Assembly (NCBI RefSeq): GCF_010728925.1
Contig: NZ_AP022608.1
Coordinates: 4,340,001 to 4,404,000 of the forward strand
Length of the DNA: 64,000 nucleotides
Source of the DNA: Mycolicibacterium gadium
Lineage (GTDB): Bacteria > Actinomycetota > Actinomycetes > Mycobacteriales > Mycobacteriaceae
Reading direction: 5' to 3'
The notes beneath the pieces were generated by a model. The model saw only the letters and a list, made by a program, of their open reading frames with translations, did not search any database and was not told the DNA's origin. Of this stretch, positions 1 to 64,000 are shown in pieces. Each line of letters begins with the position of its first letter. Position 1 is the stretch's first letter. The translations under genes and the position numbers were made by a program.

Positions 1-241
1 CCGCGATGACGAACGAAGCCGCTCCGGCCAGCAGGCCGAGGCCGGAGTGCAGCGCTCCGCCCAGATGGAAGGCCTCTTCGAATAGTTCGAAGGCCAGCGC
101 GGAGATGAGGGCGCCACTGGCAAAAGCGAGCAATACGCCGGTCACCTTCTTGGGCAGATCCCATCGTGCGCCAATGGCCGCACCGATCACCAACGCGCTA
201 GACGCCGCCAGCCCGAACAGCACAGCTGTGAGCATGGGCAT
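1..241 (-). CDS. ZIP-family metal transporter, N-terminal fragment (cut by window edge)
   Basis: The minus strand reads from an ATG at 241 to the left edge without a stop, giving about 80 residues. It begins MPMLTAVLFGLAASSALVIG and continues with a second hydrophobic stretch (VTGVLLAFASGALISALAFE) and then a His/Glu-containing segment. Alternating helices with small residues and the SGALISALAFEL run are typical of ZIP/ZupT divalent-metal transporters, inner-membrane proteins that import zinc or iron. A second in-frame ATG lies at 235. The family call is from pattern only, because the metal-binding helices lie outside the window. Confidence 0.6.
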   Translation of the reverse strand, partial: MPMLTAVLFGLAASSALVIGAAIGARWDLPKKVTGVLLAFASGALISALAFELFEEAFHLGGALHSGLGLLAGAASFVIA

Positions 242-377
242 TCCCTTCTGACGACCTCAGCACCGTGTTCCCGCGGCGAGCCCCGAAAAACGTGCCGACT
301 GAACGCGCAGGCCGTCTGGACCAGGCTGCTTCTCCGATTTCGCGGCCGATGAACCCGGTTCGGCTTCTCCAGAGTGT

Positions 378-1304
378 TTGAATGGAGCCATCAATGGCTC
401 CCGGCCTCTTCGAGGTCTTACGCTGCCGCGGCTTCCGAAGGTGGCCGCGCTGGCACCGGTCGGTCGGATTCCGGAAGGGCGGGTCATTGATCTGCCCAAT
501 CGGGGCAGCACGTATGTCTATGACTCGGGGCCATCGGACGGGCCGGCGCACCTGCTGCTGCATTCGCTGGCCTGCACGGGGCTCATGACGTGGTACCCCG
601 CCTTGGACGTGGTGCGAGAGTTCGGCCGCGTCGTGGTGTTCGACCAGCGCTGCCACGGGCAAGGTATCTCGGCGCCCCGCGTCCTGCTCGAGGACTGTGC
701 TGACGACGTCGCGGCAGTCGCCGATGCCCTGGGCATCCGCAGTTTCGTGCCGGTCGGCTACTCGATGGGGTCGCTCGTCGCGCAACTGGTGTGGAAACGA
801 CATCGCGAACGGGTCGACGGACTGGTGCTGTGCGCCGCTGCGGCAGCCGTTAGCCGCGCTCGCTACGAACGGTTGGCCACCGGCTTGTTCGCCTCGCTGA
901 TCGAGGCACTCGGCCCGACGCCCCGCCGCTGCGGGCCCTCGGCAGCGGTGACGGGTGGACTGCTCCCCGATCATCAGTGGGTGTTGAGTCAGTTCCGCGC
1001 CACCTCGCCGGGGGGCATCACCCGCGCGATCGCCGAGGTGGTCCGGTTCGATTCGACGACATGGGTCGGCGATATCGATGTCCCCACATCGGTTCTGGTG
1101 ACTGCCAAAGATCGAGCATTCGGCGTCCAGCGGCAGAAGTGGCTGGCAACTCACATACCTGACGCCGAGATGGTGACGGTCGAGGCCGGCCACGCGGGGT
1201 GCACCTTGCAGCCGGCTGTTTTCGTCCCCGGACTTCGGCGGGCGATCGAATCGGTCCACCGCCGACTTCCATCGCCGCGCGTCGCCGAGCGCACCGCCAG
1301 GTAG
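378..1304 (+). CDS. Alpha/beta hydrolase
   Basis: A 308-residue alpha/beta-hydrolase fold protein. The nucleophile elbow GYSMGS puts the serine near residue 129; a DQRCHGQG segment lies before it and AGHAGCTLQP near the C-terminus supplies the likely catalytic histidine. The substrate is unknown; an esterase or lipase is most likely. The listed start is a TTG. A GTG at 441 is an alternative that removes 21 poorly conserved-looking residues. The WS/DGAT gene begins 35 nt downstream on the same strand, so the pair probably forms an operon and may make and break acyl esters. Mycobacteria often place hydrolase genes beside wax-ester/triacylglycerol synthases. Confidence 0.85.
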   Translation: MNGAINGSRPLRGLTLPRLPKVAALAPVGRIPEGRVIDLPNRGSTYVYDSGPSDGPAHLLLHSLACTGLMTWYPALDVVREFGRVVVFDQRCHGQGISAPRVLLEDCADDVAAVADALGIRSFVPVGYSMGSLVAQLVWKRHRERVDGLVLCAAAAAVSRARYERLATGLFASLIEALGPTPRRCGPSAAVTGGLLPDHQWVLSQFRATSPGGITRAIAEVVRFDSTTWVGDIDVPTSVLVTAKDRAFGVQRQKWLATHIPDAEMVTVEAGHAGCTLQPAVFVPGLRRAIESVHRRLPSPRVAERTAR

Positions 1305-1339
1305 TGGCGCAAGGCCTCCGGGCGAGGGGAGGAGCGGCG

Positions 1340-2740
1340 GTGAAGCGACTCAGCGGGTGGGACTTGTTGTTGTTGAGCAGCGAGACGCCGAACGTGCATC
1401 AGCACACCCTGAAGGTGGCCATCGTCGACACCACGGGCTTCGAAGGCGAGGCGACGTTTGACGCGTTCTGCGATGTCTTCCGCACCAGCCTCGACGTTCT
1501 GGAGCCGTTGCACTATCAGTTGGTGAAGACCCCCTGGCGTCTGCATCGCCCGATCTGGCGAGAGGACGCCGAACTCGACCTCGACTATCACCTGCAGCCC
1601 GTGCAGGTCCCAGCGCCCGGCGGCCGATACGAGCTCGACGCCGTGATCGGCACCATCGCCGGGACACCCCTCGACCGCAGCCGCCCGCTGTGGCAGTTCT
1701 TCTACGCCGAAGGCTTGGCAGATCAGCGGGTCGCGGTCATCGGCAAGGTGCATCACGTCCTCGCCGATGGCGTCGCCTCCGCCAATCTCATGGCGCGGGC
1801 AATGAAGGGATTCGACACCGAATCGGAGCCGAGCCGCACCAGCCCGACCTCGGGTCCGCCGCCGTCTGTCGAAGTCGTGCGATTCGCGGTGCGGGATCAC
1901 TTCGCGCGGCTGCGGGCGTTGCCTGCGGCGGTGCGGGCAGGACTGATCGGCGCCTACCGGCTGCAGTCACGTGTCAGGCAGCGTGACCGCCATCCGGAAC
2001 TGGCCGCCAAGTTCAAGCCGCCGCCCACCTTCTTCAATCAAAAGCTCTCGGCCGCAAGGGTTTTTGCGAGCGCCGGCGTCCCGCTGGGCGAAGTGGTGAC
2101 CCTCAGCAAGAGGCTGGACGTGACGATCAACGACCTGGTGTTGACGACGACGGCTGGCGCATTGAGGCGCGTGTTACTCGACCACGGTGAACCCACCGAC
2201 CGGCCGCTCATCGCGTCGGTTCCCACCGCCACGGACACGTCGCCGGACAGGATCAGTGGCAACGCGTTGGCCACGTTGTTGGTCTCGCTTCCAGTTCAGG
2301 CCGAGGACGCGATGGAGCAGCTGCGGCTTATCCGTACTTCCACATTCATCGCCAAGGAGGATCACCAGCTGCTCGGCCCCACTCTGGTGGGTCAGTGGCT
2401 GGAGTTCGTGCCGCCGGCCGTCACACGGGCGACGTTTCGCTGGATGTCAGGGCGCGAGGCTCCCAATCAGCTGTTCAATCTGATCGTGTCCAACGTCCCC
2501 GGGCCTCGCGAACGGGTCAGCACCGCCGGCGCGGTGGTGACCGAGTTCTATTCGGTGGGACCGCTCGCTGCCGGCGCTGGGCTGAACATGACGGTATGGA
2601 GCTATGCCGACCAGCTGAGCGTCGCAGCGTTGGCCGACAAGAACATCTTTCGTGACGCGCACGAACTCACCGAGGCGTTCGTCAGCGCGTTCACCGAACT
2701 GCTGGAAGCAGCTGGCTCAACCAACGGTTCGCTCGCCTAG
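1340..2740 (+). CDS. WS/DGAT acyltransferase (wax ester synthase / diacylglycerol acyltransferase)
   Basis: A 466-residue protein of the bacterial WS/DGAT family, which joins acyl-CoA to diacylglycerol or fatty alcohols to build storage lipid at the membrane. The active-site motif HHVLADG begins at residue 138, preceded by PLDRSRPLW near 112-120. The C-terminal half (DUF1298) carries SNVPGP. The open frame extends upstream to 1199, but the GTG at 1340 (MKRLSGWDLLLL) fits the family N-terminus and has a GGGGAGGAG ribosome-binding site just before it. It follows the hydrolase gene by 35 nt. Mycobacteria carry many paralogues, so no tgs number is assigned. Confidence 0.93.
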   Translation: MKRLSGWDLLLLSSETPNVHQHTLKVAIVDTTGFEGEATFDAFCDVFRTSLDVLEPLHYQLVKTPWRLHRPIWREDAELDLDYHLQPVQVPAPGGRYELDAVIGTIAGTPLDRSRPLWQFFYAEGLADQRVAVIGKVHHVLADGVASANLMARAMKGFDTESEPSRTSPTSGPPPSVEVVRFAVRDHFARLRALPAAVRAGLIGAYRLQSRVRQRDRHPELAAKFKPPPTFFNQKLSAARVFASAGVPLGEVVTLSKRLDVTINDLVLTTTAGALRRVLLDHGEPTDRPLIASVPTATDTSPDRISGNALATLLVSLPVQAEDAMEQLRLIRTSTFIAKEDHQLLGPTLVGQWLEFVPPAVTRATFRWMSGREAPNQLFNLIVSNVPGPRERVSTAGAVVTEFYSVGPLAAGAGLNMTVWSYADQLSVAALADKNIFRDAHELTEAFVSAFTELLEAAGSTNGSLA

Positions 2741-2775
2741 CGGGTTGGTGGCGCCGGTACGCCTACGGTGGTGTT

Positions 2776-2982
2776 GTGTTGTTCTTCATCTTCGGTTACG
2801 GCACCAAGCAGAAGCACCTTGGCGCCGGACAGGTTCGCGCCTGTCCGCGCTGCCACAACACAACGCAGTGGGCGCGGATGCGAGAGTTCAAACAATTGAC
2901 GTTGTTCTTCGTCCCGGTTGCGCGCTGGAAACGCCGGCAGTTCGAGGTCTGCGGCGTCTGTGGCACCGCGGTCGCTGTTTGA
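2776..2982 (+). CDS. Small zinc-ribbon protein
   Basis: A 68-residue protein beginning with GTG (MLFFIFGYGTK). Two CxxC knuckles, CPRC and CGVC, about 38 residues apart form a rubredoxin-like zinc ribbon, and the middle is basic and aromatic (FKQLTLFFVPVARWKRR). Small zinc-ribbon proteins of this layout are common and conserved in mycobacteria, but their role is unknown. It lies 35 nt after the WS/DGAT gene and may be cotranscribed with it. The lycopene cyclase gene converges on it. Confidence 0.75.
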   Translation: MLFFIFGYGTKQKHLGAGQVRACPRCHNTTQWARMREFKQLTLFFVPVARWKRRQFEVCGVCGTAVAV

Positions 2983-3028
2983 GCCGCGCTGGCCAGCCCG
3001 TCACCGCACTAGGTCCACCGAGGTGAGG

Positions 3029-4216
3029 TCACGCCGTGACGTCGTTGCTCCGTAGAGGGCGGCGCACGGCCGACGCGACGAGGTGGCGGCGCAACCCCCA
3101 GTTGGACGCCCAGTAAAGGCAATTCATCGCCGACGCCGTTCCGCCCACGTCGTCGCGCGCAGTGAGATACGTCCACCGGTGCCGTTCGGGGAGGGCGAAG
3201 AATGTTTCGAAGAAACCGGGGACCTCGTCGGGCGGCATGCTCAGAAGCGCCTCCAACCCGATCCGCCGGAAACGGTGAATTGCCTTTGCCGACGGCGACC
3301 ACACGGTTCGGTGGGCGGCCGCCAGCGCCCGGCCCGGGTCGGGAAGGTTTGCGGCTATCGCGTCAGCCACCTGCGGCGCGAGGCGAAACGACGCGGCCAG
3401 GCTGTATCCGGTTGCAGGGTGGATGAGCGGTGCGGCCGCGCCGAAACCCAGCACCCCTTTCCCGTCGTGGCGTAGATCGTCCACTGGGAACGAAACCTTC
3501 TCGTCGCGAACGTCTTTCGGGATGGAGACACCTCGGCGTTCAAGCCGGGCGTGCAGCCGCCGCCGCAGCGTCGACAGCGGCAGCCCGGGTCGCCGTGCCA
3601 GCGAGGTCTCTTCCACGAGCACCCTGCCCCCGCCCAGTGGAATCGCGTAGAGAAACGTCGGCCAACCGCTTTCTCCGTGGTCGGCGCGCCAATCCATGAA
3701 CAGCGCCGCCCCAGCGTCGACCAGTGACGCCACCGCGCCCTCGTCGAGGACGAGCCCGTACGCCGTCTGCTCGGCCGGGATGCCGCGCTTCTCGGTAGCG
3801 GCCAGTGGCCGCCACCGCCCGGCTGCATCGACGACGACCGAGGCCCGGATGCGTGAGCCGTCGGCCAGCGCGACCACCCCGCGCTCCGGCGACCCCACCG
3901 CTCGCCCGACCCGAACATCCACCCCGGTCAGCCGATCGCTGAGGTGGGAGTGCAGCGCGGGCACGTCCAAGACGGCGTACTCCCAGCCCAGATCGTGTTC
4001 GGTCACCGCGATCGCGCGACCGGCGGCCCGCGCCGCGACGACGGACGCGGGCAGATCGGCCGGGAGTTCTCGGCTCCACATCCCGTAGGTCGCCAGCCAC
4101 GGCCGCTGCGGGGCCGGGTCGAGCAACCCCGTGGTCAACCCGACGCGGCGGCACGCGCCCGCCAAAGCCATTCCGGCCGGTCCGGCGCCGACCACCAAGA
4201 CGTCCATCCGTTCCAT
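3029..4216 (-). CDS. Lycopene cyclase family FAD-dependent protein
   Basis: A 395-residue flavoprotein. The N-terminal dinucleotide-binding site is VLVVGAGPAGMALA (residues about 5-18), followed by the YGMWSRELP region typical of CrtY/CrtL lycopene beta-cyclases, and a C-terminal region with FGAAAPLIHPATGYSLAASF. Cyclases of this family close the end rings of lycopene to give beta-carotene, using FAD(H2) in a non-redox reaction at the membrane. The start may be either of two in-frame ATGs (4216 or 4207). No other carotenoid gene lies in the window, so the gene is isolated from any crt cluster here. Confidence 0.85.
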   Translation of the reverse strand: MERMDVLVVGAGPAGMALAGACRRVGLTTGLLDPAPQRPWLATYGMWSRELPADLPASVVAARAAGRAIAVTEHDLGWEYAVLDVPALHSHLSDRLTGVDVRVGRAVGSPERGVVALADGSRIRASVVVDAAGRWRPLAATEKRGIPAEQTAYGLVLDEGAVASLVDAGAALFMDWRADHGESGWPTFLYAIPLGGGRVLVEETSLARRPGLPLSTLRRRLHARLERRGVSIPKDVRDEKVSFPVDDLRHDGKGVLGFGAAAPLIHPATGYSLAASFRLAPQVADAIAANLPDPGRALAAAHRTVWSPSAKAIHRFRRIGLEALLSMPPDEVPGFFETFFALPERHRWTYLTARDDVGGTASAMNCLYWASNWGLRRHLVASAVRRPLRSNDVTA

Positions 4217-4520
4217 CGTGCCGGTTCACCGCAAATCGGCAGCGCTCACGTCACCCGCTCGAACACGATGGCGATCCTGGTTCCGTCCGGACGAGTGAAG
4301 TTTTCGCTGCGTGGAGACCATTCGACAGGACACGGCGCGAAGGTGGCGGTGGCGATGGCCCTGATCGGCGACGACGGACCCACGGCAGAATTAGTCGGCG
4401 ACACCGGCGCCGTCTACCCGTGGTGACCGACAGCTCTGTTCACGGCCGCGAACGAATACCGGGAGTGGACATCGACGGTGCCAGTTCATACCCTGTCCGA
4501 GACGCTTGTAGCCGGGGGGC
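4217..4520. other. Intergenic stretch with no recognised gene
   Basis: This stretch lies between the lycopene cyclase start and the secreted coiled-coil gene. It contains one unremarkable 52-codon plus-strand reading frame (about 4268-4426, MAILVPSGRVKFS...) without a good ribosome-binding site. It resembles no family I recognise and may be a remnant. Promoters for the two divergent neighbours should lie here, but I could not pick convincing boxes. Confidence 0.4.
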
Positions 4521-4547
4521 TTGCAACGAAGGATCGTGACTGTCCGT

Positions 4548-5663
4548 ATGAGTCCGGCGCGCCACCCTCTTCGGCGAACAGTGGGCGGATTTGCGGCCGC
4601 GGTCCTAGTGCTGGCGATGTCGATCGCGGGAGTGAAGGCAGACCCGGCGGCTGACGCGCTGGCCAAGCTCGAAGAATTGTCCAGCCAGGCCATTCAGACT
4701 CGTGAAGCCGTCACCAACGCCCAACATGACGCCGAGGACAAATTGGCGGCCCAGACCGCGGCCGAAGACCGCCATCGCGCCAACCTGGCAGCCCTCGATG
4801 CCGCAAATTCTCAGCTCGCCGCCAACCAGGCCGCAGCCGACAAAGTGGCGGCAATGACGTATATGAGCGGACGCACCGGGCAGATGACGGCAGTGCTGAC
4901 CGCAGGCTCCCCGCAAGAGCTGATCGACGGGCTGTCGCTGCAGCGGGTCATCACCGCACAGGCGGCCGATCAGATGAAGGCTTATCAAGTCGCGCGTGAG
5001 CGCGCGGCCGCCGCTGCGAAGGCGTCGGAGACATCGGCCGCTGAGACCCGTGTGGCGGCCGAGCGCTCCGCCGCGGTGCACGCCGACCTGCAGGCGAAGT
5101 GGAAAGAACTGCAGCGACAGATCATCGCCGCGGAGGCGCAGTACGAGGCGTTGACGCCCGCTCAGCAGGCGGCGGTCGACGTCGCGGCCGCCCTGCCGCC
5201 GCCGCCCCCGGCGGCTGTGCCCCCTCCGGCGGATCCGATGCTCAACATGATGCCCGCCCCGCCTCCGGCCGCGGTTGTCCCTCCGCCTGCGGCCATTCCC
5301 GACAACCCCGACGCACTGCCGGTCGGCGTCGCGTACGAGGCCGGGTTGCAGCCCAACACCATCCTCGCGGCCCGCGCCGTCAGCCAACGGTTTCCCCAGA
5401 TCGCCGAGATCGGCGGTGTCCGGCCTGACTCGAAGCCGTGGCATCCGAGCGGCCTGGCGATCGACATCATGATTCCCAACGCCGAAACCCCCGAGGGCAT
5501 CGCGCTCGGGGACGAGATCATGGCGTTCGCGATGGCCAATGCGGGGCGGTTCGGGCTCCAGGATGTGATCTGGCGCGGCACCTACTACACGCCGTCCGGG
5601 CCGGCCGGATCGGGCTACGGGCACTACGACCACGTGCACATCACCACGACGCCACGCCGCTAG
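4548..5663 (+). CDS. Secreted coiled-coil protein with C-terminal ARB_07466-like (M15-like) domain
   Basis: A 371-residue exported protein (380 if the TTG at 4521 is used). It has an N-terminal signal peptide (VLVLAMSIAGVKADP), then a long Ala/Gln/Glu-rich coiled coil (residues about 35-205) like the N-terminal domains of RipA/RipC peptidoglycan hydrolases. A proline-rich linker follows, then a compact C-terminal domain containing GGVRPDSKPWHPSGLAIDIM, VIWR and YGHYDHVHIT. The HxxGLAID and DHVH elements match the ARB_07466-like fold related to M15 peptidases. It is therefore likely to act at or bind the cell wall. The HxxxxxxD...H pattern suggests a metal site, but activity is not established for this family. 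Confidence 0.8.
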   Translation: MSPARHPLRRTVGGFAAAVLVLAMSIAGVKADPAADALAKLEELSSQAIQTREAVTNAQHDAEDKLAAQTAAEDRHRANLAALDAANSQLAANQAAADKVAAMTYMSGRTGQMTAVLTAGSPQELIDGLSLQRVITAQAADQMKAYQVARERAAAAAKASETSAAETRVAAERSAAVHADLQAKWKELQRQIIAAEAQYEALTPAQQAAVDVAAALPPPPPAAVPPPADPMLNMMPAPPPAAVVPPPAAIPDNPDALPVGVAYEAGLQPNTILAARAVSQRFPQIAEIGGVRPDSKPWHPSGLAIDIMIPNAETPEGIALGDEIMAFAMANAGRFGLQDVIWRGTYYTPSGPAGSGYGHYDHVHITTTPRR

Positions 5664-5677
5664 CCGACGAATCGGCC

Positions 5678-5812
5678 GACGGCACGATCGCCAGGGTTCT
5701 GGCGGGTGTCGCTTCGGCCAACCGGGATCCGGACTACTTCGAGAACCCCGAAACCCTAGACCAGTCCCGAGAACCCAACCGGCACGTGTCTTTTTGCAAC
5801 GAATTCCGCTGA
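5678..5812 (+). pseudogene. Cytochrome P450 remnant (C-terminal heme-approach segment)
   Basis: About 45 in-frame codons ending at TGA 5810-5812 read TIARVLAGVASANRDPDYFE and then NPETLDQSREPNRHVSF. This matches the well-known P450 stretch just before the cysteine ligand loop (SANRDPxxFxxPxxxDxxRxPNxHVSFG), but the following FGxGxHxCxG heme-binding motif is absent; the frame instead runs CNEFR and stops. No upstream P450 sequence is present because the coiled-coil gene ends at 5663. I read it as the relic of a deleted P450 gene. Confidence 0.75.
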
Positions 5813-5944
5813 AAGGCAAGCGTTCCCGTTATGCCTCGCCCGAACGTGGTTGCGCGACGGCCCATCGTGGGTGATGCCAGGGACGCAAACGCCGCTGAAG
5901 CCCCGCCGAGTGTGAGACCATACAGGCCCGCACCGGACGTCACG

Positions 5945-6790
5945 ATGGAGACGGCGTTGCCAAGCGACTTTCCCGACACCGCCACGCTGCAACGAGTACT
6001 CGAACTCGCCGCGTGGGCGCCGTCGGCGCGCAACTCGCAGCCCTGGCGTTGGGAGGTCGACGGCTCAGGATTACACCTGGCCGCCGATTGGGGCCGTGCG
6101 GGTCTCGACAGCGATGCGGGCCGGCGCGACGTTCTGCTGGGGTGTGGCTCGATTCTGAATCATTGTGCGGTGAGCTTGGCCGCAGCGGGATGGCAGGCGC
6201 GCATCCGCCGGTTTCCCGACGACGGGCATGTGGCTTCGTTCGAGCTGATCGACCGCGCCCCTACCGACGCTGTCGTCGAACTCGCGACCGCCATCCCGCG
6301 ACGCAGGTCGGACCGCCGCGATTACGCGGCGTCCCCCCTACCACCGTCAACACTGGAGCTGCTGCTCATCCGGGCCGCCCGATACGGTGTGCAGATGAGC
6401 GTGGTGCCCAAACTGCACTGGATGCGGTTGCCGGAAGGCGCAATTCGCTTGCGATACGGAGGCGACGTCGAGGACGGCCCGCGCCCCGGTGCCGTCGACG
6501 GTACGCTGCTGGTCCTTGCCACCGAGACCGACGACGACACCATGCGGTTGCGCGCGGGAGAGGCGCTCAGCCATCTTCTGCTGTCAGCGACAGTGATGGG
6601 GCTGGCCTCGTGCGCATTGACCGAACCCATCAGTGACATGCGGGAAAGGTTGGCGCTCGCGTGCGAGCTGTTCGACGCTGAAGCCCATCCCCAGACGCTC
6701 ATTCGGCTGGGCCCCACACCGGCGAACGCCGTCATGTGTCCCGTTCCTTCGCGACGGTCGGTCGCGGAGACAACGGTGTGGACGGTCTGA
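5945..6790 (+). CDS. Acg-type FMN-binding nitroreductase family protein
   Basis: A 281-residue protein of the nitroreductase superfamily subgroup that includes M. tuberculosis Acg (Rv2032), Rv3127 and Rv3131. The N-terminus LELAAWAPSARNSQPWRWEV is the diagnostic FMN-site block; RRRSDRRDYA and a C-terminal LIRLGP segment follow. Acg homologues sequester FMN and often lack real nitroreductase activity. The frame is open to 5831, but ATG 5945 (METALPSDFP) gives the normal N-terminus. The next gene overlaps its stop. I found no convincing DosR box upstream. Confidence 0.85.
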   Translation: METALPSDFPDTATLQRVLELAAWAPSARNSQPWRWEVDGSGLHLAADWGRAGLDSDAGRRDVLLGCGSILNHCAVSLAAAGWQARIRRFPDDGHVASFELIDRAPTDAVVELATAIPRRRSDRRDYAASPLPPSTLELLLIRAARYGVQMSVVPKLHWMRLPEGAIRLRYGGDVEDGPRPGAVDGTLLVLATETDDDTMRLRAGEALSHLLLSATVMGLASCALTEPISDMRERLALACELFDAEAHPQTLIRLGPTPANAVMCPVPSRRSVAETTVWTV

Positions 6791-7680
6791 CGGCTCGGCC
6801 TGGAATGCTGCTGGTGACCGGGCCGACGGGCAACGTCGGCCACGAACTGGTCGACGTGCTCGACGCGCACTACGACCGAGCGTGGCGGGTCGGCAGCCGA
6901 CATCGCGAGGACCTGGCCGCATACCGCACTCCGGAACGCGTCTACCTGGATTTCTTTGATCAGACGACATGGGCCGGGGCGCTCGCCGACGTCGACGCGT
7001 TGTTCCTGTTGTTCCCCCTGCCCGGCAATCGCGCCGCTCGGCGGGCGATCATCCCCTTCATTCATGCCGCCGAGCGGGCCGGGTGCCGCCACGTCGTCTA
7101 TGTTTCGGTATTCGGCGCCGACCGGGCCAAATTCATCCCGCACTACAAGGTGGAGGACGCGCTCCGGAGTTCGTCGATGGCGTACACCGTATTGCGGTGC
7201 AGCTTCTTCATGCAGAACCTGCACCGAGCCATCTCCACCCACGGCACCGACATCGTGGACACGGGGGAGCTGTTCATTCCGGCCGGCCGGGGTGCGACGA
7301 CGTTCATCGACGCCCGTGACGCCGCCGAGGTGGCCGCCGAGGTTCTCGCCGACACGACCGTCCACCGCAACGTGGTGTATCACCTGACCGGCCCTGCCCC
7401 GCTGACCATGAAACAGGTCGCCACCGAGCTGACGGTCGCGCTGGGCCGCCCGATCCGCTACACCGATCCGAGCCTCATTGCTTTCGCGCGGCGGTTGCGC
7501 CACCGTGGAGTCGGCTGGGACACGATCGGATTCATGGCCGCCGTGTACACGTTGACCAGGTTCGGCCGCAATCAACCGATTACCGGTGACGTCGAACGAC
7601 TGCTGGGTCGTCCGCCGCGCTCGCTGAGCAACTTCCTTGCGGACTCGGCGTGGCGCTGGCATGAACGCGCCTGGACATAG
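6778..7680 (+). CDS. NmrA-like NAD(P)-binding protein (atypical SDR)
   Basis: About 300 residues. It opens with a Rossmann motif LLVTGPTGNVGHELV and has the NmrA/atypical-SDR features VDALFLLFPLP, AGCRHVVYVSVFGADR, the ADTTVHRNVVYHLTGP segment and a C-terminal region after TFIDARDAAEVAAEVL. Members act as NAD(P)H-binding quinone reductases, redox sensors or isoflavone-reductase-like enzymes; the substrate is unknown here. The GTG at 6778 overlaps the stop of the Acg-like gene by translational coupling; ATG 6805 is the alternative start. The overlap suggests the two redox proteins are made together. Confidence 0.8.
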   Translation: MDGLTARPGMLLVTGPTGNVGHELVDVLDAHYDRAWRVGSRHREDLAAYRTPERVYLDFFDQTTWAGALADVDALFLLFPLPGNRAARRAIIPFIHAAERAGCRHVVYVSVFGADRAKFIPHYKVEDALRSSSMAYTVLRCSFFMQNLHRAISTHGTDIVDTGELFIPAGRGATTFIDARDAAEVAAEVLADTTVHRNVVYHLTGPAPLTMKQVATELTVALGRPIRYTDPSLIAFARRLRHRGVGWDTIGFMAAVYTLTRFGRNQPITGDVERLLGRPPRSLSNFLADSAWRWHERAWT

Positions 7681-7771
7681 CCGCATCGACGGCGTTGAAT
7701 TCTTGGGATCGGTAGCCAGGTGGCGCTGCTCTACTCGCGACAAGACAGAAACGCGGTAGGGGAGGCACGAC

Positions 7772-8923
7772 ATGAACGCCAACAACAATTCAGGCGCGGC
7801 GCGCCAGTTCGTCGCGCAGCCACCCTTCTGGGGATCCAAGGTCGCCTCCTTCACCACCCCCGCCTGGCAGAACAACCCCGCCAAGGCATATCTGTTCACG
7901 ATCGTCGGGGTTTTCGCCTTCACGGGAGCGCTCTGGGCCCTGTTCTTCGGCATGCAGTCGCTCACCGAGGATGGGTCGGAGTGGATCCAACGAGCGTCAA
8001 CGCACGGACTGCAGCTGGGCCTGCTTGTTCTCCTCTTCGGCGGTGTCTACGGCTGGACCCGTTGGTCTCGAGACAAGAAGATCGTGGTGTCCGCCACGAG
8101 CGACGCCCTTACAGTCACCACCCGGCCCGGCGACGTGTATCCCTTCACCGAAGCGCAACTGGGGACCTGGGGTGTGACCGGTGGCCACACGATGGGCACG
8201 GCGCTGCACTTACACTGCGGCTCAAAGCGATTCGCTCTCGGTGGTCGAGACCGACGTGTCGCTGCCGGCACTCGGCTCGATGCGCCCGACGCGGGCTATG
8301 GCTTGCCGATTGACGTCGACGCCTGGTTGTCGGCAGAGGACTTCGACGCGCTGCTCGCCATCGTCAGCAGCCGCAGCGGACTGGATGTCCGACGGCCAAG
8401 CGCCGACGAACCAACCCGCTGCCTGCTGTTCACGAATTCGCTGAAACTACAGGAAATCAGCTCGTTCTCGATCCGTAAGCAGTGGCAGTTCACCCGTTCC
8501 CTCAGCACAGCCCGGCTGGCCATCGACATAGGCGTCAACTCGATCCGAGTGATCGATCCGACCACCGCAGCGGTCATCGCCTCCGTCTCACCCCGGCAGG
8601 TGAGCGCACAGCCGGTGGTGTTCCGCCCGATGCAAGGGCGGCATTGGTTCCCCACCCTCGGGAATGCGATGAGCGATGCGGCGACCGATTACTGGTCCAC
8701 GTCACCCGGGATGCGCATCACCATTCCCGGTATGGAACCGCTGACGGTTGGATGCCGCGACACCGCAATGGGTTTGGACTTCCGGTTCGCATGGCCCGGT
8801 GGTGTGCCCACTGTTGCCGCGCGCGCCGACTACGAGGTCTCGGGGACCGATTGGCTGACCCTTGTCGAGACATTCGGCTTGGCATCACATCTGCAACACC
8901 GCGGCGACAGGAGTTCACGATGA
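7772..8923 (+). CDS. Unknown membrane protein with two N-terminal helices
   Basis: A 383-residue protein that I do not recognise. Two membrane segments lie near residues 40-65 (AYLFTIVGVFAFTGALWALF) and 78-92 (LGLLVLLFGGVYGW). A long, mostly beta-looking soluble region follows, with no obvious catalytic motif. It has a GGGGAGG ribosome-binding site. Its stop overlaps the ATG of the next gene (ATGA), so it is probably cotranslated with the small secreted protein and the two may work together at the envelope. Confidence 0.75.
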   Translation: MNANNNSGAARQFVAQPPFWGSKVASFTTPAWQNNPAKAYLFTIVGVFAFTGALWALFFGMQSLTEDGSEWIQRASTHGLQLGLLVLLFGGVYGWTRWSRDKKIVVSATSDALTVTTRPGDVYPFTEAQLGTWGVTGGHTMGTALHLHCGSKRFALGGRDRRVAAGTRLDAPDAGYGLPIDVDAWLSAEDFDALLAIVSSRSGLDVRRPSADEPTRCLLFTNSLKLQEISSFSIRKQWQFTRSLSTARLAIDIGVNSIRVIDPTTAAVIASVSPRQVSAQPVVFRPMQGRHWFPTLGNAMSDAATDYWSTSPGMRITIPGMEPLTVGCRDTAMGLDFRFAWPGGVPTVAARADYEVSGTDWLTLVETFGLASHLQHRGDRSSR

Positions 8924-9240
8924 ATCGAGTGAGTGCAGTTCTGACAACAACTTTCGCAGCGCTCGCGGCCTTGGGGCTGAGCGCGGCCCCCGCCCTGGCG
9001 GCCCCGCCGTCAGAACCACGCACGTGGTGCCCCGGTGACGACCCAGGCGGAGGACCGGGTGGTCCCTTCAATTCTCCCGGTCCGCCCAACTGGGACTGGA
9101 ACATCTGCCACACCTTCTACATCGTCAACTGGGGCCAGGGCAACGTGGGCCCGATGATCTGGGACGGACCGAACCCGCCGCCGGACAATCGCGGTCCCGT
9201 GGGGCCATGCTCGCTCCTCGACACCAGGGGCTGCAACTAG
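8920..9240 (+). CDS. Small secreted protein
   Basis: A 106-residue protein with a clear Sec signal peptide: MNRVSAVLTTTFAALAALGL followed by SAAPALAAPPS with an ALA cleavage site near residue 27. The mature part is rich in Gly, Pro, Trp and Asn and has four cysteines (CPGDD, ICHTF, PCSL, GCN) that could form two disulfides. Its ATG overlaps the stop of the preceding membrane-protein gene. Tiny secreted proteins of this composition are common in mycobacteria and have no known function. Confidence 0.75.
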   Translation: MNRVSAVLTTTFAALAALGLSAAPALAAPPSEPRTWCPGDDPGGGPGGPFNSPGPPNWDWNICHTFYIVNWGQGNVGPMIWDGPNPPPDNRGPVGPCSLLDTRGCN

Positions 9241-9246
9241 GTCCCG

Positions 9247-9591
9247 TCATCCCTGCCGGTCACGGGTGGTCCGGGTCTGTTCGCGCAGCCTGGTGTTCTC
9301 CGATCGGAGATGCCCATTGTCGCTTTCCAACAACGAGTTTCGGTGCTCCAGATCCAGAATCTGGGCGACGCCGGCGAGATTGACGCCCGCACCGACGAGC
9401 AGGCTGATGCGCTCCAGTCGGACGACGTCGTCGTCGCTGTACCGTCGCGTCCCGCCGTCGGTCCGTGCGGGCGTGAGTAGTCCGCGGCGCTCGTAGAGCC
9501 GCAGCGTCTGCGGGTCGATTCCGGTCAACTCCGCGGCCACGGAGATGCCGTACACGCCGCGCGCCGATCGGTCCGCCGACTCCTCGCGCAT
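9247..9591 (-). CDS. HspR-like MerR-family regulator
   Basis: A 114-residue MerR regulator. The winged helix-turn-helix reads ISVAAELTGIDPQTLRLYER then RGLLTPARTDGGTRRYSDDD, followed by GVNLAGVAQILDLE and a leucine-rich coiled coil. These blocks resemble M. tuberculosis HspR strongly (SVAAEL.G..QTLR.Y.R.GL..P.RT.GG.RRYS and GVNLAG). HspR represses chaperone genes. Here the gene diverges from hsp20, and a small J-domain gene lies downstream of that. The ATG at 9591 has GGAGGG close upstream. It probably binds the palindrome at 9659-9674 rather than a classic HAIR site. Confidence 0.88.
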   Translation of the reverse strand: MREESADRSARGVYGISVAAELTGIDPQTLRLYERRGLLTPARTDGGTRRYSDDDVVRLERISLLVGAGVNLAGVAQILDLEHRNSLLESDNGHLRSENTRLREQTRTTRDRQG

Positions 9592-9624
9592 AAACCCTCC
9601 GTCCAAAAATCTCCCCAAACATCC

Positions 9625-9653
9625 TTGCACACTGCTGCATCGGGTGCTATAAG
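9625..9653 (+). promoter_or_regulatory. Sigma-A-type promoter for hsp20
   Basis: TTGCAC (9625-9630) and TATAAG (9648-9653) are separated by exactly 17 bp, upstream of the Hsp20 gene. The predicted start point is near 9659-9660, inside the palindrome listed next. Confidence 0.65.
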
Positions 9654-9658
9654 AAATT

Positions 9659-9674
9659 TATGGCACAAGCCATA
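9659..9674. promoter_or_regulatory. Inverted repeat, probable operator for the HspR-like regulator
   Basis: TATGGC-ACAA-GCCATA is a perfect 6-4-6 palindrome sitting at the predicted transcription start of hsp20, in the 108-bp gap shared with the divergent merR gene. Its position suits a repressor that blocks initiation or early elongation. Binding by the adjacent MerR protein is inferred. Confidence 0.6.
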
Positions 9675-9699
9675 GATCTATCGGCCGAGGAGGGTAGAC

Positions 9700-10119
9700 A
9701 TGTTGATGCGCACCGATCCATTCCGCGACGTCGATCGCCTCGCCCAGCAGGTGCTGGGCACCGCCGCCCGCCCCGCCGTGATGCCGATGGACGCGTGGCG
9801 CGAGGGTGACACGTTCGTCGTCGAATTGGACCTTCCCGGCGTCGACCCCGACTCGCTGGATCTCGACGTCGAACGCAACGTGCTCACCGTGCACGCCAAA
9901 CGCCCCGCTCTCGACAGCGAGCGCGAAATGGTTGCGGCGGAACGCCCACGAGGTGTCTTCAGTAGGCAGCTGTTTCTTGGCGAAACGCTCGACACCGAAC
10001 GGATCGAGGCCGACTACAGCGGCGGTGTTCTCCGGCTGACCATCCCGGTGGCGGAGAGGGCGAAGCCGCGAAGGATCCAGATCTCCACCCGCGACGAGAA
10101 GAAGTCCGTCAACGCGTGA
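9700..10119 (+). CDS. Hsp20/alpha-crystallin small heat shock protein
   Basis: A 139-residue small heat shock protein, an ATP-independent holdase that binds unfolding proteins as large oligomers. The alpha-crystallin domain spans about residues 25-125 ([20 protein letters not shown], and GVLRLTIPV near its end), with a C-terminal IQI motif that docks neighbouring subunits. It has a strong GGAGGG ribosome-binding site, a 17-bp-spaced promoter and an operator-like palindrome upstream. It lies divergent to an HspR-like gene, so heat or unfolding stress probably derepresses it. Confidence 0.95.
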
Positions 10120-10125
10120 CATCGG

Positions 10126-10524
10126 GTGGTGAGCGACGTGCCAACGAGCATTGCATGGACAGTCGAGCCACTCGTCGAAGCCGAAGCGGTCGTCGAGGCT
10201 GAGTGGATACGCATTCTCGAGGAGCAGAGCGCGGACCCGAACGACGCGATAACCCGTGAGAGGCCCGCGCTTCGGCGAGTTCCGATAGGCACCGCGGTGG
10301 CGGCGGCCACTGACCCGCGCCCGGGCCTCGGTCTCTCGGCGGGCGGGTGCGCGGTGGCACCAAGACAACGAGGGCAGGCGCGCGTGTGGCCTACCCAGAG
10401 ATCGCCTCCGCACCCCGGGTGCGACGGTGTTTCTCAATGTGTCAGGACTATCAGGGAGGTGATGCTTTTCCGAAGTCTCCGAACAATTTCGAACAAGTTC
10501 AGCCAAGCCGCCCAGGTCTCATGA
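10126..10524 (+). CDS. Doubtful ORF downstream of hsp20
   Basis: A 132-codon frame beginning GTG six nucleotides after the hsp20 stop. The first 65-70 codons have typical high GC at third positions and encode an acidic segment (WTVEPLVEAEAVVEAEWIRI). After about 10310 codon use becomes poor, and the more coding-like frame shifts to one ending at 10586. It may be a small gene broken by a frameshift, or only its first half may be real. I recognise no family. Confidence 0.3.
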   Translation: MVSDVPTSIAWTVEPLVEAEAVVEAEWIRILEEQSADPNDAITRERPALRRVPIGTAVAAATDPRPGLGLSAGGCAVAPRQRGQARVWPTQRSPPHPGCDGVSQCVRTIREVMLFRSLRTISNKFSQAAQVS

Positions 10525-10625
10525 ACGTCGAATCGCACAGACCGACAGACGCCGGTCACGGCGACCTGCCATCGACATGGCATTGACACGCGCGGCGGCT
10601 ACGACACCAACGCCCAATCTGAGTG

Positions 10626-10651
10626 GCGGGGCCGGGAACCCCCGGCCCCGC
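10626..10651. terminator. Perfect 11-bp hairpin
   Basis: GCGGGGCCGGG (10626-10636) and its exact reverse complement (10641-10651) flank the loop AACC. There is no long T tract, so as a terminator it would be of the mycobacterial U-poor type. It would close hsp20 transcription and insulate the J-domain gene that starts 30 nt later. Confidence 0.5.
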
Positions 10652-10681
10652 TTCAGACGCTTTCTCATGCAGGAGAATGCG

Positions 10682-11008
10682 GTGAACACCGAAGATCCGT
10701 ACGCCGTGCTGGGAGTGTCGCCCGGCGCGTCGCAGGCCGAAATCGTCCGTGCGTTTCGTGCCCGGTTGCTCGCGACTCACCCCGACACGCGCGACCCCAT
10801 GTCGGCACAGGGAGCCGACACCCGTTTGCAACAGGTGCTGGCCGCCTACTCGAGGCTGCGCACCCACGCCCCGGCCGCCGCACCGCAGCAACCTACGGTC
10901 ACCTCTGGCCCAGTGAACATCACTGTCAGACATCATGATTCCGGTGAGGCCCCGACGCGCGACCCGACGCCGCCGCTTCGGGCCGGGCCGGTACGTCGGC
11001 ACCGTTGA
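10682..11008 (+). CDS. Small J-domain (DnaJ-like) protein
   Basis: A 108-residue protein made of one N-terminal J domain: DPYAVLGVSPGASQAEIVRA followed by FRARLLATHPDTRDP, with the essential HPD tripeptide near residue 37, then helix IV and a short basic/proline tail. It lacks the Gly/Phe and zinc-finger regions of DnaJ, so it is a class C J-protein that would stimulate an Hsp70 ATPase. The GTG at 10682 has AGGAG six bases before it and is preferred over ATG 10667. It sits with hsp20 and an HspR-like regulator, suggesting a stress role. Confidence 0.75.
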   Translation: MNTEDPYAVLGVSPGASQAEIVRAFRARLLATHPDTRDPMSAQGADTRLQQVLAAYSRLRTHAPAAAPQQPTVTSGPVNITVRHHDSGEAPTRDPTPPLRAGPVRRHR

Positions 11009-11040
11009 CGCGCGGGCCCTGCTGCCGACGGCTGCTGGGG

Positions 11041-11715
11041 TCAGCTCACGCCAGTGCGTGCGCTCCACTCAGGCGTACGTTCCCGCGTCGCCTCGGCGAG
11101 TGCCTTGCGGGTGTCGTCGGCGTTGAAGTCTTTGCCGTACACCGGTGTTCCCGGTTGCTGACGCCACGACTCGGATACCGGACCGGCGTTCACCGGCTCG
11201 AAGCCGAGGCGATCGACGATGCCGTGAATCAACTCGCGGCCGGGGCCGTCCTCTCCCGCGATGGGCAGTGCGATTCGGTGAGGTGAGCCGGTCGGACGGC
11301 CGCTCTCGAGCAGGTGCTTCCACCAGATCCCGTTGAACACCTTGTACACCGGCGCGCCGATTTCCTCTGCGACCCAGGCGCTTTCGACCTGACCATCCTC
11401 GATCGCCGCGATCTCGCCGTCTCGCTGTTGCGGGTAGTAATTGTTCGTCTCGATCACCGGGGCGCCCGGTCTGCGGGCGTCAACGATTCCGTCGGCAAGG
11501 TCGGGAACGTTCCTTTGCGGAATGCTGATCACGACGAGGTCGGCATCGGCCGCCGCGTCCTTGGCCCACACCGCCGTCGCGCCGGTCTCCTTCTCCAGGT
11601 CGGCGAGGGTTTCCGGAGAGCGCGAATTCGCCACGTTCACGTCGAAGCCGAGTTCGCGAAACCGTCGCACCAATGTGCCGCCGATATGACCCGCCCCGAT
11701 GATTCCGATCTGCAT
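11041..11715 (-). CDS. F420-dependent NADP oxidoreductase family protein
   Basis: A 224-residue dinucleotide-binding protein. The N-terminus MQIGIIGAGHIGGTLVRRFR is the Rossmann motif of the F420H2:NADP oxidoreductase (Fno) family, followed by VNVANSRSPETL (the NADP-phosphate-binding loop) and ADLVVISIPQRNVPDL. A GxPVYKVFNGIWW segment and a C-terminal helical part complete the fold. Such proteins move hydride between NADP and F420 or another acceptor; many actinobacterial copies are uncharacterised. It stands alone between the J-domain and phospholipase D genes. Confidence 0.8.
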   Translation of the reverse strand: MQIGIIGAGHIGGTLVRRFRELGFDVNVANSRSPETLADLEKETGATAVWAKDAAADADLVVISIPQRNVPDLADGIVDARRPGAPVIETNNYYPQQRDGEIAAIEDGQVESAWVAEEIGAPVYKVFNGIWWKHLLESGRPTGSPHRIALPIAGEDGPGRELIHGIVDRLGFEPVNAGPVSESWRQQPGTPVYGKDFNADDTRKALAEATRERTPEWSARTGVS

Positions 11716-11791
11716 GACGACCTCCGTGTGGTTGCGACTCTTGTGGGCGCAACGGAGGGCACGTGCTCGCTATTCCGCATCTCGCCGCCGA

Positions 11792-13378
11792 TCACTCGTC
11801 GGGGTCGTCTCGCAGGGACTCCGCGACGCTTCGCAGTGCGGTTGCGGCGTCGGAAAGCGAGCGCACGGTCGAGACGGCCTGGGGCGCCAGCCTGGTCAGC
11901 GGCCACAACGCCGCTCCGGTGACCAAGCTGAAGACGCCTTGAGCTATCGACTCCGGGACGCTTGGGGGGTCCATCAGATCGTTCTCGGCAAAGGGACCTG
12001 CGTCGGCTGATGTCATGGTGGGGGTGAACTTGCGGAGCGACCGGCCCACGGTGCGCAACGAATCGACAGCGGCGAGAAGTGAGCCGCGGCTGGTGATTTC
12101 GGCACGGAGATCTTCGACGGAGACGCCGAGATGTTCCGCCAGCAGATCGTCTCTCGCGTAGGTGATCTCACCGGCGATCACCTCGTGGCCGCTCACACCA
12201 GGCACCGCTTCCAGAGCCACGTCACATTCGCTGTCGAAGCCCAACGACCGATTGTTGAGATTGGACGACCCGATCCGCAGCAGGCGGTCATCGATCACCA
12301 TCACCTTGGAGTGGACGTAGACCGGAACACCGCCGGCGGCCACCGGCCAGTACACACCCAGGCGACCGTGAGTGTCCGCGTCCCACAGCAGCCGAAGCAG
12401 GCGCTGCCTCGCGCTGTCCATCGATTGCTGCTCCAGCCTGCTCTCAGAACTTCGCGGCAGGATGATGATGATCTCCGGCCCTTCGGGTTTCACCAGTTGC
12501 GCGGCGAGCGCCCGGGCCAACCTGCGTGCAGCCAGATACTGGTTCTCCAAATAGATGACGTCCTTGGCAGCAGCGACAGCGGCCAGATTGAGTGCCTCGA
12601 CCTCTCTGACCTCCTCGCGTTCCGATAACGCGGGCAGCGTTCGTGCAATGCCGATGTCGACGTCACGCAACAGCCCCACGACAGCGGGCGGCCAGATATC
12701 GCGCCGTGCCGCGATCGGCTCGAGTAGCTCGCCGGTGGCGGCGTGCCAACGGTCGCGCGCCTGCTCGGCGAGGGCGCCTGCCGCGTCACCGTCACAGACC
12801 GTCGCCACTTCGTGCCGCGGTCCATAGGGTTGCCCCGCTCCTTTCCTGCGCGGGTCGTCACCCAGGTGCATCCGCGTGTCCCAGCGTCCAAGAGTGAGGT
12901 CGATGCCGCCGCAGAATGCGATGGCATCATCGGCGACGACGATCTTCTGATGGTGGACCGCGCCGGGCGGGTGTGCGCCGTCGACCGCAAAGTGCATGCG
13001 GGGTGGGGTGATCACATTGAGCAGGCCGACCGGTGCAATACCGAACCAGAATCCGTCGAAGGCGGGCAGCAACCGCAGATTCGACTTGAGCAGATAGACC
13101 CGCAGGTCCGGCCGCCGCCATACCAGCCAGTGCAGGAAGGTCCCGAGGTGATTGGGGCCGGGCAGCGATTTCTTGTCGGCCTCGAAGGCGGTCCGGTAAT
13201 CGAAATCCCAGCCGATCAGCATGATGCGGCGCCTGGCGCGCAGCATCGCCGACTTCACATCGGCGAGGTAATCGGCACCGTCGACGATGCGGCTGAAGCG
13301 ATCCGAGCGGGCGGTGCGCCAGCAGGTTTCGCCGGGCCTCAGAATGCGATCGGGTGGTTCAGACCGTCTGTCGCTCAT
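11792..13378 (-). CDS. Phospholipase D / cardiolipin-synthase-like protein
   Basis: A 528-residue PLD-superfamily enzyme with two intact HKD motifs: HQKIVVAD with His143, Lys145 and Asp150, and HSKVMVID with His356, Lys358 and Asp363. Each is followed by the usual GGIDL or GSSNLNNRS. The two motifs form one active site working through a phosphohistidine. The protein lacks the N-terminal membrane helices of ClsA but has a hydrophobic C-terminal stretch (GVFSLVTGAALWPLTRLAP). It may hydrolyse phospholipids or transfer phosphatidyl groups. The arrangement resembles phospholipase D rather than ClsA. Confidence 0.9.
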   Translation of the reverse strand: MSDRRSEPPDRILRPGETCWRTARSDRFSRIVDGADYLADVKSAMLRARRRIMLIGWDFDYRTAFEADKKSLPGPNHLGTFLHWLVWRRPDLRVYLLKSNLRLLPAFDGFWFGIAPVGLLNVITPPRMHFAVDGAHPPGAVHHQKIVVADDAIAFCGGIDLTLGRWDTRMHLGDDPRRKGAGQPYGPRHEVATVCDGDAAGALAEQARDRWHAATGELLEPIAARRDIWPPAVVGLLRDVDIGIARTLPALSEREEVREVEALNLAAVAAAKDVIYLENQYLAARRLARALAAQLVKPEGPEIIIILPRSSESRLEQQSMDSARQRLLRLLWDADTHGRLGVYWPVAAGGVPVYVHSKVMVIDDRLLRIGSSNLNNRSLGFDSECDVALEAVPGVSGHEVIAGEITYARDDLLAEHLGVSVEDLRAEITSRGSLLAAVDSLRTVGRSLRKFTPTMTSADAGPFAENDLMDPPSVPESIAQGVFSLVTGAALWPLTRLAPQAVSTVRSLSDAATALRSVAESLRDDPDE

Positions 13379-13412
13379 GGAACGTCCTCACGCTGCCGTT
13401 CATCCCGCACGG

Positions 13413-14036
13413 TCAGAATCGTCGCTCGGCACGTCGCACCGCGTCGACGACCTCGGCATTACCGCTGAATTCGACGCGTATGTCGTTGCGGCCGAAGGCG
13501 AATAGCAGCAACTCGCCGGGGGCGCCGGTGACCGTGACCCCAGGGCCTGTCCCGAACCGCGCGAGCACGGCACCGTCCGTCTCGAGGAGTGCGACCCGTG
13601 CGGGCACGCCCGGCATGAGGACTGGCGCGAAAAAACGCGTCAGGCGCCGGAGCGCTCCGACGGTGCCGTCATCGAGCGCTCGAGGTGTCCACCCGCCGGC
13701 GGCGCGACGAACGTCTTCGTGATGGACAAACATTTCGTGGATGTTGGCGACGCGGTCGAGCCAGCGCAGCGGCGAGTAGGGGGGCGGGCCGGACGCCAAT
13801 CGATCGACCAACTCAGGCCAGCTGTGGCCGGCGGCGATCTGCGTTTCGATGCGATGTCGTCGCTCGGCGAACCGCGGCACGCCGATGCCCAACAGAGCGT
13901 CCGGTCGCCGCTCGCGGGCGATTAGGTGCGCGACGAGCTGTCGAGTTGTCCACCCCGGGCACACGGTCGGTGCGTCGGGGCCGACCGTCCGCAGGGTATG
14001 GACCAGTGCCGCGCGTTCTTCGCTGGCGACCGACAT
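13413..14036 (-). CDS. TIGR03085 family metal-binding protein (DinB/MDMPI-like)
   Basis: A 207-residue protein of the actinobacterial TIGR03085 family, related to mycothiol-dependent maleylpyruvate isomerase and DinB four-helix metal proteins. The conserved elements CPGWTTRQLVAHLIARERRP and NIHEMFVHHEDVRRA provide the histidines that bind metal in this fold. The true thiol or substrate is unknown. The gene diverges from the MpaB-like oxygenase gene and shares its upstream region. Confidence 0.85.
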   Translation of the reverse strand: MSVASEERAALVHTLRTVGPDAPTVCPGWTTRQLVAHLIARERRPDALLGIGVPRFAERRHRIETQIAAGHSWPELVDRLASGPPPYSPLRWLDRVANIHEMFVHHEDVRRAAGGWTPRALDDGTVGALRRLTRFFAPVLMPGVPARVALLETDGAVLARFGTGPGVTVTGAPGELLLFAFGRNDIRVEFSGNAEVVDAVRRAERRF

Positions 14037-14139
14037 TGTCCGACCTTAACCGCTCGCCGCGGGCCCTTCGGGGGACGTCGACTCCGCTCGGCCGATTCAC
14101 CGAGAGGTCGTGACCTCCACCACGTTGCCGGTGAACCCG

Positions 14140-14159
14140 CTTGCTTGCGCGCAAGCAAG
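14140..14159. promoter_or_regulatory. Perfect 20-bp palindrome, probable TetR operator
   Basis: CTTGCTTGCGCGCAAGCAAG is fully self-complementary. It covers the -35 (TTGCTT, 14141-14146) and most of the 17-bp spacer of a promoter whose -10 is TACCGT (14164-14169), directly upstream of the MpaB-like gene. The TetR gene at 15482 in the same unit is the obvious ligand. Confidence 0.75.
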
Positions 14160-14202
14160 GCGATACCGTCGCAGCATCAGCCAGTACCGATCAGGAGTCG
14201 AG

Positions 14203-15471
14203 ATGACAGTCGAGCCGACCAGCCCCGCCCCGCTTGCCACCCAGCGTTTCCCTGGCGAGTTCGTGTACTTCGACGTCAAGGACAAGCCCTTCGCCGGCGC
14301 CCTGACCGCACGCTTGTCCAAGCTCGCGGGTGTCGACGTGACACTCGATGATGACCTAGCCGATGCGATGGGTCGCAGCCTCGATGCCGGCGACCGGCTC
14401 GGCGACGCGTGGTACGCGGATGCCCGCAGCCGCGGGTCGGTCCGCGCGGCGCGCGAGGAGTTCAACACCGCCCTCGAGCACGGAGTCGACGCCGTCACGG
14501 ATCCGTCGCCGGCGCTGATCGCGTTGTTCGACCAGATCAACACCGAACCGGATTGGCTGGACTGGGACCTTCTCGATCGCGGCGCGCGAGTCTTTCGGCG
14601 GTACGGGAAAGAGCTCTACCCCTATTTCGGCATGGCGACGTTCTCGGGCTACCGAACGCCATCGGTGACCAAGCCGCTCATCCTGACCGGCGCCTACACC
14701 GGCAACTCCGCCCTCAACAGATTCTGGGAGACCTGCAAGCACTGGACGGACACCAGCGAACCCGACGGCATGCGACGCGATAACCCCGGTTACCTGACGT
14801 CGCTGCGAGTGCGGCTGCTGCACTGCATGATCCGGTCCCGGATCGTCGGTCACGCAGAGTGGGACCGTGCCCGGTTCGGGGTGCCCATCAGTCAGTTCAA
14901 CATGTTCAGCACGCTGATGGCCGGCTCGGTGATTCCCGGTCATGACCTGAAACGTCTGGGCTACCGCACCAGCGACGACGACATCGTGGCGCTCATGCAC
15001 CTGCAGCGCTACATCGGCTACGTGATGGGCGTCGACCCGCCGTGGTACCCGGAGTCGATCGAGGACGGTTATCGAGCGATGCGGTTGATCGCGCTGGCGC
15101 AACGCACCAGCGACGACGACGACAGTCGCGCTCTGTGCTGGTCGTTCATGGACACCTACAAGCCCCCGGCGGACTCCAGAGGTGTGAAGCGGCTGGCCGC
15201 CGAGCTCAACTACCGCGCCCAGCTAGGTCACGCGTACTTCTACACGCCCGCGTCCTACACGAAGTCAGGGTTCCCGCCGGTCGGGCCGTGGCGTTACGCT
15301 CCGCTGGCGCGCTTCGTGCCGAACTTCATCAGAGAGACGGCGTGTCAACATGTTCCGGCTATCGCGCGCCGAATCGATGATCGGCACCGGGCGTGGCGCC
15401 GCGCGGAGAACGCGCGCACGCTCGGCACCGGCCGGGGCAGCTTCAGCCCAGTCGAGACGCTTTCGCGCTAG
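14203..15471 (+). CDS. MpaB-like oxygenase (DUF2236)
   Basis: A 422-residue DUF2236/MpaB-family protein. Fungal MpaB and the related latex-clearing protein Lcp are heme or metal oxygenases acting on unsaturated lipids and rubber. Family features seen are GEFVYF near residue 20, RTPSVTKPLILTGAYTG, and the histidine-rich helix RLLHCMIRSRIVGHAEWDRA then RFGVPISQFNM. ATG 14203 has AGGAG upstream and starts after the TetR palindrome; the longer frame from 14110 would run through that operator. The TetR gene follows 10 nt later, so the enzyme and its likely regulator form one transcript. Confidence 0.85.
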   Translation: MTVEPTSPAPLATQRFPGEFVYFDVKDKPFAGALTARLSKLAGVDVTLDDDLADAMGRSLDAGDRLGDAWYADARSRGSVRAAREEFNTALEHGVDAVTDPSPALIALFDQINTEPDWLDWDLLDRGARVFRRYGKELYPYFGMATFSGYRTPSVTKPLILTGAYTGNSALNRFWETCKHWTDTSEPDGMRRDNPGYLTSLRVRLLHCMIRSRIVGHAEWDRARFGVPISQFNMFSTLMAGSVIPGHDLKRLGYRTSDDDIVALMHLQRYIGYVMGVDPPWYPESIEDGYRAMRLIALAQRTSDDDDSRALCWSFMDTYKPPADSRGVKRLAAELNYRAQLGHAYFYTPASYTKSGFPPVGPWRYAPLARFVPNFIRETACQHVPAIARRIDDRHRAWRRAENARTLGTGRGSFSPVETLSR

Positions 15472-15481
15472 CGTCGACACC

Positions 15482-16075
15482 GTGGTCGGGCCCAGGGAAG
15501 CGGCGCGTCGGAATCAGATTCTCGAGGTGGCCACAACGCTGTTCGCTCAGCAGGGATACCGCGAGACCAATCTGGCGCAGATCGCCGACGAACTCGGCTT
15601 CCGGCGCCAAGCGGTCTACCACTACTTCCGTGCCAAAGACGACATTCTCTATGAGCTGATCGCCGAGGCGGGGGAGGCGATGACGTCATCGGCGGGCCCC
15701 ATCTTCGACTCCGACAGCTCGCCGGAAGTGAAACTGGCCGAGCTCGTGCGCAATCACGTCCGGGTGGTGTCGTCTGACCCGAGCCGGTTCCGTATCCAGT
15801 TCAACGAACTCAACAAGTTGAGTGGCGATCGCGCCAAACCGCTGCAGGACGGGATCTCGGCATACATTCACCGGATCGCCGACGTCATCCAGGACGGTCA
15901 GCGCGCAGGCGTGTTCTTCGACGGCCCGCCCACATCGCTGGCATTACTGATCATCGGGATGTGCAATTCGACGACCGAATGGCGCGACGGCGCGCGGACG
16001 AAGGCGTCAGTCGACGAGATCGCCGACAACGCAGCCCGTCTGGCGGTCGTCGGACTCACCGGGACGCGCGGCTGA
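15482..16075 (+). CDS. TetR-family transcriptional regulator
   Basis: A 197-residue TetR repressor. The N-terminal helix-turn-helix is ILEVATTLFAQQGYRETNLA then QIADELGFRRQAVYHYFRAK. The C-terminal ligand-binding part carries LAELVRNHVRVVSSDPSRFR. It starts at GTG 15482, 10 nt after the MpaB-like gene, and probably autoregulates the pair through the 20-bp palindrome at 14140-14159. Its ligand may be the oxygenase substrate. The C-terminal domain resembles the KstR2-like group in length, but I do not assign it. Confidence 0.88.
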   Translation: MVGPREAARRNQILEVATTLFAQQGYRETNLAQIADELGFRRQAVYHYFRAKDDILYELIAEAGEAMTSSAGPIFDSDSSPEVKLAELVRNHVRVVSSDPSRFRIQFNELNKLSGDRAKPLQDGISAYIHRIADVIQDGQRAGVFFDGPPTSLALLIIGMCNSTTEWRDGARTKASVDEIADNAARLAVVGLTGTRG

Positions 16076-16090
16076 ACGCGCCGGCTTCGT

Positions 16091-16768
16091 CTATCCCGGT
16101 TGCGCGAACTCATCGCCCCAACCGGCGTTCGTCACCACCTCCGCGAACGTGAGTCGGTGCGCGTCATTGACGAGCTGGTGGACATGGGCGGGGAATGAAA
16201 ACGGCGGAGCCTTCATCGGATTGGCTTGAGTGCCGCGGGCGATAGCCTGGGTGATCGCGAAGCCGAGGTTGTGTCTGGCCCATGCCGCGAGGACGCGATC
16301 AGCGAAACCCTTGGGTAGACGGTCCCGCTGTGAGCCTGCGACATCGAGGTCAATCCCGCTGTGGCAGACGGCTTGTTCGGTACCGAAACGGTGCCCCAAG
16401 CCGATGCTGGTGTGCAGCGCAATCGACTGCCACACCGTCGTCACTCGGTCGTCGGTGAGGCCCTGCTCACGGAGGAACCGCGCTGCGGCATCGGCGCCTT
16501 CGACTTCGAATCGCTGATCGCCGGCTCCGTACTTCGTGAGGCCGAGGTCATGCAGAACCGACGCGAGGAACACGACCTCTTCGTCATAGTCGACGCCGCC
16601 GCGCAATCCGTCAGCAGCCGCCAGTTCCCGAGCGAACAGATAGCTGCGCACGCAATGGTTGTGCAGGAAGTCTGGCGAGACGTCGGAGGCCAGCTCGACC
16701 GCCGCAGCGCAGACTGTTGAATCGGGCAAGCCCCACTGTGCCGTGTCGGTGGTTACGTGATCGGTCAT
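16091..16768 (-). CDS. HD-domain phosphohydrolase-like protein
   Basis: A 225-residue HD-superfamily protein. The metal ligands appear as HNHCVRSYLFAREL (first His) and VLHDLGLT (the HD pair), with later histidines in SIALHTSIGLGHR and a conserved aspartate in CHSGIDLDV. This pattern matches the cyanamide-hydratase/HD group, which includes Ddi2-like enzymes. ATG 16768 (MTDHVTTDTA) is chosen over the longer frame. It converges with the TetR gene. The substrate is unknown. Confidence 0.8.
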   Translation of the reverse strand: MTDHVTTDTAQWGLPDSTVCAAAVELASDVSPDFLHNHCVRSYLFARELAAADGLRGGVDYDEEVVFLASVLHDLGLTKYGAGDQRFEVEGADAAARFLREQGLTDDRVTTVWQSIALHTSIGLGHRFGTEQAVCHSGIDLDVAGSQRDRLPKGFADRVLAAWARHNLGFAITQAIARGTQANPMKAPPFSFPAHVHQLVNDAHRLTFAEVVTNAGWGDEFAQPG

Positions 16769-16862
16769 ACCGCCACGGTGCCCCCACCGAAACATATGCG
16801 CCAGTTCCTATGTGGCCAACAAGCGCCGGATTCCGGACATCTCGCTCGGTCGCGGTTGCATT

Positions 16863-17753
16863 CTAGGCGAAGAATCGCCGCAACTGATCAGCGATGACTC
16901 GGGGATTGCCGCCGGAATCTTGTGCGCCGCCGTGATTGAGCCCCGGAAGTTCGATGCGCGTCGCCGCGGGCAACACGCTTTGCAACGCGTCGAGGGTGCC
17001 GGTGAAAAGTGTGGGAGCGCCTGTGCCGCAGAGAAGTAGAACGTCGGCGGTCACGTTCTGGTAGTCGTCGAGGAGGGTGCCTTCGGTCGACTTGACGACG
17101 TTCAACTCCTCTTTCCACGCGATGATCAAGTCACGCAGCGAGGCGTCGTCGCCGGTGACCCTCTTGGCGTCGGCCCACAGGATCGCCCGGCAGATCAGCG
17201 GCTGAGTCATGATCGTGCCCAACAGACGAAGCGGCGCGGCGACCTGCTGTACCCGGGGGTCGCCGTCGGCGGCACCCTTGGCCAGACTCGCCATCGCGTC
17301 GGCGATGTCGCCGCTGTCCACGAGACGCTGCCCACGGTCGATGGTGGTCTTGAACTTGTCGAGGTCCGGCTGTCCGACGAACAGGACCGGTTCGAAGACA
17401 GCGACTTTGCGTATCGCCGGAACGGACATCGAGGCATGTAGCGCGAACAGGCCACCGTCAGCGGCGCCGAAGACATTCTCCGCGCCGGTGGCGGCGATGA
17501 TGGCTGCGAGGTCTTCGTCCTCACGTTCGATGCAGTAGTGCGGACCGTACGGTCCGCTCATCCCGCGGCCGCGCCGGTCGGGCAGGTAGACGGTGAACTC
17601 TTCAGCAAGAGCGCCTGCCAGTTTCATGTAGTGCTGAGAGCCCAGCGCTCCGCCATGCTGCAGCACTATGCCGGGGCCGTGACCGAGCTGACGAAAGCCC
17701 AACTTCGTGCCGTCTTTCGATGCCACAAAGTGTTTCTCGTACGCACCCGGCAT
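16863..17753 (-). CDS. Alpha/beta hydrolase-fold protein lacking the nucleophilic serine
   Basis: A 296-residue alpha/beta-hydrolase fold protein starting at ATG 17753 (MPGAYEKHFVASKDG). The oxyanion-hole HGG is at residues 33-35 and a late LNHGG supplies the histidine. The elbow, however, reads GAADGG (residues 96-101), where relatives have GASSGG, so Ala98 and Asp99 replace the serines. It is either catalytically dead or uses Asp99 as haloalkane dehalogenases and epoxide hydrolases do. The frame runs on upstream to 18188, but only as an antisense shadow of the next gene. Confidence 0.82.
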   Translation of the reverse strand: MPGAYEKHFVASKDGTKLGFRQLGHGPGIVLQHGGALGSQHYMKLAGALAEEFTVYLPDRRGRGMSGPYGPHYCIEREDEDLAAIIAATGAENVFGAADGGLFALHASMSVPAIRKVAVFEPVLFVGQPDLDKFKTTIDRGQRLVDSGDIADAMASLAKGAADGDPRVQQVAAPLRLLGTIMTQPLICRAILWADAKRVTGDDASLRDLIIAWKEELNVVKSTEGTLLDDYQNVTADVLLLCGTGAPTLFTGTLDALQSVLPAATRIELPGLNHGGAQDSGGNPRVIADQLRRFFA

Positions 17754-17842
17754 TGCGCAACCTCCCGCTCCCCTGGGACGATTCGAGGCGATATGTAGCG
17801 CCGGTACTGCGATAATCCTATTACCGACAGCGGGGGTGGCTG

Positions 17843-18418
17843 ATGGTGATTCAGCAGCGGGTGGAGGTTTCAGAACCCGTCCGCCGGGAGCCGGCTCAAC
17901 TCTGGCACCCGGGCGAGGGCGAGACGGTCGAGAGACCGGAGGGTCTGGCCGCGCCGCCGCCGTTGACCCCGCCGTCGGAGGCGGATCGTTATGTGACCGT
18001 TGACGAGCGGGTCGGGAACACCATCGGGGTCGTCTTCGCTGCATGGCCTGTTGTCGACGAGTTCGGGCTCCGGTTTCCGGACCAGCCCGAAGCCGCCTGG
18101 TTCGACGCCGATGATCTCCAGGCTGTCGTCGACAGGCTCCGCTCCCAGGCCGGAGATATGCTGCGGCCCTTACGGATCGGCGACACATTCTGGGTGCACG
18201 GTTTCTCTGCGGAGTCGCCGAGCGACTGGGAAGCTCTGCGAGACATCACCTCGCAGGCGCGGACGATGGCCAAGGTCGCCGTCGCCGTGGCAGCGCTGGG
18301 CGAGGTCCGGCCGCCGGTGGATGACATGACCCTCGCCGCCGACGACGAATATTCGGGTGTGACAGAACAGGTCGCCCAAATGCCAGGGGGGCCGGCGACG
18401 GCCCGTCCGACGATCTGA
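17843..18418 (+). CDS. Unknown protein preceding a metallo-beta-lactamase gene
   Basis: A 191-residue soluble protein that I do not recognise. An acidic, proline-rich N-terminal 45 residues lead into a compact region (YVTVDERVGNTIGVVFAAWP and ADDLQAVVDRLRSQAGDMLR), then an Ala-rich helix and a disordered tail. It has no signal peptide and no catalytic motif. GGGGGTGG precedes the ATG. The metallo-beta-lactamase-fold gene begins 10 nt after its stop, so they are almost certainly one operon and may form a complex or a toxin/effector-control pair. Confidence 0.75.
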   Translation: MVIQQRVEVSEPVRREPAQLWHPGEGETVERPEGLAAPPPLTPPSEADRYVTVDERVGNTIGVVFAAWPVVDEFGLRFPDQPEAAWFDADDLQAVVDRLRSQAGDMLRPLRIGDTFWVHGFSAESPSDWEALRDITSQARTMAKVAVAVAALGEVRPPVDDMTLAADDEYSGVTEQVAQMPGGPATARPTI

Positions 18419-18428
18419 GCGGGCCTCG

Positions 18429-19592
18429 ATGAAACCGCTGCCGCTGGAGGACCACCGACTGACCGCGGCCGACTTCGTCGATGCGGTCCGAGACAATGAC
18501 CTCGTCTACTTCTGCCTGAGCGTCGGAGATGCCGACGCTCAAGTGATTGTGTTGCCCCTGGGACCCGACGGCATCCGCCGGGTGATCGTCGTCGATGCCG
18601 GTGTCACCGACAAGGTCATCGATCTTCTCGACACGCTGGAACAGGTGGGCCTCATTTCATTCGCCAACCCGGCGGACGCCACCATCGCGCTCGTGGTCGC
18701 GACCCATCCACACCACGATCACATCGCAGGTATGGCCCAACTCTTTCAGGCCCGCGGTGAGCACGTAGCCGAGGTGTGGGAGCCCGGGTTCTTCCACACC
18801 GCCGCGTCCTACCAGAACATGCTTCGAGAGATCGGTACCCGCACGAACATCGTTTACACCCAGCCGACCAGCGGAATGCATCGTTTCTTCGGCCAGGTCG
18901 CGGTGACAGTGCTGAGCCCCTCGATTCACCTGCGAAACCGTTTCGACACTTACGGAGTCGAGATCAACGACTCCTCGATCTCGTTGCGGATCGAGCATCC
19001 CGCCCGCGCGCTGGCCGACCTCGCCTCGCTCGGCGGACAGTCCAACTGGGCGGCCAACCCGGCCTCGGCGACGCTGATCCTCGGCGGCGACGCCCAGACG
19101 TTGTCCTGGTCGTTCGTGGCGACCGACTTCCCGTTCCTGGCGGCATCGGGCAGCGCGCAGGCCAGGGCGATCGCGGCCGCGACGGGGAACCGAGACCTGC
19201 TGTCGGCCGACGTTTTCAAAGTTTCGCACCATGCGTCGAAGCACGGCGTCAACTTGGAACTCGTCGAACGCATCCATCCTGCGATCACCCTGGTGTCGTC
19301 GACTGCCAGCGGCACGAAATACGGCTTCCCCCACACCGTGTCTCAGGAAGCCATTCGGGAGGCACTCGATCCCGTCGCGAGCAAGCTGAACCCTGCCACC
19401 GGGCTGCCCAAAGATCACAAATCCGACGCCGAGTTGCGCATTTTCTACACCAGCGATACCACCACCGCACCGGACAGTCCCGACGCCGGATCCTTCGGCC
19501 TGCTACTGCGGGGACGGCGTCGGGAGTTGTGGCGCTTCGGCGACCGTCCGACCCAATCGGTCGACTTCAGCCGCGCCAAACTGTGGACCTAG
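18429..19592 (+). CDS. Soluble ComEC-like metallo-beta-lactamase-fold protein
   Basis: A 387-residue metallo-beta-lactamase-fold hydrolase. HPHHDH at residues 93-98 is the di-metal site, followed by LGGDAQ and by FKVSHHASKHGVN near residue 265, the histidine block typical of the ComEC C-terminal domain. Unlike ComEC it has no membrane helices, so it is a free-standing cytoplasmic enzyme, possibly a nuclease or phosphodiesterase. The upstream unknown gene is tightly linked. Free-standing ComEC-like proteins occur in defence and stress operons in other bacteria; that role is only inferred here. Confidence 0.85.
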   Translation: MKPLPLEDHRLTAADFVDAVRDNDLVYFCLSVGDADAQVIVLPLGPDGIRRVIVVDAGVTDKVIDLLDTLEQVGLISFANPADATIALVVATHPHHDHIAGMAQLFQARGEHVAEVWEPGFFHTAASYQNMLREIGTRTNIVYTQPTSGMHRFFGQVAVTVLSPSIHLRNRFDTYGVEINDSSISLRIEHPARALADLASLGGQSNWAANPASATLILGGDAQTLSWSFVATDFPFLAASGSAQARAIAAATGNRDLLSADVFKVSHHASKHGVNLELVERIHPAITLVSSTASGTKYGFPHTVSQEAIREALDPVASKLNPATGLPKDHKSDAELRIFYTSDTTTAPDSPDAGSFGLLLRGRRRELWRFGDRPTQSVDFSRAKLWT

Positions 19593-19647
19593 ATTTTCGA
19601 CCCCGCTCGGCTGCTAGATAACGATTTGAAACCTGTTGCGTTGCAAC

Positions 19648-20853
19648 ATGAGACACGACAGCAAACATTTTGGTCCGCGACATTATGGTCGTCTGGTGCA
19701 CCGGCGAACTGCTCTCAAGCTCCCGTTGTACCTGGCAGCGGCCGCGGCGCTGACCAAGATTCCCGTCGCCTCCGCTGCGGCGAGTCGATGGTCAGCAGAT
19801 CGCGCGAACGCCTGGTACGCGCAGCAAGGCTGGTTGCTTGGCGCGAACTATGTCACGTCGACCGCCGTCAACCAGCTGGAGATGTTCCAGGCGGGCACCT
19901 ACGACGCGCGCCGCATCGCGGGCGAGTTGAGCGTGGCCCGGCGCATCGGGATGAACACCATGCGGGTGTTCCTGCACGACCAGTTGTGGGCGACCGATCG
20001 GGCCGGGTTCAGCAGCCGGCTTTCCGAATTCGTGGCCATCGCAGCGAGGCACCAGATCAAGCCGCTCTTCGTTTTGTTCGACTCGTGCTGGGATCCCTTA
20101 CCGAAGGCGGGCCGTCAACGCGCACCCATCAAGGGGGTGCACAACTCCGGATGGGTTCAGAGCCCGGGCGCCCATCGTCTTCGGGACCCGGCCTACACCC
20201 GCGTGCTGCAAAGCTATGTCACCGGCGTCGTGGGCATGTTCGCGAACGATCCTCGCGTGCTCGGCTGGGACGTCTGGAACGAGCCGGACAACCCGTCGAA
20301 GGACTACAGCGAGGTCGAGCACCAGGACAAGATGGAACTGGTCGCCGCCTTCCTCCCGCATGTCTTCCAATGGGTGCGCGCCGTCAACCCGATTCAGCCA
20401 TTGACCAGTGGCGTGTGGCAGGGCCACTGGAAGGATCCGGGAAGCCGCAGCAAGATAGCCGGCCTGCAGCTCGAGCACTCCGACATCATCAGTTTCCACA
20501 GCTACGCCGAACCCGCTGAATTCGACGCCCGCATCGACGAACTCACCCCGCTGGGGCGCCCGATCATCTGCACCGAGTACCTGGCGCGGAACTTGGGGAG
20601 CACGGTCGAAGGAATTCTTCCGATCGCCAAGCGGCGCAACGTCGGCGCCTATAACTGGGGGTTCGTCGCCGGACGCACGCAGACCTATCTGCCCTGGGAT
20701 TCGTGGCAGCAGCCGTACACCGAGCTCCCTGACACGTGGTTCAGCGATCTGATCCACCCCGATGGACGAGCCCACAATGACGACGAGATTCGCGTCATCC
20801 AGAAGCTCGCAGGGGTTGGTCGAATTGCGACGGGCGCACCCGCCGTTCGTTAG
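19648..20853 (+). CDS. GH5-like secreted glycoside hydrolase
   Basis: A 401-residue secreted glycosidase. The N-terminus has a twin-arginine signal (HRRTALKLPLYLAAAAALTK with an ASAAA cleavage region). The (beta/alpha)8 barrel carries WDVWNEPDNP, with the general acid/base near Glu212, and ICTEYLAR, with the nucleophile near Glu310. These suit GH5 beta-mannanases, cellulases and related enzymes acting on beta-1,4 glycans outside the cell. ATG 19648 is chosen; a TTG four codons earlier is possible. Its stop overlaps that of the convergent marR gene (TTAG). Confidence 0.85.
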   Translation: MRHDSKHFGPRHYGRLVHRRTALKLPLYLAAAAALTKIPVASAAASRWSADRANAWYAQQGWLLGANYVTSTAVNQLEMFQAGTYDARRIAGELSVARRIGMNTMRVFLHDQLWATDRAGFSSRLSEFVAIAARHQIKPLFVLFDSCWDPLPKAGRQRAPIKGVHNSGWVQSPGAHRLRDPAYTRVLQSYVTGVVGMFANDPRVLGWDVWNEPDNPSKDYSEVEHQDKMELVAAFLPHVFQWVRAVNPIQPLTSGVWQGHWKDPGSRSKIAGLQLEHSDIISFHSYAEPAEFDARIDELTPLGRPIICTEYLARNLGSTVEGILPIAKRRNVGAYNWGFVAGRTQTYLPWDSWQQPYTELPDTWFSDLIHPDGRAHNDDEIRVIQKLAGVGRIATGAPAVR

Positions 20854-21335
20854 GGGGCGCGTCTTCGCGGTGCGGCGGAACGGGGTGGCCGTTCACGCAT
20901 GTGATCGCGCACGCGACTCATGAGGTCACCGAGTATGTGCACGTCGCCGTCGGAGAGTGCGCCGTACAGCAGGTCGCGGACCACGTCGATGTGACCGGGA
21001 AGAACCTTGGCGACCAGCGCACGACCCGCCTTGGTGATGTCAACGACGGTGGCACGCTTGTCATCGGGGCTGCCTTTGCGGACGATCAGTCCCGCCGTCT
21101 CCAGCAGTCCTGCCTGATGCGTCAGGCCGCTGCGGCTGTAGACCACACCGTCGGCGAGCTCAGTCATGGTGAGCGGACGCTTGGCGTCGACCAGTTTGGC
21201 CAAGACCTCGAACTGCACATAGCTGAGGCCGCCCTCGGCCTGCAACTGTTCCTGCACCGCGTGCTGAAGCAGGCTGACCGCCTCGGTCAGTGCGAAGTAG
21301 GTACGCATTTGCGCAGGCTTCAGACCGCTCGCCAT
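20850..21335 (-). CDS. MarR-family regulator
   Basis: A 161-residue MarR regulator. The winged helix carries PLTMTELADGVVYSRSGLTH followed by QAGLLETAGLIVRKGSPDDK (DNA recognition and wing), flanked by dimer helices. The transcript is probably leaderless, with TAGGAT six bases before ATG 21335. An 18-bp operator-like site at 21349-21366 lies just upstream of that -10. The same site type appears twice before the quinone oxidoreductase gene at 23043, so this MarR likely represses itself and that enzyme. MarR proteins of this kind often sense quinones or oxidants. Confidence 0.88.
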   Translation of the reverse strand: MASGLKPAQMRTYFALTEAVSLLQHAVQEQLQAEGGLSYVQFEVLAKLVDAKRPLTMTELADGVVYSRSGLTHQAGLLETAGLIVRKGSPDDKRATVVDITKAGRALVAKVLPGHIDVVRDLLYGALSDGDVHILGDLMSRVRDHMRERPPRSAAPRRRAP

Positions 21336-21341
21336 GGCGTC

Positions 21342-21347
21342 ATCCTA
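21342..21347 (-). promoter_or_regulatory. -10 element of a leaderless marR transcript
   Basis: On the minus strand TAGGAT is followed by six bases and the start codon of the MarR gene. This spacing is that of mycobacterial leaderless promoters. Confidence 0.55.
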
Positions 21348-21348
21348 G

Positions 21349-21366
21349 TGTTTCAACATCGAAGCA
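21349..21366. promoter_or_regulatory. MarR operator (autoregulatory copy)
   Basis: TGTTTCAA-CA-TCGAAGCA is an imperfect 8-2-8 palindrome. Its right arm equals that of the second site before the oxidoreductase gene (23007-23024), and its left arm differs at two positions. It lies in the -35/-10 spacer of marR. Confidence 0.65.
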
Positions 21367-21393
21367 ATAAGTAACGCCGCGTGTTCAGCTTTC

Positions 21394-21969
21394 TCAGCGG
21401 CGGGTGAATTGGGTGACGAGCAGATCCAGCCGCTCCGATTCGTTGCCCGGGCGTAGTCGTCCGGTACGGCCGAGGGTGACCAGCCCGTGCAACGTCGCCC
21501 AGAAGACCTCGGTGAGCGCGTCGGCATCCTGTTCGTCGGTGACGAGGCTGACCGCGTGACGCAACTCGGTAAAGGCTGCCTCCAGCTGGGGAGGTGTGTC
21601 GTCGGCGGCGAAGCGTAGCGCGGTGGTGCGGGTGAACATCGCGTCGTAAACGGCGCGGTTGTCGCGGGCGAAGTCGAGGTAGGCGCGGGCGCTGGTGTGC
21701 AACGCCTCGGCCGCCGCGCCTGCCCCGCGGCGAGCGACCCTGATCACCTCGGCGAGCTCGCCGAACCCCTCGATGGCGATCGCATCGGCGATCTGTTCCA
21801 TGCCGGTGAAGTGCTTGTAGAGGACAGGCTGGCTGTACTCGATCTCAGTCGACAGCCGACGTGTGGTCACGGCATCCCAGCCCTCGTCCTCGGCCAGCCT
21901 GCGGGCCGTCGTGACGATCAGCCGCCGCCGGGCGGCGCGCTCACGTTCGCGGCGGTCATCGATGGCCAT
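21394..21969 (-). CDS. TetR-family transcriptional regulator
   Basis: A 191-residue TetR repressor. The helix-turn-helix region is LIVTTARRLAEDEGWDAVTT then RRLSTEIEYSQPVLYKHF. The C-terminal part has a TetR_C-like ALTEVFWATLHGLVTL helix. ATG 21969 is preceded by TAGAGT at five bases on the minus strand, so the message is probably leaderless. Three TAGCnnnGCTA palindromes between this gene and the divergent membrane-protein gene overlap both promoters, making repression of itself and of the two membrane proteins likely. Confidence 0.88.
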   Translation of the reverse strand: MAIDDRRERERAARRRLIVTTARRLAEDEGWDAVTTRRLSTEIEYSQPVLYKHFTGMEQIADAIAIEGFGELAEVIRVARRGAGAAAEALHTSARAYLDFARDNRAVYDAMFTRTTALRFAADDTPPQLEAAFTELRHAVSLVTDEQDADALTEVFWATLHGLVTLGRTGRLRPGNESERLDLLVTQFTRR

Positions 21970-21977
21970 GCCGAACT

Positions 21978-21990
21978 CTAGCACCGCTAG
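21978..21990. promoter_or_regulatory. TetR operator 1
   Basis: CTAGC-ACC-GCTAG, a perfect 5-3-5 palindrome that overlaps the tetR -10 (21975-21980). Confidence 0.75.
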
Positions 21991-21995
21991 AACAG

Positions 21996-22008
21996 ATAGC
22001 ACCGCTAT
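21996..22008. promoter_or_regulatory. TetR operator 2
   Basis: ATAGC-ACC-GCTAT, a perfect 5-3-5 palindrome centred 18 bp from operator 1. Its last base is the first base of the TTGACA -35 of the divergent promoter. Confidence 0.75.
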
Positions 22009-22036
22009 TGACAGCGAGATCCAACGGGGTTAGCGT
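22008..22036 (+). promoter_or_regulatory. Promoter of the DUF1772/DUF4267 membrane-protein pair
   Basis: The consensus -35 TTGACA (22008-22013), a 17-bp spacer and the -10 TAGCGT (22031-22036) lie 33 bp before the ATG at 22069. Operators 2 and 3 touch the -35 and -10. Confidence 0.7.
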
Positions 22037-22041
22037 TGCTA
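22031..22041. promoter_or_regulatory. TetR operator 3
   Basis: TAGC-GTT-GCTA covers the -10 of the divergent promoter and has the same TAGCnnnGCTA core as operators 1 and 2. Confidence 0.6.
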
Positions 22042-22068
22042 GCACCTACTCCCGAAGGGTGCTGTGAC

Positions 22069-22545
22069 ATGGCTTTGGAGCTCACCAGGATCGCCGCACT
22101 GCTCGCGGTGCTCGGGACCGCAGTCGTATACGGCACCGACGTGTTCTGCGCGATTGTGCTTCGACCTGCCCTGGCGTCGCTCGACGACGGTGCGCTGGTC
22201 GCGATCATGGGACGAGTGCACCGATATGGGGACCGGCGCATGCGTGTGCCCGGAGTGCTCGGTGTCGTGGCCTCCGCGACGAGCGCGATGCTGGCCGCCG
22301 TCAGTGGACATTGGTCGCAGACGATCGCGGCGGGCGCCGCTCTGCTGCTGCTCTTGGCCTGGATAGCGCTCTACACACAGGTGAGCGCGCCGATCAATCG
22401 ACAACTGACAGCGGCCGTCGATGCCGGCGCAACATTGTCGAATGGACGTGTGCTGCAGACAAAGTGGGATCGCGTCATCGATGCCCGTGCAGCGCTGCAA
22501 GGCCTGGCGGTGGCTGCCCTCTGCGTAGTGCTGATGATCCCGTGA
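22069..22545 (+). CDS. DUF1772-like integral membrane protein
   Basis: A 158-residue protein with four membrane helices (near residues 5-28, 58-78, 84-105 and 138-156). Between helices 3 and 4 comes NGRVLQTKWDRVIDARAALQ, where a W-D-R...R pattern resembles the DUF1772 (anthrone-oxygenase-like) family. Fungal members oxygenate polyketide anthrones; bacterial ones are uncharacterised. It follows a strong promoter with TetR operators and overlaps the next gene (GTGA), so the two membrane proteins are cotranslated. Confidence 0.7.
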   Translation: MALELTRIAALLAVLGTAVVYGTDVFCAIVLRPALASLDDGALVAIMGRVHRYGDRRMRVPGVLGVVASATSAMLAAVSGHWSQTIAAGAALLLLLAWIALYTQVSAPINRQLTAAVDAGATLSNGRVLQTKWDRVIDARAALQGLAVAALCVVLMIP

Positions 22546-22922
22546 CCGCCATCGCCATCGGCTATACACTCGCCGGACTCATCGCAGCGGGCATCATCTT
22601 CATCGGCGCACGCTTCATCGTCGCGCCGCGCGTTGCGGCCGCCGGCTACGGTGTGCTGCCCGATTCAGAGCAGACGTCGGTTCACGCCTACTTGCGCGCC
22701 AAGGGCGTGCGCGACATCGCATCGGGTCTGTTCGTCATCGTCCTGATGGTCGGCGGTGCGACCCACCTCCTCGGCTGGCTGATATTGGCAGCGACCTTCA
22801 TTCCGATCGCCGACGCGACCATCGTGCTCCGCAACGGCGGCGCCAAATCGATCGCCTTGGGAGTCCACGGCGGCACCGCTGTCGTCATGCCCATCACTTC
22901 TGCGCTGCTACTCCTTCCCTAG
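22542..22922 (+). CDS. DUF4267-like small membrane protein
   Basis: A 126-residue protein with four predicted membrane helices: IGYTLAGLIAAGIIFIGARF, the SGLFVIVLMVGGATHLLG pair, and a C-terminal ALGVHGGTAVVMPITSALLL. The central motif AKGVRDIASGL is characteristic of DUF4267. It begins at GTG 22542, overlapping the stop of the DUF1772-like gene, and belongs to the TetR-controlled unit. The function is unknown. A perfect 13-bp tandem duplication covers its stop codon. Confidence 0.75.
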   Translation: MTAIAIGYTLAGLIAAGIIFIGARFIVAPRVAAAGYGVLPDSEQTSVHAYLRAKGVRDIASGLFVIVLMVGGATHLLGWLILAATFIPIADATIVLRNGGAKSIALGVHGGTAVVMPITSALLLLP

Positions 22923-22940
22923 GCGCGTTCCCTAGGCGCG
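22915..22940. repeat. Tandem 13-bp duplication over a stop codon
   Basis: TTCCCTAGGCGCG occurs twice with no gap. The first copy holds the TAG stop of the DUF4267-like gene. It looks like a recent slippage or duplication event. Confidence 0.8.
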
Positions 22941-22973
22941 TTGCTGGACCACCCGAGACCGGCGTCGCGGAAT

Positions 22974-22991
22974 TACTTCGACATCGAAGTA
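22974..22991. promoter_or_regulatory. MarR operator A of the quinone oxidoreductase gene
   Basis: TACTTCGA-CA-TCGAAGTA, a perfect 8-2-8 palindrome overlapping a possible -35 (TCGACA, 22978-22983), with TTGAAT (23002-23007) as a possible -10. Confidence 0.75.
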
Positions 22992-23006
22992 GTTACTCCA
23001 CTTGAA

Positions 23007-23024
23007 TGCTTCGAAATCGAAGCA
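23007..23024. promoter_or_regulatory. MarR operator B of the quinone oxidoreductase gene
   Basis: TGCTTCGA-AA-TCGAAGCA, a perfect 8-2-8 palindrome centred 33 bp from operator A, at the predicted start point. Confidence 0.75.
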
Positions 23025-23042
23025 CTACTGGAGGAGGAGAAC

Positions 23043-23990
23043 ATGAAGGCTGTGCGATACCACCGCTACGGAGGCAGCGATGTGCTGCGGTACGAGGAGG
23101 CCCCGCGGCCGGTACCTGGGCCGGGGCAGGTTCTGGTGAAGGTGGCGGCGACTTCGTTCAACCCGGTGGACGCCGGTATCCGCGGCGGCTACCTGTCCGA
23201 CGTGTACGAGATCAGCTTCCCGCACATCCCGGGTGTGGACGTCGCGGGCACGATCGCGGAACTCGGCGACGGAGTCCAGGGATGGAAGGTCGGCGACGCG
23301 GTAGTCGCGTTTCTGCCGCTGGACGCTGACGGCGCGGCCGCTGAGTACACCCTCGTGCCGGCCGAGTCGCTGGCGGCCGCGCCGCGTTCGGTGGACCTGA
23401 CCGATGCGGCAGCGTTGCCCGAGGCTGCGTTGACAGCGTGGCAGGCCCTCTTCGACGTCGCCGGTGTGACGGCCGGACAGACGATCCTGATCAATGGCGC
23501 TGCCGGCGCGGTGGGTGGCTATGCGATCCAGTTGGCCAAGCAGGCCGGCGCCGTCGTGACCGCAACCGCCAAAGAGCGTGACGCCGTGCGGCTACGCGGT
23601 TTGGGTGCCGACCGAACGATCGACTACATCGACTACAGCTCGTCGCCGGTCGAGATCGAGGGGGCACCGTTCGACGTGGTGCTCAACCTCGTCAGCACAA
23701 CCGACGAGCAGACCGAAGCGTTGATCGGCGCGATCGCCGACGGCGGCTTCCACGTGGGCACCATGGTTTTCGGGCCGCAGAACCCCGGCCGCGGAGTCCG
23801 CTCGCAGCGAGTATTCGTCCGCAGTGACGCCGCGCAGTTGGCGGGGCTGGTCGGTCGCGTCGACGAACGACAGCTGCGCATCGAGGTCGCGGACCGCCGG
23901 CCACTGGAACAGTCCGCGGCCGTGCATGAGGACTCCGACGCAGGACGTCTGCGGGGAAAGACGATTCTCCTGGCCGCCACGAGCAATTGA
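23043..23990 (+). CDS. NADP-dependent quinone oxidoreductase-like MDR enzyme
   Basis: A 315-residue medium-chain dehydrogenase/reductase of the zinc-free quinone oxidoreductase type. It begins MKAVRYHRYGGSDVLRYEEA, has HIPGVDVAGTIAELG, and a nucleotide-binding motif INGAAGAVGGYAIQLAKQAG near residues 150-170. Such enzymes reduce quinones or enones with NADPH and protect against electrophiles. GGAGGAG precedes ATG 23043; the longer frame from 22941 would run through the operators. Two palindromes shared with the marR gene at 20850 indicate repression relieved by reactive compounds. Confidence 0.9.
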   Translation: MKAVRYHRYGGSDVLRYEEAPRPVPGPGQVLVKVAATSFNPVDAGIRGGYLSDVYEISFPHIPGVDVAGTIAELGDGVQGWKVGDAVVAFLPLDADGAAAEYTLVPAESLAAAPRSVDLTDAAALPEAALTAWQALFDVAGVTAGQTILINGAAGAVGGYAIQLAKQAGAVVTATAKERDAVRLRGLGADRTIDYIDYSSSPVEIEGAPFDVVLNLVSTTDEQTEALIGAIADGGFHVGTMVFGPQNPGRGVRSQRVFVRSDAAQLAGLVGRVDERQLRIEVADRRPLEQSAAVHEDSDAGRLRGKTILLAATSN

Positions 23991-24183
23991 CACGGGGCCC
24001 AAATGTTGACGGGAGCGACGGAAAATCAAGAGCCCAAGCATATTTCGTGACCTTCCAGTCCGTTTTTGTTATCCCGATCCCACCCGAAGCGCGACAATCA
24101 CGTCCAATCCCACGACAAGGAGCGACAGATGAGTTGGTTAACCGCCAAGCCTCAGAAGCGCTCAACGCCGCGGGGCGCCGACG

Positions 24184-25137
24184 TCACTGCTTGTCGCGCC
24201 ACCGGAGCGGATCGACCTCGAGCGCGGCCCGGTCCCAATCGCCCAAGTCAGCGGCGGCCGCATAGGTCGCGTGCAGAAACTCCAGCAGGGCGCGATCCGG
24301 GTCGGCGGCGGTGCGCACCGACTCGTAGGGCAACAGAAACTGCTTGTACTCCGTGCTGTAGAAGGCTTGTTCGGGTTTGACGGGGTAATCGGCGAAACCC
24401 GCAGGCTCGGGATAGGCGTATGCGTAGAAAGCGCCTTCGTCACCGCCCCCGGCCCAGAAGCCGCAGCTGCTCAGCTCGTGCGAATAGCCCTCGACCATCA
24501 CCCAGTCGCCGCAGTTCGGCGCGCCGCCCGGATGCTCGGGTGCGGTGCGACCGGAGAACCGGGTGCACGCCAGATCCATGGCGCCCCAGAAGAAGTGCAC
24601 GGGGCTGACTTTCCCGAGATAGTGCGAGCGGAATTCGTGCAGCACGCGGTCCGCGGACACGAGTTGACGCCAGAACAGATGCGCCGCCTGGGCGTCATAG
24701 GAGGCGTGCGTGTGGTCGTCGGCGAACGGGATCGCGGGATCGACTTCGTTGGGGCTGGCCCGAAGCTGCACAGTGATGCCGAGTTCGTCGAGCGCAGCCA
24801 TCACTTCGGCATAGAAGGCGGCGACCGACTTGGGTTCGAGCGCGATCTGACGGAGGCCGCCGTCACTGCAACGGATGTGCAGCCGGTGCTCGATGAAGTC
24901 GAACTCGATGTCGAAGACGCCGGCTTCGTAGGGAATCGCCGAGGTGGTCAGGCCTCGCGGACTCACGTACAGGGTGACCTGCCACCAGTGGTTGACCAGC
25001 GGTGCGTGGGCGAGGCGTATCTTGCCGACGATCTGTGTCCACATGTGCAGGGTCTCACGCGTGGCAGTCCAGTCATCGACCCGCAACGACGGCCAGTTCT
25101 CCGATGCCGCAGCCGCTTTCGTGGTGATATCAGTCAT
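24184..25137 (-). CDS. DUF5996 family protein
   Basis: A 317-residue protein of the DUF5996 family. Conserved-looking stretches are TLHMWTQIVGKIRLAHAPLV, HWWQVTLYVSPRGLTT, FDIEFDFIEHRL and a C-terminal YSHELSSCGFWAGGG. The many Trp, His and Tyr residues suggest a ligand pocket, but the family has no known function. No signal peptide is present. The 190 bp after its end contain no convincing gene. Confidence 0.8.
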   Translation of the reverse strand: MTDITTKAAAASENWPSLRVDDWTATRETLHMWTQIVGKIRLAHAPLVNHWWQVTLYVSPRGLTTSAIPYEAGVFDIEFDFIEHRLHIRCSDGGLRQIALEPKSVAAFYAEVMAALDELGITVQLRASPNEVDPAIPFADDHTHASYDAQAAHLFWRQLVSADRVLHEFRSHYLGKVSPVHFFWGAMDLACTRFSGRTAPEHPGGAPNCGDWVMVEGYSHELSSCGFWAGGGDEGAFYAYAYPEPAGFADYPVKPEQAFYSTEYKQFLLPYESVRTAADPDRALLEFLHATYAAAADLGDWDRAALEVDPLRWRDKQ

Positions 25138-25172
25138 CTACGCACTCTAGCGTTCCCGCTTGGCCGGGGCCG

Positions 25173-26516
25173 CTAGTCTGCCGAACGGTTGCCCTGGTGT
25201 ACGGGCGACTCCCAGGTGTAGGGCTCCTCCGGATGGCCGGATCCACCGAGGATGAACGAGCGGTCGCTGCGGTTGGCGCGCGCAATCGTCGCCATCCATG
25301 TCGCGACCGTGCTGAAACGGTTGCGCACGCCGGTGAGAAACGCGATGTGGATGAAGCCCCAGCCGAGCCAACCCATCATGCCCGCGAGCTTGACCGGTCC
25401 CGCCTGCACCACCGCATGACCGCGGCTGATGTACGCCGCCGACCCGAGATCGCGGTAACGGAAATCCTTGCGCTTGCGTTGAGCGACATCACGCCGAATG
25501 CAGGCCGCAGCATGCCAGCCACCCTGCATCGCGTTCTCCGCGACCCCCGGCAACCCGTCGCGACCCGCCAGATCACCGATGACGAATACCTCGGGATGCC
25601 CCGGCACCGACAGATCGGGGTCTACGGTGATGCGGCCCGACCGATCGGTGGCGGCGTCCAATTCCTTCGCGACGTGCTTCGCGAACGGCACAGCCTCGAC
25701 GCCGGCGGTCCACAGCACCGTTCGGGTGGCGTAATCCTGTTTGGGACCACCGTCTTTCGGGCTCACCGTGACGCCGTCGCGCCGGACGTCGGATACGTGC
25801 ACGCCGAAGTGCAGCTCGACCCCCAACTCCTCCAGTATCCGCGACGCCCGTTCGGACAGCGCCGGCGCAAAGCTCTTGAGCACCCTGTCGCCGCCGTCGA
25901 ACAGCAGCACCCTGGCGTCCTCCGGCTCGATGCTGTGGAATTCGTTGGCCAGTGAGCGGGTCGCGAGTTCCCGTATCTGTCCGGCCAATTCGACGCCGGT
26001 GGGGCCGGCGCCGGTGACGGCGAACGTGAGCCACTGCTCCCGCTCTTGGCCTGGCGGCAGGGTCTCGGCGATCTCGAAGGCGGCGAAGACTCGACGCCGG
26101 ATGCTGAGCGCATCGTCGAGTGTCTTCATACCGGGCGCCCAGGCGGCGAACTCCTCGTTCCCGAAATACGACTGACGCATGCCCGCGGCGATCACCAGGT
26201 AGTCGTAGTCGACGTCGAACTTCGACTCGTCGGGCCGACGGGCCGTGACGCGCCGCGCCTCGGGATCTAGCCGGATGGCCTCGCCGAGCAGTGTCTTGAC
26301 GTTGCGGTGGCGTGACAGTTCTTCACGCAGCGATCGACTGATCTGGCCGATGCTCAACGTTCCGGTCGCGCACTGGTAGAGCAACGGCTGGAACACATGG
26401 CACGCTGCGCGGTCCAGCAGGGTGACGTCCACGTCGACCCGGCCGAGGCGACGGGCGCAGAACAACCCCCCGAACCCGCCGCCGATGATGAGAACTCGAG
26501 GTCGCCCACTGCTCAT
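25173..26516 (-). CDS. Type II NADH dehydrogenase (NDH-2) family protein
   Basis: A 447-residue FAD-dependent NADH:quinone oxidoreductase. The FAD-binding IIGGGFGGLFCARRL is at residues 10-24 and a second dinucleotide motif VTGAGPTGVELAG at 167-179. CATGTLSIGQISRSLRE, VLWTAGVEAVPFA and VFVIGDLA complete the NDH-2 pattern. Near the C-terminus, MMGWLGWGFIHIAFLTGVRN is the amphipathic membrane anchor that docks to the inner membrane. It feeds electrons into menaquinone without pumping protons. ATG 26516 (MSSGRPRVLIIG) is the proper start; the longer frame is not supported. Confidence 0.92.
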   Translation of the reverse strand: MSSGRPRVLIIGGGFGGLFCARRLGRVDVDVTLLDRAACHVFQPLLYQCATGTLSIGQISRSLREELSRHRNVKTLLGEAIRLDPEARRVTARRPDESKFDVDYDYLVIAAGMRQSYFGNEEFAAWAPGMKTLDDALSIRRRVFAAFEIAETLPPGQEREQWLTFAVTGAGPTGVELAGQIRELATRSLANEFHSIEPEDARVLLFDGGDRVLKSFAPALSERASRILEELGVELHFGVHVSDVRRDGVTVSPKDGGPKQDYATRTVLWTAGVEAVPFAKHVAKELDAATDRSGRITVDPDLSVPGHPEVFVIGDLAGRDGLPGVAENAMQGGWHAAACIRRDVAQRKRKDFRYRDLGSAAYISRGHAVVQAGPVKLAGMMGWLGWGFIHIAFLTGVRNRFSTVATWMATIARANRSDRSFILGGSGHPEEPYTWESPVHQGNRSAD

Positions 26517-26545
26517 GTAGCAGTCCGTACCCGTTTCGGCGGGTG

Positions 26546-26931
26546 CTACCCACGGGTTGCCGGGCTCGCCTGATACGACGCGATGTGCCAGTCCTTGCTC
26601 GTGCGGATGACGACGACCCGATGTTGAGGTGCACGGTGTCCCGGTCCCGGAAAGCGAAGTCCGCGGCGAGGTAGCCGAGCGCCACATCAGCGCCGAGCCG
26701 GCGGGACTCCAGGATCCGGTACTGCACCGTCATGCCGGGCGGCTGCGCGTCGTAGTACTCGAACACCCCCTGCGGCCCGACGCTGTACGGCCGCAGCCCC
26801 TGAAAGATGGCGTCATCAGTGAAGACGCCGGCCACCCGGTCTGGATCGTGCGCGTCGATTCCGTCCCTCCACGGGTCCAGTACCGCGCGCAGGATCTCCT
26901 CAGCGCCCAGCACTTTGACCACCATCGACAT
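26546..26931 (-). pseudogene. SnoaL/NTF2-like gene with a frameshift
   Basis: From ATG 26931 the frame encodes a SnoaL-like fold (AEEILRAVLDPWRDGIDAHD, YYDAQPPGMTVQYRILESRR, AADFAFRDRDTVHLNI). At about 26614-26620 the coding sense shifts: the +1 frame continues RVVVIRTSKDWHIASYQASP and stops at 26546, which is exactly the expected final strand of this fold. A single missing base therefore breaks a gene of about 128 codons. The unshifted frame instead runs on antisense into the NDH-2 gene. Either the gene is inactivated or the assembly has an error. It overlaps the SDR stop by 32 nt, so both probably formed one operon. Confidence 0.75.
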
Positions 26932-27604
26932 GCAGGATCTCGCCGGTGACGAAGCCGGCCGTCTCCAGGTAGAGAACGGCGTCGACGACGTCGTCGATGT
27001 CACCGAGCCGTCCCGTCGGGTTGAGTGTGGCAAGCGCCGCGTGCGTGGACGGGTCGTGCATCGGTGTGTCGATGATGCCGAGCGCGACCGCATTGGACCG
27101 GATGCCACGACCGGCATATTCGACGGCCAGCGCCTTGGTGGCGGCGTTCAGCCCGCCCTTGGTCAGCGACGCCAGCGCCGACGGCGCCTGCGAGTTGGCC
27201 TGGTCGACCAGGCTGGTGGAGATGTTGACGATGTGGCCGCCGGTCGGCATCACTGCCAGCGCGGCACGAGTGACCTCGAAGAAGCCGCGCAGATTCACGC
27301 CGGTGATGGCGTCGAAGTCACTGTCGGTGTATTCGGTGAACGGTTTGGGAATGAAGATGCCCGCGTTGTTGACGACGGTGTCGACCCGGCCGAACCGCTG
27401 CATCGCGGCATCGATCACGCGCTGGCCGACACCGGGGGAAGAGATGTCACCCGCGACTGTGAGCACCATCGGATCGTCACTCTCGCCGATGGTCCGCGAG
27501 TTGGCGACGACCGCGTAGCCCAGTTTCCGGTAACCCTGAACCAGTCCGGCGCCGATCCCCTGGGAGGCGCCGGTGATGACGGCGACCCGTGTCGAAGTGT
27601 TCAT
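26900..27604 (-). CDS. Atypical short-chain dehydrogenase lacking the catalytic tyrosine
   Basis: A 234-residue SDR with the NAD(P) motif TGASQGIGAGL at residues 12-22, NNAG, and the serine in NISTS. The YxxxK tetrad, however, reads SALASLTKGG: the lysine is present but the tyrosine position is alanine. The cofactor site is complete, so the protein may bind NAD(P) without classical reductase chemistry, or use another acid. ATG 27604 is supported by the Rossmann start. LysR is transcribed divergently, 114 bp away, and probably controls it. Confidence 0.85.
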   Translation of the reverse strand: MNTSTRVAVITGASQGIGAGLVQGYRKLGYAVVANSRTIGESDDPMVLTVAGDISSPGVGQRVIDAAMQRFGRVDTVVNNAGIFIPKPFTEYTDSDFDAITGVNLRGFFEVTRAALAVMPTGGHIVNISTSLVDQANSQAPSALASLTKGGLNAATKALAVEYAGRGIRSNAVALGIIDTPMHDPSTHAALATLNPTGRLGDIDDVVDAVLYLETAGFVTGEILHVDGGQSAGR

Positions 27605-27645
27605 TGTTGTTCCTTTCCTTGCCATGCCCGGCTCAACGTGCCGAG

Positions 27646-27658
27646 ATAGGGCGGCTAT
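27646..27658. promoter_or_regulatory. Possible LysR binding site
   Basis: ATAG-GGCGG-CTAT is a short inverted repeat in the gap between the SDR and lysR genes. A second hairpin-like repeat, CCTCCC-TGCT-GGGAGG, lies at 27681-27696. Confidence 0.4.
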
Positions 27659-27706
27659 GCCTGGCAGACGAGACGAATCACCTCCCTGCTGGGAGGCCGA
27701 GGCTAT

Positions 27707-27712
27707 TAGGCT
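27707..27712 (+). promoter_or_regulatory. -10 element of a leaderless lysR transcript
   Basis: TAGGCT is followed by six bases and the ATG at 27719, the mycobacterial leaderless pattern. Confidence 0.55.
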
Positions 27713-27718
27713 GACCCG

Positions 27719-28651
27719 ATGGAGCTGCGGCAGCTGCGCTACTTCGTCGCCGTCGCCGAGGAACTGAACTTTGGCCGAGCGGCTCAGCGTCTGCGCATCG
27801 CGGGTCCGTCGCTGTCTCAACAGATCAAAGCCCTGGAAAAAGACCTCAAGGTGACCCTCTTCGAAAGGGACCGAAGATCGGTCGTTCTCACACCTGCGGG
27901 CGCGGCTTTGCTTCCGGATGCGCGGGAGTTGGTCAGCGATGCCGACGAATTACGCAGGCGGGCAATGGGTCTCGGAGAATCACAGCCTGTCCGTGTCGGC
28001 TACGTGAACTGGTGCCCGGTCGACTGGGCGCAGCGTGCGGCAGGAGTGGCTGAGCTGCGGGTGGATACCTGGGTGATGCCGTCACACGCCCAGGCGGCAC
28101 GGGTCGCGGAGGGCAGCCTCGACCTCGCGATCTGTTGGGTCCAGAACAGCGACCTCGAGAAACTGTCGCTCGAGGCGCGACTCCTCGGGGTCGACCGGCT
28201 CTATGCGCTCGCCGCCGGTTCCGACGAGTCCCCCGTCGAAGCCGGTGACACCGTGGTGCTCGTCGACTCCGATGCCGCCAGTTGGTCGTCGTGGAATCGC
28301 TACGCAGAGCAGTTCGCCTCCGCGACCGGCGCCCGTGTTATGCGCACCGACGACGGCGGTGTCACCGGAGCGACGTTCTTCGAGCATGTGCGAGGGTTGC
28401 GCCGCGCGGTCCTGAACAATCCCAAAGGCCAGGACGAAACACTGCCGAAAGATCTGGTGCGTCGACCCGTGGTGAACCCGTCACCGATGTGGACGTGGTC
28501 ACTGGTGTGGCGGCGGGGTGAGGACAACCCCGCGATTCACGCCCTGATCGACGAATTCACCCGAGGCGTCGGCGACTTCGGACTCGGTGACCCATCCGTG
28601 TGGTTGCCCGCCGACGATCCGCATCAGCCCGGCGACGAGAGCGGCGGCTGA
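27719..28651 (+). CDS. LysR-family transcriptional regulator
   Basis: A 310-residue LysR regulator. The N-terminal winged helix is canonical: MELRQLRYFVAVAEELNFGR then AAQRLRIAGPSLSQQIKALE, with LFERDRRSVVLTPAG. The effector-binding domain carries VRVGYVNWCPVDWA and DLAICWVQNSD. It diverges from the atypical SDR gene. Its last 153 bp overlap, on the opposite strand, the end of the MFS transporter gene. Confidence 0.92.
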   Translation: MELRQLRYFVAVAEELNFGRAAQRLRIAGPSLSQQIKALEKDLKVTLFERDRRSVVLTPAGAALLPDARELVSDADELRRRAMGLGESQPVRVGYVNWCPVDWAQRAAGVAELRVDTWVMPSHAQAARVAEGSLDLAICWVQNSDLEKLSLEARLLGVDRLYALAAGSDESPVEAGDTVVLVDSDAASWSSWNRYAEQFASATGARVMRTDDGGVTGATFFEHVRGLRRAVLNNPKGQDETLPKDLVRRPVVNPSPMWTWSLVWRRGEDNPAIHALIDEFTRGVGDFGLGDPSVWLPADDPHQPGDESGG

Positions 28652-29719
28652 CACCACCACCGCAGCGACGAGCATCGCGGTACGAAAACCGTTGTGGAGC
28701 AACGGGCTCACCGCGGCGGGTCCGGCGATCTGACCGACTGAATAACCGGCCGTCAGCAACGCGACAGCCCGCGGATAGCGCAGCAGACGCCCGGCCGCCA
28801 GTGACAGCGTGCTGACACCGATGAATGTCCCACCGAAGAGCACCGCGCCGACCAGTGCTGCGGTCACCCCGCCGAACAGGCCGGCTACGGCGATGCCGGT
28901 GGCCTGCACGCACAGCGCTGTCGCGAGCAGACCGGGGTGTGACCAGCGAGAGCTGAGTGCAGCCCATAGCGCCGCCGACGGCACTGTCGCCAAGCCGACC
29001 ACCAACCACGCCCCGCCACCGAGCCAGTGGGGCGCATCCTGTGCGACCGCGGCGACCAGGAACGTGCCCGCGATGATGTACCCGATCCCTTCCAGGGTGT
29101 AGCTCGCCGCGAGCAGCGCGAAGGCACGATGCGGTGGACGGCGCCCGGGCCGGTCTGACGACTCCGGCGTCGCCCCTTCTGGTGCGGGATGCATGGTCCA
29201 GGCGACGGCGGCCAGCACCGCCGCCGCTGCGGCCGAAGTCCACCACGCCAACCGCCACTGACCGCTTGTCAGCACGACGACTGCCGACAACGCGATACCG
29301 CCGCCGACCCCGCCCAGTGCCCAGCCGGCGAGATGGGCGGGCCGCTCATGCAGGTGTTCCAGCAAGGTGTTGACGGCGATCACGAAGACCAGCGCACTGG
29401 CGACCCCGGCCAACGCGCGCAGCAAAGCCCATTCGATTGTGCTGGCGATCAACGGCATTCCGACCAGACTGGCGACGAGTACGACCAGGGAAGCGCGGCA
29501 GACAGCGACGGAACGGGCAAGTCGAGGCCAGATGGATCCGGCCAGTGCGCCCGCGAGGTAGCCGGCATAGTTGGCCGTCGCCAGGGTCGCGGAGGTATGC
29601 GTCGTGATGCCCGCCTGCGCGGTCATCAGCGGCAGGATGGGCGTGTACGCGAACCGGCCTATCCCCATGGCCGCGGCGAGGGCTGCGGCGCTGCGCACGA
29701 CGTGTCCGTGGTATTGCAT
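28499..29719 (-). CDS. YbfB/YjiJ-like MFS transporter
   Basis: A 406-residue, twelve-helix major facilitator. The start AAALAAAMGIGRFAYTPILP is the signature of the YbfB/YjiJ family, and further helices follow with GWALGGVGGGIALSAVVVL and TAGYSVGQIAGPAAVSPLL. The substrate is unknown; members are predicted exporters. ATG 29719 (MQYHGHVVRS) is chosen. The C-terminus (MRIVGGQPHGWVTESEV onward) extends 153 bp into the convergent lysR gene, an unusually long overlap; the natural end may be shorter in relatives. Confidence 0.85.
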   Translation of the reverse strand: MQYHGHVVRSAAALAAAMGIGRFAYTPILPLMTAQAGITTHTSATLATANYAGYLAGALAGSIWPRLARSVAVCRASLVVLVASLVGMPLIASTIEWALLRALAGVASALVFVIAVNTLLEHLHERPAHLAGWALGGVGGGIALSAVVVLTSGQWRLAWWTSAAAAAVLAAVAWTMHPAPEGATPESSDRPGRRPPHRAFALLAASYTLEGIGYIIAGTFLVAAVAQDAPHWLGGGAWLVVGLATVPSAALWAALSSRWSHPGLLATALCVQATGIAVAGLFGGVTAALVGAVLFGGTFIGVSTLSLAAGRLLRYPRAVALLTAGYSVGQIAGPAAVSPLLHNGFRTAMLVAAVVVSAAALVAGLMRIVGGQPHGWVTESEVADASGEFVDQGVNRGVVLTPPPHQ

Positions 29720-29872
29720 TTCCCCATCGTGAAGCGCCGCGCGCCTCGTCGGCCATGTCTGATCTGCTCGTAGCTGTAAGGCGCTGCCTCCCAGCCGGGA
29801 CGCGAAGTCGAGCATTGTGTGTTCTTGCAGTCGAGCGATCGGGTGTGGTCGCAACAAGGAAGGGAGACGTCG

Positions 29873-30559
29873 ATGACGCAGAACGTGACCGCATTGGTGA
29901 CCGGCGCCAATCGAGGTTTGGGTCGGCAACTGGCCGCAGAACTGTTAGCGCGCGGCGCGAAGGTGTACGCAGCGGCGAGGCGACCGGAAACCGTCGATCT
30001 GCCGGGCGTGGTACCGATTCAACTCGACGTCACCGATCCGGAGTCCATCCGGCATGCGGCGGCCGTTGCCGACGATGTCACCGTGCTGGTGAACAACGCC
30101 GGCATCTCGACGCGGGCCACGCTGCTCGACGGATCCATCGACGACATCCGCGCGGAAATGGAAACGCACTACTTCGGAACGCTGAACGTCAGCCGGGAGT
30201 TCGTCCCCATCATCGAGCGCAACGGCGGCGGCGGCGTCCTCAACGTTCTGTCGGTCCTGTCGTGGACCCACCCACCGACCTCCGGCGCCTACTCAGCGGC
30301 CAAGGCTGCGGCGTGGGCTCTCACCGATGCGATGCGAACAGAGCTGGCTCCCAAGGGGATTCACGTGGCCGCCCTGCACGTCGGCTACATGGACACCGAC
30401 ATGGTCAGTTACATCCCACCAGAGCAGAAGATCGATCCGGCACAGGTCGCGGCGCTGGCCGTCACTGGGCTGCTCAACGGTGAAAAGGAGATCCTCGCCG
30501 ATGAACTGTCCCGAAAGGTGAAGGCGGGCCTGGCCACCGCGAATACCGGGAGCGAGTGA
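29873..30559 (+). CDS. Short-chain dehydrogenase/reductase
   Basis: A 228-residue classical SDR: TGANRGLGRQL at residues 9-19 binds NAD(P), NNAG follows, and YSAAK supplies the catalytic tyrosine and lysine. A C-terminal VGYMDTDM segment fits the family. AAGGAAGGGAG precedes ATG 29873. It diverges from the MFS gene across about 150 bp. The substrate cannot be assigned. Confidence 0.9.
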   Translation: MTQNVTALVTGANRGLGRQLAAELLARGAKVYAAARRPETVDLPGVVPIQLDVTDPESIRHAAAVADDVTVLVNNAGISTRATLLDGSIDDIRAEMETHYFGTLNVSREFVPIIERNGGGGVLNVLSVLSWTHPPTSGAYSAAKAAAWALTDAMRTELAPKGIHVAALHVGYMDTDMVSYIPPEQKIDPAQVAALAVTGLLNGEKEILADELSRKVKAGLATANTGSE

Positions 30560-30566
30560 CCGCCGA

Positions 30567-31598
30567 TCAGCGGAAGCGGACGTCCATGGTCGCCATACCG
30601 AAGATCTTCTTGCCGTCCGATTTCGCCGCAACGATCACCACACCGCTGCGAGTCGCCGGATCCAACGACTTGACGCGCCCGCTGAACTCGATGTCGGTAC
30701 CCCCGGTGGCCGATACGACGGCCGGCGCCGACAGCCGAACCGTGTAGCGCGTCACCGCGCCGGGATCTCCTGACCACGCGGAATGGAAGCCGGCACCCAA
30801 ACCCATGGTCAGCATTCCGTGGGCGATCACGTCAGGCAGCCCGGCCAGCTTCGCGATGGTCTCGTCCCAGTGGATCGGATTGGCGTCACCCGCCACACCG
30901 GCATAGTTCACCAAGTCGCCGCGCGACAGGCGGGTGTGGTGCACCGGCAGCTGGTCGCCGACCTTCACGTCGTCGAACGACGGTGTTCCCGGCGTGCGGG
31001 TGAAGCCTCCGTCGGCGATCCGGATCTCGCCCTCGGGGCGGAGTTCTTTCTCGTACTCGCCATCCACACTGGGGATGTCCAGGATGTTCATGTCGTGCAT
31101 CATCGCGTTCTGCACAGCCGTCTTGACTCCCGCGTCGATGTCCTCGGCGGTGACCCCGACGACGGTGGTGTGCAGCGTGTGCACGCGCTCGCCTGCGGTA
31201 TCGGTGAACGTGTTGGTGACGGTGATGAAATCCCGCCCCGCCGTCCTGCGCACCGACGTCAGCTCGACGTCGATGGTCAATTCGTCACCGGCCACGATCG
31301 GGCGGTGCTGCTCGAAGACCTCCTCGGTCTGCAGGTACGTGTCGTATCCGACGACGATCGACTCGAACATGCGCCGGTTGCACTTCATGCCGGGGGTCGA
31401 CGTGAACGTCACCGGCGCGACGACATCCGAATAGCCCAGCTCAGCGGCGGCGGCGACGTCCCAGTGCGCGGGGTGATAGTCCTGCACCGCGCGGGCGTAT
31501 TCACGCACCTTCTCGCGGCCCACCAGGTAGGTGCCGTCCATCTGGTAGTAGCTGCCGACCCGCGCTTCCATGGGCGACGCGTCTGCTGGTGCAGTCAT
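30567..31598 (-). CDS. Fused (3R)-hydroxyacyl-ACP dehydratase, HadA-HadB-like
   Basis: A 343-residue double-hotdog protein. The N-terminal half reads GREKVREYARAVQDYHPAHW, LGYSDVVAPVTFTS and PIVAGDELTIDVELTSVR, matching HadA/HadC. The C-terminal half reads FDDVKVGDQLP, LVNYAGVAGDANPIHWDETI and AHGMLTMGLGAGF, matching catalytic HadB, with the hydratase-2 Asp/His pair in GDANPIH. HadAB and HadBC dehydrate beta-hydroxyacyl-ACP in FAS-II mycolate elongation. Here both subunits are one polypeptide. ATG 31598 (MTAPADASPME) is chosen over a much longer antisense-driven frame. Confidence 0.88.
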   Translation of the reverse strand: MTAPADASPMEARVGSYYQMDGTYLVGREKVREYARAVQDYHPAHWDVAAAAELGYSDVVAPVTFTSTPGMKCNRRMFESIVVGYDTYLQTEEVFEQHRPIVAGDELTIDVELTSVRRTAGRDFITVTNTFTDTAGERVHTLHTTVVGVTAEDIDAGVKTAVQNAMMHDMNILDIPSVDGEYEKELRPEGEIRIADGGFTRTPGTPSFDDVKVGDQLPVHHTRLSRGDLVNYAGVAGDANPIHWDETIAKLAGLPDVIAHGMLTMGLGAGFHSAWSGDPGAVTRYTVRLSAPAVVSATGGTDIEFSGRVKSLDPATRSGVVIVAAKSDGKKIFGMATMDVRFR

Positions 31599-31718
31599 GA
31601 ATAAGCTCAACTCTTCCGTCGGCTGGTTCGGAGCCGACCACAGCACACTAACGCGCGGGCACCCCGATCCCGGAATCCTGCGATGGCGCCCCGCAATCTG
31701 CCTAAGCTGATCACGCAC

Positions 31719-32912
31719 ATGACTGTCGACAGGCGAATCAGGGTCGACGGCGAGCCCGCATCCATCGCGCCCGCCGAGTTCCTCGACGTCACGCTGCCTC
31801 AACTGTTCGCCGCAGCGACGGATCGGCTGGGTCCGTCGCTGGAGGAGATGCGGCCCCGGCCACTCACCGTCACCGTCGACGGGCAATCCTGGACGCTGCG
31901 TGCCGACGATGCTCGTGTCGCCGTCATGCAGGGTCCGGGCACCGGCTCCGCCATCCGGGTCGACGCCGAGCAATTCGACGCACTGGTCGCCGACAAAGTC
32001 ACCCCGATGGGCTGGTTGGCCAGCGGCTCCCTCGATATGACGGGGCACCTCTCCGACATCTTGAATTGGTGGCTCCTGCTCCGGGCCACACTCGACGGCA
32101 CGACGCCCCACCGCACCGGCGCGATCGAATTCGAGGATCGGGACGGCGGACCGCTCGACCTGAGCCGTTCGTTCACTCCCGCCGATTCCGCCGCCGACAT
32201 GGCCTGGTTCCTCGAGCAAGCCGGCTTCCTCCACGTCAAAGGTCTGTACAGCGAAGACGAGATGGTCGCCGTATCCGCCGAAATGGACGTCGCCGCAACG
32301 CGTTACGCCGATGGTGACGGCCGGTCATGGTGGGCCGGCCTCGAGGACGGATCTCGTGCGCTGGTGCGGATGCAGCGGTTCGACAAGGAATCGCCGCTCG
32401 CCGCCGAACTGGTCGCCGACGAACGCCTGACCCGTATCGCCGCGTTGACGGGCGACGGCCACGTCGCCAGCGGATGGGACGGTAACCGACTCGAAGCGCT
32501 CTTTAAACCGATCGGTGTCGTCCAAGGGATTTCGGACATCCCGTGGCACAAGGACTGCTCGCTCGGCAGGCACAGCTACGACTGCTGCGGCCTCACCGTC
32601 GGCATCTCGGTCACCGGTGCCGACGCGATGTCGGGTCAGCTCCGCGTCGTCGCCGGTTCACATCGAGCCCTGGTCTGGCCCGCGCCCAGCCTCCAACCAG
32701 GCCTCGATCTTCCGGTGGTCAACCTCGCGACCGAGACCGGCGACGTCACCGTGCACTGCTCGTGCACGTTGCACATGGCTGCGCCGCCGGTGCACCGCGA
32801 ACGACGCGTGATGTACACCAGCTTCAGCCTGCCCTCGCTCGGCGGCGCCGACGCCGACCGCAAGGAGCTGCGCAGGATGGCCGACGCGGCACCTTTGAAC
32901 ACCAGCCAGTAG
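31719..32912 (+). CDS. Phytanoyl-CoA dioxygenase-like protein with N-terminal SCP2-like domain
   Basis: A 397-residue protein. The C-terminal two-thirds is a PhyH-type Fe(II)/2-oxoglutarate oxygenase: the iron site HxD is in WHKDCSLGRH, the distal His is in VHCSCTLHM, and the 2-oxoglutarate Arg is in HRERR. The first 130 residues (RPRPLTVTVDGQSWTLRADD, TPMGWLASGSLDMTGHL) look like a sterol-carrier-protein-2/alkyl-sulfatase C-terminal fold. The combination suggests a lipid-carrying module feeding an alpha-hydroxylase for branched acyl chains. ATG 31719 is preferred; ATG 31683 is possible. Confidence 0.8.
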   Translation: MTVDRRIRVDGEPASIAPAEFLDVTLPQLFAAATDRLGPSLEEMRPRPLTVTVDGQSWTLRADDARVAVMQGPGTGSAIRVDAEQFDALVADKVTPMGWLASGSLDMTGHLSDILNWWLLLRATLDGTTPHRTGAIEFEDRDGGPLDLSRSFTPADSAADMAWFLEQAGFLHVKGLYSEDEMVAVSAEMDVAATRYADGDGRSWWAGLEDGSRALVRMQRFDKESPLAAELVADERLTRIAALTGDGHVASGWDGNRLEALFKPIGVVQGISDIPWHKDCSLGRHSYDCCGLTVGISVTGADAMSGQLRVVAGSHRALVWPAPSLQPGLDLPVVNLATETGDVTVHCSCTLHMAAPPVHRERRVMYTSFSLPSLGGADADRKELRRMADAAPLNTSQ

Positions 32913-32921
32913 CACGGGCCT

Positions 32922-33536
32922 TCAGCGTGACAGTGCCGACTCGAAGAACGCCACCTCGAGAATCATCGCGCGCCGGTAGGCCTGCCTGACCGCGACGCCG
33001 TCATCGGCGTGCTGGTCGAGCAGCCCCTCCAGCCGGGACGCCAAGCTCTCGAAGCCGGGATCGGAATACGTCTGTACCCACTCCGCATACGGTCCCGCCG
33101 CGTCCGCATCCAACGACGTCCCGAGCCAGGCATAGAGGCGCATGCATGGCGTCATCGCCGAAAGCGTCACGCCCAGTCCGCCCGTTGCGGCGGTGGCGAG
33201 CAGGAAGTCGGTGTACGCCAGCGTCGCGGGCGACGGTTCGATGCCGGCCATGTCGATGCCCCAGCGCGCGGCGTACGAGTTGTGCAGGCCCAACTCGTCG
33301 GCTACCCCGGAGATCAAGCCGGCCAACGCGATCAGTGTGGGGGTATCGGTGCTGCGAGCCAGCGCCAAGGCGTAGGCGCGTGCGAAGGATTCGAGGAAGA
33401 ACGCATCCTGCGCGACGTAACCCGCGAAGACCTCTCGATCCAGCGAGCCGTCGCCCAGTCCGCGGACGAATGGATGTGCCAGGGCGGCGGCGGCCAGATC
33501 GCCGTTGGCGGACCACAGCCGATTGGAGAGGCTCAT
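32922..33536 (-). CDS. TenA-family protein (thiaminase II / aminopyrimidine aminohydrolase)
   Basis: A 204-residue helical TenA protein. Features are HPFVRGLGDGSLDREVFAGY and QDAFFLESFARAYA, the DELGLHNSY helix, Cys131 in LSAMTPCMRLY (the catalytic cysteine position) and a C-terminal EVAFFESAL with the conserved glutamate. TenA converts aminomethyl-pyrimidine to HMP for thiamin salvage. Its start overlaps the stop of the second TenA-like gene (ATGA), making a tandem pair. Confidence 0.9.
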   Translation of the reverse strand: MSLSNRLWSANGDLAAAALAHPFVRGLGDGSLDREVFAGYVAQDAFFLESFARAYALALARSTDTPTLIALAGLISGVADELGLHNSYAARWGIDMAGIEPSPATLAYTDFLLATAATGGLGVTLSAMTPCMRLYAWLGTSLDADAAGPYAEWVQTYSDPGFESLASRLEGLLDQHADDGVAVRQAYRRAMILEVAFFESALSR

Positions 33537-34090
33537 GCCAGTGCCATATCCCAGAACGCCACCTCACGCGTCAGCACCTCGGCGACCACATCGTCGTGGC
33601 CCTCGGGGGTCGCCAACTCCCCGAGCGCATCCACGTATGCGGCGAAGCCGGGCGCCGTCCAATGCTCCACGAATTCACGCAGGGGTGACGTGCTCGAGAC
33701 CGCCGAAGACCAGGCGAGTAGGTACACCCGCTCGATGACCCAGAGCGCCGTCAGCGCCGCGCCGACAGGCATCGTGTCGAGCCGCAGCAGCAGTTCGCGG
33801 TACGCGGCCGTCGCCGCCAGCGCGGGCTGATCCAGGGAGACGCCCCGCTCGGCCGACTTGACCTCGAACCAGTCCAGCTCGTCGACCAGGGCCACACATC
33901 CCCCCGCGAGCACACCCTGAGCCGGGCGCGGCGCGCGCGCGAGCAGCCGCGCCTGGAAGGTGAGCAGGTCGGCGACGAACAGTGCGTCCTGCGCCAGCCA
34001 CCGGTCGAAGGCCGCGTCGCCGATGGTGCCGTCGCGCACCGCATCGAGGAACGGATGCCGGGTCGCGGCGGTCCAGAGGGCATCGAGCAC
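33533..34090 (-). CDS. Second TenA-family paralogue without the catalytic cysteine
   Basis: About 185 residues from GTG 34090 (VLDALWTAATRHPFLDAVRD). It has the TenA fold signatures QDALFVADLLTFQARLLARA and VDELDWFE, but the cysteine position reads ALTALWVIERVY and the terminal glutamate is Asp in EVAFWDMAL. It may be a non-catalytic partner or a TenA_E-type enzyme. TACTCT lies seven bases before the start, giving a likely leaderless promoter that faces away from the divergent formamidase gene. Confidence 0.82.
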   Translation of the reverse strand: MLDALWTAATRHPFLDAVRDGTIGDAAFDRWLAQDALFVADLLTFQARLLARAPRPAQGVLAGGCVALVDELDWFEVKSAERGVSLDQPALAATAAYRELLLRLDTMPVGAALTALWVIERVYLLAWSSAVSSTSPLREFVEHWTAPGFAAYVDALGELATPEGHDDVVAEVLTREVAFWDMALA

Positions 34091-34169
34091 GCCCGAAAGA
34101 GTAGTCCAGAGTCGAGAAGCGTTACGCCCAGGCAATGTGTCCGAAATCGGATGCGGGAATGCCTGACGA

Positions 34170-35510
34170 ATGAACAACAGTGATGCCGAATCAGCCGCCG
34201 AAACGATAATGCGAGGGATAGGGCGCCGACGGTTCGTTCAGACGGTGGCCGCGTTGAGCGCAGGAGCAGGCCTCGCCTCGTGCGCATCGTCCCCGGGCGC
34301 GGGTGGCGGAGCGTCGGCGAGCGCCGGCGAGATCCTGCAGCCCGGTGGCGGCCCCAAGCCGGGCGATCACTACCTGGGTTCGGCGCCCGACCAGGTGCTG
34401 TGGGGCTACGTTCCCACCGTGCACGCGCAGTCGGTGCTACAGATGCGGTCAGGACAGACGGTCACCATCGACGCCGTTTCACACGAAGGCATCCTCGAGG
34501 ATCAGGGTCGGAACCCGGTCGAGTACTTCGGCGGACACGGTGTGTCCGAAAGCGACGTCCTGAACGATGCGATCGATATCGCTGCCGGATACCGGCGCAC
34601 CCCACGCAATTTCGACGTCGACGGACCGCACATCGTCACAGGTCCGATCTTCGTCGAAGGTGCACAGCCGGGCGATGTCCTGAAGGTCGAGACGCTGGAG
34701 GCGGTTCCCCGGGTGCCCTACGGCGTGGTCTCCAGCAGACACGGCAAGGGAGCGCTCGCACTGTCCGCGAAGGGCGAAGCACCCGCGGGTGTGCAGTTGG
34801 ACGAAGTGATGCCACCCGCGGCGACGGACGGGCGCAAATCCAAGGATCCGGCCAAATACGGCAACGTGTCGGTGTTCACCGCAATAGAAGAAGGCAACGG
34901 CGTGATGTCGTTCGGTGACGGGGCCGCAGTGCGATTTCCGTTGCGGCCCTTCATGGGAATGATGGGTGTCGCGTATGCGGACGCTCCGGGGCTGACCTCG
35001 CCTAATGCGAACTCCGTCCCTCCGACGCTCGGCGGCGGAAACATCGACATCGGCCTGCTGGGACCGGGGTCGACGTTCTATCTGCCGGTCTTCGCCGAGG
35101 GCGCGCTCTTCTACGTCGGCGATCCGCACATGGCGATGGGCGACGGCGAAGTCGCGCTCACCGCCATGGAGGGATCGTTGCGGGGAACGTTCCGCCTCAC
35201 GGTGTGCAAGAAGGGCACCGCCGATGCGCCGTCGGTCGCCTTCATGTACCCCTTTGCAGAGGACCAGGATTCGTGGATTCCGATCGGGCTGTCCGACCCC
35301 GACGGCGCAGCCGACGAACAGGGAAGCGACCTGGACGTCGCGATGCGTCGCGCCGTGATCAACGCGCTGAACTTCCTGGAGAACGATCGCGGCATGGATC
35401 GTCCGACGGCCTACGCGTATCTCTCCGCCGCGGCGAACTTCGCCGTCAGCCAGGTGGTCGACAAGACGGTCGGCGTGCATGCGCAGATTCAGAAAGCACA
35501 CTTCGTGTAG
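34170..35510 (+). CDS. Tat-exported lipoprotein of the acetamidase/formamidase family
   Basis: A 446-residue protein. The N-terminus GRRRFVQTVAALSAGAGLAS plus Cys (lipobox LASC) is a twin-arginine lipoprotein signal. The rest is an acetamidase/formamidase fold: VTIDAVSHEG, DVLNDAIDIAAGYRRTPRNF, GPIFVEGAQPGDVLKVETLE, GGGNIDIGLLGPGSTFYLPV and GDPHMAMGDGEVALTAMEG. It would hydrolyse short-chain amides or formamides outside the cytoplasmic membrane, unlike the usual soluble cytosolic members. It diverges from the tandem TenA genes, suggesting a shared pathway. Confidence 0.9.
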   Translation: MNNSDAESAAETIMRGIGRRRFVQTVAALSAGAGLASCASSPGAGGGASASAGEILQPGGGPKPGDHYLGSAPDQVLWGYVPTVHAQSVLQMRSGQTVTIDAVSHEGILEDQGRNPVEYFGGHGVSESDVLNDAIDIAAGYRRTPRNFDVDGPHIVTGPIFVEGAQPGDVLKVETLEAVPRVPYGVVSSRHGKGALALSAKGEAPAGVQLDEVMPPAATDGRKSKDPAKYGNVSVFTAIEEGNGVMSFGDGAAVRFPLRPFMGMMGVAYADAPGLTSPNANSVPPTLGGGNIDIGLLGPGSTFYLPVFAEGALFYVGDPHMAMGDGEVALTAMEGSLRGTFRLTVCKKGTADAPSVAFMYPFAEDQDSWIPIGLSDPDGAADEQGSDLDVAMRRAVINALNFLENDRGMDRPTAYAYLSAAANFAVSQVVDKTVGVHAQIQKAHFV

Positions 35511-35525
35511 CGCAATCGGCCAAGG

Positions 35526-35948
35526 TCAACGATGCAGCAGTTCAGGGATTTCGGCGCGGTAGCGGCGCTGCTGGGCAGGGTTTAGCGGAGGTGCGAACGC
35601 GACGACGATCGTCGCTACCTGAAAGAGACCTCGATCGGCGGCGTAGGTTTGTGCCTGCCGCGTCGTCGCAAACGATTTGACGCGGACGGTGTCGGTGACG
35701 ATCGCTTGAAGGCACGGCGTGGACTTGCACTCGAAAGCGGTCGTGTCCATCGGGTTGGGCGCGGGAAGACCTGCGCGATCGAGTGCTTCGACAAGTCGGC
35801 GTGGCGTCATCACGGACAGCTCTCCCCGCTGCGGACCGGTTTCCAACGAAGTCTGCGGCGGTGCAGTCGATGTCGATGAACAGGCGGAAAGTGAGATCGT
35901 CGCCGCTACGAGGCTGACGAGCGCGCCTGCCGAAATCAGCGGGGTCAC
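35526..35948 (-). CDS. Small lipoprotein
   Basis: A 140-residue protein beginning GTG (VTPLISAGALVSLVAATISL) with lipobox LSAC near residue 23, so it is probably acylated and anchored at the outer face of the membrane. The mature part has two cysteines (AFECKSTPCLQAI) and resembles sporadic mycobacterial lipoproteins of unknown role. Its start overlaps the stop of the Ddn-like gene (GTGA), so they are coupled. Confidence 0.75.
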   Translation of the reverse strand: MTPLISAGALVSLVAATISLSACSSTSTAPPQTSLETGPQRGELSVMTPRRLVEALDRAGLPAPNPMDTTAFECKSTPCLQAIVTDTVRVKSFATTRQAQTYAADRGLFQVATIVVAFAPPLNPAQQRRYRAEIPELLHR

Positions 35949-36436
35949 GGTACAGTCGCCCGTGGGGTGAACCGGATGAACGGCATCATCAGCCCGACCT
36001 CTCGAAAGTCCCGCTCGGATCCATCGACGGAGTAGCCCATCAGATGTGGCAGCACGCGTTCGGCAGCCTTTGGGTGGCGGCGTGCGTAACGGACGAAGAC
36101 TTCGGCGCCCTCCTCTTTGGTGAGGGGTTGAGCCGTGACGGCAATTGTGCGACGGCCCACCTGGATCGTCACATCCGGCGTCTTCAGAACGTTGCGATAC
36201 CACGCGGCGGTCGGCCCCCAGCCCGACGCAACGAGGAAGCTGTCGGTGGCATTGTCGTGCTCGGCGACCTCCAGCACCACCAAACGGTGTTTACCCGAGA
36301 CTCGGCCGACATGGTGCAACAGCAAGAGTCTGTCCCCGAGCATCCATCCGAGTCTTACCCGGTATAGGTAGATCGGTAGTCGGAACAGGAACCGACGGAT
36401 GCCCGACGGGGGCCCAATCTTCTTGATTACCTTCAT
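35945..36436 (-). CDS. Ddn-like deazaflavin (F420)-dependent nitroreductase
   Basis: A 163-residue split-barrel protein of the deazaflavin-dependent nitroreductase (Ddn) family. GRVSGKHRLVVLEV is the F420-phosphate-binding loop, and WGPTAAWYRNVLKTPDVTIQ plus the terminal MPFIRFTPR are family hallmarks. Such enzymes use F420H2 to reduce quinones or activate nitroimidazole prodrugs, often at the membrane. AAGGAAGG lies before its ATG. The lipoprotein gene follows with a 4-nt overlap. Confidence 0.88.
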   Translation of the reverse strand: MKVIKKIGPPSGIRRFLFRLPIYLYRVRLGWMLGDRLLLLHHVGRVSGKHRLVVLEVAEHDNATDSFLVASGWGPTAAWYRNVLKTPDVTIQVGRRTIAVTAQPLTKEEGAEVFVRYARRHPKAAERVLPHLMGYSVDGSERDFREVGLMMPFIRFTPRATVP

Positions 36437-36566
36437 TTGTCCTTCCTTCCAACACGGCTCAGGGAGCCGGTCCGACTTCGGGATGCATTCTGGTGAAGAC
36501 GGTTTCGTAGGTGATTCAGCCGATGACTGCTAGGCGTGCGGTGCCCAGAACCGGGAGGTGCGCATA

Positions 36567-36581
36567 ATTGCAGTATGCAAT
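36567..36581. promoter_or_regulatory. Inverted repeat upstream of marR, likely operator
   Basis: ATTGCA-GTA-TGCAAT is a perfect 6-3-6 palindrome in the 230-bp region between the Ddn-like and marR genes, with a further partial copy of TTGC at 36583-36586. Confidence 0.55.
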
Positions 36582-36666
36582 AGTTGCTTACTGCTCTGGT
36601 TCTCGGGTCGGCCGCGCGATGAGTGAAGGTGATGGTGGTGGCCGGTGGGCAGATACGGAGGGCGAC

Positions 36667-37155
36667 ATGACGGCAGGCGCGGCATCGGCCGAAGATGCCG
36701 CGGATGCGATCACTGACGCGTTGCTGACCGCGTCCCGGCTGCTGGTTGCCATGTCAGCACGGTCGATCGCCCTCGTGGACGAGACGATCACCTTCGCGCA
36801 GTTCCGCACGCTCGTGATCCTGTCGACCCGCGACGCGATCAACCTCGCGAACTTGGCCGGCCTACTCGATGTCGCGCCGTCGACCACCGGCAGGATGGTC
36901 GACCGTCTCGTCACCGCCGGCCTCATCGACCGCCGCCCCCACCCGGATTCCCGACGTGAGTTGGTCGTCACGCTGACCAGGCGCGGTCGTGAAATCGTCG
37001 ACGCGGTGACCGAACGTCGCCGCGAAGAGATCGCGCGTGTGGTTGCGAAGATGGCACCGGCCGAACGCCGCGGTCTGGTGCGGGCCCTCACTGCATTTAC
37101 GCGCGCCGGCGACGAATTGCCTGTGCACGCCGGCGCCGACGGTCACGTGGTGTGA
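36667..37155 (+). CDS. MarR-family regulator upstream of the desaturase operon
   Basis: A 162-residue MarR protein. FAQFRTLVILSTRDAINLAN and LAGLLDVAPSTTGRMVDRLV form the winged helix with the wing in RRPHPDSRRELVVTLT. ATG 36667 has GGAGGG at the right distance; ATG 36619 is an alternative with a weaker site. The palindrome at 36567-36581 suggests autoregulation. It lies 110 bp before the Rv3230c-like/DesA3-like pair on the same strand and may control it. Confidence 0.85.
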   Translation: MTAGAASAEDAADAITDALLTASRLLVAMSARSIALVDETITFAQFRTLVILSTRDAINLANLAGLLDVAPSTTGRMVDRLVTAGLIDRRPHPDSRRELVVTLTRRGREIVDAVTERRREEIARVVAKMAPAERRGLVRALTAFTRAGDELPVHAGADGHVV

Positions 37156-37185
37156 GCTGATTCAGCCCTGCTCTGGCCATGATGT

Positions 37186-37228
37186 GTGAACACCCGAGCG
37201 GCGGGGTACCGGGTGCACATGTGTTCAC
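37186..37228. promoter_or_regulatory. Separated inverted repeat before the desaturase operon
   Basis: GTGAACAC (37186-37193) and GTGTTCAC (37221-37228) are exact reverse complements with centres 35 bp apart. They lie in the gap before the reductase gene and could bind a dimeric or tetrameric fatty-acid regulator. Confidence 0.5.
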
Positions 37229-37265
37229 TGAATGGACAGTTCCGCTCAGCCGGAGGTGATGACGG

Positions 37266-38396
37266 ATGCCCCTGACCACACGCCGAATCGCGAGGTGGGC
37301 CGTCAAGCCGGCGAGAAACGTCGAAACCGCGGTCACTCCGAAAGTGAATGTTCTGCGCGGCCTCGCCGCTCGTGCCACCACGCCGTTGCTTCCGGACGAC
37401 TACCTCAAGTTGCTCAATCCGCTGTGGACGGCTCGCGAGCTTCGGGGGGAGGTCGTCGACGTGCGCAGAGAAACACAGGACTCTGCGACCGTCACGATAA
37501 AGCCGGGGTGGGGCTTCACCGCCGAGTACCGACCTGGGCAATACGTGGGCATCGGCTTGCGCGTCGACGGGCGGTGGCACTGGCGCTCGTACTCGTTGAC
37601 GTCGGTTCCGCTCAGGGATTCCAAGCACATCACGATCACGGTGAAGGCCACCCCCGAGGGTTTCTTGTCGTCGCACCTGGTCAACGGCGTCGAACCCGGC
37701 ACGATCGTGCGGCTGGCGACACCCAAAGGTGATTTCGCACTGCCAAACCCGCCACCGGAAAAGGTCCTCTTCATCAGTGCCGGAAGCGGCATCACGCCGG
37801 TGATGGCGATGTTGCGGACCCTGACCGCGCGCGGTCAGTCCCCGGACATCGTGCACGTTCACTCCGCGCCTACGGCGGGTGACGTGATCTTCCACGACGA
37901 GCTGCGGATGCTGGAGGACGACCATCCGAGCTACCGGCTGCATCTGCAGCTGACCGAGACCGACGGACACCTCGAGTTCGAGGGCATCGGTGATGTCGTT
38001 CCCGATTGGGCGGAGCGGCCGACCTGGGCCTGCGGGCCCACCCAGATGCTTGATGACATCGAGAAAGTGTGGGACGCCGCCGACCGCGCCGAGCACCTCC
38101 ACATCGAGCGGTTCACGATCGCACGCACCGATAAGGGTGGCGAAGGCGGCACCGTCACATTCGCCATCTCCGACAAGAGTCTCGAGATCGATGGTGCCAC
38201 ATCGCTTCTGGAGGCGGGGGAGAAGGTGGGCATTCAAATGCCCTTCGGTTGCCGTATGGGCATCTGCCAAACCTGTGTGCTGCCACTGGAGTCGGGCCAT
38301 GTGCGCGATTTCCGCTCAGGCGAGGAGCACGGCGCAGGCGACCGAATCAACACCTGCGTCTCCACCGCATCCGGCGACTGCACGCTCAAGATCTAG
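37266..38396 (+). CDS. Desaturase electron-transfer flavo-iron-sulfur reductase (Rv3230c-like)
   Basis: A 376-residue NAD(P)H oxidoreductase. It carries the FAD-binding [12 protein letters not shown] and RSYSLTS, the NAD(P) site [16 protein letters not shown] and WACGPTQML, and a C-terminal plant-type [2Fe-2S] ferredoxin domain with cysteines in [10 protein letters not shown] and NTC. It matches the M. tuberculosis Rv3230c reductase that supplies electrons to the stearoyl-CoA desaturase DesA3. The desaturase gene follows 17 nt later, in the same order as in M. tuberculosis. Confidence 0.93.
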
Positions 38397-38413
38397 ACAG
38401 AGAGGGAGGGATC

Positions 38414-39652
38414 ATGGCCATCACCGACATCAAGGAGTACGCGCACCTCACACCAGAGGACATCGAGGCGCTCGCCGATGAACTCGACGCCATTCGCGCC
38501 GACATCGAGGATTCGAGGGGTGAACGCGATGCGCGCTATATCCGACGGGCCATCCAGCTGCAGCGCGGCCTGGCCGCGGGCGGGCGCGTCGCGTTGTTCG
38601 CGAGTCACAACAGGGCGGCCCGTTTCGCAGGAATCGGCATGCTCGCGGCCGCCAAGATCATCGAGAATATGGAGCTGGGGCACAACATCATCCATGGCCA
38701 GTGGGATTGGATGAACGATCCGGAGATTCACTCGACCGAGTGGGAGTGGGATACCACTTCCCCAAGCGTGCATTGGAAGAAGTCCCACAACTTCATTCAC
38801 CACAAGTACACGAACGTCGTCGGCCTCGACGACGACATCGGCTACGGAATCATGCGCCTGACCCGCGACCAACGCTGGGAGCGGTGGATGATCGGCAATC
38901 CGATCTACAACATTCTGCTCGGCACCCTTTTCGAGTGGGGGGTGGCCGCCCACGGCTTGGAGACCACGAAGTACCGCAAAGGGGAGAAGTCGATCGCAGA
39001 GGTGCGCAAAGATCTGCGGGTTATCGGCAAGAAGGTCGGTAAACAGGTGGGCAAGGACTACATCGTCTTTCCGGCCTTGGCGGGCCGCAATTGGAAATCG
39101 ACCCTGAAGGCCAACGCGATTGCCAATCTGATCCGAAATTACTGGGCGTACGCAGTCATCTTCTGCGGCCACTTTCCCGATGGTGCGGAAAAGTTCACGC
39201 AGGAGGAGTTCGACAACGAGACCAACGGGGAGTGGTATCTGCGGCAAATGTTGGCATCGGCCAACTTTCACGCAGGTCCGGTGATGGCGTTCATGAGCGG
39301 TAATCTCTGTTATCAGATCGAGCACCACTTGTTTCCCGACCTTCCAAGCAACCGATACGCTGAGATCGCCGAGCGGGTCAGGGCGCTCTGCGAGAAGTAC
39401 GATCTGCCGTACACCACGGGATCGCTTCCCCGCCAATATTTTCAGTCGTTCTGGACGATCCTTAAACTGGCACTTCCCGACAAGTTGCTCAGGGCATCAT
39501 CCGACGATGCCCCGGAAACGCACTCGGAGCTCAAGTTCCGGATCCGCAACGGGATGGCGGAGAGCTTCGGGGTCGACCTTTCCACTGGGAGACGCCGTGG
39601 TTTGCGGACTGCGATGCGTGAGCTCGAGACGGGGGCGATGGCCACCCGTTAG
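38414..39652 (+). CDS. desA3: Stearoyl-CoA delta-9 desaturase, DesA3-like
   Basis: A 412-residue membrane di-iron desaturase. The three histidine boxes are HNIIHGQ, HNFIHHKYTN and QIEHHLFPD. The membrane segments are short (AGIGMLAAAKIIEN and NLIRNYWAYAVIFCG). It introduces the delta-9 double bond into stearoyl-CoA to give oleoyl-CoA, with electrons from the preceding reductase. GAGGGAGGG precedes ATG 38414. Its TAG stop overlaps the convergent cyanase stop (TTAG). M. tuberculosis DesA3 is the closest named relative. Confidence 0.92.
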   Translation: MAITDIKEYAHLTPEDIEALADELDAIRADIEDSRGERDARYIRRAIQLQRGLAAGGRVALFASHNRAARFAGIGMLAAAKIIENMELGHNIIHGQWDWMNDPEIHSTEWEWDTTSPSVHWKKSHNFIHHKYTNVVGLDDDIGYGIMRLTRDQRWERWMIGNPIYNILLGTLFEWGVAAHGLETTKYRKGEKSIAEVRKDLRVIGKKVGKQVGKDYIVFPALAGRNWKSTLKANAIANLIRNYWAYAVIFCGHFPDGAEKFTQEEFDNETNGEWYLRQMLASANFHAGPVMAFMSGNLCYQIEHHLFPDLPSNRYAEIAERVRALCEKYDLPYTTGSLPRQYFQSFWTILKLALPDKLLRASSDDAPETHSELKFRIRNGMAESFGVDLSTGRRRGLRTAMRELETGAMATR

Positions 39653-40104
39653 CCGTCGGCCGCCGTCCAGGCGTAGGGCAGGAATTTCCCGTCGAACGTC
39701 ACGACCACGCGGTCGCCTTCAGGATGAGGTTTGCGCTCAACCTCGAGACTGAAGTTGATGGCACTCATGATCCCGTCGCCGAACTGTTCGTGGATGAGTT
39801 CCTTGATGGCGCCGCCGTACACCTGAAGGGCCTCGTGAAAACGGTAGATCGTCGGATCGGTGGGCACCGCGCTGGGCAACCCGCCTCGCATCGGAACCGC
39901 CGCCAAGATCGGTACCGCCGACTCGTCCAAACCGAGCAGTTCGACGAGCACCTTGCCGGCTTCGGCCGGAATCGGGTGCTGGCCTTGCAGCGCCGAGACA
40001 GTCCATACCGCGGGCTTGTCGATGGCCTCGGCGAGCTGCTGCCAGGTCAACCCCTTGGCGATCCGCGCGGCGCTGATCTGCTCAGTGATCTCGGCGCGGT
40101 TCAT
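39649..40104 (-). CDS. cynS: Cyanase (cyanate hydratase)
   Basis: A 151-residue cyanase. An N-terminal helix-turn-helix-like domain (ISAARIAKGLTWQQLAEAID) precedes the catalytic domain, PTDPTIYRFHEALQVYGGAI and FGDGIMSAINFSLEV. The catalytic Arg88, Glu91 and Ser114 are all present. The decamer converts cyanate plus bicarbonate to ammonia and CO2 in the cytoplasm. It is translationally coupled to the FNT channel gene (ATGA), implying linked anion uptake and breakdown. Confidence 0.95.
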   Translation of the reverse strand: MNRAEITEQISAARIAKGLTWQQLAEAIDKPAVWTVSALQGQHPIPAEAGKVLVELLGLDESAVPILAAVPMRGGLPSAVPTDPTIYRFHEALQVYGGAIKELIHEQFGDGIMSAINFSLEVERKPHPEGDRVVVTFDGKFLPYAWTAADG

Positions 40105-40955
40105 GCGTTGGCCTCGGCGGGCAGCTTGAAGTCGGTGGGATCGGCGGGACGCTTCCACTCGATACCGGTGCGGGCGTGCGTCGCGTAGAGGGTGAGCCCG
40201 ACGAAGGCAAGTCCGCCGACAAGGTTGCCCACGACTGTCGGGATCTCATTCCAAATGAAGTAGTCGGCGACGGAGAAGTCGCCACCGAGCATCAGCCCGG
40301 ACGGGAACAGGAACATGTTGACGACCGAGTGCTCGAAGCCCATGTAGAAGAACAGCATGATGGGCATCCACATCGTTATCACCTTGCCGGACACTGATGT
40401 CGACATCATCGCTGCAACCACACCGGTGGACACCATCCAATTGCACAGCACACCTCGGATGAACAGGGTCAGCATTCCCGCGGCGCCATGATCGGCGTAC
40501 CCGACGGTTCGACTGGCACCGATCTCGCCGAGCTTCTGGCCGACCTCGTTTGGATCCACCGTGAATGCGTACGTCACCGTGATGGCGATCATCAGCGCGA
40601 CGGTCAGCGCCCCGAGAAAATTGCCGACGAAGACCAGGCCCCAGTTGCGCAGCATCGACCGGACCGTGACACCACGCCGTTTGTCGAGCAACGCCAATGG
40701 GACCAGCGTGAAGACGCCGGTGAGCAGATCGAAGCCCATCAGGTACAGCAGGCAGAAGCCGACGGGAAACAGCACGGCGCCCACCAGAGCGTTGCCGGTC
40801 TGCACGGTGATCGTGACCGCGAACGCGGCTGCCAGGGCGAGGATCGCGCCGGCCATGTAGGCGCGGATGACGGTGTCCCGGGTGGACATGAACACCTTGG
40901 TTTCGCCGGCGTCGATCATTTTCGTCACGAATTGAGGGGGTTCCACATAGGACAC
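40101..40955 (-). CDS. Formate/nitrite transporter (FNT) family channel, candidate cyanate transporter
   Basis: A 284-residue six-helix FNT channel beginning GTG (VSYVEPPQFVTKMIDAGETK). GFDLLTGVFTLVPLALL and the conserved GFEHSVVNMFLFP with the central histidine are FNT marks. FNT pentamers pass small monovalent anions such as formate and nitrite. The gene overlaps cynS by four bases, so cyanate is a reasonable substrate. A GGAAG-type ribosome-binding site precedes the start. Confidence 0.88.
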   Translation of the reverse strand: MSYVEPPQFVTKMIDAGETKVFMSTRDTVIRAYMAGAILALAAAFAVTITVQTGNALVGAVLFPVGFCLLYLMGFDLLTGVFTLVPLALLDKRRGVTVRSMLRNWGLVFVGNFLGALTVALMIAITVTYAFTVDPNEVGQKLGEIGASRTVGYADHGAAGMLTLFIRGVLCNWMVSTGVVAAMMSTSVSGKVITMWMPIMLFFYMGFEHSVVNMFLFPSGLMLGGDFSVADYFIWNEIPTVVGNLVGGLAFVGLTLYATHARTGIEWKRPADPTDFKLPAEANA

Positions 40956-41157
40956 TTCGTCGCTTCTTCCGTCGTTGACGTTCGTTGAGCACCTGGTCGT
41001 CGATGGCCTGGCGGGAGTGGATGTCGACGTCAGGGTTCCCGCCGGCCGTGTCATCGATGTGAACCGATGAAAGGATCACGTCACGTTCTTTTCACCGTCA
41101 CCGCCTGCGGAGTGTGAGGCGGACGGCGCGACCGCAAATCCGTCGGTAACGTCGTCC

Positions 41158-42348
<1,191 letters not shown>

Positions 42349-42462
42349 CCGCGACGTCGAGCGCCGCCAGTGACGGGTTTGAGCCACCGCTGTCTCGGAT
42401 ATGGGAACAACATGGTCATGCTGATTGCTCCGAAGCGACGCGGGCACCTCGATTCCTGATCG

Positions 42463-44043
42463 GTGATAGAACCGCCACGCACGCGCGACAACGAGCGGCG
42501 CCGGCGCGGACTCCGGATTCCGCGTCTCGGGCGTCGCGATCCCGCTCCCTCGGCCGGACAGCGAAGTAGGCGGGAGGGCGGCGTCGACGATCTGCACACC
42601 CGCAAGGTGCTCGACCTGACCGTTCGGCTTGCCGAGGTGATGCTGTCATCGGGCTCGGGCACCGCGGACGTCGTCGTCACCGCGCAGGATGTGGCGGCGG
42701 CGTACCAGCTTCATGACTGTGTGATCGACGTTTTCGTCACCACCATCTTCGCGTCAGCGTTGACCACGGAGAACAGCCCGCCCGTCACCATCGTGCGGTC
42801 GGCGCACGCCCGGTCGACCGATTACTCGCGACTGGCGGAGCTGGACAGGCTGGTCCGACGGATCACCTCCGGTGGCGTCTCGGTCGACCAGGCCCACGAG
42901 GCGATGGACGAATTGACCCGGCGCCCGCACCGATACCCGAGGTGGGTGGCGACCGCAGGATGGGCGGGCTTCGCTCTCGGTATCGCGATGCTCTTCGGTG
43001 GCACATGGCTGACCTGCCTGCTGGCCGCGGTCACATCCGCGGTCATCGATCGGGTGGGCAGGGTGCTGCACCGTGTGGGCACCCCGCTGTTCTTCCAGCA
43101 GGCGGCCGGAGCTTTCATCGCCACCCTTGTCGCCGTGGCGGCCTACCAGTACGCCGACCAGGGGCCGACCGCACTGGTGGCCACTGGAATCGTCATGCTG
43201 CTCGCCGGGCTGACCCTGGTCGGTTCGGTCCAAGACGCCCTCACCGGGTACATGCTGACCGCTGTGGCCCGGCTGGGTGACGTGGTGTTCATGACGGCGG
43301 GCATCGTGGTCGGCATTCTCGCCGGTCTTCAGGTCGCCGCGCTTGCCGATGTCACGATCACGCTCCAAGTCGACGCGACCGAGGCCTTCATCATTCCGCG
43401 CGGACCAGGGTCGATAGCGCTGGCCGTGTCCGGCGCAGCGCTGGCCGGCGCATGCCTGACCGTCGTCAGCTACGCACGGTTGCGTTCCGTGGCGACCGCC
43501 GGCGTGGTCGCCGGCCTCGCCGAGCTGGCACTGATCGGTCTTGCGAGCGGGGGCGTCGGCCAGGTGGTCGCAACGGGTATCGCCGCGGCCGGGGTTGGCC
43601 TACTCGCGACGCTGTCTTCAATTCGGCGGCAGGCGCCAGCTCTGGTCACCGCGACCGCCGGAATCACCCCGATGCTCCCAGGTCTCGCAGTGTTCAGAGC
43701 CGTGTTCTATTTCGTCGTCGATAAGGACTACGGCCAGGGGATTGCTCAAGCGGCGGCCGCGGCCGCCACGGCGCTGGCGATCGGGGCCGGCGTGGTGATG
43801 GGCGAACTGCTGGGCTCTCCGTTGCGCTATCGGGCGGGGCGGCTGGGCAACCTGTTGAGGGTGCGCGGGGCACCCGGTCTACGGCGTGCGGTGGGGCAGG
43901 TGGTCCGGCTGCAGCCGGCCCCGGTCCAGGCATCGGCCGGAGCGGTTACTGAACGAACATGGAGCGTCGCGCTCGAACCGACACCCGCCGACGACGCGGC
44001 GCAGGCCGGTGAAGCGCCTGAGCTCGAAACGCAGGAACGGTAG
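42463..44043 (+). CDS. Threonine/serine exporter (ThrE-type) family protein
   Basis: A 526-residue protein of the ThrE/DUF1212-DUF3815 family. An N-terminal cytoplasmic domain (KVLDLTVRLAEVMLSSGSGT and DVFVTTIFASALT) is followed by ten membrane helices in two five-helix blocks, with the GSVQDALTGYMLTAVARLGD region between them. ThrE of Corynebacterium exports threonine and serine. The GTG at 42463 is the start, with a basic N-terminus. The Pro/Ala-rich tail is disordered. Confidence 0.88.
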   Translation: MIEPPRTRDNERRRRGLRIPRLGRRDPAPSAGQRSRREGGVDDLHTRKVLDLTVRLAEVMLSSGSGTADVVVTAQDVAAAYQLHDCVIDVFVTTIFASALTTENSPPVTIVRSAHARSTDYSRLAELDRLVRRITSGGVSVDQAHEAMDELTRRPHRYPRWVATAGWAGFALGIAMLFGGTWLTCLLAAVTSAVIDRVGRVLHRVGTPLFFQQAAGAFIATLVAVAAYQYADQGPTALVATGIVMLLAGLTLVGSVQDALTGYMLTAVARLGDVVFMTAGIVVGILAGLQVAALADVTITLQVDATEAFIIPRGPGSIALAVSGAALAGACLTVVSYARLRSVATAGVVAGLAELALIGLASGGVGQVVATGIAAAGVGLLATLSSIRRQAPALVTATAGITPMLPGLAVFRAVFYFVVDKDYGQGIAQAAAAAATALAIGAGVVMGELLGSPLRYRAGRLGNLLRVRGAPGLRRAVGQVVRLQPAPVQASAGAVTERTWSVALEPTPADDAAQAGEAPELETQER

Positions 44044-44148
44044 GACGCCGCCAACCGGGTCGCGACGTCTGCTGGGGCAATGACCCGGATAAACCATGAA
44101 GCTTTTGGGTACGGGTGAGCGTCAGCCAAACTTCTCAAGGAGGAATGC

Positions 44149-45525
44149 GTGAGCTCTGGTGAAGCTCAATCGCCCACTGCCGAGCAAGAAACATCACCCT
44201 CCGTGACCCGAAAGGCGATCGCGGCCTCCGCTATCGGTAATGCCACCGAGTGGTTCGACTACGGCATCTACGCGTACGGGGTCACCTATATCTCGGCCGC
44301 GATTTTCCCCGGTGACACCGGTCAGGCCACCTTGCTGGCGTTGATGACTTTCGCTGTCTCGTTCCTGGTTCGACCGCTCGGCGGATTCGTCTGGGGCCCG
44401 CTGGGAGATCGACTCGGCCGCAAGCAGGTGCTGGCCATTACGATCCTGCTGATGGCCGGTGCGACCTTCTGCGTCGGGTTGGTTCCGACCTACGCCGCAA
44501 TCGGTCTGTGGGCACCGTTCCTGCTGGTACTCCTGCGAATGATCCAGGGCTTCTCCACCGGCGGTGAGTACGGCGGCGCAGCGACGTTCATGGCGGAATA
44601 CGCTCCGAGCCGCCGACGCGGAATGTTGGGCAGCTTCCTGGAATTCGGCACGCTGGCCGGGTTCTCATGTGGCGCCCTGCTGATGTTGGGATGCTCGCTC
44701 GCCCTCGGCGACGACCAGATGCAGGCCTGGGGTTGGCGATTGCCATTCCTGGTGGCGGCACCGCTCGGCTTGATCGGTGTCTACTTGCGGTCACGACTGG
44801 AGGACACGCCGGTATTCCGGGAACTCGAGCAAGAGGGGAAGACGGAAGGGCAGACCACAACGCAGTTTCGTGATCTGATCGTCGGATACTGGCGGCCCAT
44901 TCTGCAGTTGGGCGGCATGGTCGTCGCCCTCAACGTGGTGAATTACACCCTGCTCACCTACATGCCGACCTATCTGGAGACACAAATCGGGCTGTCGTCC
45001 GACCAGTCGCTGCTGGTACCGATCATCGGCATGCTCTCGATGATGGTCTTTGTCCCGTTTGTCGGATTGCTGTCCGACCGAGTGGGACGAAAGCCGGTGT
45101 GGTGGGCTTCGTTGATCGGACTCTTCGTCGCCGGCATCCCGATGTTCCTTCTCATGGGCACAAATCTGGCGGGCGCCATCATCGGATTCGCAGTACTGGG
45201 GTTGCTCTACGTGCCGCAGTTGGCCACGATCTCGGCGACCTTCCCGGCGATGTTCCCCACCCATGTGCGCTATGCCGGTTTCGCCATCGCCTACAACGTG
45301 TCGACCTCGATCTTCGGCGGTACCGCTCCCGCTGTGAACGAATGGTTGACCAACGCGACCGGCGACGCGCTGTTCCCGGCGTACTACATGATGGCGGCGT
45401 GCGTGATCGGCGCTCTTGCCCTGTCCAGGATCCCCGAGACGACGCGTTGTCCGCTCAACGGCACCGAGACCCCCGGCACCGAAGATGCACCCCCTCCGGT
45501 CGCCTTCGAAAAGACACCCGCCTGA
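44149..45525 (+). CDS. ProP-like MFS transporter (metabolite:H+ symporter family)
   Basis: A 458-residue, twelve-helix MHS-family major facilitator resembling the proline/glycine-betaine transporter ProP. The early NATEWFDYGIYAYGVTYI, LGGFVWGPLGDRLGRKQVLA and RMIQGFSTGGEYGGAATFMA are diagnostic. AAGGAGGA precedes the GTG start. Its TGA stop sits in the first copy of a tandem repeat that also copies the end of the convergent enoyl-CoA hydratase. It probably imports an osmolyte or organic acid. Confidence 0.9.
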   Translation: MSSGEAQSPTAEQETSPSVTRKAIAASAIGNATEWFDYGIYAYGVTYISAAIFPGDTGQATLLALMTFAVSFLVRPLGGFVWGPLGDRLGRKQVLAITILLMAGATFCVGLVPTYAAIGLWAPFLLVLLRMIQGFSTGGEYGGAATFMAEYAPSRRRGMLGSFLEFGTLAGFSCGALLMLGCSLALGDDQMQAWGWRLPFLVAAPLGLIGVYLRSRLEDTPVFRELEQEGKTEGQTTTQFRDLIVGYWRPILQLGGMVVALNVVNYTLLTYMPTYLETQIGLSSDQSLLVPIIGMLSMMVFVPFVGLLSDRVGRKPVWWASLIGLFVAGIPMFLLMGTNLAGAIIGFAVLGLLYVPQLATISATFPAMFPTHVRYAGFAIAYNVSTSIFGGTAPAVNEWLTNATGDALFPAYYMMAACVIGALALSRIPETTRCPLNGTETPGTEDAPPPVAFEKTPA

Positions 45526-45572
45526 TCAGCGGCCCCGCCACTGTGGTCTGATCAGCGGCCCCGCCACTGTGG
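45522..45572. repeat. Tandem repeat of a 25-bp unit at a convergent gene junction
   Basis: A 25-bp unit occurs at 45522-45546 and 45548-45572, period 26. It begins CTGATCAGCGGCCCC and encodes, on the minus strand, the last codons of the enoyl-CoA hydratase (QWRGR and stop). The outer copy contains the MFS stop, and the inner copy contains the hydratase stop. Confidence 0.85.
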
Positions 45573-46325
45573 CGCACGCTTCTGCTGCCACGCCCGAATG
45601 CCCTCGGCGACATCCTCGGTCGCGGCGGCGACCTTGCGCATCGTCTCGCCGAAGCGGACCGACTCGATCCACCCCATGTTCGCGGTGCGCCACGCCACCT
45701 CCTTGGTCGCGCGCTGCGCCAGCGGCGCGGCCCTCGTCAGGGTCTGCGCCCAGGCACGTGCCTGCGCCTGCAACTCTTCGGGCTCGACCAGCTTCCACAC
45801 CAGGCCGACCTCTTTGGCACGTTCGGCCGACATCGGCGCACCGGTCAACAACAGCTCCATGGCATCGGCCCAGCGCAGCCGCTCGGGCAGGCGGATCGCA
45901 CCGACGATGGTAGGCGTCCCCAGCGTCACCTCGGGGAAAGAGAAGGTGGCTGTCGTGGAGGCGATAACGAAGTCGCAGAACAGAATTCCGGTCACCCCGT
46001 AACCGACGCACGGACCGTTCACGGCCGCGATGGTCGGCTTGAACAGTTCCATCCCGCTCTCGAACGAGTTGATCGTCGGCTTCTCCCAGAACGTGCCGCC
46101 GAAGGTGCCCACCGATCCCTCGCCGTCCTTGAGGTCACCGCCGGCGCAGAACACGTTGCCGTTGGCGGTGAGGATGCCCACCCACGCGTCCTCGTCATCG
46201 CGGAACCGGTCCCAGGCGGCGTTCAGGTGTTGGCGCAGCGCGCCGTTGATGGCGTTGCGTGCCTCCGGGCGGTTGAGCGTGATCGTGGCGATGTGATCGT
46301 CCAACTCGTAGGTGACGAGGCTCAT
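45552..46325 (-). CDS. Enoyl-CoA hydratase/isomerase family protein
   Basis: A 257-residue crotonase-fold protein beginning MSLVTYELDDHIATITLNRP. FCAGGDLKDGEGS and FKPTIAAVNGPCVGYGVTGI hold the oxyanion-hole glycines, and CDFVIASTTATFSFPEVTLG the later motif. The usual catalytic glutamates are not clear, so hydratase or isomerase activity is assumed from the family. TATCGT lies six bases before ATG 46325 on the minus strand, back-to-back with the amidase promoter: both messages look leaderless. Confidence 0.88.
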   Translation of the reverse strand: MSLVTYELDDHIATITLNRPEARNAINGALRQHLNAAWDRFRDDEDAWVGILTANGNVFCAGGDLKDGEGSVGTFGGTFWEKPTINSFESGMELFKPTIAAVNGPCVGYGVTGILFCDFVIASTTATFSFPEVTLGTPTIVGAIRLPERLRWADAMELLLTGAPMSAERAKEVGLVWKLVEPEELQAQARAWAQTLTRAAPLAQRATKEVAWRTANMGWIESVRFGETMRKVAAATEDVAEGIRAWQQKRAPQWRGR

Positions 46326-46331
46326 GGCTGC

Positions 46332-46354
46332 ACGATATCCACGCGACATACGGT
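46332..46354. promoter_or_regulatory. Back-to-back leaderless promoters (-10 elements)
   Basis: On the minus strand TATCGT (46332-46337) is six bases before the hydratase ATG. On the plus strand TACGGT (46349-46354) is six bases before the amidase GTG. The two -10 boxes are 11 bp apart, so RNA polymerases must compete. Confidence 0.6.
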
Positions 46355-46360
46355 CAGAGA

Positions 46361-47830
46361 GTGAACTTCGAGGAGTACCGGACGTATGACGCCACCGGGC
46401 TGGCGAAACTGGTCGCCGACAAGCAGGTGTCCGCGGCCGAACTGCTGACGCTGGCGCGGGAGCGGGCCGTCGCAGTGAACCCGCGGATCAACGCGATCGT
46501 GCGCGACGTGCCCGCTGCGCCGACCGCGGATCTCACCGGACCGTTCGCCGGCGTCCCGTTTCTGATCAAGGACCTCGGGCAGGACTACGCCGGTCTGCCG
46601 ACCTCGGCTGGTTCCCGCGCGCTGATGTCGCTGCCCGCCGCCGAGCACGCCACCGTCGTCCAACGCTGGATCGACGCCGGCCTGGTCATCTTCGGTAAGA
46701 CCAACACCCCCGAGTTCGGCGCGAAGGGGATCACCGAGCCGATCGCGTGGGGGCCCACCAACAATCCGTGGGATCTGCAGCGCTCGCCGGGTGGCTCGTC
46801 GGGCGGGGCGGCGGCCGCGGTGTCGGCGGGCATCGTCCCGTGTGCCGGTGCGAGCGACGGCGGCGGATCGATTCGGATCCCGGCCGCATGCTGCGGGCTC
46901 GTCGGATTGAAGCCGGGCCGAGGGCTGACGCCCGCGGGTCCGGCGACGGGCGAGGCCATGCACGGCGCCGCGGTGCAGGGCGTCGTCTCGCGCACCGTGC
47001 GCGACACCGCCGCAATGCTCGACGTGATCGTCGGCGGCGAACCGGGCGGACCATTCGTGCCCGGATTGCCGGAATCGCCCCTTGCGTCGAACGTCGGCGC
47101 GGAGCCTCCGAGGCTGCGCATCGGTGTGCGGGTGCCCTGCGCCATCACGCCGGCACCGCATCCCGAGGCCTACGCGGCCGTCGAGGCCACCGTCGCCGCG
47201 CTGACCGCGCTGGGCCACCACGTCGAGGAGCTGCCGAAGGCACCGTTCGACGACGCCGCGCTCGCCAGGGAGTTCCTGCTCGCGTGGTTCGTCAACACCG
47301 CATGGGAACTCGCCGAGGCCAAACGCGTGACAGGTGCGGGCGACGAGTCGTTCGAGCGCGACACCCTGGTCCTGGCGGCGATCGGCCGTGCGACCAGCAG
47401 CGTGGACTATCTCGACGCGGTCCAGAAGCGCCACGAACACACCCGACGCCTGAGCACCTTCTTCGAGTCATACGACCTCTTGATGACGCCCTCGCTGGCG
47501 ACCCCGCCCCCGAAGACCGGCGAATTCGACCTCCCGGTTGTGCTGCAGAGGGGTGCCGACCTGCTGCTCAAGACGCGCACCGCGAGCATGCTGCGGTTCA
47601 CCAACATCGTCGACGACATGGTGGACAAGAATCTGGGCTGGGTGCCGTACACGCAGCTGGCGAATATCACCGGGCGACCCGCGATCTCGCTGCCGCTGCA
47701 CTGGACCGCGGCCGGTCTGCCGCTGGGTGTTCAGTTCGTCGCCCCGCTGGCGGGTGAGGCGCTGCTCATCCGGTTGGCGAGCCAACTCGAGCAGGCGCTG
47801 CCGTGGGCGCAGCGCATCGCGCCGGTTTAG
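46361..47830 (+). CDS. Amidase (amidase signature family)
   Basis: A 489-residue amidase-signature enzyme. The Ser-cisSer-Lys triad is visible: Lys70 in VPFLIKDLG, the GGSSGG motif at about 144-149 supplying the cis-serine, and the nucleophile Ser170 in GGGSIRIPA. It hydrolyses carboxamides, possibly aryl or acyl amides. GTG 46361 is the start (VNFEEYRTYDATGLAKLVAD). It diverges from the enoyl-CoA hydratase with only 35 bp between starts. Confidence 0.92.
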   Translation: MNFEEYRTYDATGLAKLVADKQVSAAELLTLARERAVAVNPRINAIVRDVPAAPTADLTGPFAGVPFLIKDLGQDYAGLPTSAGSRALMSLPAAEHATVVQRWIDAGLVIFGKTNTPEFGAKGITEPIAWGPTNNPWDLQRSPGGSSGGAAAAVSAGIVPCAGASDGGGSIRIPAACCGLVGLKPGRGLTPAGPATGEAMHGAAVQGVVSRTVRDTAAMLDVIVGGEPGGPFVPGLPESPLASNVGAEPPRLRIGVRVPCAITPAPHPEAYAAVEATVAALTALGHHVEELPKAPFDDAALAREFLLAWFVNTAWELAEAKRVTGAGDESFERDTLVLAAIGRATSSVDYLDAVQKRHEHTRRLSTFFESYDLLMTPSLATPPPKTGEFDLPVVLQRGADLLLKTRTASMLRFTNIVDDMVDKNLGWVPYTQLANITGRPAISLPLHWTAAGLPLGVQFVAPLAGEALLIRLASQLEQALPWAQRIAPV

Positions 47831-47883
47831 TGGCCTGCGCCACGCCGGGTTTCAGCGACGTCGCGCCTGGAAACGGAATCACC

Positions 47884-48429
47884 ATGCATCTGCTTCCGCT
47901 TGTGCTGCTCAGCGCCGCGGCGTTGACGGCGTGCTCGGCCTTCGCCAACCAAGCCGCGACCGAGTCCTCGACGGCCGGCTTGACGCCGAGCACGGTGGCC
48001 GCACCTCGCACCGAGGCGACCGGTACGCCGACGCCGATCCCGTCGACGGATCGGATACCGCCCATCGGCGATGTCTCGCTGGAGATCGACGACCGCGGCG
48101 ACGTCGGCCAGATCATCGTCGACGGCTCGGGCCGCACTGTCTACGTATTCACCGCTGACGGACCGAACGACCCGACGTGCTACGACGTGTGTGCCGACAC
48201 CTGGCTGCCCATCTTGGCCAAGGGCGACCCGACGGGCGGTATCGGCATCGACGTCGCCGCGGCTTCGACCACGCCGCGTCGTGACGGCACCAATCAGGTG
48301 ACGTACAAGGGCCAGCCGCTGTACCGCTATGCAGGGGACAAGGATGACCGCGATGCCGGCGGGCAGGGACTGGACCTGTTCGGCGGCGAATGGCATGTGC
48401 TGACCAAGGACGGGAAGCGGTTGGCGTAG
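47884..48429 (+). CDS. Lipoprotein with Lipoprotein_15-like domain
   Basis: A 181-residue lipoprotein. The signal peptide MHLLPLVLLSAAALTAC ends in lipobox LTAC. The mature chain has the PF03640-type repeats VYVFTADGPNDPTCYDVCAD TWLP and LYRYAGDKDDRDAGGQGLDL FGGEWHVL, with the paired cysteines and Y-x-(F/Y)-xxD pattern of that domain. It has no known function, though members sit near redox proteins. It follows the amidase by about 50 nt. Confidence 0.85.
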   Translation: MHLLPLVLLSAAALTACSAFANQAATESSTAGLTPSTVAAPRTEATGTPTPIPSTDRIPPIGDVSLEIDDRGDVGQIIVDGSGRTVYVFTADGPNDPTCYDVCADTWLPILAKGDPTGGIGIDVAAASTTPRRDGTNQVTYKGQPLYRYAGDKDDRDAGGQGLDLFGGEWHVLTKDGKRLA

Positions 48430-48430
48430 G

Positions 48431-48856
48431 TCAGTACGTGTAGCGGCGGACCCGTTCCGGGTGGATCACGAACCGAACTTGATCCTCGGCCAGGATCTCA
48501 GCGAGGTCCTTCGCCCGCACGGGGTCGTCGAGATCCCAGTAGCGTTCGGCCAGCCGGGCGGCCAGCTCGTGTCCTCCGTCGGTTTCCACGGTGGCGCGGC
48601 CGGCGACAGACACCCATCGCTCGCGTTCACCAACGGGCGCGGCAACGACGATCGAGGCGCGTGGGTCGTCACGCACCCGCCGCACCTTCAAAGTGTCTGG
48701 CCCCGTGAACAATTGGATTGTTCCCTCGGCGGTGACCTCGAACCACACCGGTCGGGGCTGCGGCGGAACCGGGCCCTTGGCGACGGACAGAAAGCCGTGC
48801 AGCGGACGCCGCAGAAACTCGAGGTCCTCGGCGCTCAGCGACGCGTCAGCACTCAT
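48431..48856 (-). CDS. PPOX-class F420-dependent oxidoreductase-like protein
   Basis: A 141-residue split-barrel protein of the pyridoxamine-5'-phosphate-oxidase/F420 family. LHGFLSVAKGPVPPQPRPVW, LKVRRVRDDPRASIVVAAPV and the W-V-S-V-A-G-R-A strand with ERYWDLDDP fit the class. It likely binds F420 or a flavin. Its start overlaps the stop of the tiny acidic gene upstream (ATGA), so they are coupled. Confidence 0.85.
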   Translation of the reverse strand: MSADASLSAEDLEFLRRPLHGFLSVAKGPVPPQPRPVWFEVTAEGTIQLFTGPDTLKVRRVRDDPRASIVVAAPVGERERWVSVAGRATVETDGGHELAARLAERYWDLDDPVRAKDLAEILAEDQVRFVIHPERVRRYTY

Positions 48857-48969
48857 TCCTGCGTGGACTCGTCGTCCTCGTCAGCCTCCGTCGGCAGCGC
48901 CACCGCGCCCGGGGTGGCGGGCGTGGTGAGGACTTCGTCGGTTTCGTTCTCAGGCTCCGGAGATGTCAT
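48853..48969 (-). CDS. Tiny acidic protein coupled to the PPOX gene
   Basis: A 38-residue frame from ATG 48969 encodes MTSPEPENETDEVLTTPATP and a tail of Asp/Glu (TEADEDDESTQE). It is highly acidic and disordered, with high third-position GC, and its TGA overlaps the PPOX ATG. The overlap suggests a real leader gene rather than chance. It is too short for family assignment. The divergent thioesterase gene starts 56 bp away. Confidence 0.5.
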   Translation of the reverse strand: MTSPEPENETDEVLTTPATPGAVALPTEADEDDESTQE

Positions 48970-49024
48970 GAGGGACCCTTACCCGCGATCCGACCGGTGA
49001 AAACGGCTGCGGCATGATGCGCAG

Positions 49025-49876
49025 GTGACATACAGCCCGCCGACCCTGGCCGACGTGGTGGCCACCCTTGAAGTCGAACGGGTCGATGAACACCACTTCC
49101 TCGCGACACAGCTCGACAATCCGGCTCACCACATCGTCGGTGGACACATAGCGGGTCAGGCGCTCATGGCGGCGAGCCTTACCGCTCCCGGCCGAACCCC
49201 GCACAGCGTGCACGTCTACTACATCCGGGCCGGCGACGCGCGTGCGCCCGTCGACATCCACGTCGATGTGGCGCGTGACGGCGGCGCGCTGTCGACCCGC
49301 CAGATCACGGCCCGTCAGAACGGACAGATCCTGCTGGAAGCGCTCGCGTCGTTCAGCGAGCCCATCGAGTCAGTCGACTATCACCAGCCGATGCCCGGCG
49401 TCGTCGACCCTGAATCGCTGCCACCCATCCAGGAGCAGCTGGCGGACTACGCCGACGAGCTGGGCGGCCATTGGGTCCGGCCGCAACCGTTCGATCTGCG
49501 CTACGTCGACGCCCCACCACGGCTGGCGATCGAGTTGCCCGAGCTGCCACCGCGTATGCGAATGTGGTGGCGGCCCAACGGTTCTGTGTCCGCCGATCCG
49601 GTGCTGGGCAGCTGTCTGTTGACGTACCTGTCGGGTACCACGATGGTCGAGGTGGCGCTTACCCGGCGGCGCCAGACACCACTGAGTGCCTTCAACGCGC
49701 TCATCGACCATGCGCTGTGGTTTCACCGGCCGGTCGACCTGTCGGATTGGGTGCTGTCCGACCAGTTTTCGCCGAGCGGTGTCGCGGGCCGTGGACTATC
49801 GACGTCGACGATGTACAACCGCTCAGGGCAACTGGTCTGCATCGCGACCCAGGAGCTGTACTTCGGCAGGACATGA
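49025..49876 (+). CDS. Acyl-CoA thioesterase II (TesB family)
   Basis: A 283-residue double-hotdog thioesterase. LDNPAHHIVGGHIAGQALMA and PHSVHVYYIRAGDARAPVDI in the first hotdog and VSADPVLGSCLLTYLSGTTM, LDHALWFH-type helix and DWVLSDQFSPSGVAGRGLST in the second match TesB. It hydrolyses acyl-CoA to free fatty acid and CoA. The start is GTG 49025, preceded at six bases by CATGAT, a weak leaderless -10. Confidence 0.9.
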   Translation: MTYSPPTLADVVATLEVERVDEHHFLATQLDNPAHHIVGGHIAGQALMAASLTAPGRTPHSVHVYYIRAGDARAPVDIHVDVARDGGALSTRQITARQNGQILLEALASFSEPIESVDYHQPMPGVVDPESLPPIQEQLADYADELGGHWVRPQPFDLRYVDAPPRLAIELPELPPRMRMWWRPNGSVSADPVLGSCLLTYLSGTTMVEVALTRRRQTPLSAFNALIDHALWFHRPVDLSDWVLSDQFSPSGVAGRGLSTSTMYNRSGQLVCIATQELYFGRT

Positions 49877-49930
49877 CCCGCGATCAGCAAGCACGTAGGC
49901 TAGTACGGTGTCTGACCCGATCGAACCCTG

Positions 49931-50272
49931 ATGCTGGCCAACCTGCTCGCGGTGTTCAACGAACGCGACGAGAAAGCGCGGCGGCCCGCGATCGAGCGCA
50001 CCTACGCACCCGACGTCCGATGGACCGACGCCGAGGGAGTGTCCACCGGACATGACGCCCTGGAAGCGAAATGCGTTGCGCTACAGAACCAATTGGGAGA
50101 CCAACAGTTCGCGGCGGCCGGTCCGGTGCACGTGCTGCCCGACTTCGGATACCTGGCCTGGAACCTCGTCGACCCGACCACTGGACAAACCGGCATGTCC
50201 GGCTTCGATGCCGCCGTGATCAAGGACGGCAGGATCGCCGAGCTCTACACGGTGCTGATTCCGCCGTCCTAG
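49931..50272 (+). CDS. NTF2/SnoaL-like protein
   Basis: A 113-residue SnoaL-like fold (LLAVFNERDEKARRPAIERT then YAPDVRWTDAEGVSTGHDAL, and VIKDGRIAELYTVLIP). The role is unknown. A seven-codon frame (GTG at 49908) stops inside TGATG at the start of this gene, which might couple translation. It lies 55 nt after the thioesterase. Confidence 0.75.
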   Translation: MLANLLAVFNERDEKARRPAIERTYAPDVRWTDAEGVSTGHDALEAKCVALQNQLGDQQFAAAGPVHVLPDFGYLAWNLVDPTTGQTGMSGFDAAVIKDGRIAELYTVLIPPS

Positions 50273-50335
50273 CAAGCATGAGTTGGCGGTGGCTGGGTAC
50301 ACCTACCGGGACTTGTCTCGATACGGAAGGTACCT

Positions 50336-51337
50336 ATGACCGCGTCACCACCGCGGCTTGACCAGCGCGATCTCGCCGACGCCGAACGCGTCGTCGCGGC
50401 GGTGTCCTCGGCCTTCTCGGCCAAGGTGGTCGGCCAGCACGACCTGCGGGAGTCGTTGCTGATCACCCTGCTGGCCGGCGGGCACCTGTTGATCGAGAGC
50501 GTGCCCGGCCTGGCCAAGACCACGGCCGCCCGCGTCATCGCCGAGTCGATCCAGGCTGGGTTCCGGCGCATCCAGTGCACGCCCGACCTATTGCCCAGCG
50601 ACATCATCGGCACCCAGATCTACGAGGCGGCCACCAACTCCTTCGCCACCCAACTGGGGCCCGTGCACGCCAACATCGTCCTGCTCGACGAGATCAACCG
50701 ATCCAGCGCAAAGACCCAGAGCGCGATGCTCGAGGCGATGGAAGAACGCCAGACCACCATCGCCGGTGTGGAATACCCGATCCCCGAACCGTTTCTGGTG
50801 ATCGCCACCCAGAACCCGGTCGAGCAGGAAGGCACCTATCCGCTCTCGGAGGCGCAGACCGACCGATTCATGTTGAAGGAACTCGTCCGGTATCCCTCCG
50901 TCGACGACGAGGTCGAGGTCGTGTTGCGGATGGACGCCGGCCTGTACGAGAAGAACTACCGAACGCCTCCGGTCGTCGGGATCGACGACATCCGGCGGGT
51001 GCAGGCCCTCGTGGGTACCGTGTACATGGACCGCGAACTGATCGCCTACGCCAGCCGGCTCGTGAGCGTGACGCGGGAGCCGGAGCAGTATCTGCCGGCG
51101 AACATCGCCCGGTTGATCGAATACGGAGCGAGCCCGAGAGCGACGATCGCGTTCTGCCGTACCGCCCGCGCCCTCGCCGTGGTCCGCGGCCGCAACCACG
51201 TCGTGCCCGATGACGTCGCCGCGCTGGCACACCGCGTCCTGCGCCACCGCCTGATCCTCGGTTTCGAGGCGGCCAGCCTGCAGATCACACCCGACGTAGT
51301 GGTCGACGCGGTGCTGGCAGCGGTGCGGGTGCCGTGA
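50336..51337 (+). CDS. MoxR-family AAA+ ATPase
   Basis: A 333-residue MoxR ATPase, first gene of a six-gene cluster. The Walker A is in IESVPGLAKTTAARVIA, the Walker B in NIVLLDEINR, and sensor 1 in FLVIATQNPVEQEGTYPLSE. The C-terminal lid follows (SPRATIAFCRTARALAVVRG). MoxR proteins act as chaperones that mature VWA-domain and other complexes. DUF58, two VWA-like proteins and a TPR-like protein follow with almost no gaps. Confidence 0.93.
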   Translation: MTASPPRLDQRDLADAERVVAAVSSAFSAKVVGQHDLRESLLITLLAGGHLLIESVPGLAKTTAARVIAESIQAGFRRIQCTPDLLPSDIIGTQIYEAATNSFATQLGPVHANIVLLDEINRSSAKTQSAMLEAMEERQTTIAGVEYPIPEPFLVIATQNPVEQEGTYPLSEAQTDRFMLKELVRYPSVDDEVEVVLRMDAGLYEKNYRTPPVVGIDDIRRVQALVGTVYMDRELIAYASRLVSVTREPEQYLPANIARLIEYGASPRATIAFCRTARALAVVRGRNHVVPDDVAALAHRVLRHRLILGFEAASLQITPDVVVDAVLAAVRVP

Positions 51338-51341
51338 GGTC

Positions 51342-52214
51342 ATGGGCAAGTATCTCGACCGCGCCAAACAGTTCTTCGGGCGCGATACGACCGGACTCTT
51401 GGACGGCGGGCGGTACGCTCTGGTACACACCCGCAGCCTCGAATTCGACGACCTACGACCCTATGTGCCGGGCGACGACGTCCGCGATATCGATTGGAAG
51501 GCCACCGCACGGTCGGGCCACGTCCTGATCAAACGCTTCGTCTCCGAGAAGCACCACAAGATTCTCGTCGTCGCCGACGCCGGCCGGAACAGCGCCGCCC
51601 AGGCGCCATCCGGCGAGCGCAAGCGTGACATCGCAGCCCATATCATCGGTGCCATCGGGCTGATCACGCTGCGCCGATCCGACGAGATCGGCATGGTGTT
51701 CGGCGACGTCCGTGGATGCGTGGACATCCGACTACGGCGCGGCGAGACACACATCGAGAGCATGCTGCACCGGTTCCATGACCATACCAGGTCCGGGCCA
51801 GCGCCCAGCAACGTTGTGACACAGCTGAATTGGGTGGCCAAGCATTATCGGCACCCGTTGTTGATCTTCGTCGTATCCGACGAGCCGGAGATCAGCGACG
51901 GTCTCGGTGAAACACTGACCCGACTGACAGCGCGCCATGACGTGCTCTGGGCCATGGTCGCTGACATGGCGGCGGTGGGTTCCGTCGACGACGAGGACGA
52001 CGGCTACGACGTTGCCGGCGGTCGGGTCGTCATGGGCGGCGCGGCGCTCGGACCGGAAGTCGTCGAGGCGTACCGCAAAGCCGAATTCAGCCGACGAGAA
52101 CACCTTTCGGGTTTCCTGACGATGCACGGCGTGCCCCACGCGAGGTTTACCGGCAGTACCCGTATCAGGGCCGGACTGACGGCGATGACCGGAGCGTTCG
52201 CCCGTGTCAGATGA
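51342..52214 (+). CDS. DUF58 protein
   Basis: A 290-residue DUF58 protein. LEFDDLRPYVPGDDVRDIDW is the family signature, and a VWA-like Rossmann domain follows (ILVVADAGRNSA). It lies 4 nt after the moxR gene and overlaps the next gene by 11 nt. DUF58 proteins are found with MoxR and VWA proteins and probably form the substrate-recognition part of that chaperone machine. The MIDAS-like motif here is DAGRNS, not DxSxS. Confidence 0.9.
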   Translation: MGKYLDRAKQFFGRDTTGLLDGGRYALVHTRSLEFDDLRPYVPGDDVRDIDWKATARSGHVLIKRFVSEKHHKILVVADAGRNSAAQAPSGERKRDIAAHIIGAIGLITLRRSDEIGMVFGDVRGCVDIRLRRGETHIESMLHRFHDHTRSGPAPSNVVTQLNWVAKHYRHPLLIFVVSDEPEISDGLGETLTRLTARHDVLWAMVADMAAVGSVDDEDDGYDVAGGRVVMGGAALGPEVVEAYRKAEFSRREHLSGFLTMHGVPHARFTGSTRIRAGLTAMTGAFARVR

Positions 52215-52677
52215 GCTGGTCCGGTTCGTCATCGGCCCCACGCCGTACTCGTCGTGGTGGTTGTGGCTGGCTTTCCTTTTGTCGTTGGTCCTGATCGGCT
52301 GGTACGCAGCGGTGTTCGTGTTCACGATGCCGGGGCGCCGGTTGCGCAGCCTGCCCGTCATCGGAACGGCGCGCAGTGAGTTGGTCAAACGGCGGTCCGC
52401 CCACGCCGTCCGCGCCATCGTCGACCGCTATCGCGGGGGTGAACTGGCGTCGGGCCCCGCCGCTGCGGCGGTCAGCCGCGAGCTGCGGGCGTTTCTGCAC
52501 GCGGCCACCGGCGTGCGTGCTGAATACATGCAAATCGACGCCATCGCCGCCGGCGAGTTAGCGGTAGCGGCACCGGTTTTGGCGGACCTGACCGACGCTC
52601 AGTTCAACGCCGATTCAAGCGTCGACGTCGCATCTGTGAGTGACTCCGCCGAGGAGTTGATCCGCACATGGAGCTGA
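52204..52677 (+). CDS. Single-pass membrane protein of the MoxR cluster
   Basis: A 157-residue protein beginning GTG, with one membrane helix near residues 16-40 (SWWLWLAFLLSLVLIGWYAA) and a cytoplasmic helical tail (VSRELRAFLHAATGV). The position corresponds to the DUF4381/DUF4129-type gene in other MoxR-VWA operons, but I cannot confirm the family. It overlaps the DUF58 gene and the next gene. Confidence 0.75.
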   Translation: MSDELVRFVIGPTPYSSWWLWLAFLLSLVLIGWYAAVFVFTMPGRRLRSLPVIGTARSELVKRRSAHAVRAIVDRYRGGELASGPAAAAVSRELRAFLHAATGVRAEYMQIDAIAAGELAVAAPVLADLTDAQFNADSSVDVASVSDSAEELIRTWS

Positions 52678-53633
52678 CGTGGTGGGTCGTGGCGATCACC
52701 GGATGCCTCGGATTGGCGAGCTGCATCGCGGCGGTGCTGCTGCAGCCGATGCGTGCCGAGCGGCGACGGCTACGTCTGCTGGCGAACGTCGACCGGCTGA
52801 CCAGCCTGCCGGAGTACCGACGCGCAGCGCGGCTGCGCACGCTGTCGGCCGTCGTCGCCATCACGCTGCTGACGGTGATCTTCGGAGCGGCGGCGGTCGC
52901 CGCCGCCCGCCCGATTGGATTGCCCTCGGCCGCAAGGCAATCCCAGGAAGCCCAGCCCGAGGACATCATGCTGTGCATGGGCGGTCCGCCAAGCGCGCCC
53001 GAGGTCCGGGCAACGCTGCGACACTTCGCGACCGAAGTCGGGAACTTCAGTACGCAGCGTATCGGGTTGACCACCGCCGACCGGCGAATCGTGCCGATGA
53101 CGCGCGACTATCAGTACGCAACAGGGCGATTCAATACCTACGCCGGTGGGTCGGACGATGCCGATACGTGGGCACCCGCCCTGGACTACGTGAACTACGC
53201 CGGCGGTGTCGAGGACGTGTTGGCGATGTGTCTGACGGGCTTTCCGTCGGTTGACCAGTCGAATGCACCGCGGCGTTCGCTCATCTACGTCGGACCCGGA
53301 TCCCTACGCACCCCCGGCGACCCCCGCCCCGCGCTGTTCACCCCCGACGGGGTCCGCGATCTGGCGCAGAAGGCCGACGTGCAGGTCAACCTTCTGTTCA
53401 CCGAGACGGACAACGGAGCGCTGGATGCACTCGCCCGCGAGAGCGGCGGCCGCTCGTTCCCGGTGAACTCGGATACGAATGCCGACCTGGCCGAGATCAG
53501 GGATCACCCACCGCCGTCGACTGAGTCCCAGAATGCAGCCGTCAGCGCCGTCGAAACACCCGACATACCAGTGGTATTGGCGCTGACGGCGCTCACCGCA
53601 TTGGTGCTGTGGCCGCTGGTGGTGCGACGATGA
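52668..53633 (+). CDS. VWA-like membrane protein without a MIDAS
   Basis: A 321-residue protein with N-terminal helices (residues 5-24 and 60-84) and a C-terminal helix (VVLALTALTALVLWPLVV). The middle has the von Willebrand A layout: ALDYVNYAGGVEDVLAMCLT, RRSLIYVGPGSLRTPGD and LARESGGRSFPVNSD. At the metal-site position it reads IMLCMGGPPSAP instead of DxSxS, so the MIDAS is missing. It probably acts as a structural partner to the second VWA gene, which overlaps it. Confidence 0.82.
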   Translation: MELTWWVVAITGCLGLASCIAAVLLQPMRAERRRLRLLANVDRLTSLPEYRRAARLRTLSAVVAITLLTVIFGAAAVAAARPIGLPSAARQSQEAQPEDIMLCMGGPPSAPEVRATLRHFATEVGNFSTQRIGLTTADRRIVPMTRDYQYATGRFNTYAGGSDDADTWAPALDYVNYAGGVEDVLAMCLTGFPSVDQSNAPRRSLIYVGPGSLRTPGDPRPALFTPDGVRDLAQKADVQVNLLFTETDNGALDALARESGGRSFPVNSDTNADLAEIRDHPPPSTESQNAAVSAVETPDIPVVLALTALTALVLWPLVVRR

Positions 53634-54562
53634 CGCTGCATCCGGTCCTGCCGACACTGCTCTTGGTCGCCATGGCGGTGCTGCTGATCGTCGCGCAGAT
53701 TCTCGCGTTGCGACGGTGGCGAGCCTCCGGGCGCAACCGGACGGCGCTATGGCGGTGGCTCCTCATCAGCGCCGCGGCTGTGCTTCTCGTCTTGTCAGCG
53801 AGTCGTGTGGTGATCCTCGCCGACGACGAGAGCACGACGCGCAGCGCGGGCGACCTGGAGCCGAACGTGTTCCTTGTCGTCGACCGATCACCGGACATGG
53901 CGGTTCGTGACCTCGACGGCCGCACCCGAATGGACGTCGCGCGCGACGACCTCGAGGTCTTGGTCGACCGCTATCCGCGTGCACGCTTCGCGGTCATCGG
54001 GTTCGCGTCCGCTCCGTCGCTGGACTGGCCGCTGTCGGCTGATACCTGGAGCCTGCGGCCGGTCCTGGACACCTTGGTCCCGTATGCGTCCGGGCCGGAC
54101 ACCGCCACGCAGACCAACGCCGGGGCGGCGGGCACCGTGTTGCGGTACCAGTTGATCAGCGCGGTTCAGCAATATCCGCGGGCCAAGACGCTCGTCTTCT
54201 ATCTGGGCACGGGCGCGCCTGAGTCAGAGCTTCCGCCAAGGGAATTCGCGCCTCCTGCGGGATCGGTCGACGGTGGCGCTGTGCTCGGCTACGGCACTTC
54301 CGCCGACGAGGCCACGCTACGGGGCGTCGCCGATCAACTCGGCGTCCCCTACGTCGCGCGGCCCGACGCCGCACCTCTGTCCGCGGAGCTGCCGGACGGC
54401 GCAGCGGACGCGCCGACCACCGCCGTCGCCTCAGTCGAATCAGGCACCGAGACGTACTGGTTGCCGGCCGTCGGCGCCGCGGTCCTCATCCTGATCGAGC
54501 TCTACCTCGTGCTGCGTGACCTCCGGCGTAACCGAGTCGTCAGCGTGGAGGTGGCCACGTGA
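53630..54562 (+). CDS. VWA-domain membrane protein with a partial MIDAS
   Basis: A 310-residue protein. Two N-terminal helices (residues 7-25 and 43-60) and a C-terminal helix (AVGAAVLILIELYLVL) flank a VWA domain with VFLVVDRSPDMAVRD, VDRYPRARFAVIGFASA and LVFYLGTGAPESE. The metal motif is DRSPD where DxSxS is expected, so the last serine is Asp. ATG 53630 overlaps the previous stop and the next gene overlaps its end. The pair resembles BatA/BatB-type proteins. Confidence 0.85.
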   Translation: MTLHPVLPTLLLVAMAVLLIVAQILALRRWRASGRNRTALWRWLLISAAAVLLVLSASRVVILADDESTTRSAGDLEPNVFLVVDRSPDMAVRDLDGRTRMDVARDDLEVLVDRYPRARFAVIGFASAPSLDWPLSADTWSLRPVLDTLVPYASGPDTATQTNAGAAGTVLRYQLISAVQQYPRAKTLVFYLGTGAPESELPPREFAPPAGSVDGGAVLGYGTSADEATLRGVADQLGVPYVARPDAAPLSAELPDGAADAPTTAVASVESGTETYWLPAVGAAVLILIELYLVLRDLRRNRVVSVEVAT

Positions 54563-55278
54563 GCTGGTGGGGAAGCGGCTCCGCGCGGCTGCGGCTGCGG
54601 CGGCGATTGCTGGTGTTCTCCGCGCCCATCGCGCTGCTTCTCGTCGTGGTGATCGTCAAGTCGGTTTCGGTGGTGATCGCGGGGGAGTCGGCCGTCTCGG
54701 CGTTCGCCGAGCGGGACAATGCAGGGTTACGCCGCGCGGTCGACTCGCTGACGGTCCTCAATGTCATCGAACCGGCCAAAGCGTATTTCGCGGCGGGCAG
54801 TCTCGCGGTGCTCGACAACAGGCTGGAGGAGGCGGACCGCCAGTTCAGCGAAAGTCTGTCGCGCACGGAGGTCGGTGAATCGTGTTCGGTGCGGGTCAAT
54901 CTCGAACTCGTCCGCGAGACGCTGGGCGACCGGGCGGCTGCCGTGCTCGACGGCCGAACCGCGGCCGCATACTTCATCGGTGCGCGCACCCTGGTTCAGG
55001 AAGCTCCGCAGGGGTGCTTCGCGGGCAACACCGATCCGGATCCGCAACGGCAGGCGTTACGCGACGAGGCACTGCCCCGTCTGAATCAGAAGATCGGCGC
55101 CGCGCAGGCCGCGCCACCACCGCCCCCGCAGCCGAACGTCCCTATTGCGCCGCCGCCACCGGCGCAAGCAGGAGGGACTTCCACCGATACCGACGCGCAA
55201 TTACGCCTCGAACCCGGCACACCGATGGAGCAACTGCAGCAGATACTGCGTGACGCCGCGGAGCGCGACGGGACGTGA
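54559..55278 (+). CDS. Membrane-anchored TPR-like protein of the MoxR cluster
   Basis: A 239-residue protein beginning GTG. One N-terminal helix (residues 15-35) is followed by an alpha-helical domain that looks TPR-like (AKAYFAAGSLAVLDNRLEEA and ADRQFSESLSRTE), then a proline-rich linker and a short C-terminal helix (MEQLQQILRDAAE). It overlaps the VWA gene by 4 nt. The gene order matches the TPR-containing last member of Bat-type operons. Confidence 0.78.
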   Translation: MSWWGSGSARLRLRRRLLVFSAPIALLLVVVIVKSVSVVIAGESAVSAFAERDNAGLRRAVDSLTVLNVIEPAKAYFAAGSLAVLDNRLEEADRQFSESLSRTEVGESCSVRVNLELVRETLGDRAAAVLDGRTAAAYFIGARTLVQEAPQGCFAGNTDPDPQRQALRDEALPRLNQKIGAAQAAPPPPPQPNVPIAPPPPAQAGGTSTDTDAQLRLEPGTPMEQLQQILRDAAERDGT

Positions 55279-55282
55279 TCGG

Positions 55283-55564
55283 TTAGCCGCCGCCGGTGAC
55301 GATGTTCGACGACAGCGTGAGCATCTGGCCGTTCTTGCAGACGCCCCAGCGGCCGCCCCAGCCGGACGTCCACACCACGGGCTCGCCGAGCCAGACCTGG
55401 GTCGGCTTCGGCGGGGCGTGGGGTGGCGGTACCTCGCCCTGAGGAATGGAGCACGGAGGCGGCTGGGCAATCGCGAGCCCGGCACCGAAGCCGAGGCTCG
55501 CCGCAGCGAGCCCGCCTGCGAAGGAAATCGCGGCGACAGTGGTCTTGATCGAAGGCATCTGCAT
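55283..55564 (-). CDS. Small secreted protein
   Basis: A 93-residue protein (91 if ATG 55558 is used). A signal peptide with Ala-rich core (TVAAISFAGGLAAASLGFGA) precedes a proline-rich mature region and a Trp/Gly-rich end (VWTSGWGGRWGVCKNGQML). It contains two cysteines (CSIPQG and VCKNG). Small mycobacterial secreted proteins of this sort have unknown function. The end converges with the MoxR cluster. Confidence 0.72.
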   Translation of the reverse strand: MQMPSIKTTVAAISFAGGLAAASLGFGAGLAIAQPPPCSIPQGEVPPPHAPPKPTQVWLGEPVVWTSGWGGRWGVCKNGQMLTLSSNIVTGGG

Positions 55565-55664
55565 CACTCCAGCGTCGCGACTCATCCGGCTAATTAGTAG
55601 ACGTAACCACCTTACGTGATGGCTAAACACGCGGGCAGCACTGTGACACCCGGACCGCGAAATG

Positions 55665-55670
55665 TAACGT
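55665..55670 (+). promoter_or_regulatory. -10 element of a leaderless SDR transcript
   Basis: TAACGT is followed by six bases and the ATG at 55677, the mycobacterial leaderless arrangement. Confidence 0.6.
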
Positions 55671-55676
55671 TCGAGT

Positions 55677-56516
55677 ATGACTCGAATCTCGGTGATCACA
55701 GGCGGTGCGGGCGGGATGGGGCTGGCCACGGCGAAGATCGTCGGGCGCGACCACACCTTGGTGCTCTGCGACGTCAGGCAGGAACGTCTGGACGCCGCCG
55801 CCGAGACGCTGAAGGGTCTCGGAATCACCGCTACCGCCGTCAACTGCGACGTCACCGACCGGTCGGCGGTCACCCGGCTGTTCGAAACGGCAACCAGCCT
55901 CGGGACCCTCGCCTCCGTCATCCACACGGCGGGAGTCAGCCCCAGCATGGGCGACGCCGACTACGTCATGCGGACCAACGCGGTGGGCACGGTCAACGTC
56001 GACGAGGTCTTCTACGAGACGGCGCCCGCGGGCGCGGCGATCGTCAACGTCGCATCGATGGCGGCCCACATCCTGCCCGATGAGCTCATTCCGGCCGCGG
56101 AGTTTCCGAAAGCCCTGACCGACGAAGCAGCCTTCATGGCGGCGGTACTGCCTGCCTGCGACATCGCCGGCGACGAGGCGCGATCAGGCATCGCCTACGC
56201 CATCAGCAAGAGCTTCGTCCGGTGGTATAGCGCATCGCAGTGCGAGCGGTTCAACGGCAAAGGTCTGCGCATCGTCTCGGTCTCTCCGGGGTCCGTCGAC
56301 ACCGAGATGGGCAGGCTCGAGGAGCAGGCAGGCGCCGGAGCGATGGTCGCCGACGCCGCGGTCCCGCGCTGGGGCAAGGCCGAGGAGATGGCCGACCTGC
56401 TGGCGTTCTGCGTCAGCGACAAAGCCGGCTATCTCACCGGCACCGACATCCTCAACGACGGCGGTGTGGTCGCCTCGATGAAGGAACGTGCCAGGGTCGC
56501 CGCCCAAAACGGTTGA
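55677..56516 (+). CDS. Short-chain dehydrogenase/reductase
   Basis: A 279-residue classical SDR. TGGAGGMGLATA at residues 8-19 binds the nucleotide, YAISK provides the catalytic Tyr and Lys, and the end has SPGSVDTEMG and LTGTDILNDGG. An insert of about 40 residues (ILPDELIPAAEFPKAL onward) between the serine and tyrosine widens the substrate pocket. It resembles SDRs acting on steroids or long-chain substrates, but the specificity is not fixed. Confidence 0.9.
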   Translation: MTRISVITGGAGGMGLATAKIVGRDHTLVLCDVRQERLDAAAETLKGLGITATAVNCDVTDRSAVTRLFETATSLGTLASVIHTAGVSPSMGDADYVMRTNAVGTVNVDEVFYETAPAGAAIVNVASMAAHILPDELIPAAEFPKALTDEAAFMAAVLPACDIAGDEARSGIAYAISKSFVRWYSASQCERFNGKGLRIVSVSPGSVDTEMGRLEEQAGAGAMVADAAVPRWGKAEEMADLLAFCVSDKAGYLTGTDILNDGGVVASMKERARVAAQNG

Positions 56517-56528
56517 GCCGCAACGGCG

Positions 56529-57359
56529 TCAGCCGCGGTAGTGGGCGACCTTCTCGGCGAACTCGTCGAGTATCCGCAGCGACTCCTCGCGCGGTTTGGT
56601 GGGCAGCAGCAGTCCGACCTGTCCGAACCCGAGCTCTTCCACTGCGCGCCAGTAGTCGGGATCGGCTGGTGTACCAAACTGAGACAACGGCACATCGTGG
56701 CGGGCGCCGTCGCGCAGTTGTCCGACGCGCTTGGCCAGGTGCTCCACCGGGAGCGGGTTGGAGATCCAGCCCGCTTCATGCCGGATCACGCGTTTGACGG
56801 TCGCATCGGAATCGCCACCGATGTAAATCGGCGGATGCGGTTTCCGGACCGGCTTGGGGCGCAGATAGGACGAATCGAAGTCGACGTACTTGCCGTGATA
56901 CTCGGCGGGCTCGTCGGTCCACAGAGTCGTGATCGCCTCGATCCGTTCGTCGAGTAGCGCGCCGCGCGTCTTCGGGTCCGTGCCGTGGTGACGCAGCTCC
57001 TCGATGTTCCAGCCCGCGCCGACCCCGAACACGAACCGGCCGCCGGAGATCAGGTCGATGCTCGCGGCTTCCTTCGCGGTGATGATCGGATCCCGCTGAA
57101 TGAGCAGAGCAATCCCGGTGACGAGCTCGATTCTGGAGGTCACGGCCGCAGCGGCGGCCAACGTGACGAACGGGTCCAGCGTCCGGTAGTAGATCGACGG
57201 GAGCTCGCCGCCCATCGGATACGCCGACTCCCGGCTCGCGGGAATATGCGTGTGCTCGGCGATGACGAGCGAGTCGAAACCGCGCTCCTCGATGGCCTGC
57301 GCGAGCGATACCGGGTCGATGCCGTCGTCGGTGACGAATGTGGCGATCCCGAATTTCAT
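56529..57359 (-). CDS. Luciferase-like F420-dependent oxidoreductase
   Basis: A 276-residue LLM-family (beta/alpha)8 protein. MKFGIATFVTDDGIDPVSLA, SLVIAEHTHIP, RIELVTGIALLIQRDPIITA and GGRFVFGVGAGWNIEELRHH are typical of F420-dependent monooxygenase/reductases in the TIGR03619-like group. The substrate is unknown. It converges with the SDR gene. Mycobacteria have dozens of such paralogues. Confidence 0.9.
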   Translation of the reverse strand: MKFGIATFVTDDGIDPVSLAQAIEERGFDSLVIAEHTHIPASRESAYPMGGELPSIYYRTLDPFVTLAAAAAVTSRIELVTGIALLIQRDPIITAKEAASIDLISGGRFVFGVGAGWNIEELRHHGTDPKTRGALLDERIEAITTLWTDEPAEYHGKYVDFDSSYLRPKPVRKPHPPIYIGGDSDATVKRVIRHEAGWISNPLPVEHLAKRVGQLRDGARHDVPLSQFGTPADPDYWRAVEELGFGQVGLLLPTKPREESLRILDEFAEKVAHYRG

Positions 57360-57477
57360 GAAGCACTCCCGTCGTCTTGATGCTCAAGGCCGCAACTACG
57401 CCGAGTATTCCCTCGCCGGCAGCCGGGCGAGCGTTTTGTTCAAGACCGGGCAGCAGCCGACCGTCGACGCTGTGCAC

Positions 57478-58131
57478 ATGAGCGAACAGACCTTCACACC
57501 GGCCGCCGGGCGCTTGGCCCCGACGCGGTTCTACGACCCCGTCGTCGCACTGACACGTGAAAGACTGTGGCGGTCACTGGCCGCGATGTACGTTGCACCG
57601 CGGCCCGGCGACGTCATCGCCGACGTAGGTTGCGGCACTGGGTCGTTGGCCGTGCTCCTCGGTCGGGTGGAACCGCGCGTACAGATCATCGGGCTGGACC
57701 CCGACCGCGAAGTGCTTGCCCTGGCACGCGGTAAGGCCGAAGCGGCCGGGGTCACGGTGGATTGGCGCGTGAGCATGGGTGACGCGCTGGTGGACGCGGT
57801 GGGCGCGAGCTCGGTGGATACGGTGGTATCCAGCTTGGTGCTCCACCAATGCCCGCTCCGGATGAAGCGAGCCATACTCGCCGCAATCCATGACGTGTTG
57901 AAGCCCGGCGGGAAAGTGGTGATCGCCGACTTCGGGCTGCAGCGTACGACGCTTATGCGTACGGCATTCCGCATCGTTGCGCTGGCCGACGGGAAAGAGG
58001 ACACCCAGCCTAACGCCGACGGCGTGGTGCCGAAGCTGTTGTCCGAGTACGGATTCAAAGACGTCCGCGAGGCAGAGGTCGTACCGACGGTGAGCGGTTC
58101 GATCTCCGTCTACGTCGCAGGCAAGGCCTGA
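57478..58131 (+). CDS. Class I SAM-dependent methyltransferase
   Basis: A 217-residue methyltransferase. VIADVGCGTGSLAVLLG near residues 41-57 is SAM motif I, with IIGLDPDREVL (motif II) and LKPGGKVVIADFGLQ (post-motif region). It is of the UbiE/COQ5-like small-molecule type; the substrate is unknown. ATG 57478 (MSEQTFTPAAGRLAPTRFYD) is chosen over a frame that reads antisense to the LLM gene. Its end overlaps the convergent AraC gene by 22 bp. Confidence 0.9.
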   Translation: MSEQTFTPAAGRLAPTRFYDPVVALTRERLWRSLAAMYVAPRPGDVIADVGCGTGSLAVLLGRVEPRVQIIGLDPDREVLALARGKAEAAGVTVDWRVSMGDALVDAVGASSVDTVVSSLVLHQCPLRMKRAILAAIHDVLKPGGKVVIADFGLQRTTLMRTAFRIVALADGKEDTQPNADGVVPKLLSEYGFKDVREAEVVPTVSGSISVYVAGKA

Positions 58132-58790
58132 CTTCGCACAATCGGCAGCAGGCCTGCGGGCGTGAGTCCCATCATCTCGCGCATCTGGCGGGTGAGATGG
58201 GCCTGATCCGCGAAGCCCGCCTCGGTCGCCGCGTCCGCCAATGACCGACCCTGTTGCAGCGCCTCGGCGGCACGTCGTAGCCGCGTCCACACCCGCCAGC
58301 GGGCCAACGGCATTCCCAACTGCTGTCGCGCGAGCGCGCGTAGACGCTGGGGCGAGAGGCCGATCTGCGTCGCCAGATCGGGGAGCGCAATGTGGCTGCC
58401 CGCCAGGGCATTCAGTGCGCGGACCAGTCGCGGATCCAGGTCGTCGGAGCGGCGATTACCCGCCGGCCGGACGTCGTCCTCGCTCAGGTTCCGTAGTTCG
58501 GGTGCCGCGCAGATGCCGTTGCCGTAGCGCTCGCGCAGCCCGTCGGCGAACGCGCAGTGTGGTTCGACGAAGTAGGTGAGTACGTCCGCTGTCGCGAGCA
58601 GGCAGTGCCGCTGCATGGGCGATACCGCGAGCGCCGAGGCCCGGTGGGTGACGTCGGCACCGTCCACGACGCCGACGTCGTCGCCCATCCCGATCATGAT
58701 CTGGAACGCGGCATGACGATGCAGGGTTCCTGCGGTTGTCGGGCCTCGGTACACCGCGTAACCCTCGCCGATAGCGAAGCGAGGAATCAC
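58110..58790 (-). CDS. AraC-family regulator
   Basis: About 226 residues from GTG 58790 (VIPRFAIGEGYAVYRGPTTA). An N-terminal cupin-like domain contains HRHAAFQIMIGM. The C-terminal AraC DNA-binding domain is ALPDLATQIGLSPQRLRALA and then AATEAGFADQAHLTRQMREM then MGLTPAG. It lies 16 nt after the GH16 gene on the same strand, so both may share a transcript, and it could regulate glucan use. The frame further upstream is an artefact. Confidence 0.85.
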   Translation of the reverse strand: MIPRFAIGEGYAVYRGPTTAGTLHRHAAFQIMIGMGDDVGVVDGADVTHRASALAVSPMQRHCLLATADVLTYFVEPHCAFADGLRERYGNGICAAPELRNLSEDDVRPAGNRRSDDLDPRLVRALNALAGSHIALPDLATQIGLSPQRLRALARQQLGMPLARWRVWTRLRRAAEALQQGRSLADAATEAGFADQAHLTRQMREMMGLTPAGLLPIVRSQALPAT

Positions 58791-58806
58791 GCTGACGCCC
58801 AGCGTC

Positions 58807-59613
58807 TTACCAGACGCGAACCCAGTCGACGAGCATCTCCGCGGGGTAGCTGCCGCCGCTGGGATCCCCGCCGCCGGACCCGGCGACGGCGAGACCCAAG
58901 ATCGGGAACAGCGTGTATCCGGGCGTATTGAACTGGTAATTGGGCAAGCTGTCGGGCGTGACGGTGAAGTACGGTGCCGCACCAGGGGTGTGGTCCAGCC
59001 AGAAGCTGAAGCCCGATTCCGTCCATTGTGTGCGCCATCGGTGCCACGCGCTGTCCGGTGCGATGGTGTGGCTGACGTGTTCGCCGCCGTTGAGGTTGGC
59101 GTGGACGGTGGTTCCAGGAGCCCAGCTGCCGTTGCCGTACCACTCGATGATGTCGACCTCGCCGCCGTTCTGCGGACTGTTGTTGGCCAGATACCAGGCC
59201 GGCCAGCACCCGGGGGTCAGGCAGTCGAACTTGACCCGAGCCTCCCAGGTGGTGTTGATGGGCCCGCGGTACCTGCCGAACAGTTTGCCGCTGTAGTAGG
59301 TGTCGCCGTCCTTGGCGGCGCGGAGGACGAGGTTGGAGTTGCCGTCGACAAAGAGGTTGCGTCGGTCGTCGCGGTACTGGCCGACGTTCTCAGGCAACTC
59401 CCAGAAGGTGGGGTCCTCCATGGTCTCGCGTTCGTACGCGGGCTCCCATTTCGAGAAGTCGGGGGCCGAACCGGCCTCTCCGTCGAAGTTGTCCTCGAAG
59501 AGGTACTTGGCGGCTGGCGGATCAGCGTGTGCGGCGGGCACGGACACGGTGGCGGCAAGCGCGCCGATGCCGGCGATCTGCATGACGCGACGACGATTCA
59601 GTTCAGGAACCAC
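58807..59613 (-). CDS. Tat-exported GH16 endo-beta-1,3-glucanase (Rv0315-like)
   Basis: About 268 residues from GTG 59613. A twin-arginine signal (PELNRRRVMQIAGIGALAAT with an AHAD cleavage region) precedes a GH16 jelly roll containing NLVLRAAKDGD, the catalytic EVDIIE in GGEVDIIEWYGNGSW (nucleophile and acid/base glutamates), HRWRTQWTESGFSFWLD and EMLVDWVRVW. The protein matches M. tuberculosis Rv0315, a secreted beta-1,3-glucanase-like antigen. TAAGCGCTTA lies 10 nt before the start, possibly an operator. AraC follows downstream. Confidence 0.92.
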   Translation of the reverse strand: MVPELNRRRVMQIAGIGALAATVSVPAAHADPPAAKYLFEDNFDGEAGSAPDFSKWEPAYERETMEDPTFWELPENVGQYRDDRRNLFVDGNSNLVLRAAKDGDTYYSGKLFGRYRGPINTTWEARVKFDCLTPGCWPAWYLANNSPQNGGEVDIIEWYGNGSWAPGTTVHANLNGGEHVSHTIAPDSAWHRWRTQWTESGFSFWLDHTPGAAPYFTVTPDSLPNYQFNTPGYTLFPILGLAVAGSGGGDPSGGSYPAEMLVDWVRVW

Positions 59614-59622
59614 AGGAATAGG

Positions 59623-59632
59623 TAAGCGCTTA
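59623..59632. promoter_or_regulatory. Palindrome TAAGCGCTTA upstream of GH16
   Basis: A perfect 10-bp palindrome 10 nt before the glucanase start. The AAGCGCTT core resembles LacI-family operators, though no LacI gene is in the window. Confidence 0.4.
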
Positions 59633-59858
59633 TGCCGCCGAAGCGCAAACCCCTTCCGACCTCGACGGCCGTCGGGCCGGCGTCCCCGGCATGAGTACGG
59701 CGTCCATCCAAACCGGCCCGACACGCGCCCCCACCAGCACTCGAAGGGCAGTTCCCAACACCATAAAGGGGTCGTCGGTCGGTTCGCCGACCGTCGCGGC
59801 CAAGGCAGCACCGATGTTCAGCATGACGGTGATGTCGACGTGCTCGTTCGGGCGCCAG

Positions 59859-60141
59859 CGACCTACATGTCGGAGGCGACGTGGGTCCACCTGCTGGGCG
59901 TGATCTTCCTCATGCTCTTACGGCCGCTGGGCGGACTGCTCAGCGACCGCGTTCCTCATCCTGGCCGTCGGCTACATCATCATCACCGGCTACACGTCGG
60001 TGAACGCGATCGCGAGGGCGGAGCTGCTCCCCGCCGAAATCCGCGCGCTGGGTGATCATCGGTGTGAGCTTGCTGGTCTACATCTTCGGGCTGAAGAACA
60101 AGAGCGAGACGGTGCTGGATCGCGAGCGACATTGTCGCTGA
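59859..60141 (+). pseudogene. Decayed MHS-family MFS transporter
   Basis: Three fragments in three frames recall an MHS permease. The first reads ATYMSEATWVHLLGVIFLML then RPLGGLLSDR (a TM7-8 region). The second, shifted, reads TAFLILAVGYIIITGYTSVN and AIARAELLPAEIRALG (a TM10 and loop region). The third, shifted again, reads GVSLLVYIFGLKNKSETVLD and a stop near 60141. The joins suggest deletions of tens of codons. The gene is dead. The DUF222/HNH gene begins 47 nt downstream. The 59614-59858 stretch contains no recognised gene apart from a minus-strand frame of unknown kind. Confidence 0.75.
60125..60139. repeat. 15-bp palindrome between the MFS relic and the HNH gene
   Basis: AGCGACA-T-TGTCGCT is a perfect 7-1-7 inverted repeat at the junction of the transporter relic and the 13E12-type gene. 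It may mark the element boundary or be an operator. Confidence 0.5.
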
Positions 60142-60188
60142 TATGTTGCGGCCCAAGACTTGTCGGACCCTTCTGCTTTGATGGGGTC

Positions 60189-61475
60189 ATGTCCACGACC
60201 ACGACACCTGATGCGGCGGTGGTGCGTCCGAAAGACCGGCTGGAGGTGTTGTTCGGCGAGCTGGGTGAGTTGATGGGTCAGCGCAACGCCATCGACGGGC
60301 GCATCGTGGACATCGTCGCGGAGATGGAGCACGACAGGCTGTGGGGTATGACCGGCTGTCGCTCGCTCTCAGCGTTGGTGGCGTGGAAGACCGGCAGCTC
60401 GACGAGAAATGCCGAGAAGATCACCGCTATCGCGCACCGTGCCAAGGAGTTTTCGCTGTGCATGGCAGGCCTGCGAGAAGGTCGGTTGTCGCTGGACCAG
60501 GTCGGCATCATCGCCGAGAAGGCCGGTGAGGGATCGGATGCGCACTACGTGAGCCTGGCCGAATCCGCCACGGTCAGCCAGCTCAACACCGCGCTCAAAC
60601 AAGAACCACCCCTGCCACCAGAACCCGACCCCTGGCGCGACACCGAACCCGAACCCCAACCTGAACCGGAACATCCGCCGGTGATCACCAAAACCCACAG
60701 CGATGACCACTACACCTACTGGAAAATAGGCCTGTCCCAGCTGGATGCCGCCACCTTCGACGCCGCCCTACAGTCACATCTGGACGCGGCGATCGCGCAA
60801 TGGCGACGCGACCACGACAACGACGACCTGCCCGCCGAACACCGGCCACCGTTTCCCACCCACGGCCAGGCGTTCATGAGCCTGGTCCACTCCGGCCTCG
60901 ACGCCGAGGCCGCCCGCCGCCCACACGGCCAGCACACGACGATCGTGGCCCACCTCGACGTCAAAGACCAGATCGCCCAGCTGCATCTGGGTCCGCTGCT
61001 CTCCGAGGGCGATCGCCAATACCTGAGCTGTGACGCGACCTGTGAGGTGTGGTTCGAACGCGACGGCCAACCCATCGGCGCCGGGCGCACCACCCGCACC
61101 ATCAGCCGCCGGCTACGCCGAGCCCTGGAATACCGCCACCGGACCTGCGCAGTGCCGGGCTGCCACGCCACCCGTGGCCTGCACGCCCATCACATCATCC
61201 ACTGGGAAGACGGCGGACCCACCGACCTGGACAACCTCGTACTGCTGTGTCCCTACCATCACCGGGCCCATCACCGCGGCGCCATCACCATCACCGGACC
61301 CGCCCCCAACATCACCGTCACCGACAGCACCGGACAGAGACTGAGCTCCGGATCCCTTGCCCGGCCGCCGAATCGGCCCCCACCCGACGTCCCGCCCTAC
61401 CGCGGACCCACCGGCGAACGCGCCCAATGGAAGTGGTACACACCCTTCCAACCCACACCACCCACCGACGACTAA
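60189..61475 (+). CDS. 13E12-type DUF222/HNH endonuclease-like protein
   Basis: A 428-residue protein of the mycobacterial 13E12 repeat family. The DUF222 domain fills residues 10-300 (LEVLFGELGELMGQRNAIDG, RSLSALVAWKTGSSTRNAEK). The C-terminal HNH nuclease motif is complete: CAVPGCHATRGLHAHHIIHW then DLDNLVLLCPYHHRAHHRG, with the cysteine pairs and HH/N/H ligands. REP13E12 copies are dispersed and repeated in mycobacteria and act as integration sites. ATG 60189 follows a TTGTCGGACCC block that I have seen before other family members. The end overlaps the helicase end by 4 nt (CTAA). Confidence 0.88.
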   Translation: MSTTTTPDAAVVRPKDRLEVLFGELGELMGQRNAIDGRIVDIVAEMEHDRLWGMTGCRSLSALVAWKTGSSTRNAEKITAIAHRAKEFSLCMAGLREGRLSLDQVGIIAEKAGEGSDAHYVSLAESATVSQLNTALKQEPPLPPEPDPWRDTEPEPQPEPEHPPVITKTHSDDHYTYWKIGLSQLDAATFDAALQSHLDAAIAQWRRDHDNDDLPAEHRPPFPTHGQAFMSLVHSGLDAEAARRPHGQHTTIVAHLDVKDQIAQLHLGPLLSEGDRQYLSCDATCEVWFERDGQPIGAGRTTRTISRRLRRALEYRHRTCAVPGCHATRGLHAHHIIHWEDGGPTDLDNLVLLCPYHHRAHHRGAITITGPAPNITVTDSTGQRLSSGSLARPPNRPPPDVPPYRGPTGERAQWKWYTPFQPTPPTDD

Positions 61476-63973
61476 TCCATCCGCCCCGCGTCGATCACGC
61501 GAAGAACGGCGGCGCCCTCCTCGTCGGATGCCTCCAGGTCGGCCTCCGCTGAAAAGCCCCAGTCGTGGTCGCCTGCAGGGTCGTCGAGGATCTGCCGCAC
61601 CCGCCACACGCCGGGCTCACGATCGATGATCAACAGTGCGGGGCCGCGCGCGTCAGCTCCCGTGAAGACCTCGTCGTGCTCGGCGAAGTACTCATCGCCC
61701 ACGTCCTGCCAGCGGTCCGACGTCCATCCCGAGCCGGAGTCCAACTCGCCGAGCTCAGCCCACCGTCGGCGCGCGAACAACTCGACCCGGCGGAACAGCG
61801 CATTGCGCACCATCGCGGTGAACGCCCGCTCGTTCCCCGTCAACGGGCGCGGCCGGGCCGGCACCGCGACCGGCGCCTCCAACGGCTGGTCGGGGTTGGT
61901 GAGCTCCTCCCATTCGTCCAGCAGGCTCGAATCGACTTGGCGTACAAGCTCACCGAGCCACTCGACAATGTCGGTGAGCTCCTCGGTCCGCGCCGAAGCA
62001 GGCACACCGGACCGCAGCGCCTTGAACGCATCCGACAGGTAGCGCAACACCGCGCCCTCCGCGCGGGTCAGTCCGTACACGCTGACGTACTCACGGAATG
62101 TGAACGCCCGCTCCCACATCTCGCGCACGACGGATTTCGGCGACAGCTGACCATCGGCGGCCCACGGGTTGGTCCGCAGATACACCTCGAAGGTGTACGC
62201 CAGCAGTTCCTCCAGCGGACGCGGATAGGTGACGTCGTCGAGCAGTTCCATCCGCTCGTCGTACTCGATACCCTCGGCCTTCATCGCCGCGATGGCCTCA
62301 CCCCGCGCCTTCTTCAACTGGGCGGCCATGATCTGACGCGGGTCCTCCAGCGTCGCCTCGATGACCGAGACGACATCCAGTGCATATGTTTCCGACTCTG
62401 CATCAAGCACCTCGACCGCCGCCAGCGCGAACGTCGACAACGGCTGGTTCAACGCGAAGTCCGGAGGTAGATCCACCGTCAGCCGGTAACGACGCCCATC
62501 GGGCTCGGGTTCAGGAAGCCGCTCCACGACACCCGCCTGCAGTAGCGACCGGGCGATACCCACCGCCTCGCGGATGTGCCGCAGCTGACGCTTGCGTGGC
62601 TCGTGATTCTCGGTGAGCAGCCTGCGCATCGCGGCGAATGGGTCACCTGGGCGGTCGACGACATCGAGGATCATCGCCGTCGATACCCGCATGTTGCTGG
62701 TAAGCGGTTCGGGGGTGGCGTCCACCAGCTTCGTCATCGTCGTCTCGCTCCAGGGCACCATGCCCTCGGGCGCTTTGCGCCGCACCAGCTTTCGCCGCTT
62801 CTTCGGATCCTCAGCCACCTTCGCGAACTGCTTGAGGTTCTCCACCTCGTGGTCTGGTGCCTGGACGACGACGGTGCCGGCGGTGTCGTAGCCCGCCCGT
62901 CCGGCCCGCCCCGCGATCTGATGAAACTCGCGGGCGTTGAGCAACCGGGTGCGGGTGCCGTCGTACTTCGACAGCGCAGAGAACAGGACGGTCCGGATCG
63001 GGACGTTGATGCCGACGCCGAGAGTGTCTGTGCCGCAGATGACCTTGAGCAAGCCGGCCTGTGCCAGCTGCTCGACAAGGCGTCGGTACTTGGGCAGCAT
63101 CCCGGCGTGGTGTACGCCGATTCCGTGCCTGACCAACCGCGACAACGTGGTCCCGAACGCGGACGAGAACCGAAAGCCGCCGATCAATTCGGCGATCGCC
63201 TTCTTCTCCTCCTTGGTGCACACGTTGACGCTCATCAGCGCCTGCGCGCGCTCCAGCGCCGACGCCTGGGTGAAGTGCACCACGTAGATCGGCGCCTGCT
63301 TCGTCTGCAGTAGGTCGCCGATCGTCTCGTGCATCGGCGTGGTGGCGTAGTAGTGGTGCAGCGGGACCGGCCGAACCGCGTTGGCCACCAGCGCAGTCGG
63401 CCTGCCGGTGCGCCGGGTCAGATCCTCGCGCAGGAACGTGACATCGCCGAGTGTGGCTGACATCAGCAGGAATTGGGCCTTCGGCAACTCCAGCAGCGGA
63501 ACCTGCCAGGCCCAACCTCGGTCGGGATCGCCGTAGAAGTGGAATTCGTCCATCACCACCAAGCCGATGTCGGCAGAAGCGCCTTCGCGCAAGGAAATGT
63601 TGGCCAGCACTTCCGCGGTGCAGGTGATGATCGGTGCGCCCGCGTTGACGGCGGCATCGCCGGTGAGCATGCCGACGTTCTCCGCACCGAACACGTCGCA
63701 CAGCGCGAAGAACTTCTCGCTCACCAACGCTTTGATCGGCGCGGTGTAGTAGCTGCGCCGCGTCGCCGCCAGCGCCGCGTACAGCGCGCCCGTCGCCACC
63801 AATGACTTGCCCGAACCGGTCGGCGTTGCGAGCACGACGTTCGCGCCGCTGACCAATTCGATCAGCGCTTCCTCCTGTGCGGGGTAGAGCACGGTGCCCT
63901 GCGCCTCGGCCCACGCCGCGAACGTGGTGAACAGCTCGTCGGGGTCGTCGAGGCGCGGGGCAATCAGGATCAT
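61472..63973 (-). CDS. Ski2-like DEAD/DEAH-box helicase with DUF3516
   Basis: An 833-residue superfamily 2 helicase. Motif I is ATPTGSGKSLVATG near residue 50, motif II is VMDEFHFYG (DEFH), motif III is LLMSATLGD, and motifs V-VI are GTDTLGVGINVPIRTVLFSA and FHQIAGRAGRAGYDT. DUF3516 fills the C-terminal half. It resembles Ski2/Mtr4-type RNA helicases and the M. tuberculosis DUF3516 helicase. It probably unwinds RNA in turnover. ATG 63973 is the start, so the gene is complete. Confidence 0.93.
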   Translation of the reverse strand: MILIAPRLDDPDELFTTFAAWAEAQGTVLYPAQEEALIELVSGANVVLATPTGSGKSLVATGALYAALAATRRSYYTAPIKALVSEKFFALCDVFGAENVGMLTGDAAVNAGAPIITCTAEVLANISLREGASADIGLVVMDEFHFYGDPDRGWAWQVPLLELPKAQFLLMSATLGDVTFLREDLTRRTGRPTALVANAVRPVPLHHYYATTPMHETIGDLLQTKQAPIYVVHFTQASALERAQALMSVNVCTKEEKKAIAELIGGFRFSSAFGTTLSRLVRHGIGVHHAGMLPKYRRLVEQLAQAGLLKVICGTDTLGVGINVPIRTVLFSALSKYDGTRTRLLNAREFHQIAGRAGRAGYDTAGTVVVQAPDHEVENLKQFAKVAEDPKKRRKLVRRKAPEGMVPWSETTMTKLVDATPEPLTSNMRVSTAMILDVVDRPGDPFAAMRRLLTENHEPRKRQLRHIREAVGIARSLLQAGVVERLPEPEPDGRRYRLTVDLPPDFALNQPLSTFALAAVEVLDAESETYALDVVSVIEATLEDPRQIMAAQLKKARGEAIAAMKAEGIEYDERMELLDDVTYPRPLEELLAYTFEVYLRTNPWAADGQLSPKSVVREMWERAFTFREYVSVYGLTRAEGAVLRYLSDAFKALRSGVPASARTEELTDIVEWLGELVRQVDSSLLDEWEELTNPDQPLEAPVAVPARPRPLTGNERAFTAMVRNALFRRVELFARRRWAELGELDSGSGWTSDRWQDVGDEYFAEHDEVFTGADARGPALLIIDREPGVWRVRQILDDPAGDHDWGFSAEADLEASDEEGAAVLRVIDAGRMD

Positions 63974-64000
63974 CTCGAGGACCAGCCTGCCCTACGGCTG

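What the first reader, a model, noticed from the sequence alone, without database searches (positions are those of the whole stretch)
21975..22041. Three TAGCnnnGCTA sites that close both promoters of a TetR/membrane-protein unit
Seen: perfect palindromes at 21978-21990 and 21996-22008, with the same core at 22031-22041. The first overlaps the tetR -10, the second abuts the TTGACA -35 and the third covers the -10 of the divergent promoter. The arrangement gives a simple circuit: one repressor shuts both directions. The output is two uncharacterised membrane proteins (DUF1772-like and DUF4267-like) read as one coupled unit, perhaps forming an unknown oxidase or permease.
Basis: partly seen in the sequence, partly recalled or inferred. 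Interest (0 to 1): 0.75.

Follow-up and report, generated by a model that had tools for sequence, protein, structure and literature searches.

The report
Three-site TetR switch before membrane-protein operon
A short DNA control region carries three copies of one probable repressor-binding word, each laid on or beside a promoter part, so that one repressor probably switches off both its own gene and a neighbouring operon of membrane proteins; the layout is kept in many mycobacteria and resembles a repressor unit already footprinted in Streptomyces.

Summary
TAGCnnnGCTA occurs three times in the window, all here (0.08 expected). In 30 loci fetched by the downstream protein, not the motif (window included), site 3 is perfect in 30, site 2 in 29, site 1 in 13 (11 more at 7/8), while the promoter spacer drifts. 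Of 198 genus genomes, all 71 with the 34-bp site pair carry this TetR; the other 11 TetR genomes have a 35-bp, one-mismatch or degraded version. Site 3 contains the operon -10 (middle base T in 138/138 loci). Site 1 supplies the TA of the tetR -10: TANNNT in 119/120 tetR-adjacent loci, against 4/16 where tetR is not adjacent, so tetR mRNA is probably leaderless. In 6 genomes with tetR moved away, its promoter keeps sites 1-2 without site 3. Streptomyces homologues (51-54% identical) share recognition helix and site word; the published LodR1 footprint (PMC10100954) reports CTAGCGTTGC before a DUF1772 gene. So: a new variant of a known kind. Operon: anthrone-oxygenase-like/DUF4267, with NIPSNAP, SnoaL-like or F420-reductase-like partners in relatives; inducer unknown. 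Binding was not tested here.

The parts
21394..21969 (-). TetR-family repressor gene, 191 aa, ATG start, predicted leaderless
   Evidence: PF00440 41.1 bits and PF13305 51 bits, both over cut-off; aligned start codon is ATG in 114 and GTG in 5 of 120 tetR-adjacent loci
21975..21980 (-). tetR -10 candidate TAGAGT; its TA is the outer end of site 1
   Evidence: TANNNT at this place in 119 of 120 tetR-adjacent loci; 5-7 nt before the start codon in 119 of 120
21979..21989 (.). site 1, TAGCACCGCTA (13-mer 21978-21990)
   Evidence: arms 8/8 in 13, 7/8 in 11, fewer in 6 of 30 loci
21997..22007 (.). site 2, TAGCACCGCTA (13-mer 21996-22008); abuts the operon -35
   Evidence: arms 8/8 in 29 of 30 loci
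22008..22013 (+). operon -35 TTGACA
   Evidence: TTGAC columns 91% mean majority base in 30 loci
22031..22041 (.). site 3, TAGCGTTGCTA; contains the operon -10
   Evidence: arms 8/8 in 30 of 30 loci
22031..22036 (+). operon -10 TAGCGT
   Evidence: TAGCGT in 120 and TAGCAT in 18 of 138 loci
22069..22545 (+). DUF1772 / anthrone-oxygenase-like membrane protein, 158 aa
   Evidence: no Pfam match itself at E<=1; 19 of 22 aligned members match PF08592 at E<=0.01, best 6.9e-6; some database names say DUF1772, others hypothetical protein
22542..22922 (+). DUF4267 membrane protein, 126 aa, GTG start overlapping the previous stop
   Evidence: PF14087 93 bits, cut-off 27.8

Best explanation
A TetR-family repressor of the LodR1 kind binds TAGC-RNY-GCTA. 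Site 2 lies at the -35 region of both divergent promoters, site 1 overlaps the -10 of a leaderless tetR mRNA and lies close to its start codon, and site 3 contains the -10 of the DUF1772-DUF4267 operon. Occupied sites exclude RNA polymerase in both directions: negative autoregulation plus repression of the operon. Site 1 is the least conserved, which would let a little repressor be made. An unknown ligand, perhaps an aromatic polyketide- or quinone-like compound, lifts the repression. Shown: sequences, spacing, conservation, co-occurrence. Inferred: binding, repression, leaderless start, ligand class.
For: Rarity. Conservation in 30 protein-fetched loci: mean majority base 97% in site 2 arms, 100% in site 3 arms, 85% in site 1 arms, 39% in the spacer, 54% in the leader. 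All 71 of 198 genus genomes with the 34-bp pair carry the TetR; of the 11 further TetR genomes 8 have a 35-bp register, 2 the 34-bp register with one mismatch, 1 degraded sites. A scan of gaps 4-34 in 98 genomes gave, with four exceptions, only 18- and 34-bp pairs. tetR -10: TANNNT 119/120 adjacent against 4/16 not adjacent; site 3 middle T 138/138, site 2 15/138. In 6 genomes with tetR elsewhere, the tetR promoter keeps site 2 (8/8 or 7/8) and in 5 of them site 1 (8/8 or 7/8), with no site 3. Residues 43-51 (IEYSQPVLY), in the recognition-helix region, are each at least 98% identical in 123 TetRs; SQPVLY recurs in 11 of 12 more distant TetR loci, 11 of which have at least one perfect site. 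LodR1 footprint, and lodA-lodC up in its deletion mutant: PMC10100954, section 7 read.
Against: No binding, expression or ligand data for this protein. The genomes share ancestry, so counts are not independent events. Arms of sites 2 and 3 were search criteria for most loci (not for the 30). Site 1 is imperfect in 17 of 30 loci. One tetR-adjacent locus (L130, Curtobacterium) lacks the tetR -10 and site 1 at this place. L236, L233 and L235 do not show the three-site layout. LodR1's own sequence was not retrieved, and its ligand is unknown.
Confidence: 0.87

Rival explanations
1. The conserved words are only promoter elements (a TAGCGT -10 and a TTGAC -35), not operators.
For: Site 3 contains the -10 in 138 of 138 loci; in 10 of 15 more distant loci the middle element is an imperfect site (6/8 or 7/8), often just the left half TAGCGTTG.
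Against: The right arm GCTA lies outside the -10 and is kept in 30 of 30; site 2 is upstream of the -35; site presence tracks the TetR gene.
Confidence: 0.04
2. Another regulator, not this TetR, binds the sites.
For: In 12 of 116 pattern loci the genes are there but no TetR gene is adjacent.
Against: Every one of the 71 pair-bearing genus genomes has this TetR somewhere; a moved tetR keeps its own sites.
Confidence: 0.04
3. TetR is an activator or has two roles, site 2 upstream of the -35 serving activation of the operon.
For: Site 2 abuts the -35; the best NCBIfam match is the activator FasR, though far below its cut-off (33 of 330 bits).
Against: Sites 1 and 3 sit on the two -10 elements, which should block polymerase; LodR1 represses lodAB.
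Confidence: 0.05

Closest known systems
LodR1-lodAB of Streptomyces sp. FXJ1.172 (PMC10100954; section 7 read in full, other passages seen)
   Same: [quoted passage not shown] reported recognition sequence 5'-CTAGCGTTGC-3' near the lodA start, matched in 9 of 10 bases at 22030-22039. Streptomyces homologues 51-54% identical to the window TetR carry the same words and recognition helix.
   Different: Second gene is an antibiotic-biosynthesis monooxygenase, not DUF4267; that unit sits in a lasalocid cluster, and its authors found no intact homologue of lodR1-lodC. In the Streptomyces loci read here the middle element is imperfect and lies about 18 bp from the operon-side site, not from the tetR-side site.
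Rv3160c/Rv3161c of Mycobacterium tuberculosis (PMC7810876; passages seen)
   Same: TetR-like repressor of a putative oxygenase, palindromic operator at the -10, released by a small molecule.
   Different: One rv3160c-rv3161c operon, 12- and 8-bp inverted repeats; homology to this TetR was not tested.
Classical TetR/tetA switch (recalled, not looked up)
   Same: One repressor, divergent promoters, operators on both.
   Different: Two operators rather than three; tetracycline pump.

Membership tests
TetR family of repressors | N-terminal TetR HTH and ligand-type C-terminal domain | tested here: met
   PF00440 41.1 bits (cut-off 24), PF13305 51 bits (26.8)
LodR1-type TetR/DUF1772 unit | same recognition word | tested here: met
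   TAGCGTTGC at 22031-22039 (9 of 10 bases with 22030); CTAGCGTTGC exact in Streptomyces loci L225, L226, L231
LodR1-type TetR/DUF1772 unit | DUF1772 gene on the other side of the operator region | tested here: met
   22069-22545; family assignment weak for this member, better for relatives
LodR1-type TetR/DUF1772 unit | sequence homology to LodR1 itself | not tested
   LodR1 sequence not retrieved; Streptomyces homologues stand in, nearly all 192 aa like LodR1 among the 120 listed
LodR1-type TetR/DUF1772 unit | direct binding and derepression on deletion | not testable with these tools
   needs bench work
Anthrone oxygenase PF08592 (DUF1772) | profile match over cut-off | tested here: inconclusive
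   window protein none at E<=1 and none in the own genome at E<=0.01; 19 of 22 members at E<=0.01; the two scores seen are 25.4 and 24.0 bits against cut-off 27.3
DUF4267 PF14087 | profile match over cut-off | tested here: met
   93 bits, cut-off 27.8

The most novel reading that the evidence does not exclude
The repressor commands an actinobacterial module that senses and detoxifies aromatic polyketide- or quinone-like compounds: anthrone-oxygenase-like protein, DUF4267, NIPSNAP, SnoaL-like cyclase and F420-type quinone-reductase-like protein, assorted in different combinations behind one conserved switch, with DUF1772-like and DUF4267 proteins forming a new membrane oxygenase.
Probability: 0.2. 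Interest if true: 0.65.

Novelty: new variant of a known kind. Interest (0 to 1): 0.42.

Why it matters
It gives an operator word, an operator layout and a first regulon for a TetR family spread over mycobacteria and other actinobacteria, whose nearest footprinted relative (LodR1) has no known ligand. The recurring partner genes point to a chemistry to test, and the site pair can be used to find further targets among uncharacterised membrane families (DUF1772, DUF4267).

Tried and rejected
Rejected: the strict sigma-70 scan as a test of the promoters (0 found). The 'terminator-like' hit 22016-22000 overlaps the site 2 arms and was not taken as a terminator. Other TAGCnnnGCTA sites of the own genome: 13 besides the three; 9 overlap a high-GC3 ORF, 4 do not; one of the 4 (4686592) lies just upstream of a LysR-type gene and was not pursued. 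Helical phasing as cause of the spacing: the 34- and 35-bp registers go with 17- and 18-nt promoter spacers, so promoter geometry is the simpler cause. Taken as chance: the G132 pair and three pattern hits without any of the genes (L090 and L104, Oceanospirillaceae/Neptuniibacter bins with the same gene beside the site; L175, organism not seen). The reversed-pattern control hits most genomes, since that word is common (551 in the own genome); it hits 2 of 198. Solved-structure search with the DUF1772-like profile: nothing at E<=10. Paper searches; no listing showed a paper on this mycobacterial unit, DUF4267 gave none, and SCO6121/SVEN_3912/LodR1 gave PMC10100954 alone. Recount: 18 loci were classed as tetR not adjacent; two of them (L091, L114) hold under 140 upstream bases, so they were dropped, leaving 16.

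Full report
Observation. They are the only three in 64 kb (0.08 expected in shuffles) and three of 16 in the whole genome.

Genes. tetR 21394-21969 (minus), then divergently the DUF1772-like gene 22069-22545 and the DUF4267 gene 22542-22922, overlapping as GTGA. The DUF1772 label is weak for this member (no Pfam match at E<=1), but 19 of 22 aligned members match PF08592 at E<=0.01, and some database names say DUF1772. A simple hydropathy scan shows several hydrophobic segments in both. The genus is Mycobacterium in the wide sense, judged from the named records; the nearest named one seen is M. tusciae (L096, TetR 90%).

Conservation without motif bias. One search covered 100 genomes (the own one included) with the DUF1772-like protein: 34 have it, all among the 60 of the same genus. 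The 30 best loci, the window's own included, were fetched; 4 genomes (G011, G038, G042, G052) were not. In the 30, site 3 arms are 8/8 in 30; site 2 in 29 (the other, L018, has a one-mismatch copy shifted by one base, read by eye); site 1 is 8/8 in 13, 7/8 in 11 and poorer in 6, four of which have no tetR adjacent (L010, L018, L026, L033). The spacer is near random (39% mean majority base).

Co-occurrence. The 34-bp pair is in 71 of 198 genus genomes; the reversed control in 2. TetR (E<=1e-40) is in 82 of the 198, including all 71. The 11 others were read: 8 have sites 2 and 3 in a 35-bp register (18-nt promoter spacer), 2 the 34-bp register with one mismatch, 1 (G129, a 3.2-Mb genome) degraded sites. 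A scan for all gaps 4 to 34 in 98 genomes returned 18- and 34-bp pairs with four exceptions: G121 (35 bp), G019 (19 bp), G132 (gap 12, unrelated), and an 18-bp pair at another place in G038. Fisher p for the table 71/0/11/116 is 1.8e-42, but the genomes share ancestry, so this does not count independent events.

Promoters. From 192 loci with a pair, I dropped those with under 120 bp of flank, exact duplicates and those without any of the genes, leaving 138; 120 have tetR adjacent. Site 3's middle base is T in 138/138 and site 2's in 15/138: in site 3 that base is the last T of the -10 TAGCRT. At tetR, the outer TA of site 1 plus four bases reads TANNNT in 119/120 (the exception is L130), and it ends 5 to 7 nt before the start codon in 119/120. 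Of 18 loci first classed as not adjacent, two hold too little upstream sequence; of the other 16, 4 read TANNNT (p 4.5e-13). The predicted tetR mRNA is therefore leaderless, a mode described for mycobacteria (PMC3898074, title and abstract start seen in a listing). Caveat: the arms of sites 2 and 3 were search criteria for most of these loci, and TTG for those; the bases compared here were not.

Natural dissection. In G009, G019, G036, G055, G120 and G236 tetR is not divergent to the operon. Its own promoter there keeps site 2 (8/8 or 7/8) and, except in G019 (6/8), site 1 (8/8 or 7/8), and has no site 3; the operon keeps its pair. G055 has a second pair in front of a separate DUF4267 gene (L062). 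G001 and G035 have tetR beside a NIPSNAP-DUF4267 operon (L036, L056) and the DUF1772-like gene elsewhere, with a pair (G001) or an imperfect one (G035).

Regulon. Of 116 stretches of genome contigs with pair plus TTG (80 listed, all 116 read by script), 98 have tetR adjacent, 12 do not, 3 are at a locus edge, 3 look like chance. Downstream, in various combinations: DUF1772-like, NIPSNAP (PF07978, 30.4 bits in L006), DUF4267, an F420H2-quinone-reductase-like protein (PF04075, 21 bits against cut-off 22 in L030) and, in Amycolatopsis, Curtobacterium, Actinoplanes and some mycobacteria, a SnoaL-like protein (PF07366, 126.8 bits in L122, the only one scanned). These families are at home in aromatic polyketide and quinone chemistry (recalled), hence the guessed ligand class; F420H2-dependent reductases of mycobacteria that degrade aflatoxin are in print (PMC3034190, listing only).

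Beyond mycobacteria. TetR at E<=1e-30 is in 17 of 396 phylum genomes. Of 12 loci new in that call (L225-L236; L236 is same-genus G011), 11 carry at least one perfect site upstream of tetR, and the three other-genus loci (L206-L208) all do. In 12 of these 15, sites (7/8 or 8/8) stand near +11 and +62 from the tetR start; in 10 an imperfect element (6/8 or 7/8) stands near +44, about 18 bp from the operon-side site. In the mycobacteria the middle site is perfect and near +29, 18 bp from the tetR-side site. L234 has the +29 form; L235 has +11 and +29 but no +62; L233 and L236 fit neither. So outer sites are kept while the middle one differs in place: close to a mirror image.

Known relative. PMC10100954 (section 7 read; other passages) shows LodR1, a 192-aa TetR, binding the lodR1-lodA region and none of the other promoters tried, protecting -52 to +38, recognition sequence CTAGCGTTGC, with lodA-lodC up in the mutant; lodA encodes a DUF1772 protein. 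Whether lodR1 and lodA are divergent was not stated in what I saw. Streptomyces TetR homologues found here (best 120 listed: 86-99% identical to L227, nearly all 192 aa) share SQPVLY with the window family, and L225, L226 and L231 contain CTAGCGTTGC exactly. That they are LodR1's orthologues is inference, since LodR1 itself was not fetched. Lasalocid and other antibiotics (ampicillin, apramycin, chloromycetin named) did not release LodR1.

Verdict. Ordinary in principle (a TetR autoregulated divergent unit with a footprinted relative), unusual in how cleanly three sites, two promoters and a leaderless start are interlocked and kept. Interest 0.42.

Noticed in passing
22976-22989, 23009-23022 and 21351-21364: A second circuit flanks the first: CTTCGANNTCGAAG twice, 33 bp apart, before the quinone-oxidoreductase-like gene (23043-23990), and a weaker copy before the marR gene (20850-21335). 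Two such sites (11 or 12 of 12 arm bases, 33-36 bp apart) stand before QOR in all 12 distinct loci examined, the window's own included; 6 perfect copies in the genome.
   Followed up: partly
window 20850-23990 against L096, L144, L075, L094: The marR and QOR genes bracket the tetR unit in the window, L096 and L144, but both lie downstream of it in L075 and L094: the two units are neighbours in changing order.
   Followed up: no
L236 (G011): A diverged TetR (48%) with two neighbouring one-mismatch sites (TAGCATTGTTA, TAACAATGCTA), a DUF4267 gene on the divergent side and a 49% DUF1772-like gene downstream of tetR.
   Followed up: no
L216, own genome 4686592: A single TAGCATCGCTA just upstream of a LysR-type regulator gene.
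   Followed up: no
L221, G173:C3:549000-556000: Two tetR genes (74% each to the window's) about 3 kb apart with identical site pairs, suggesting a recent duplication.
   Followed up: no
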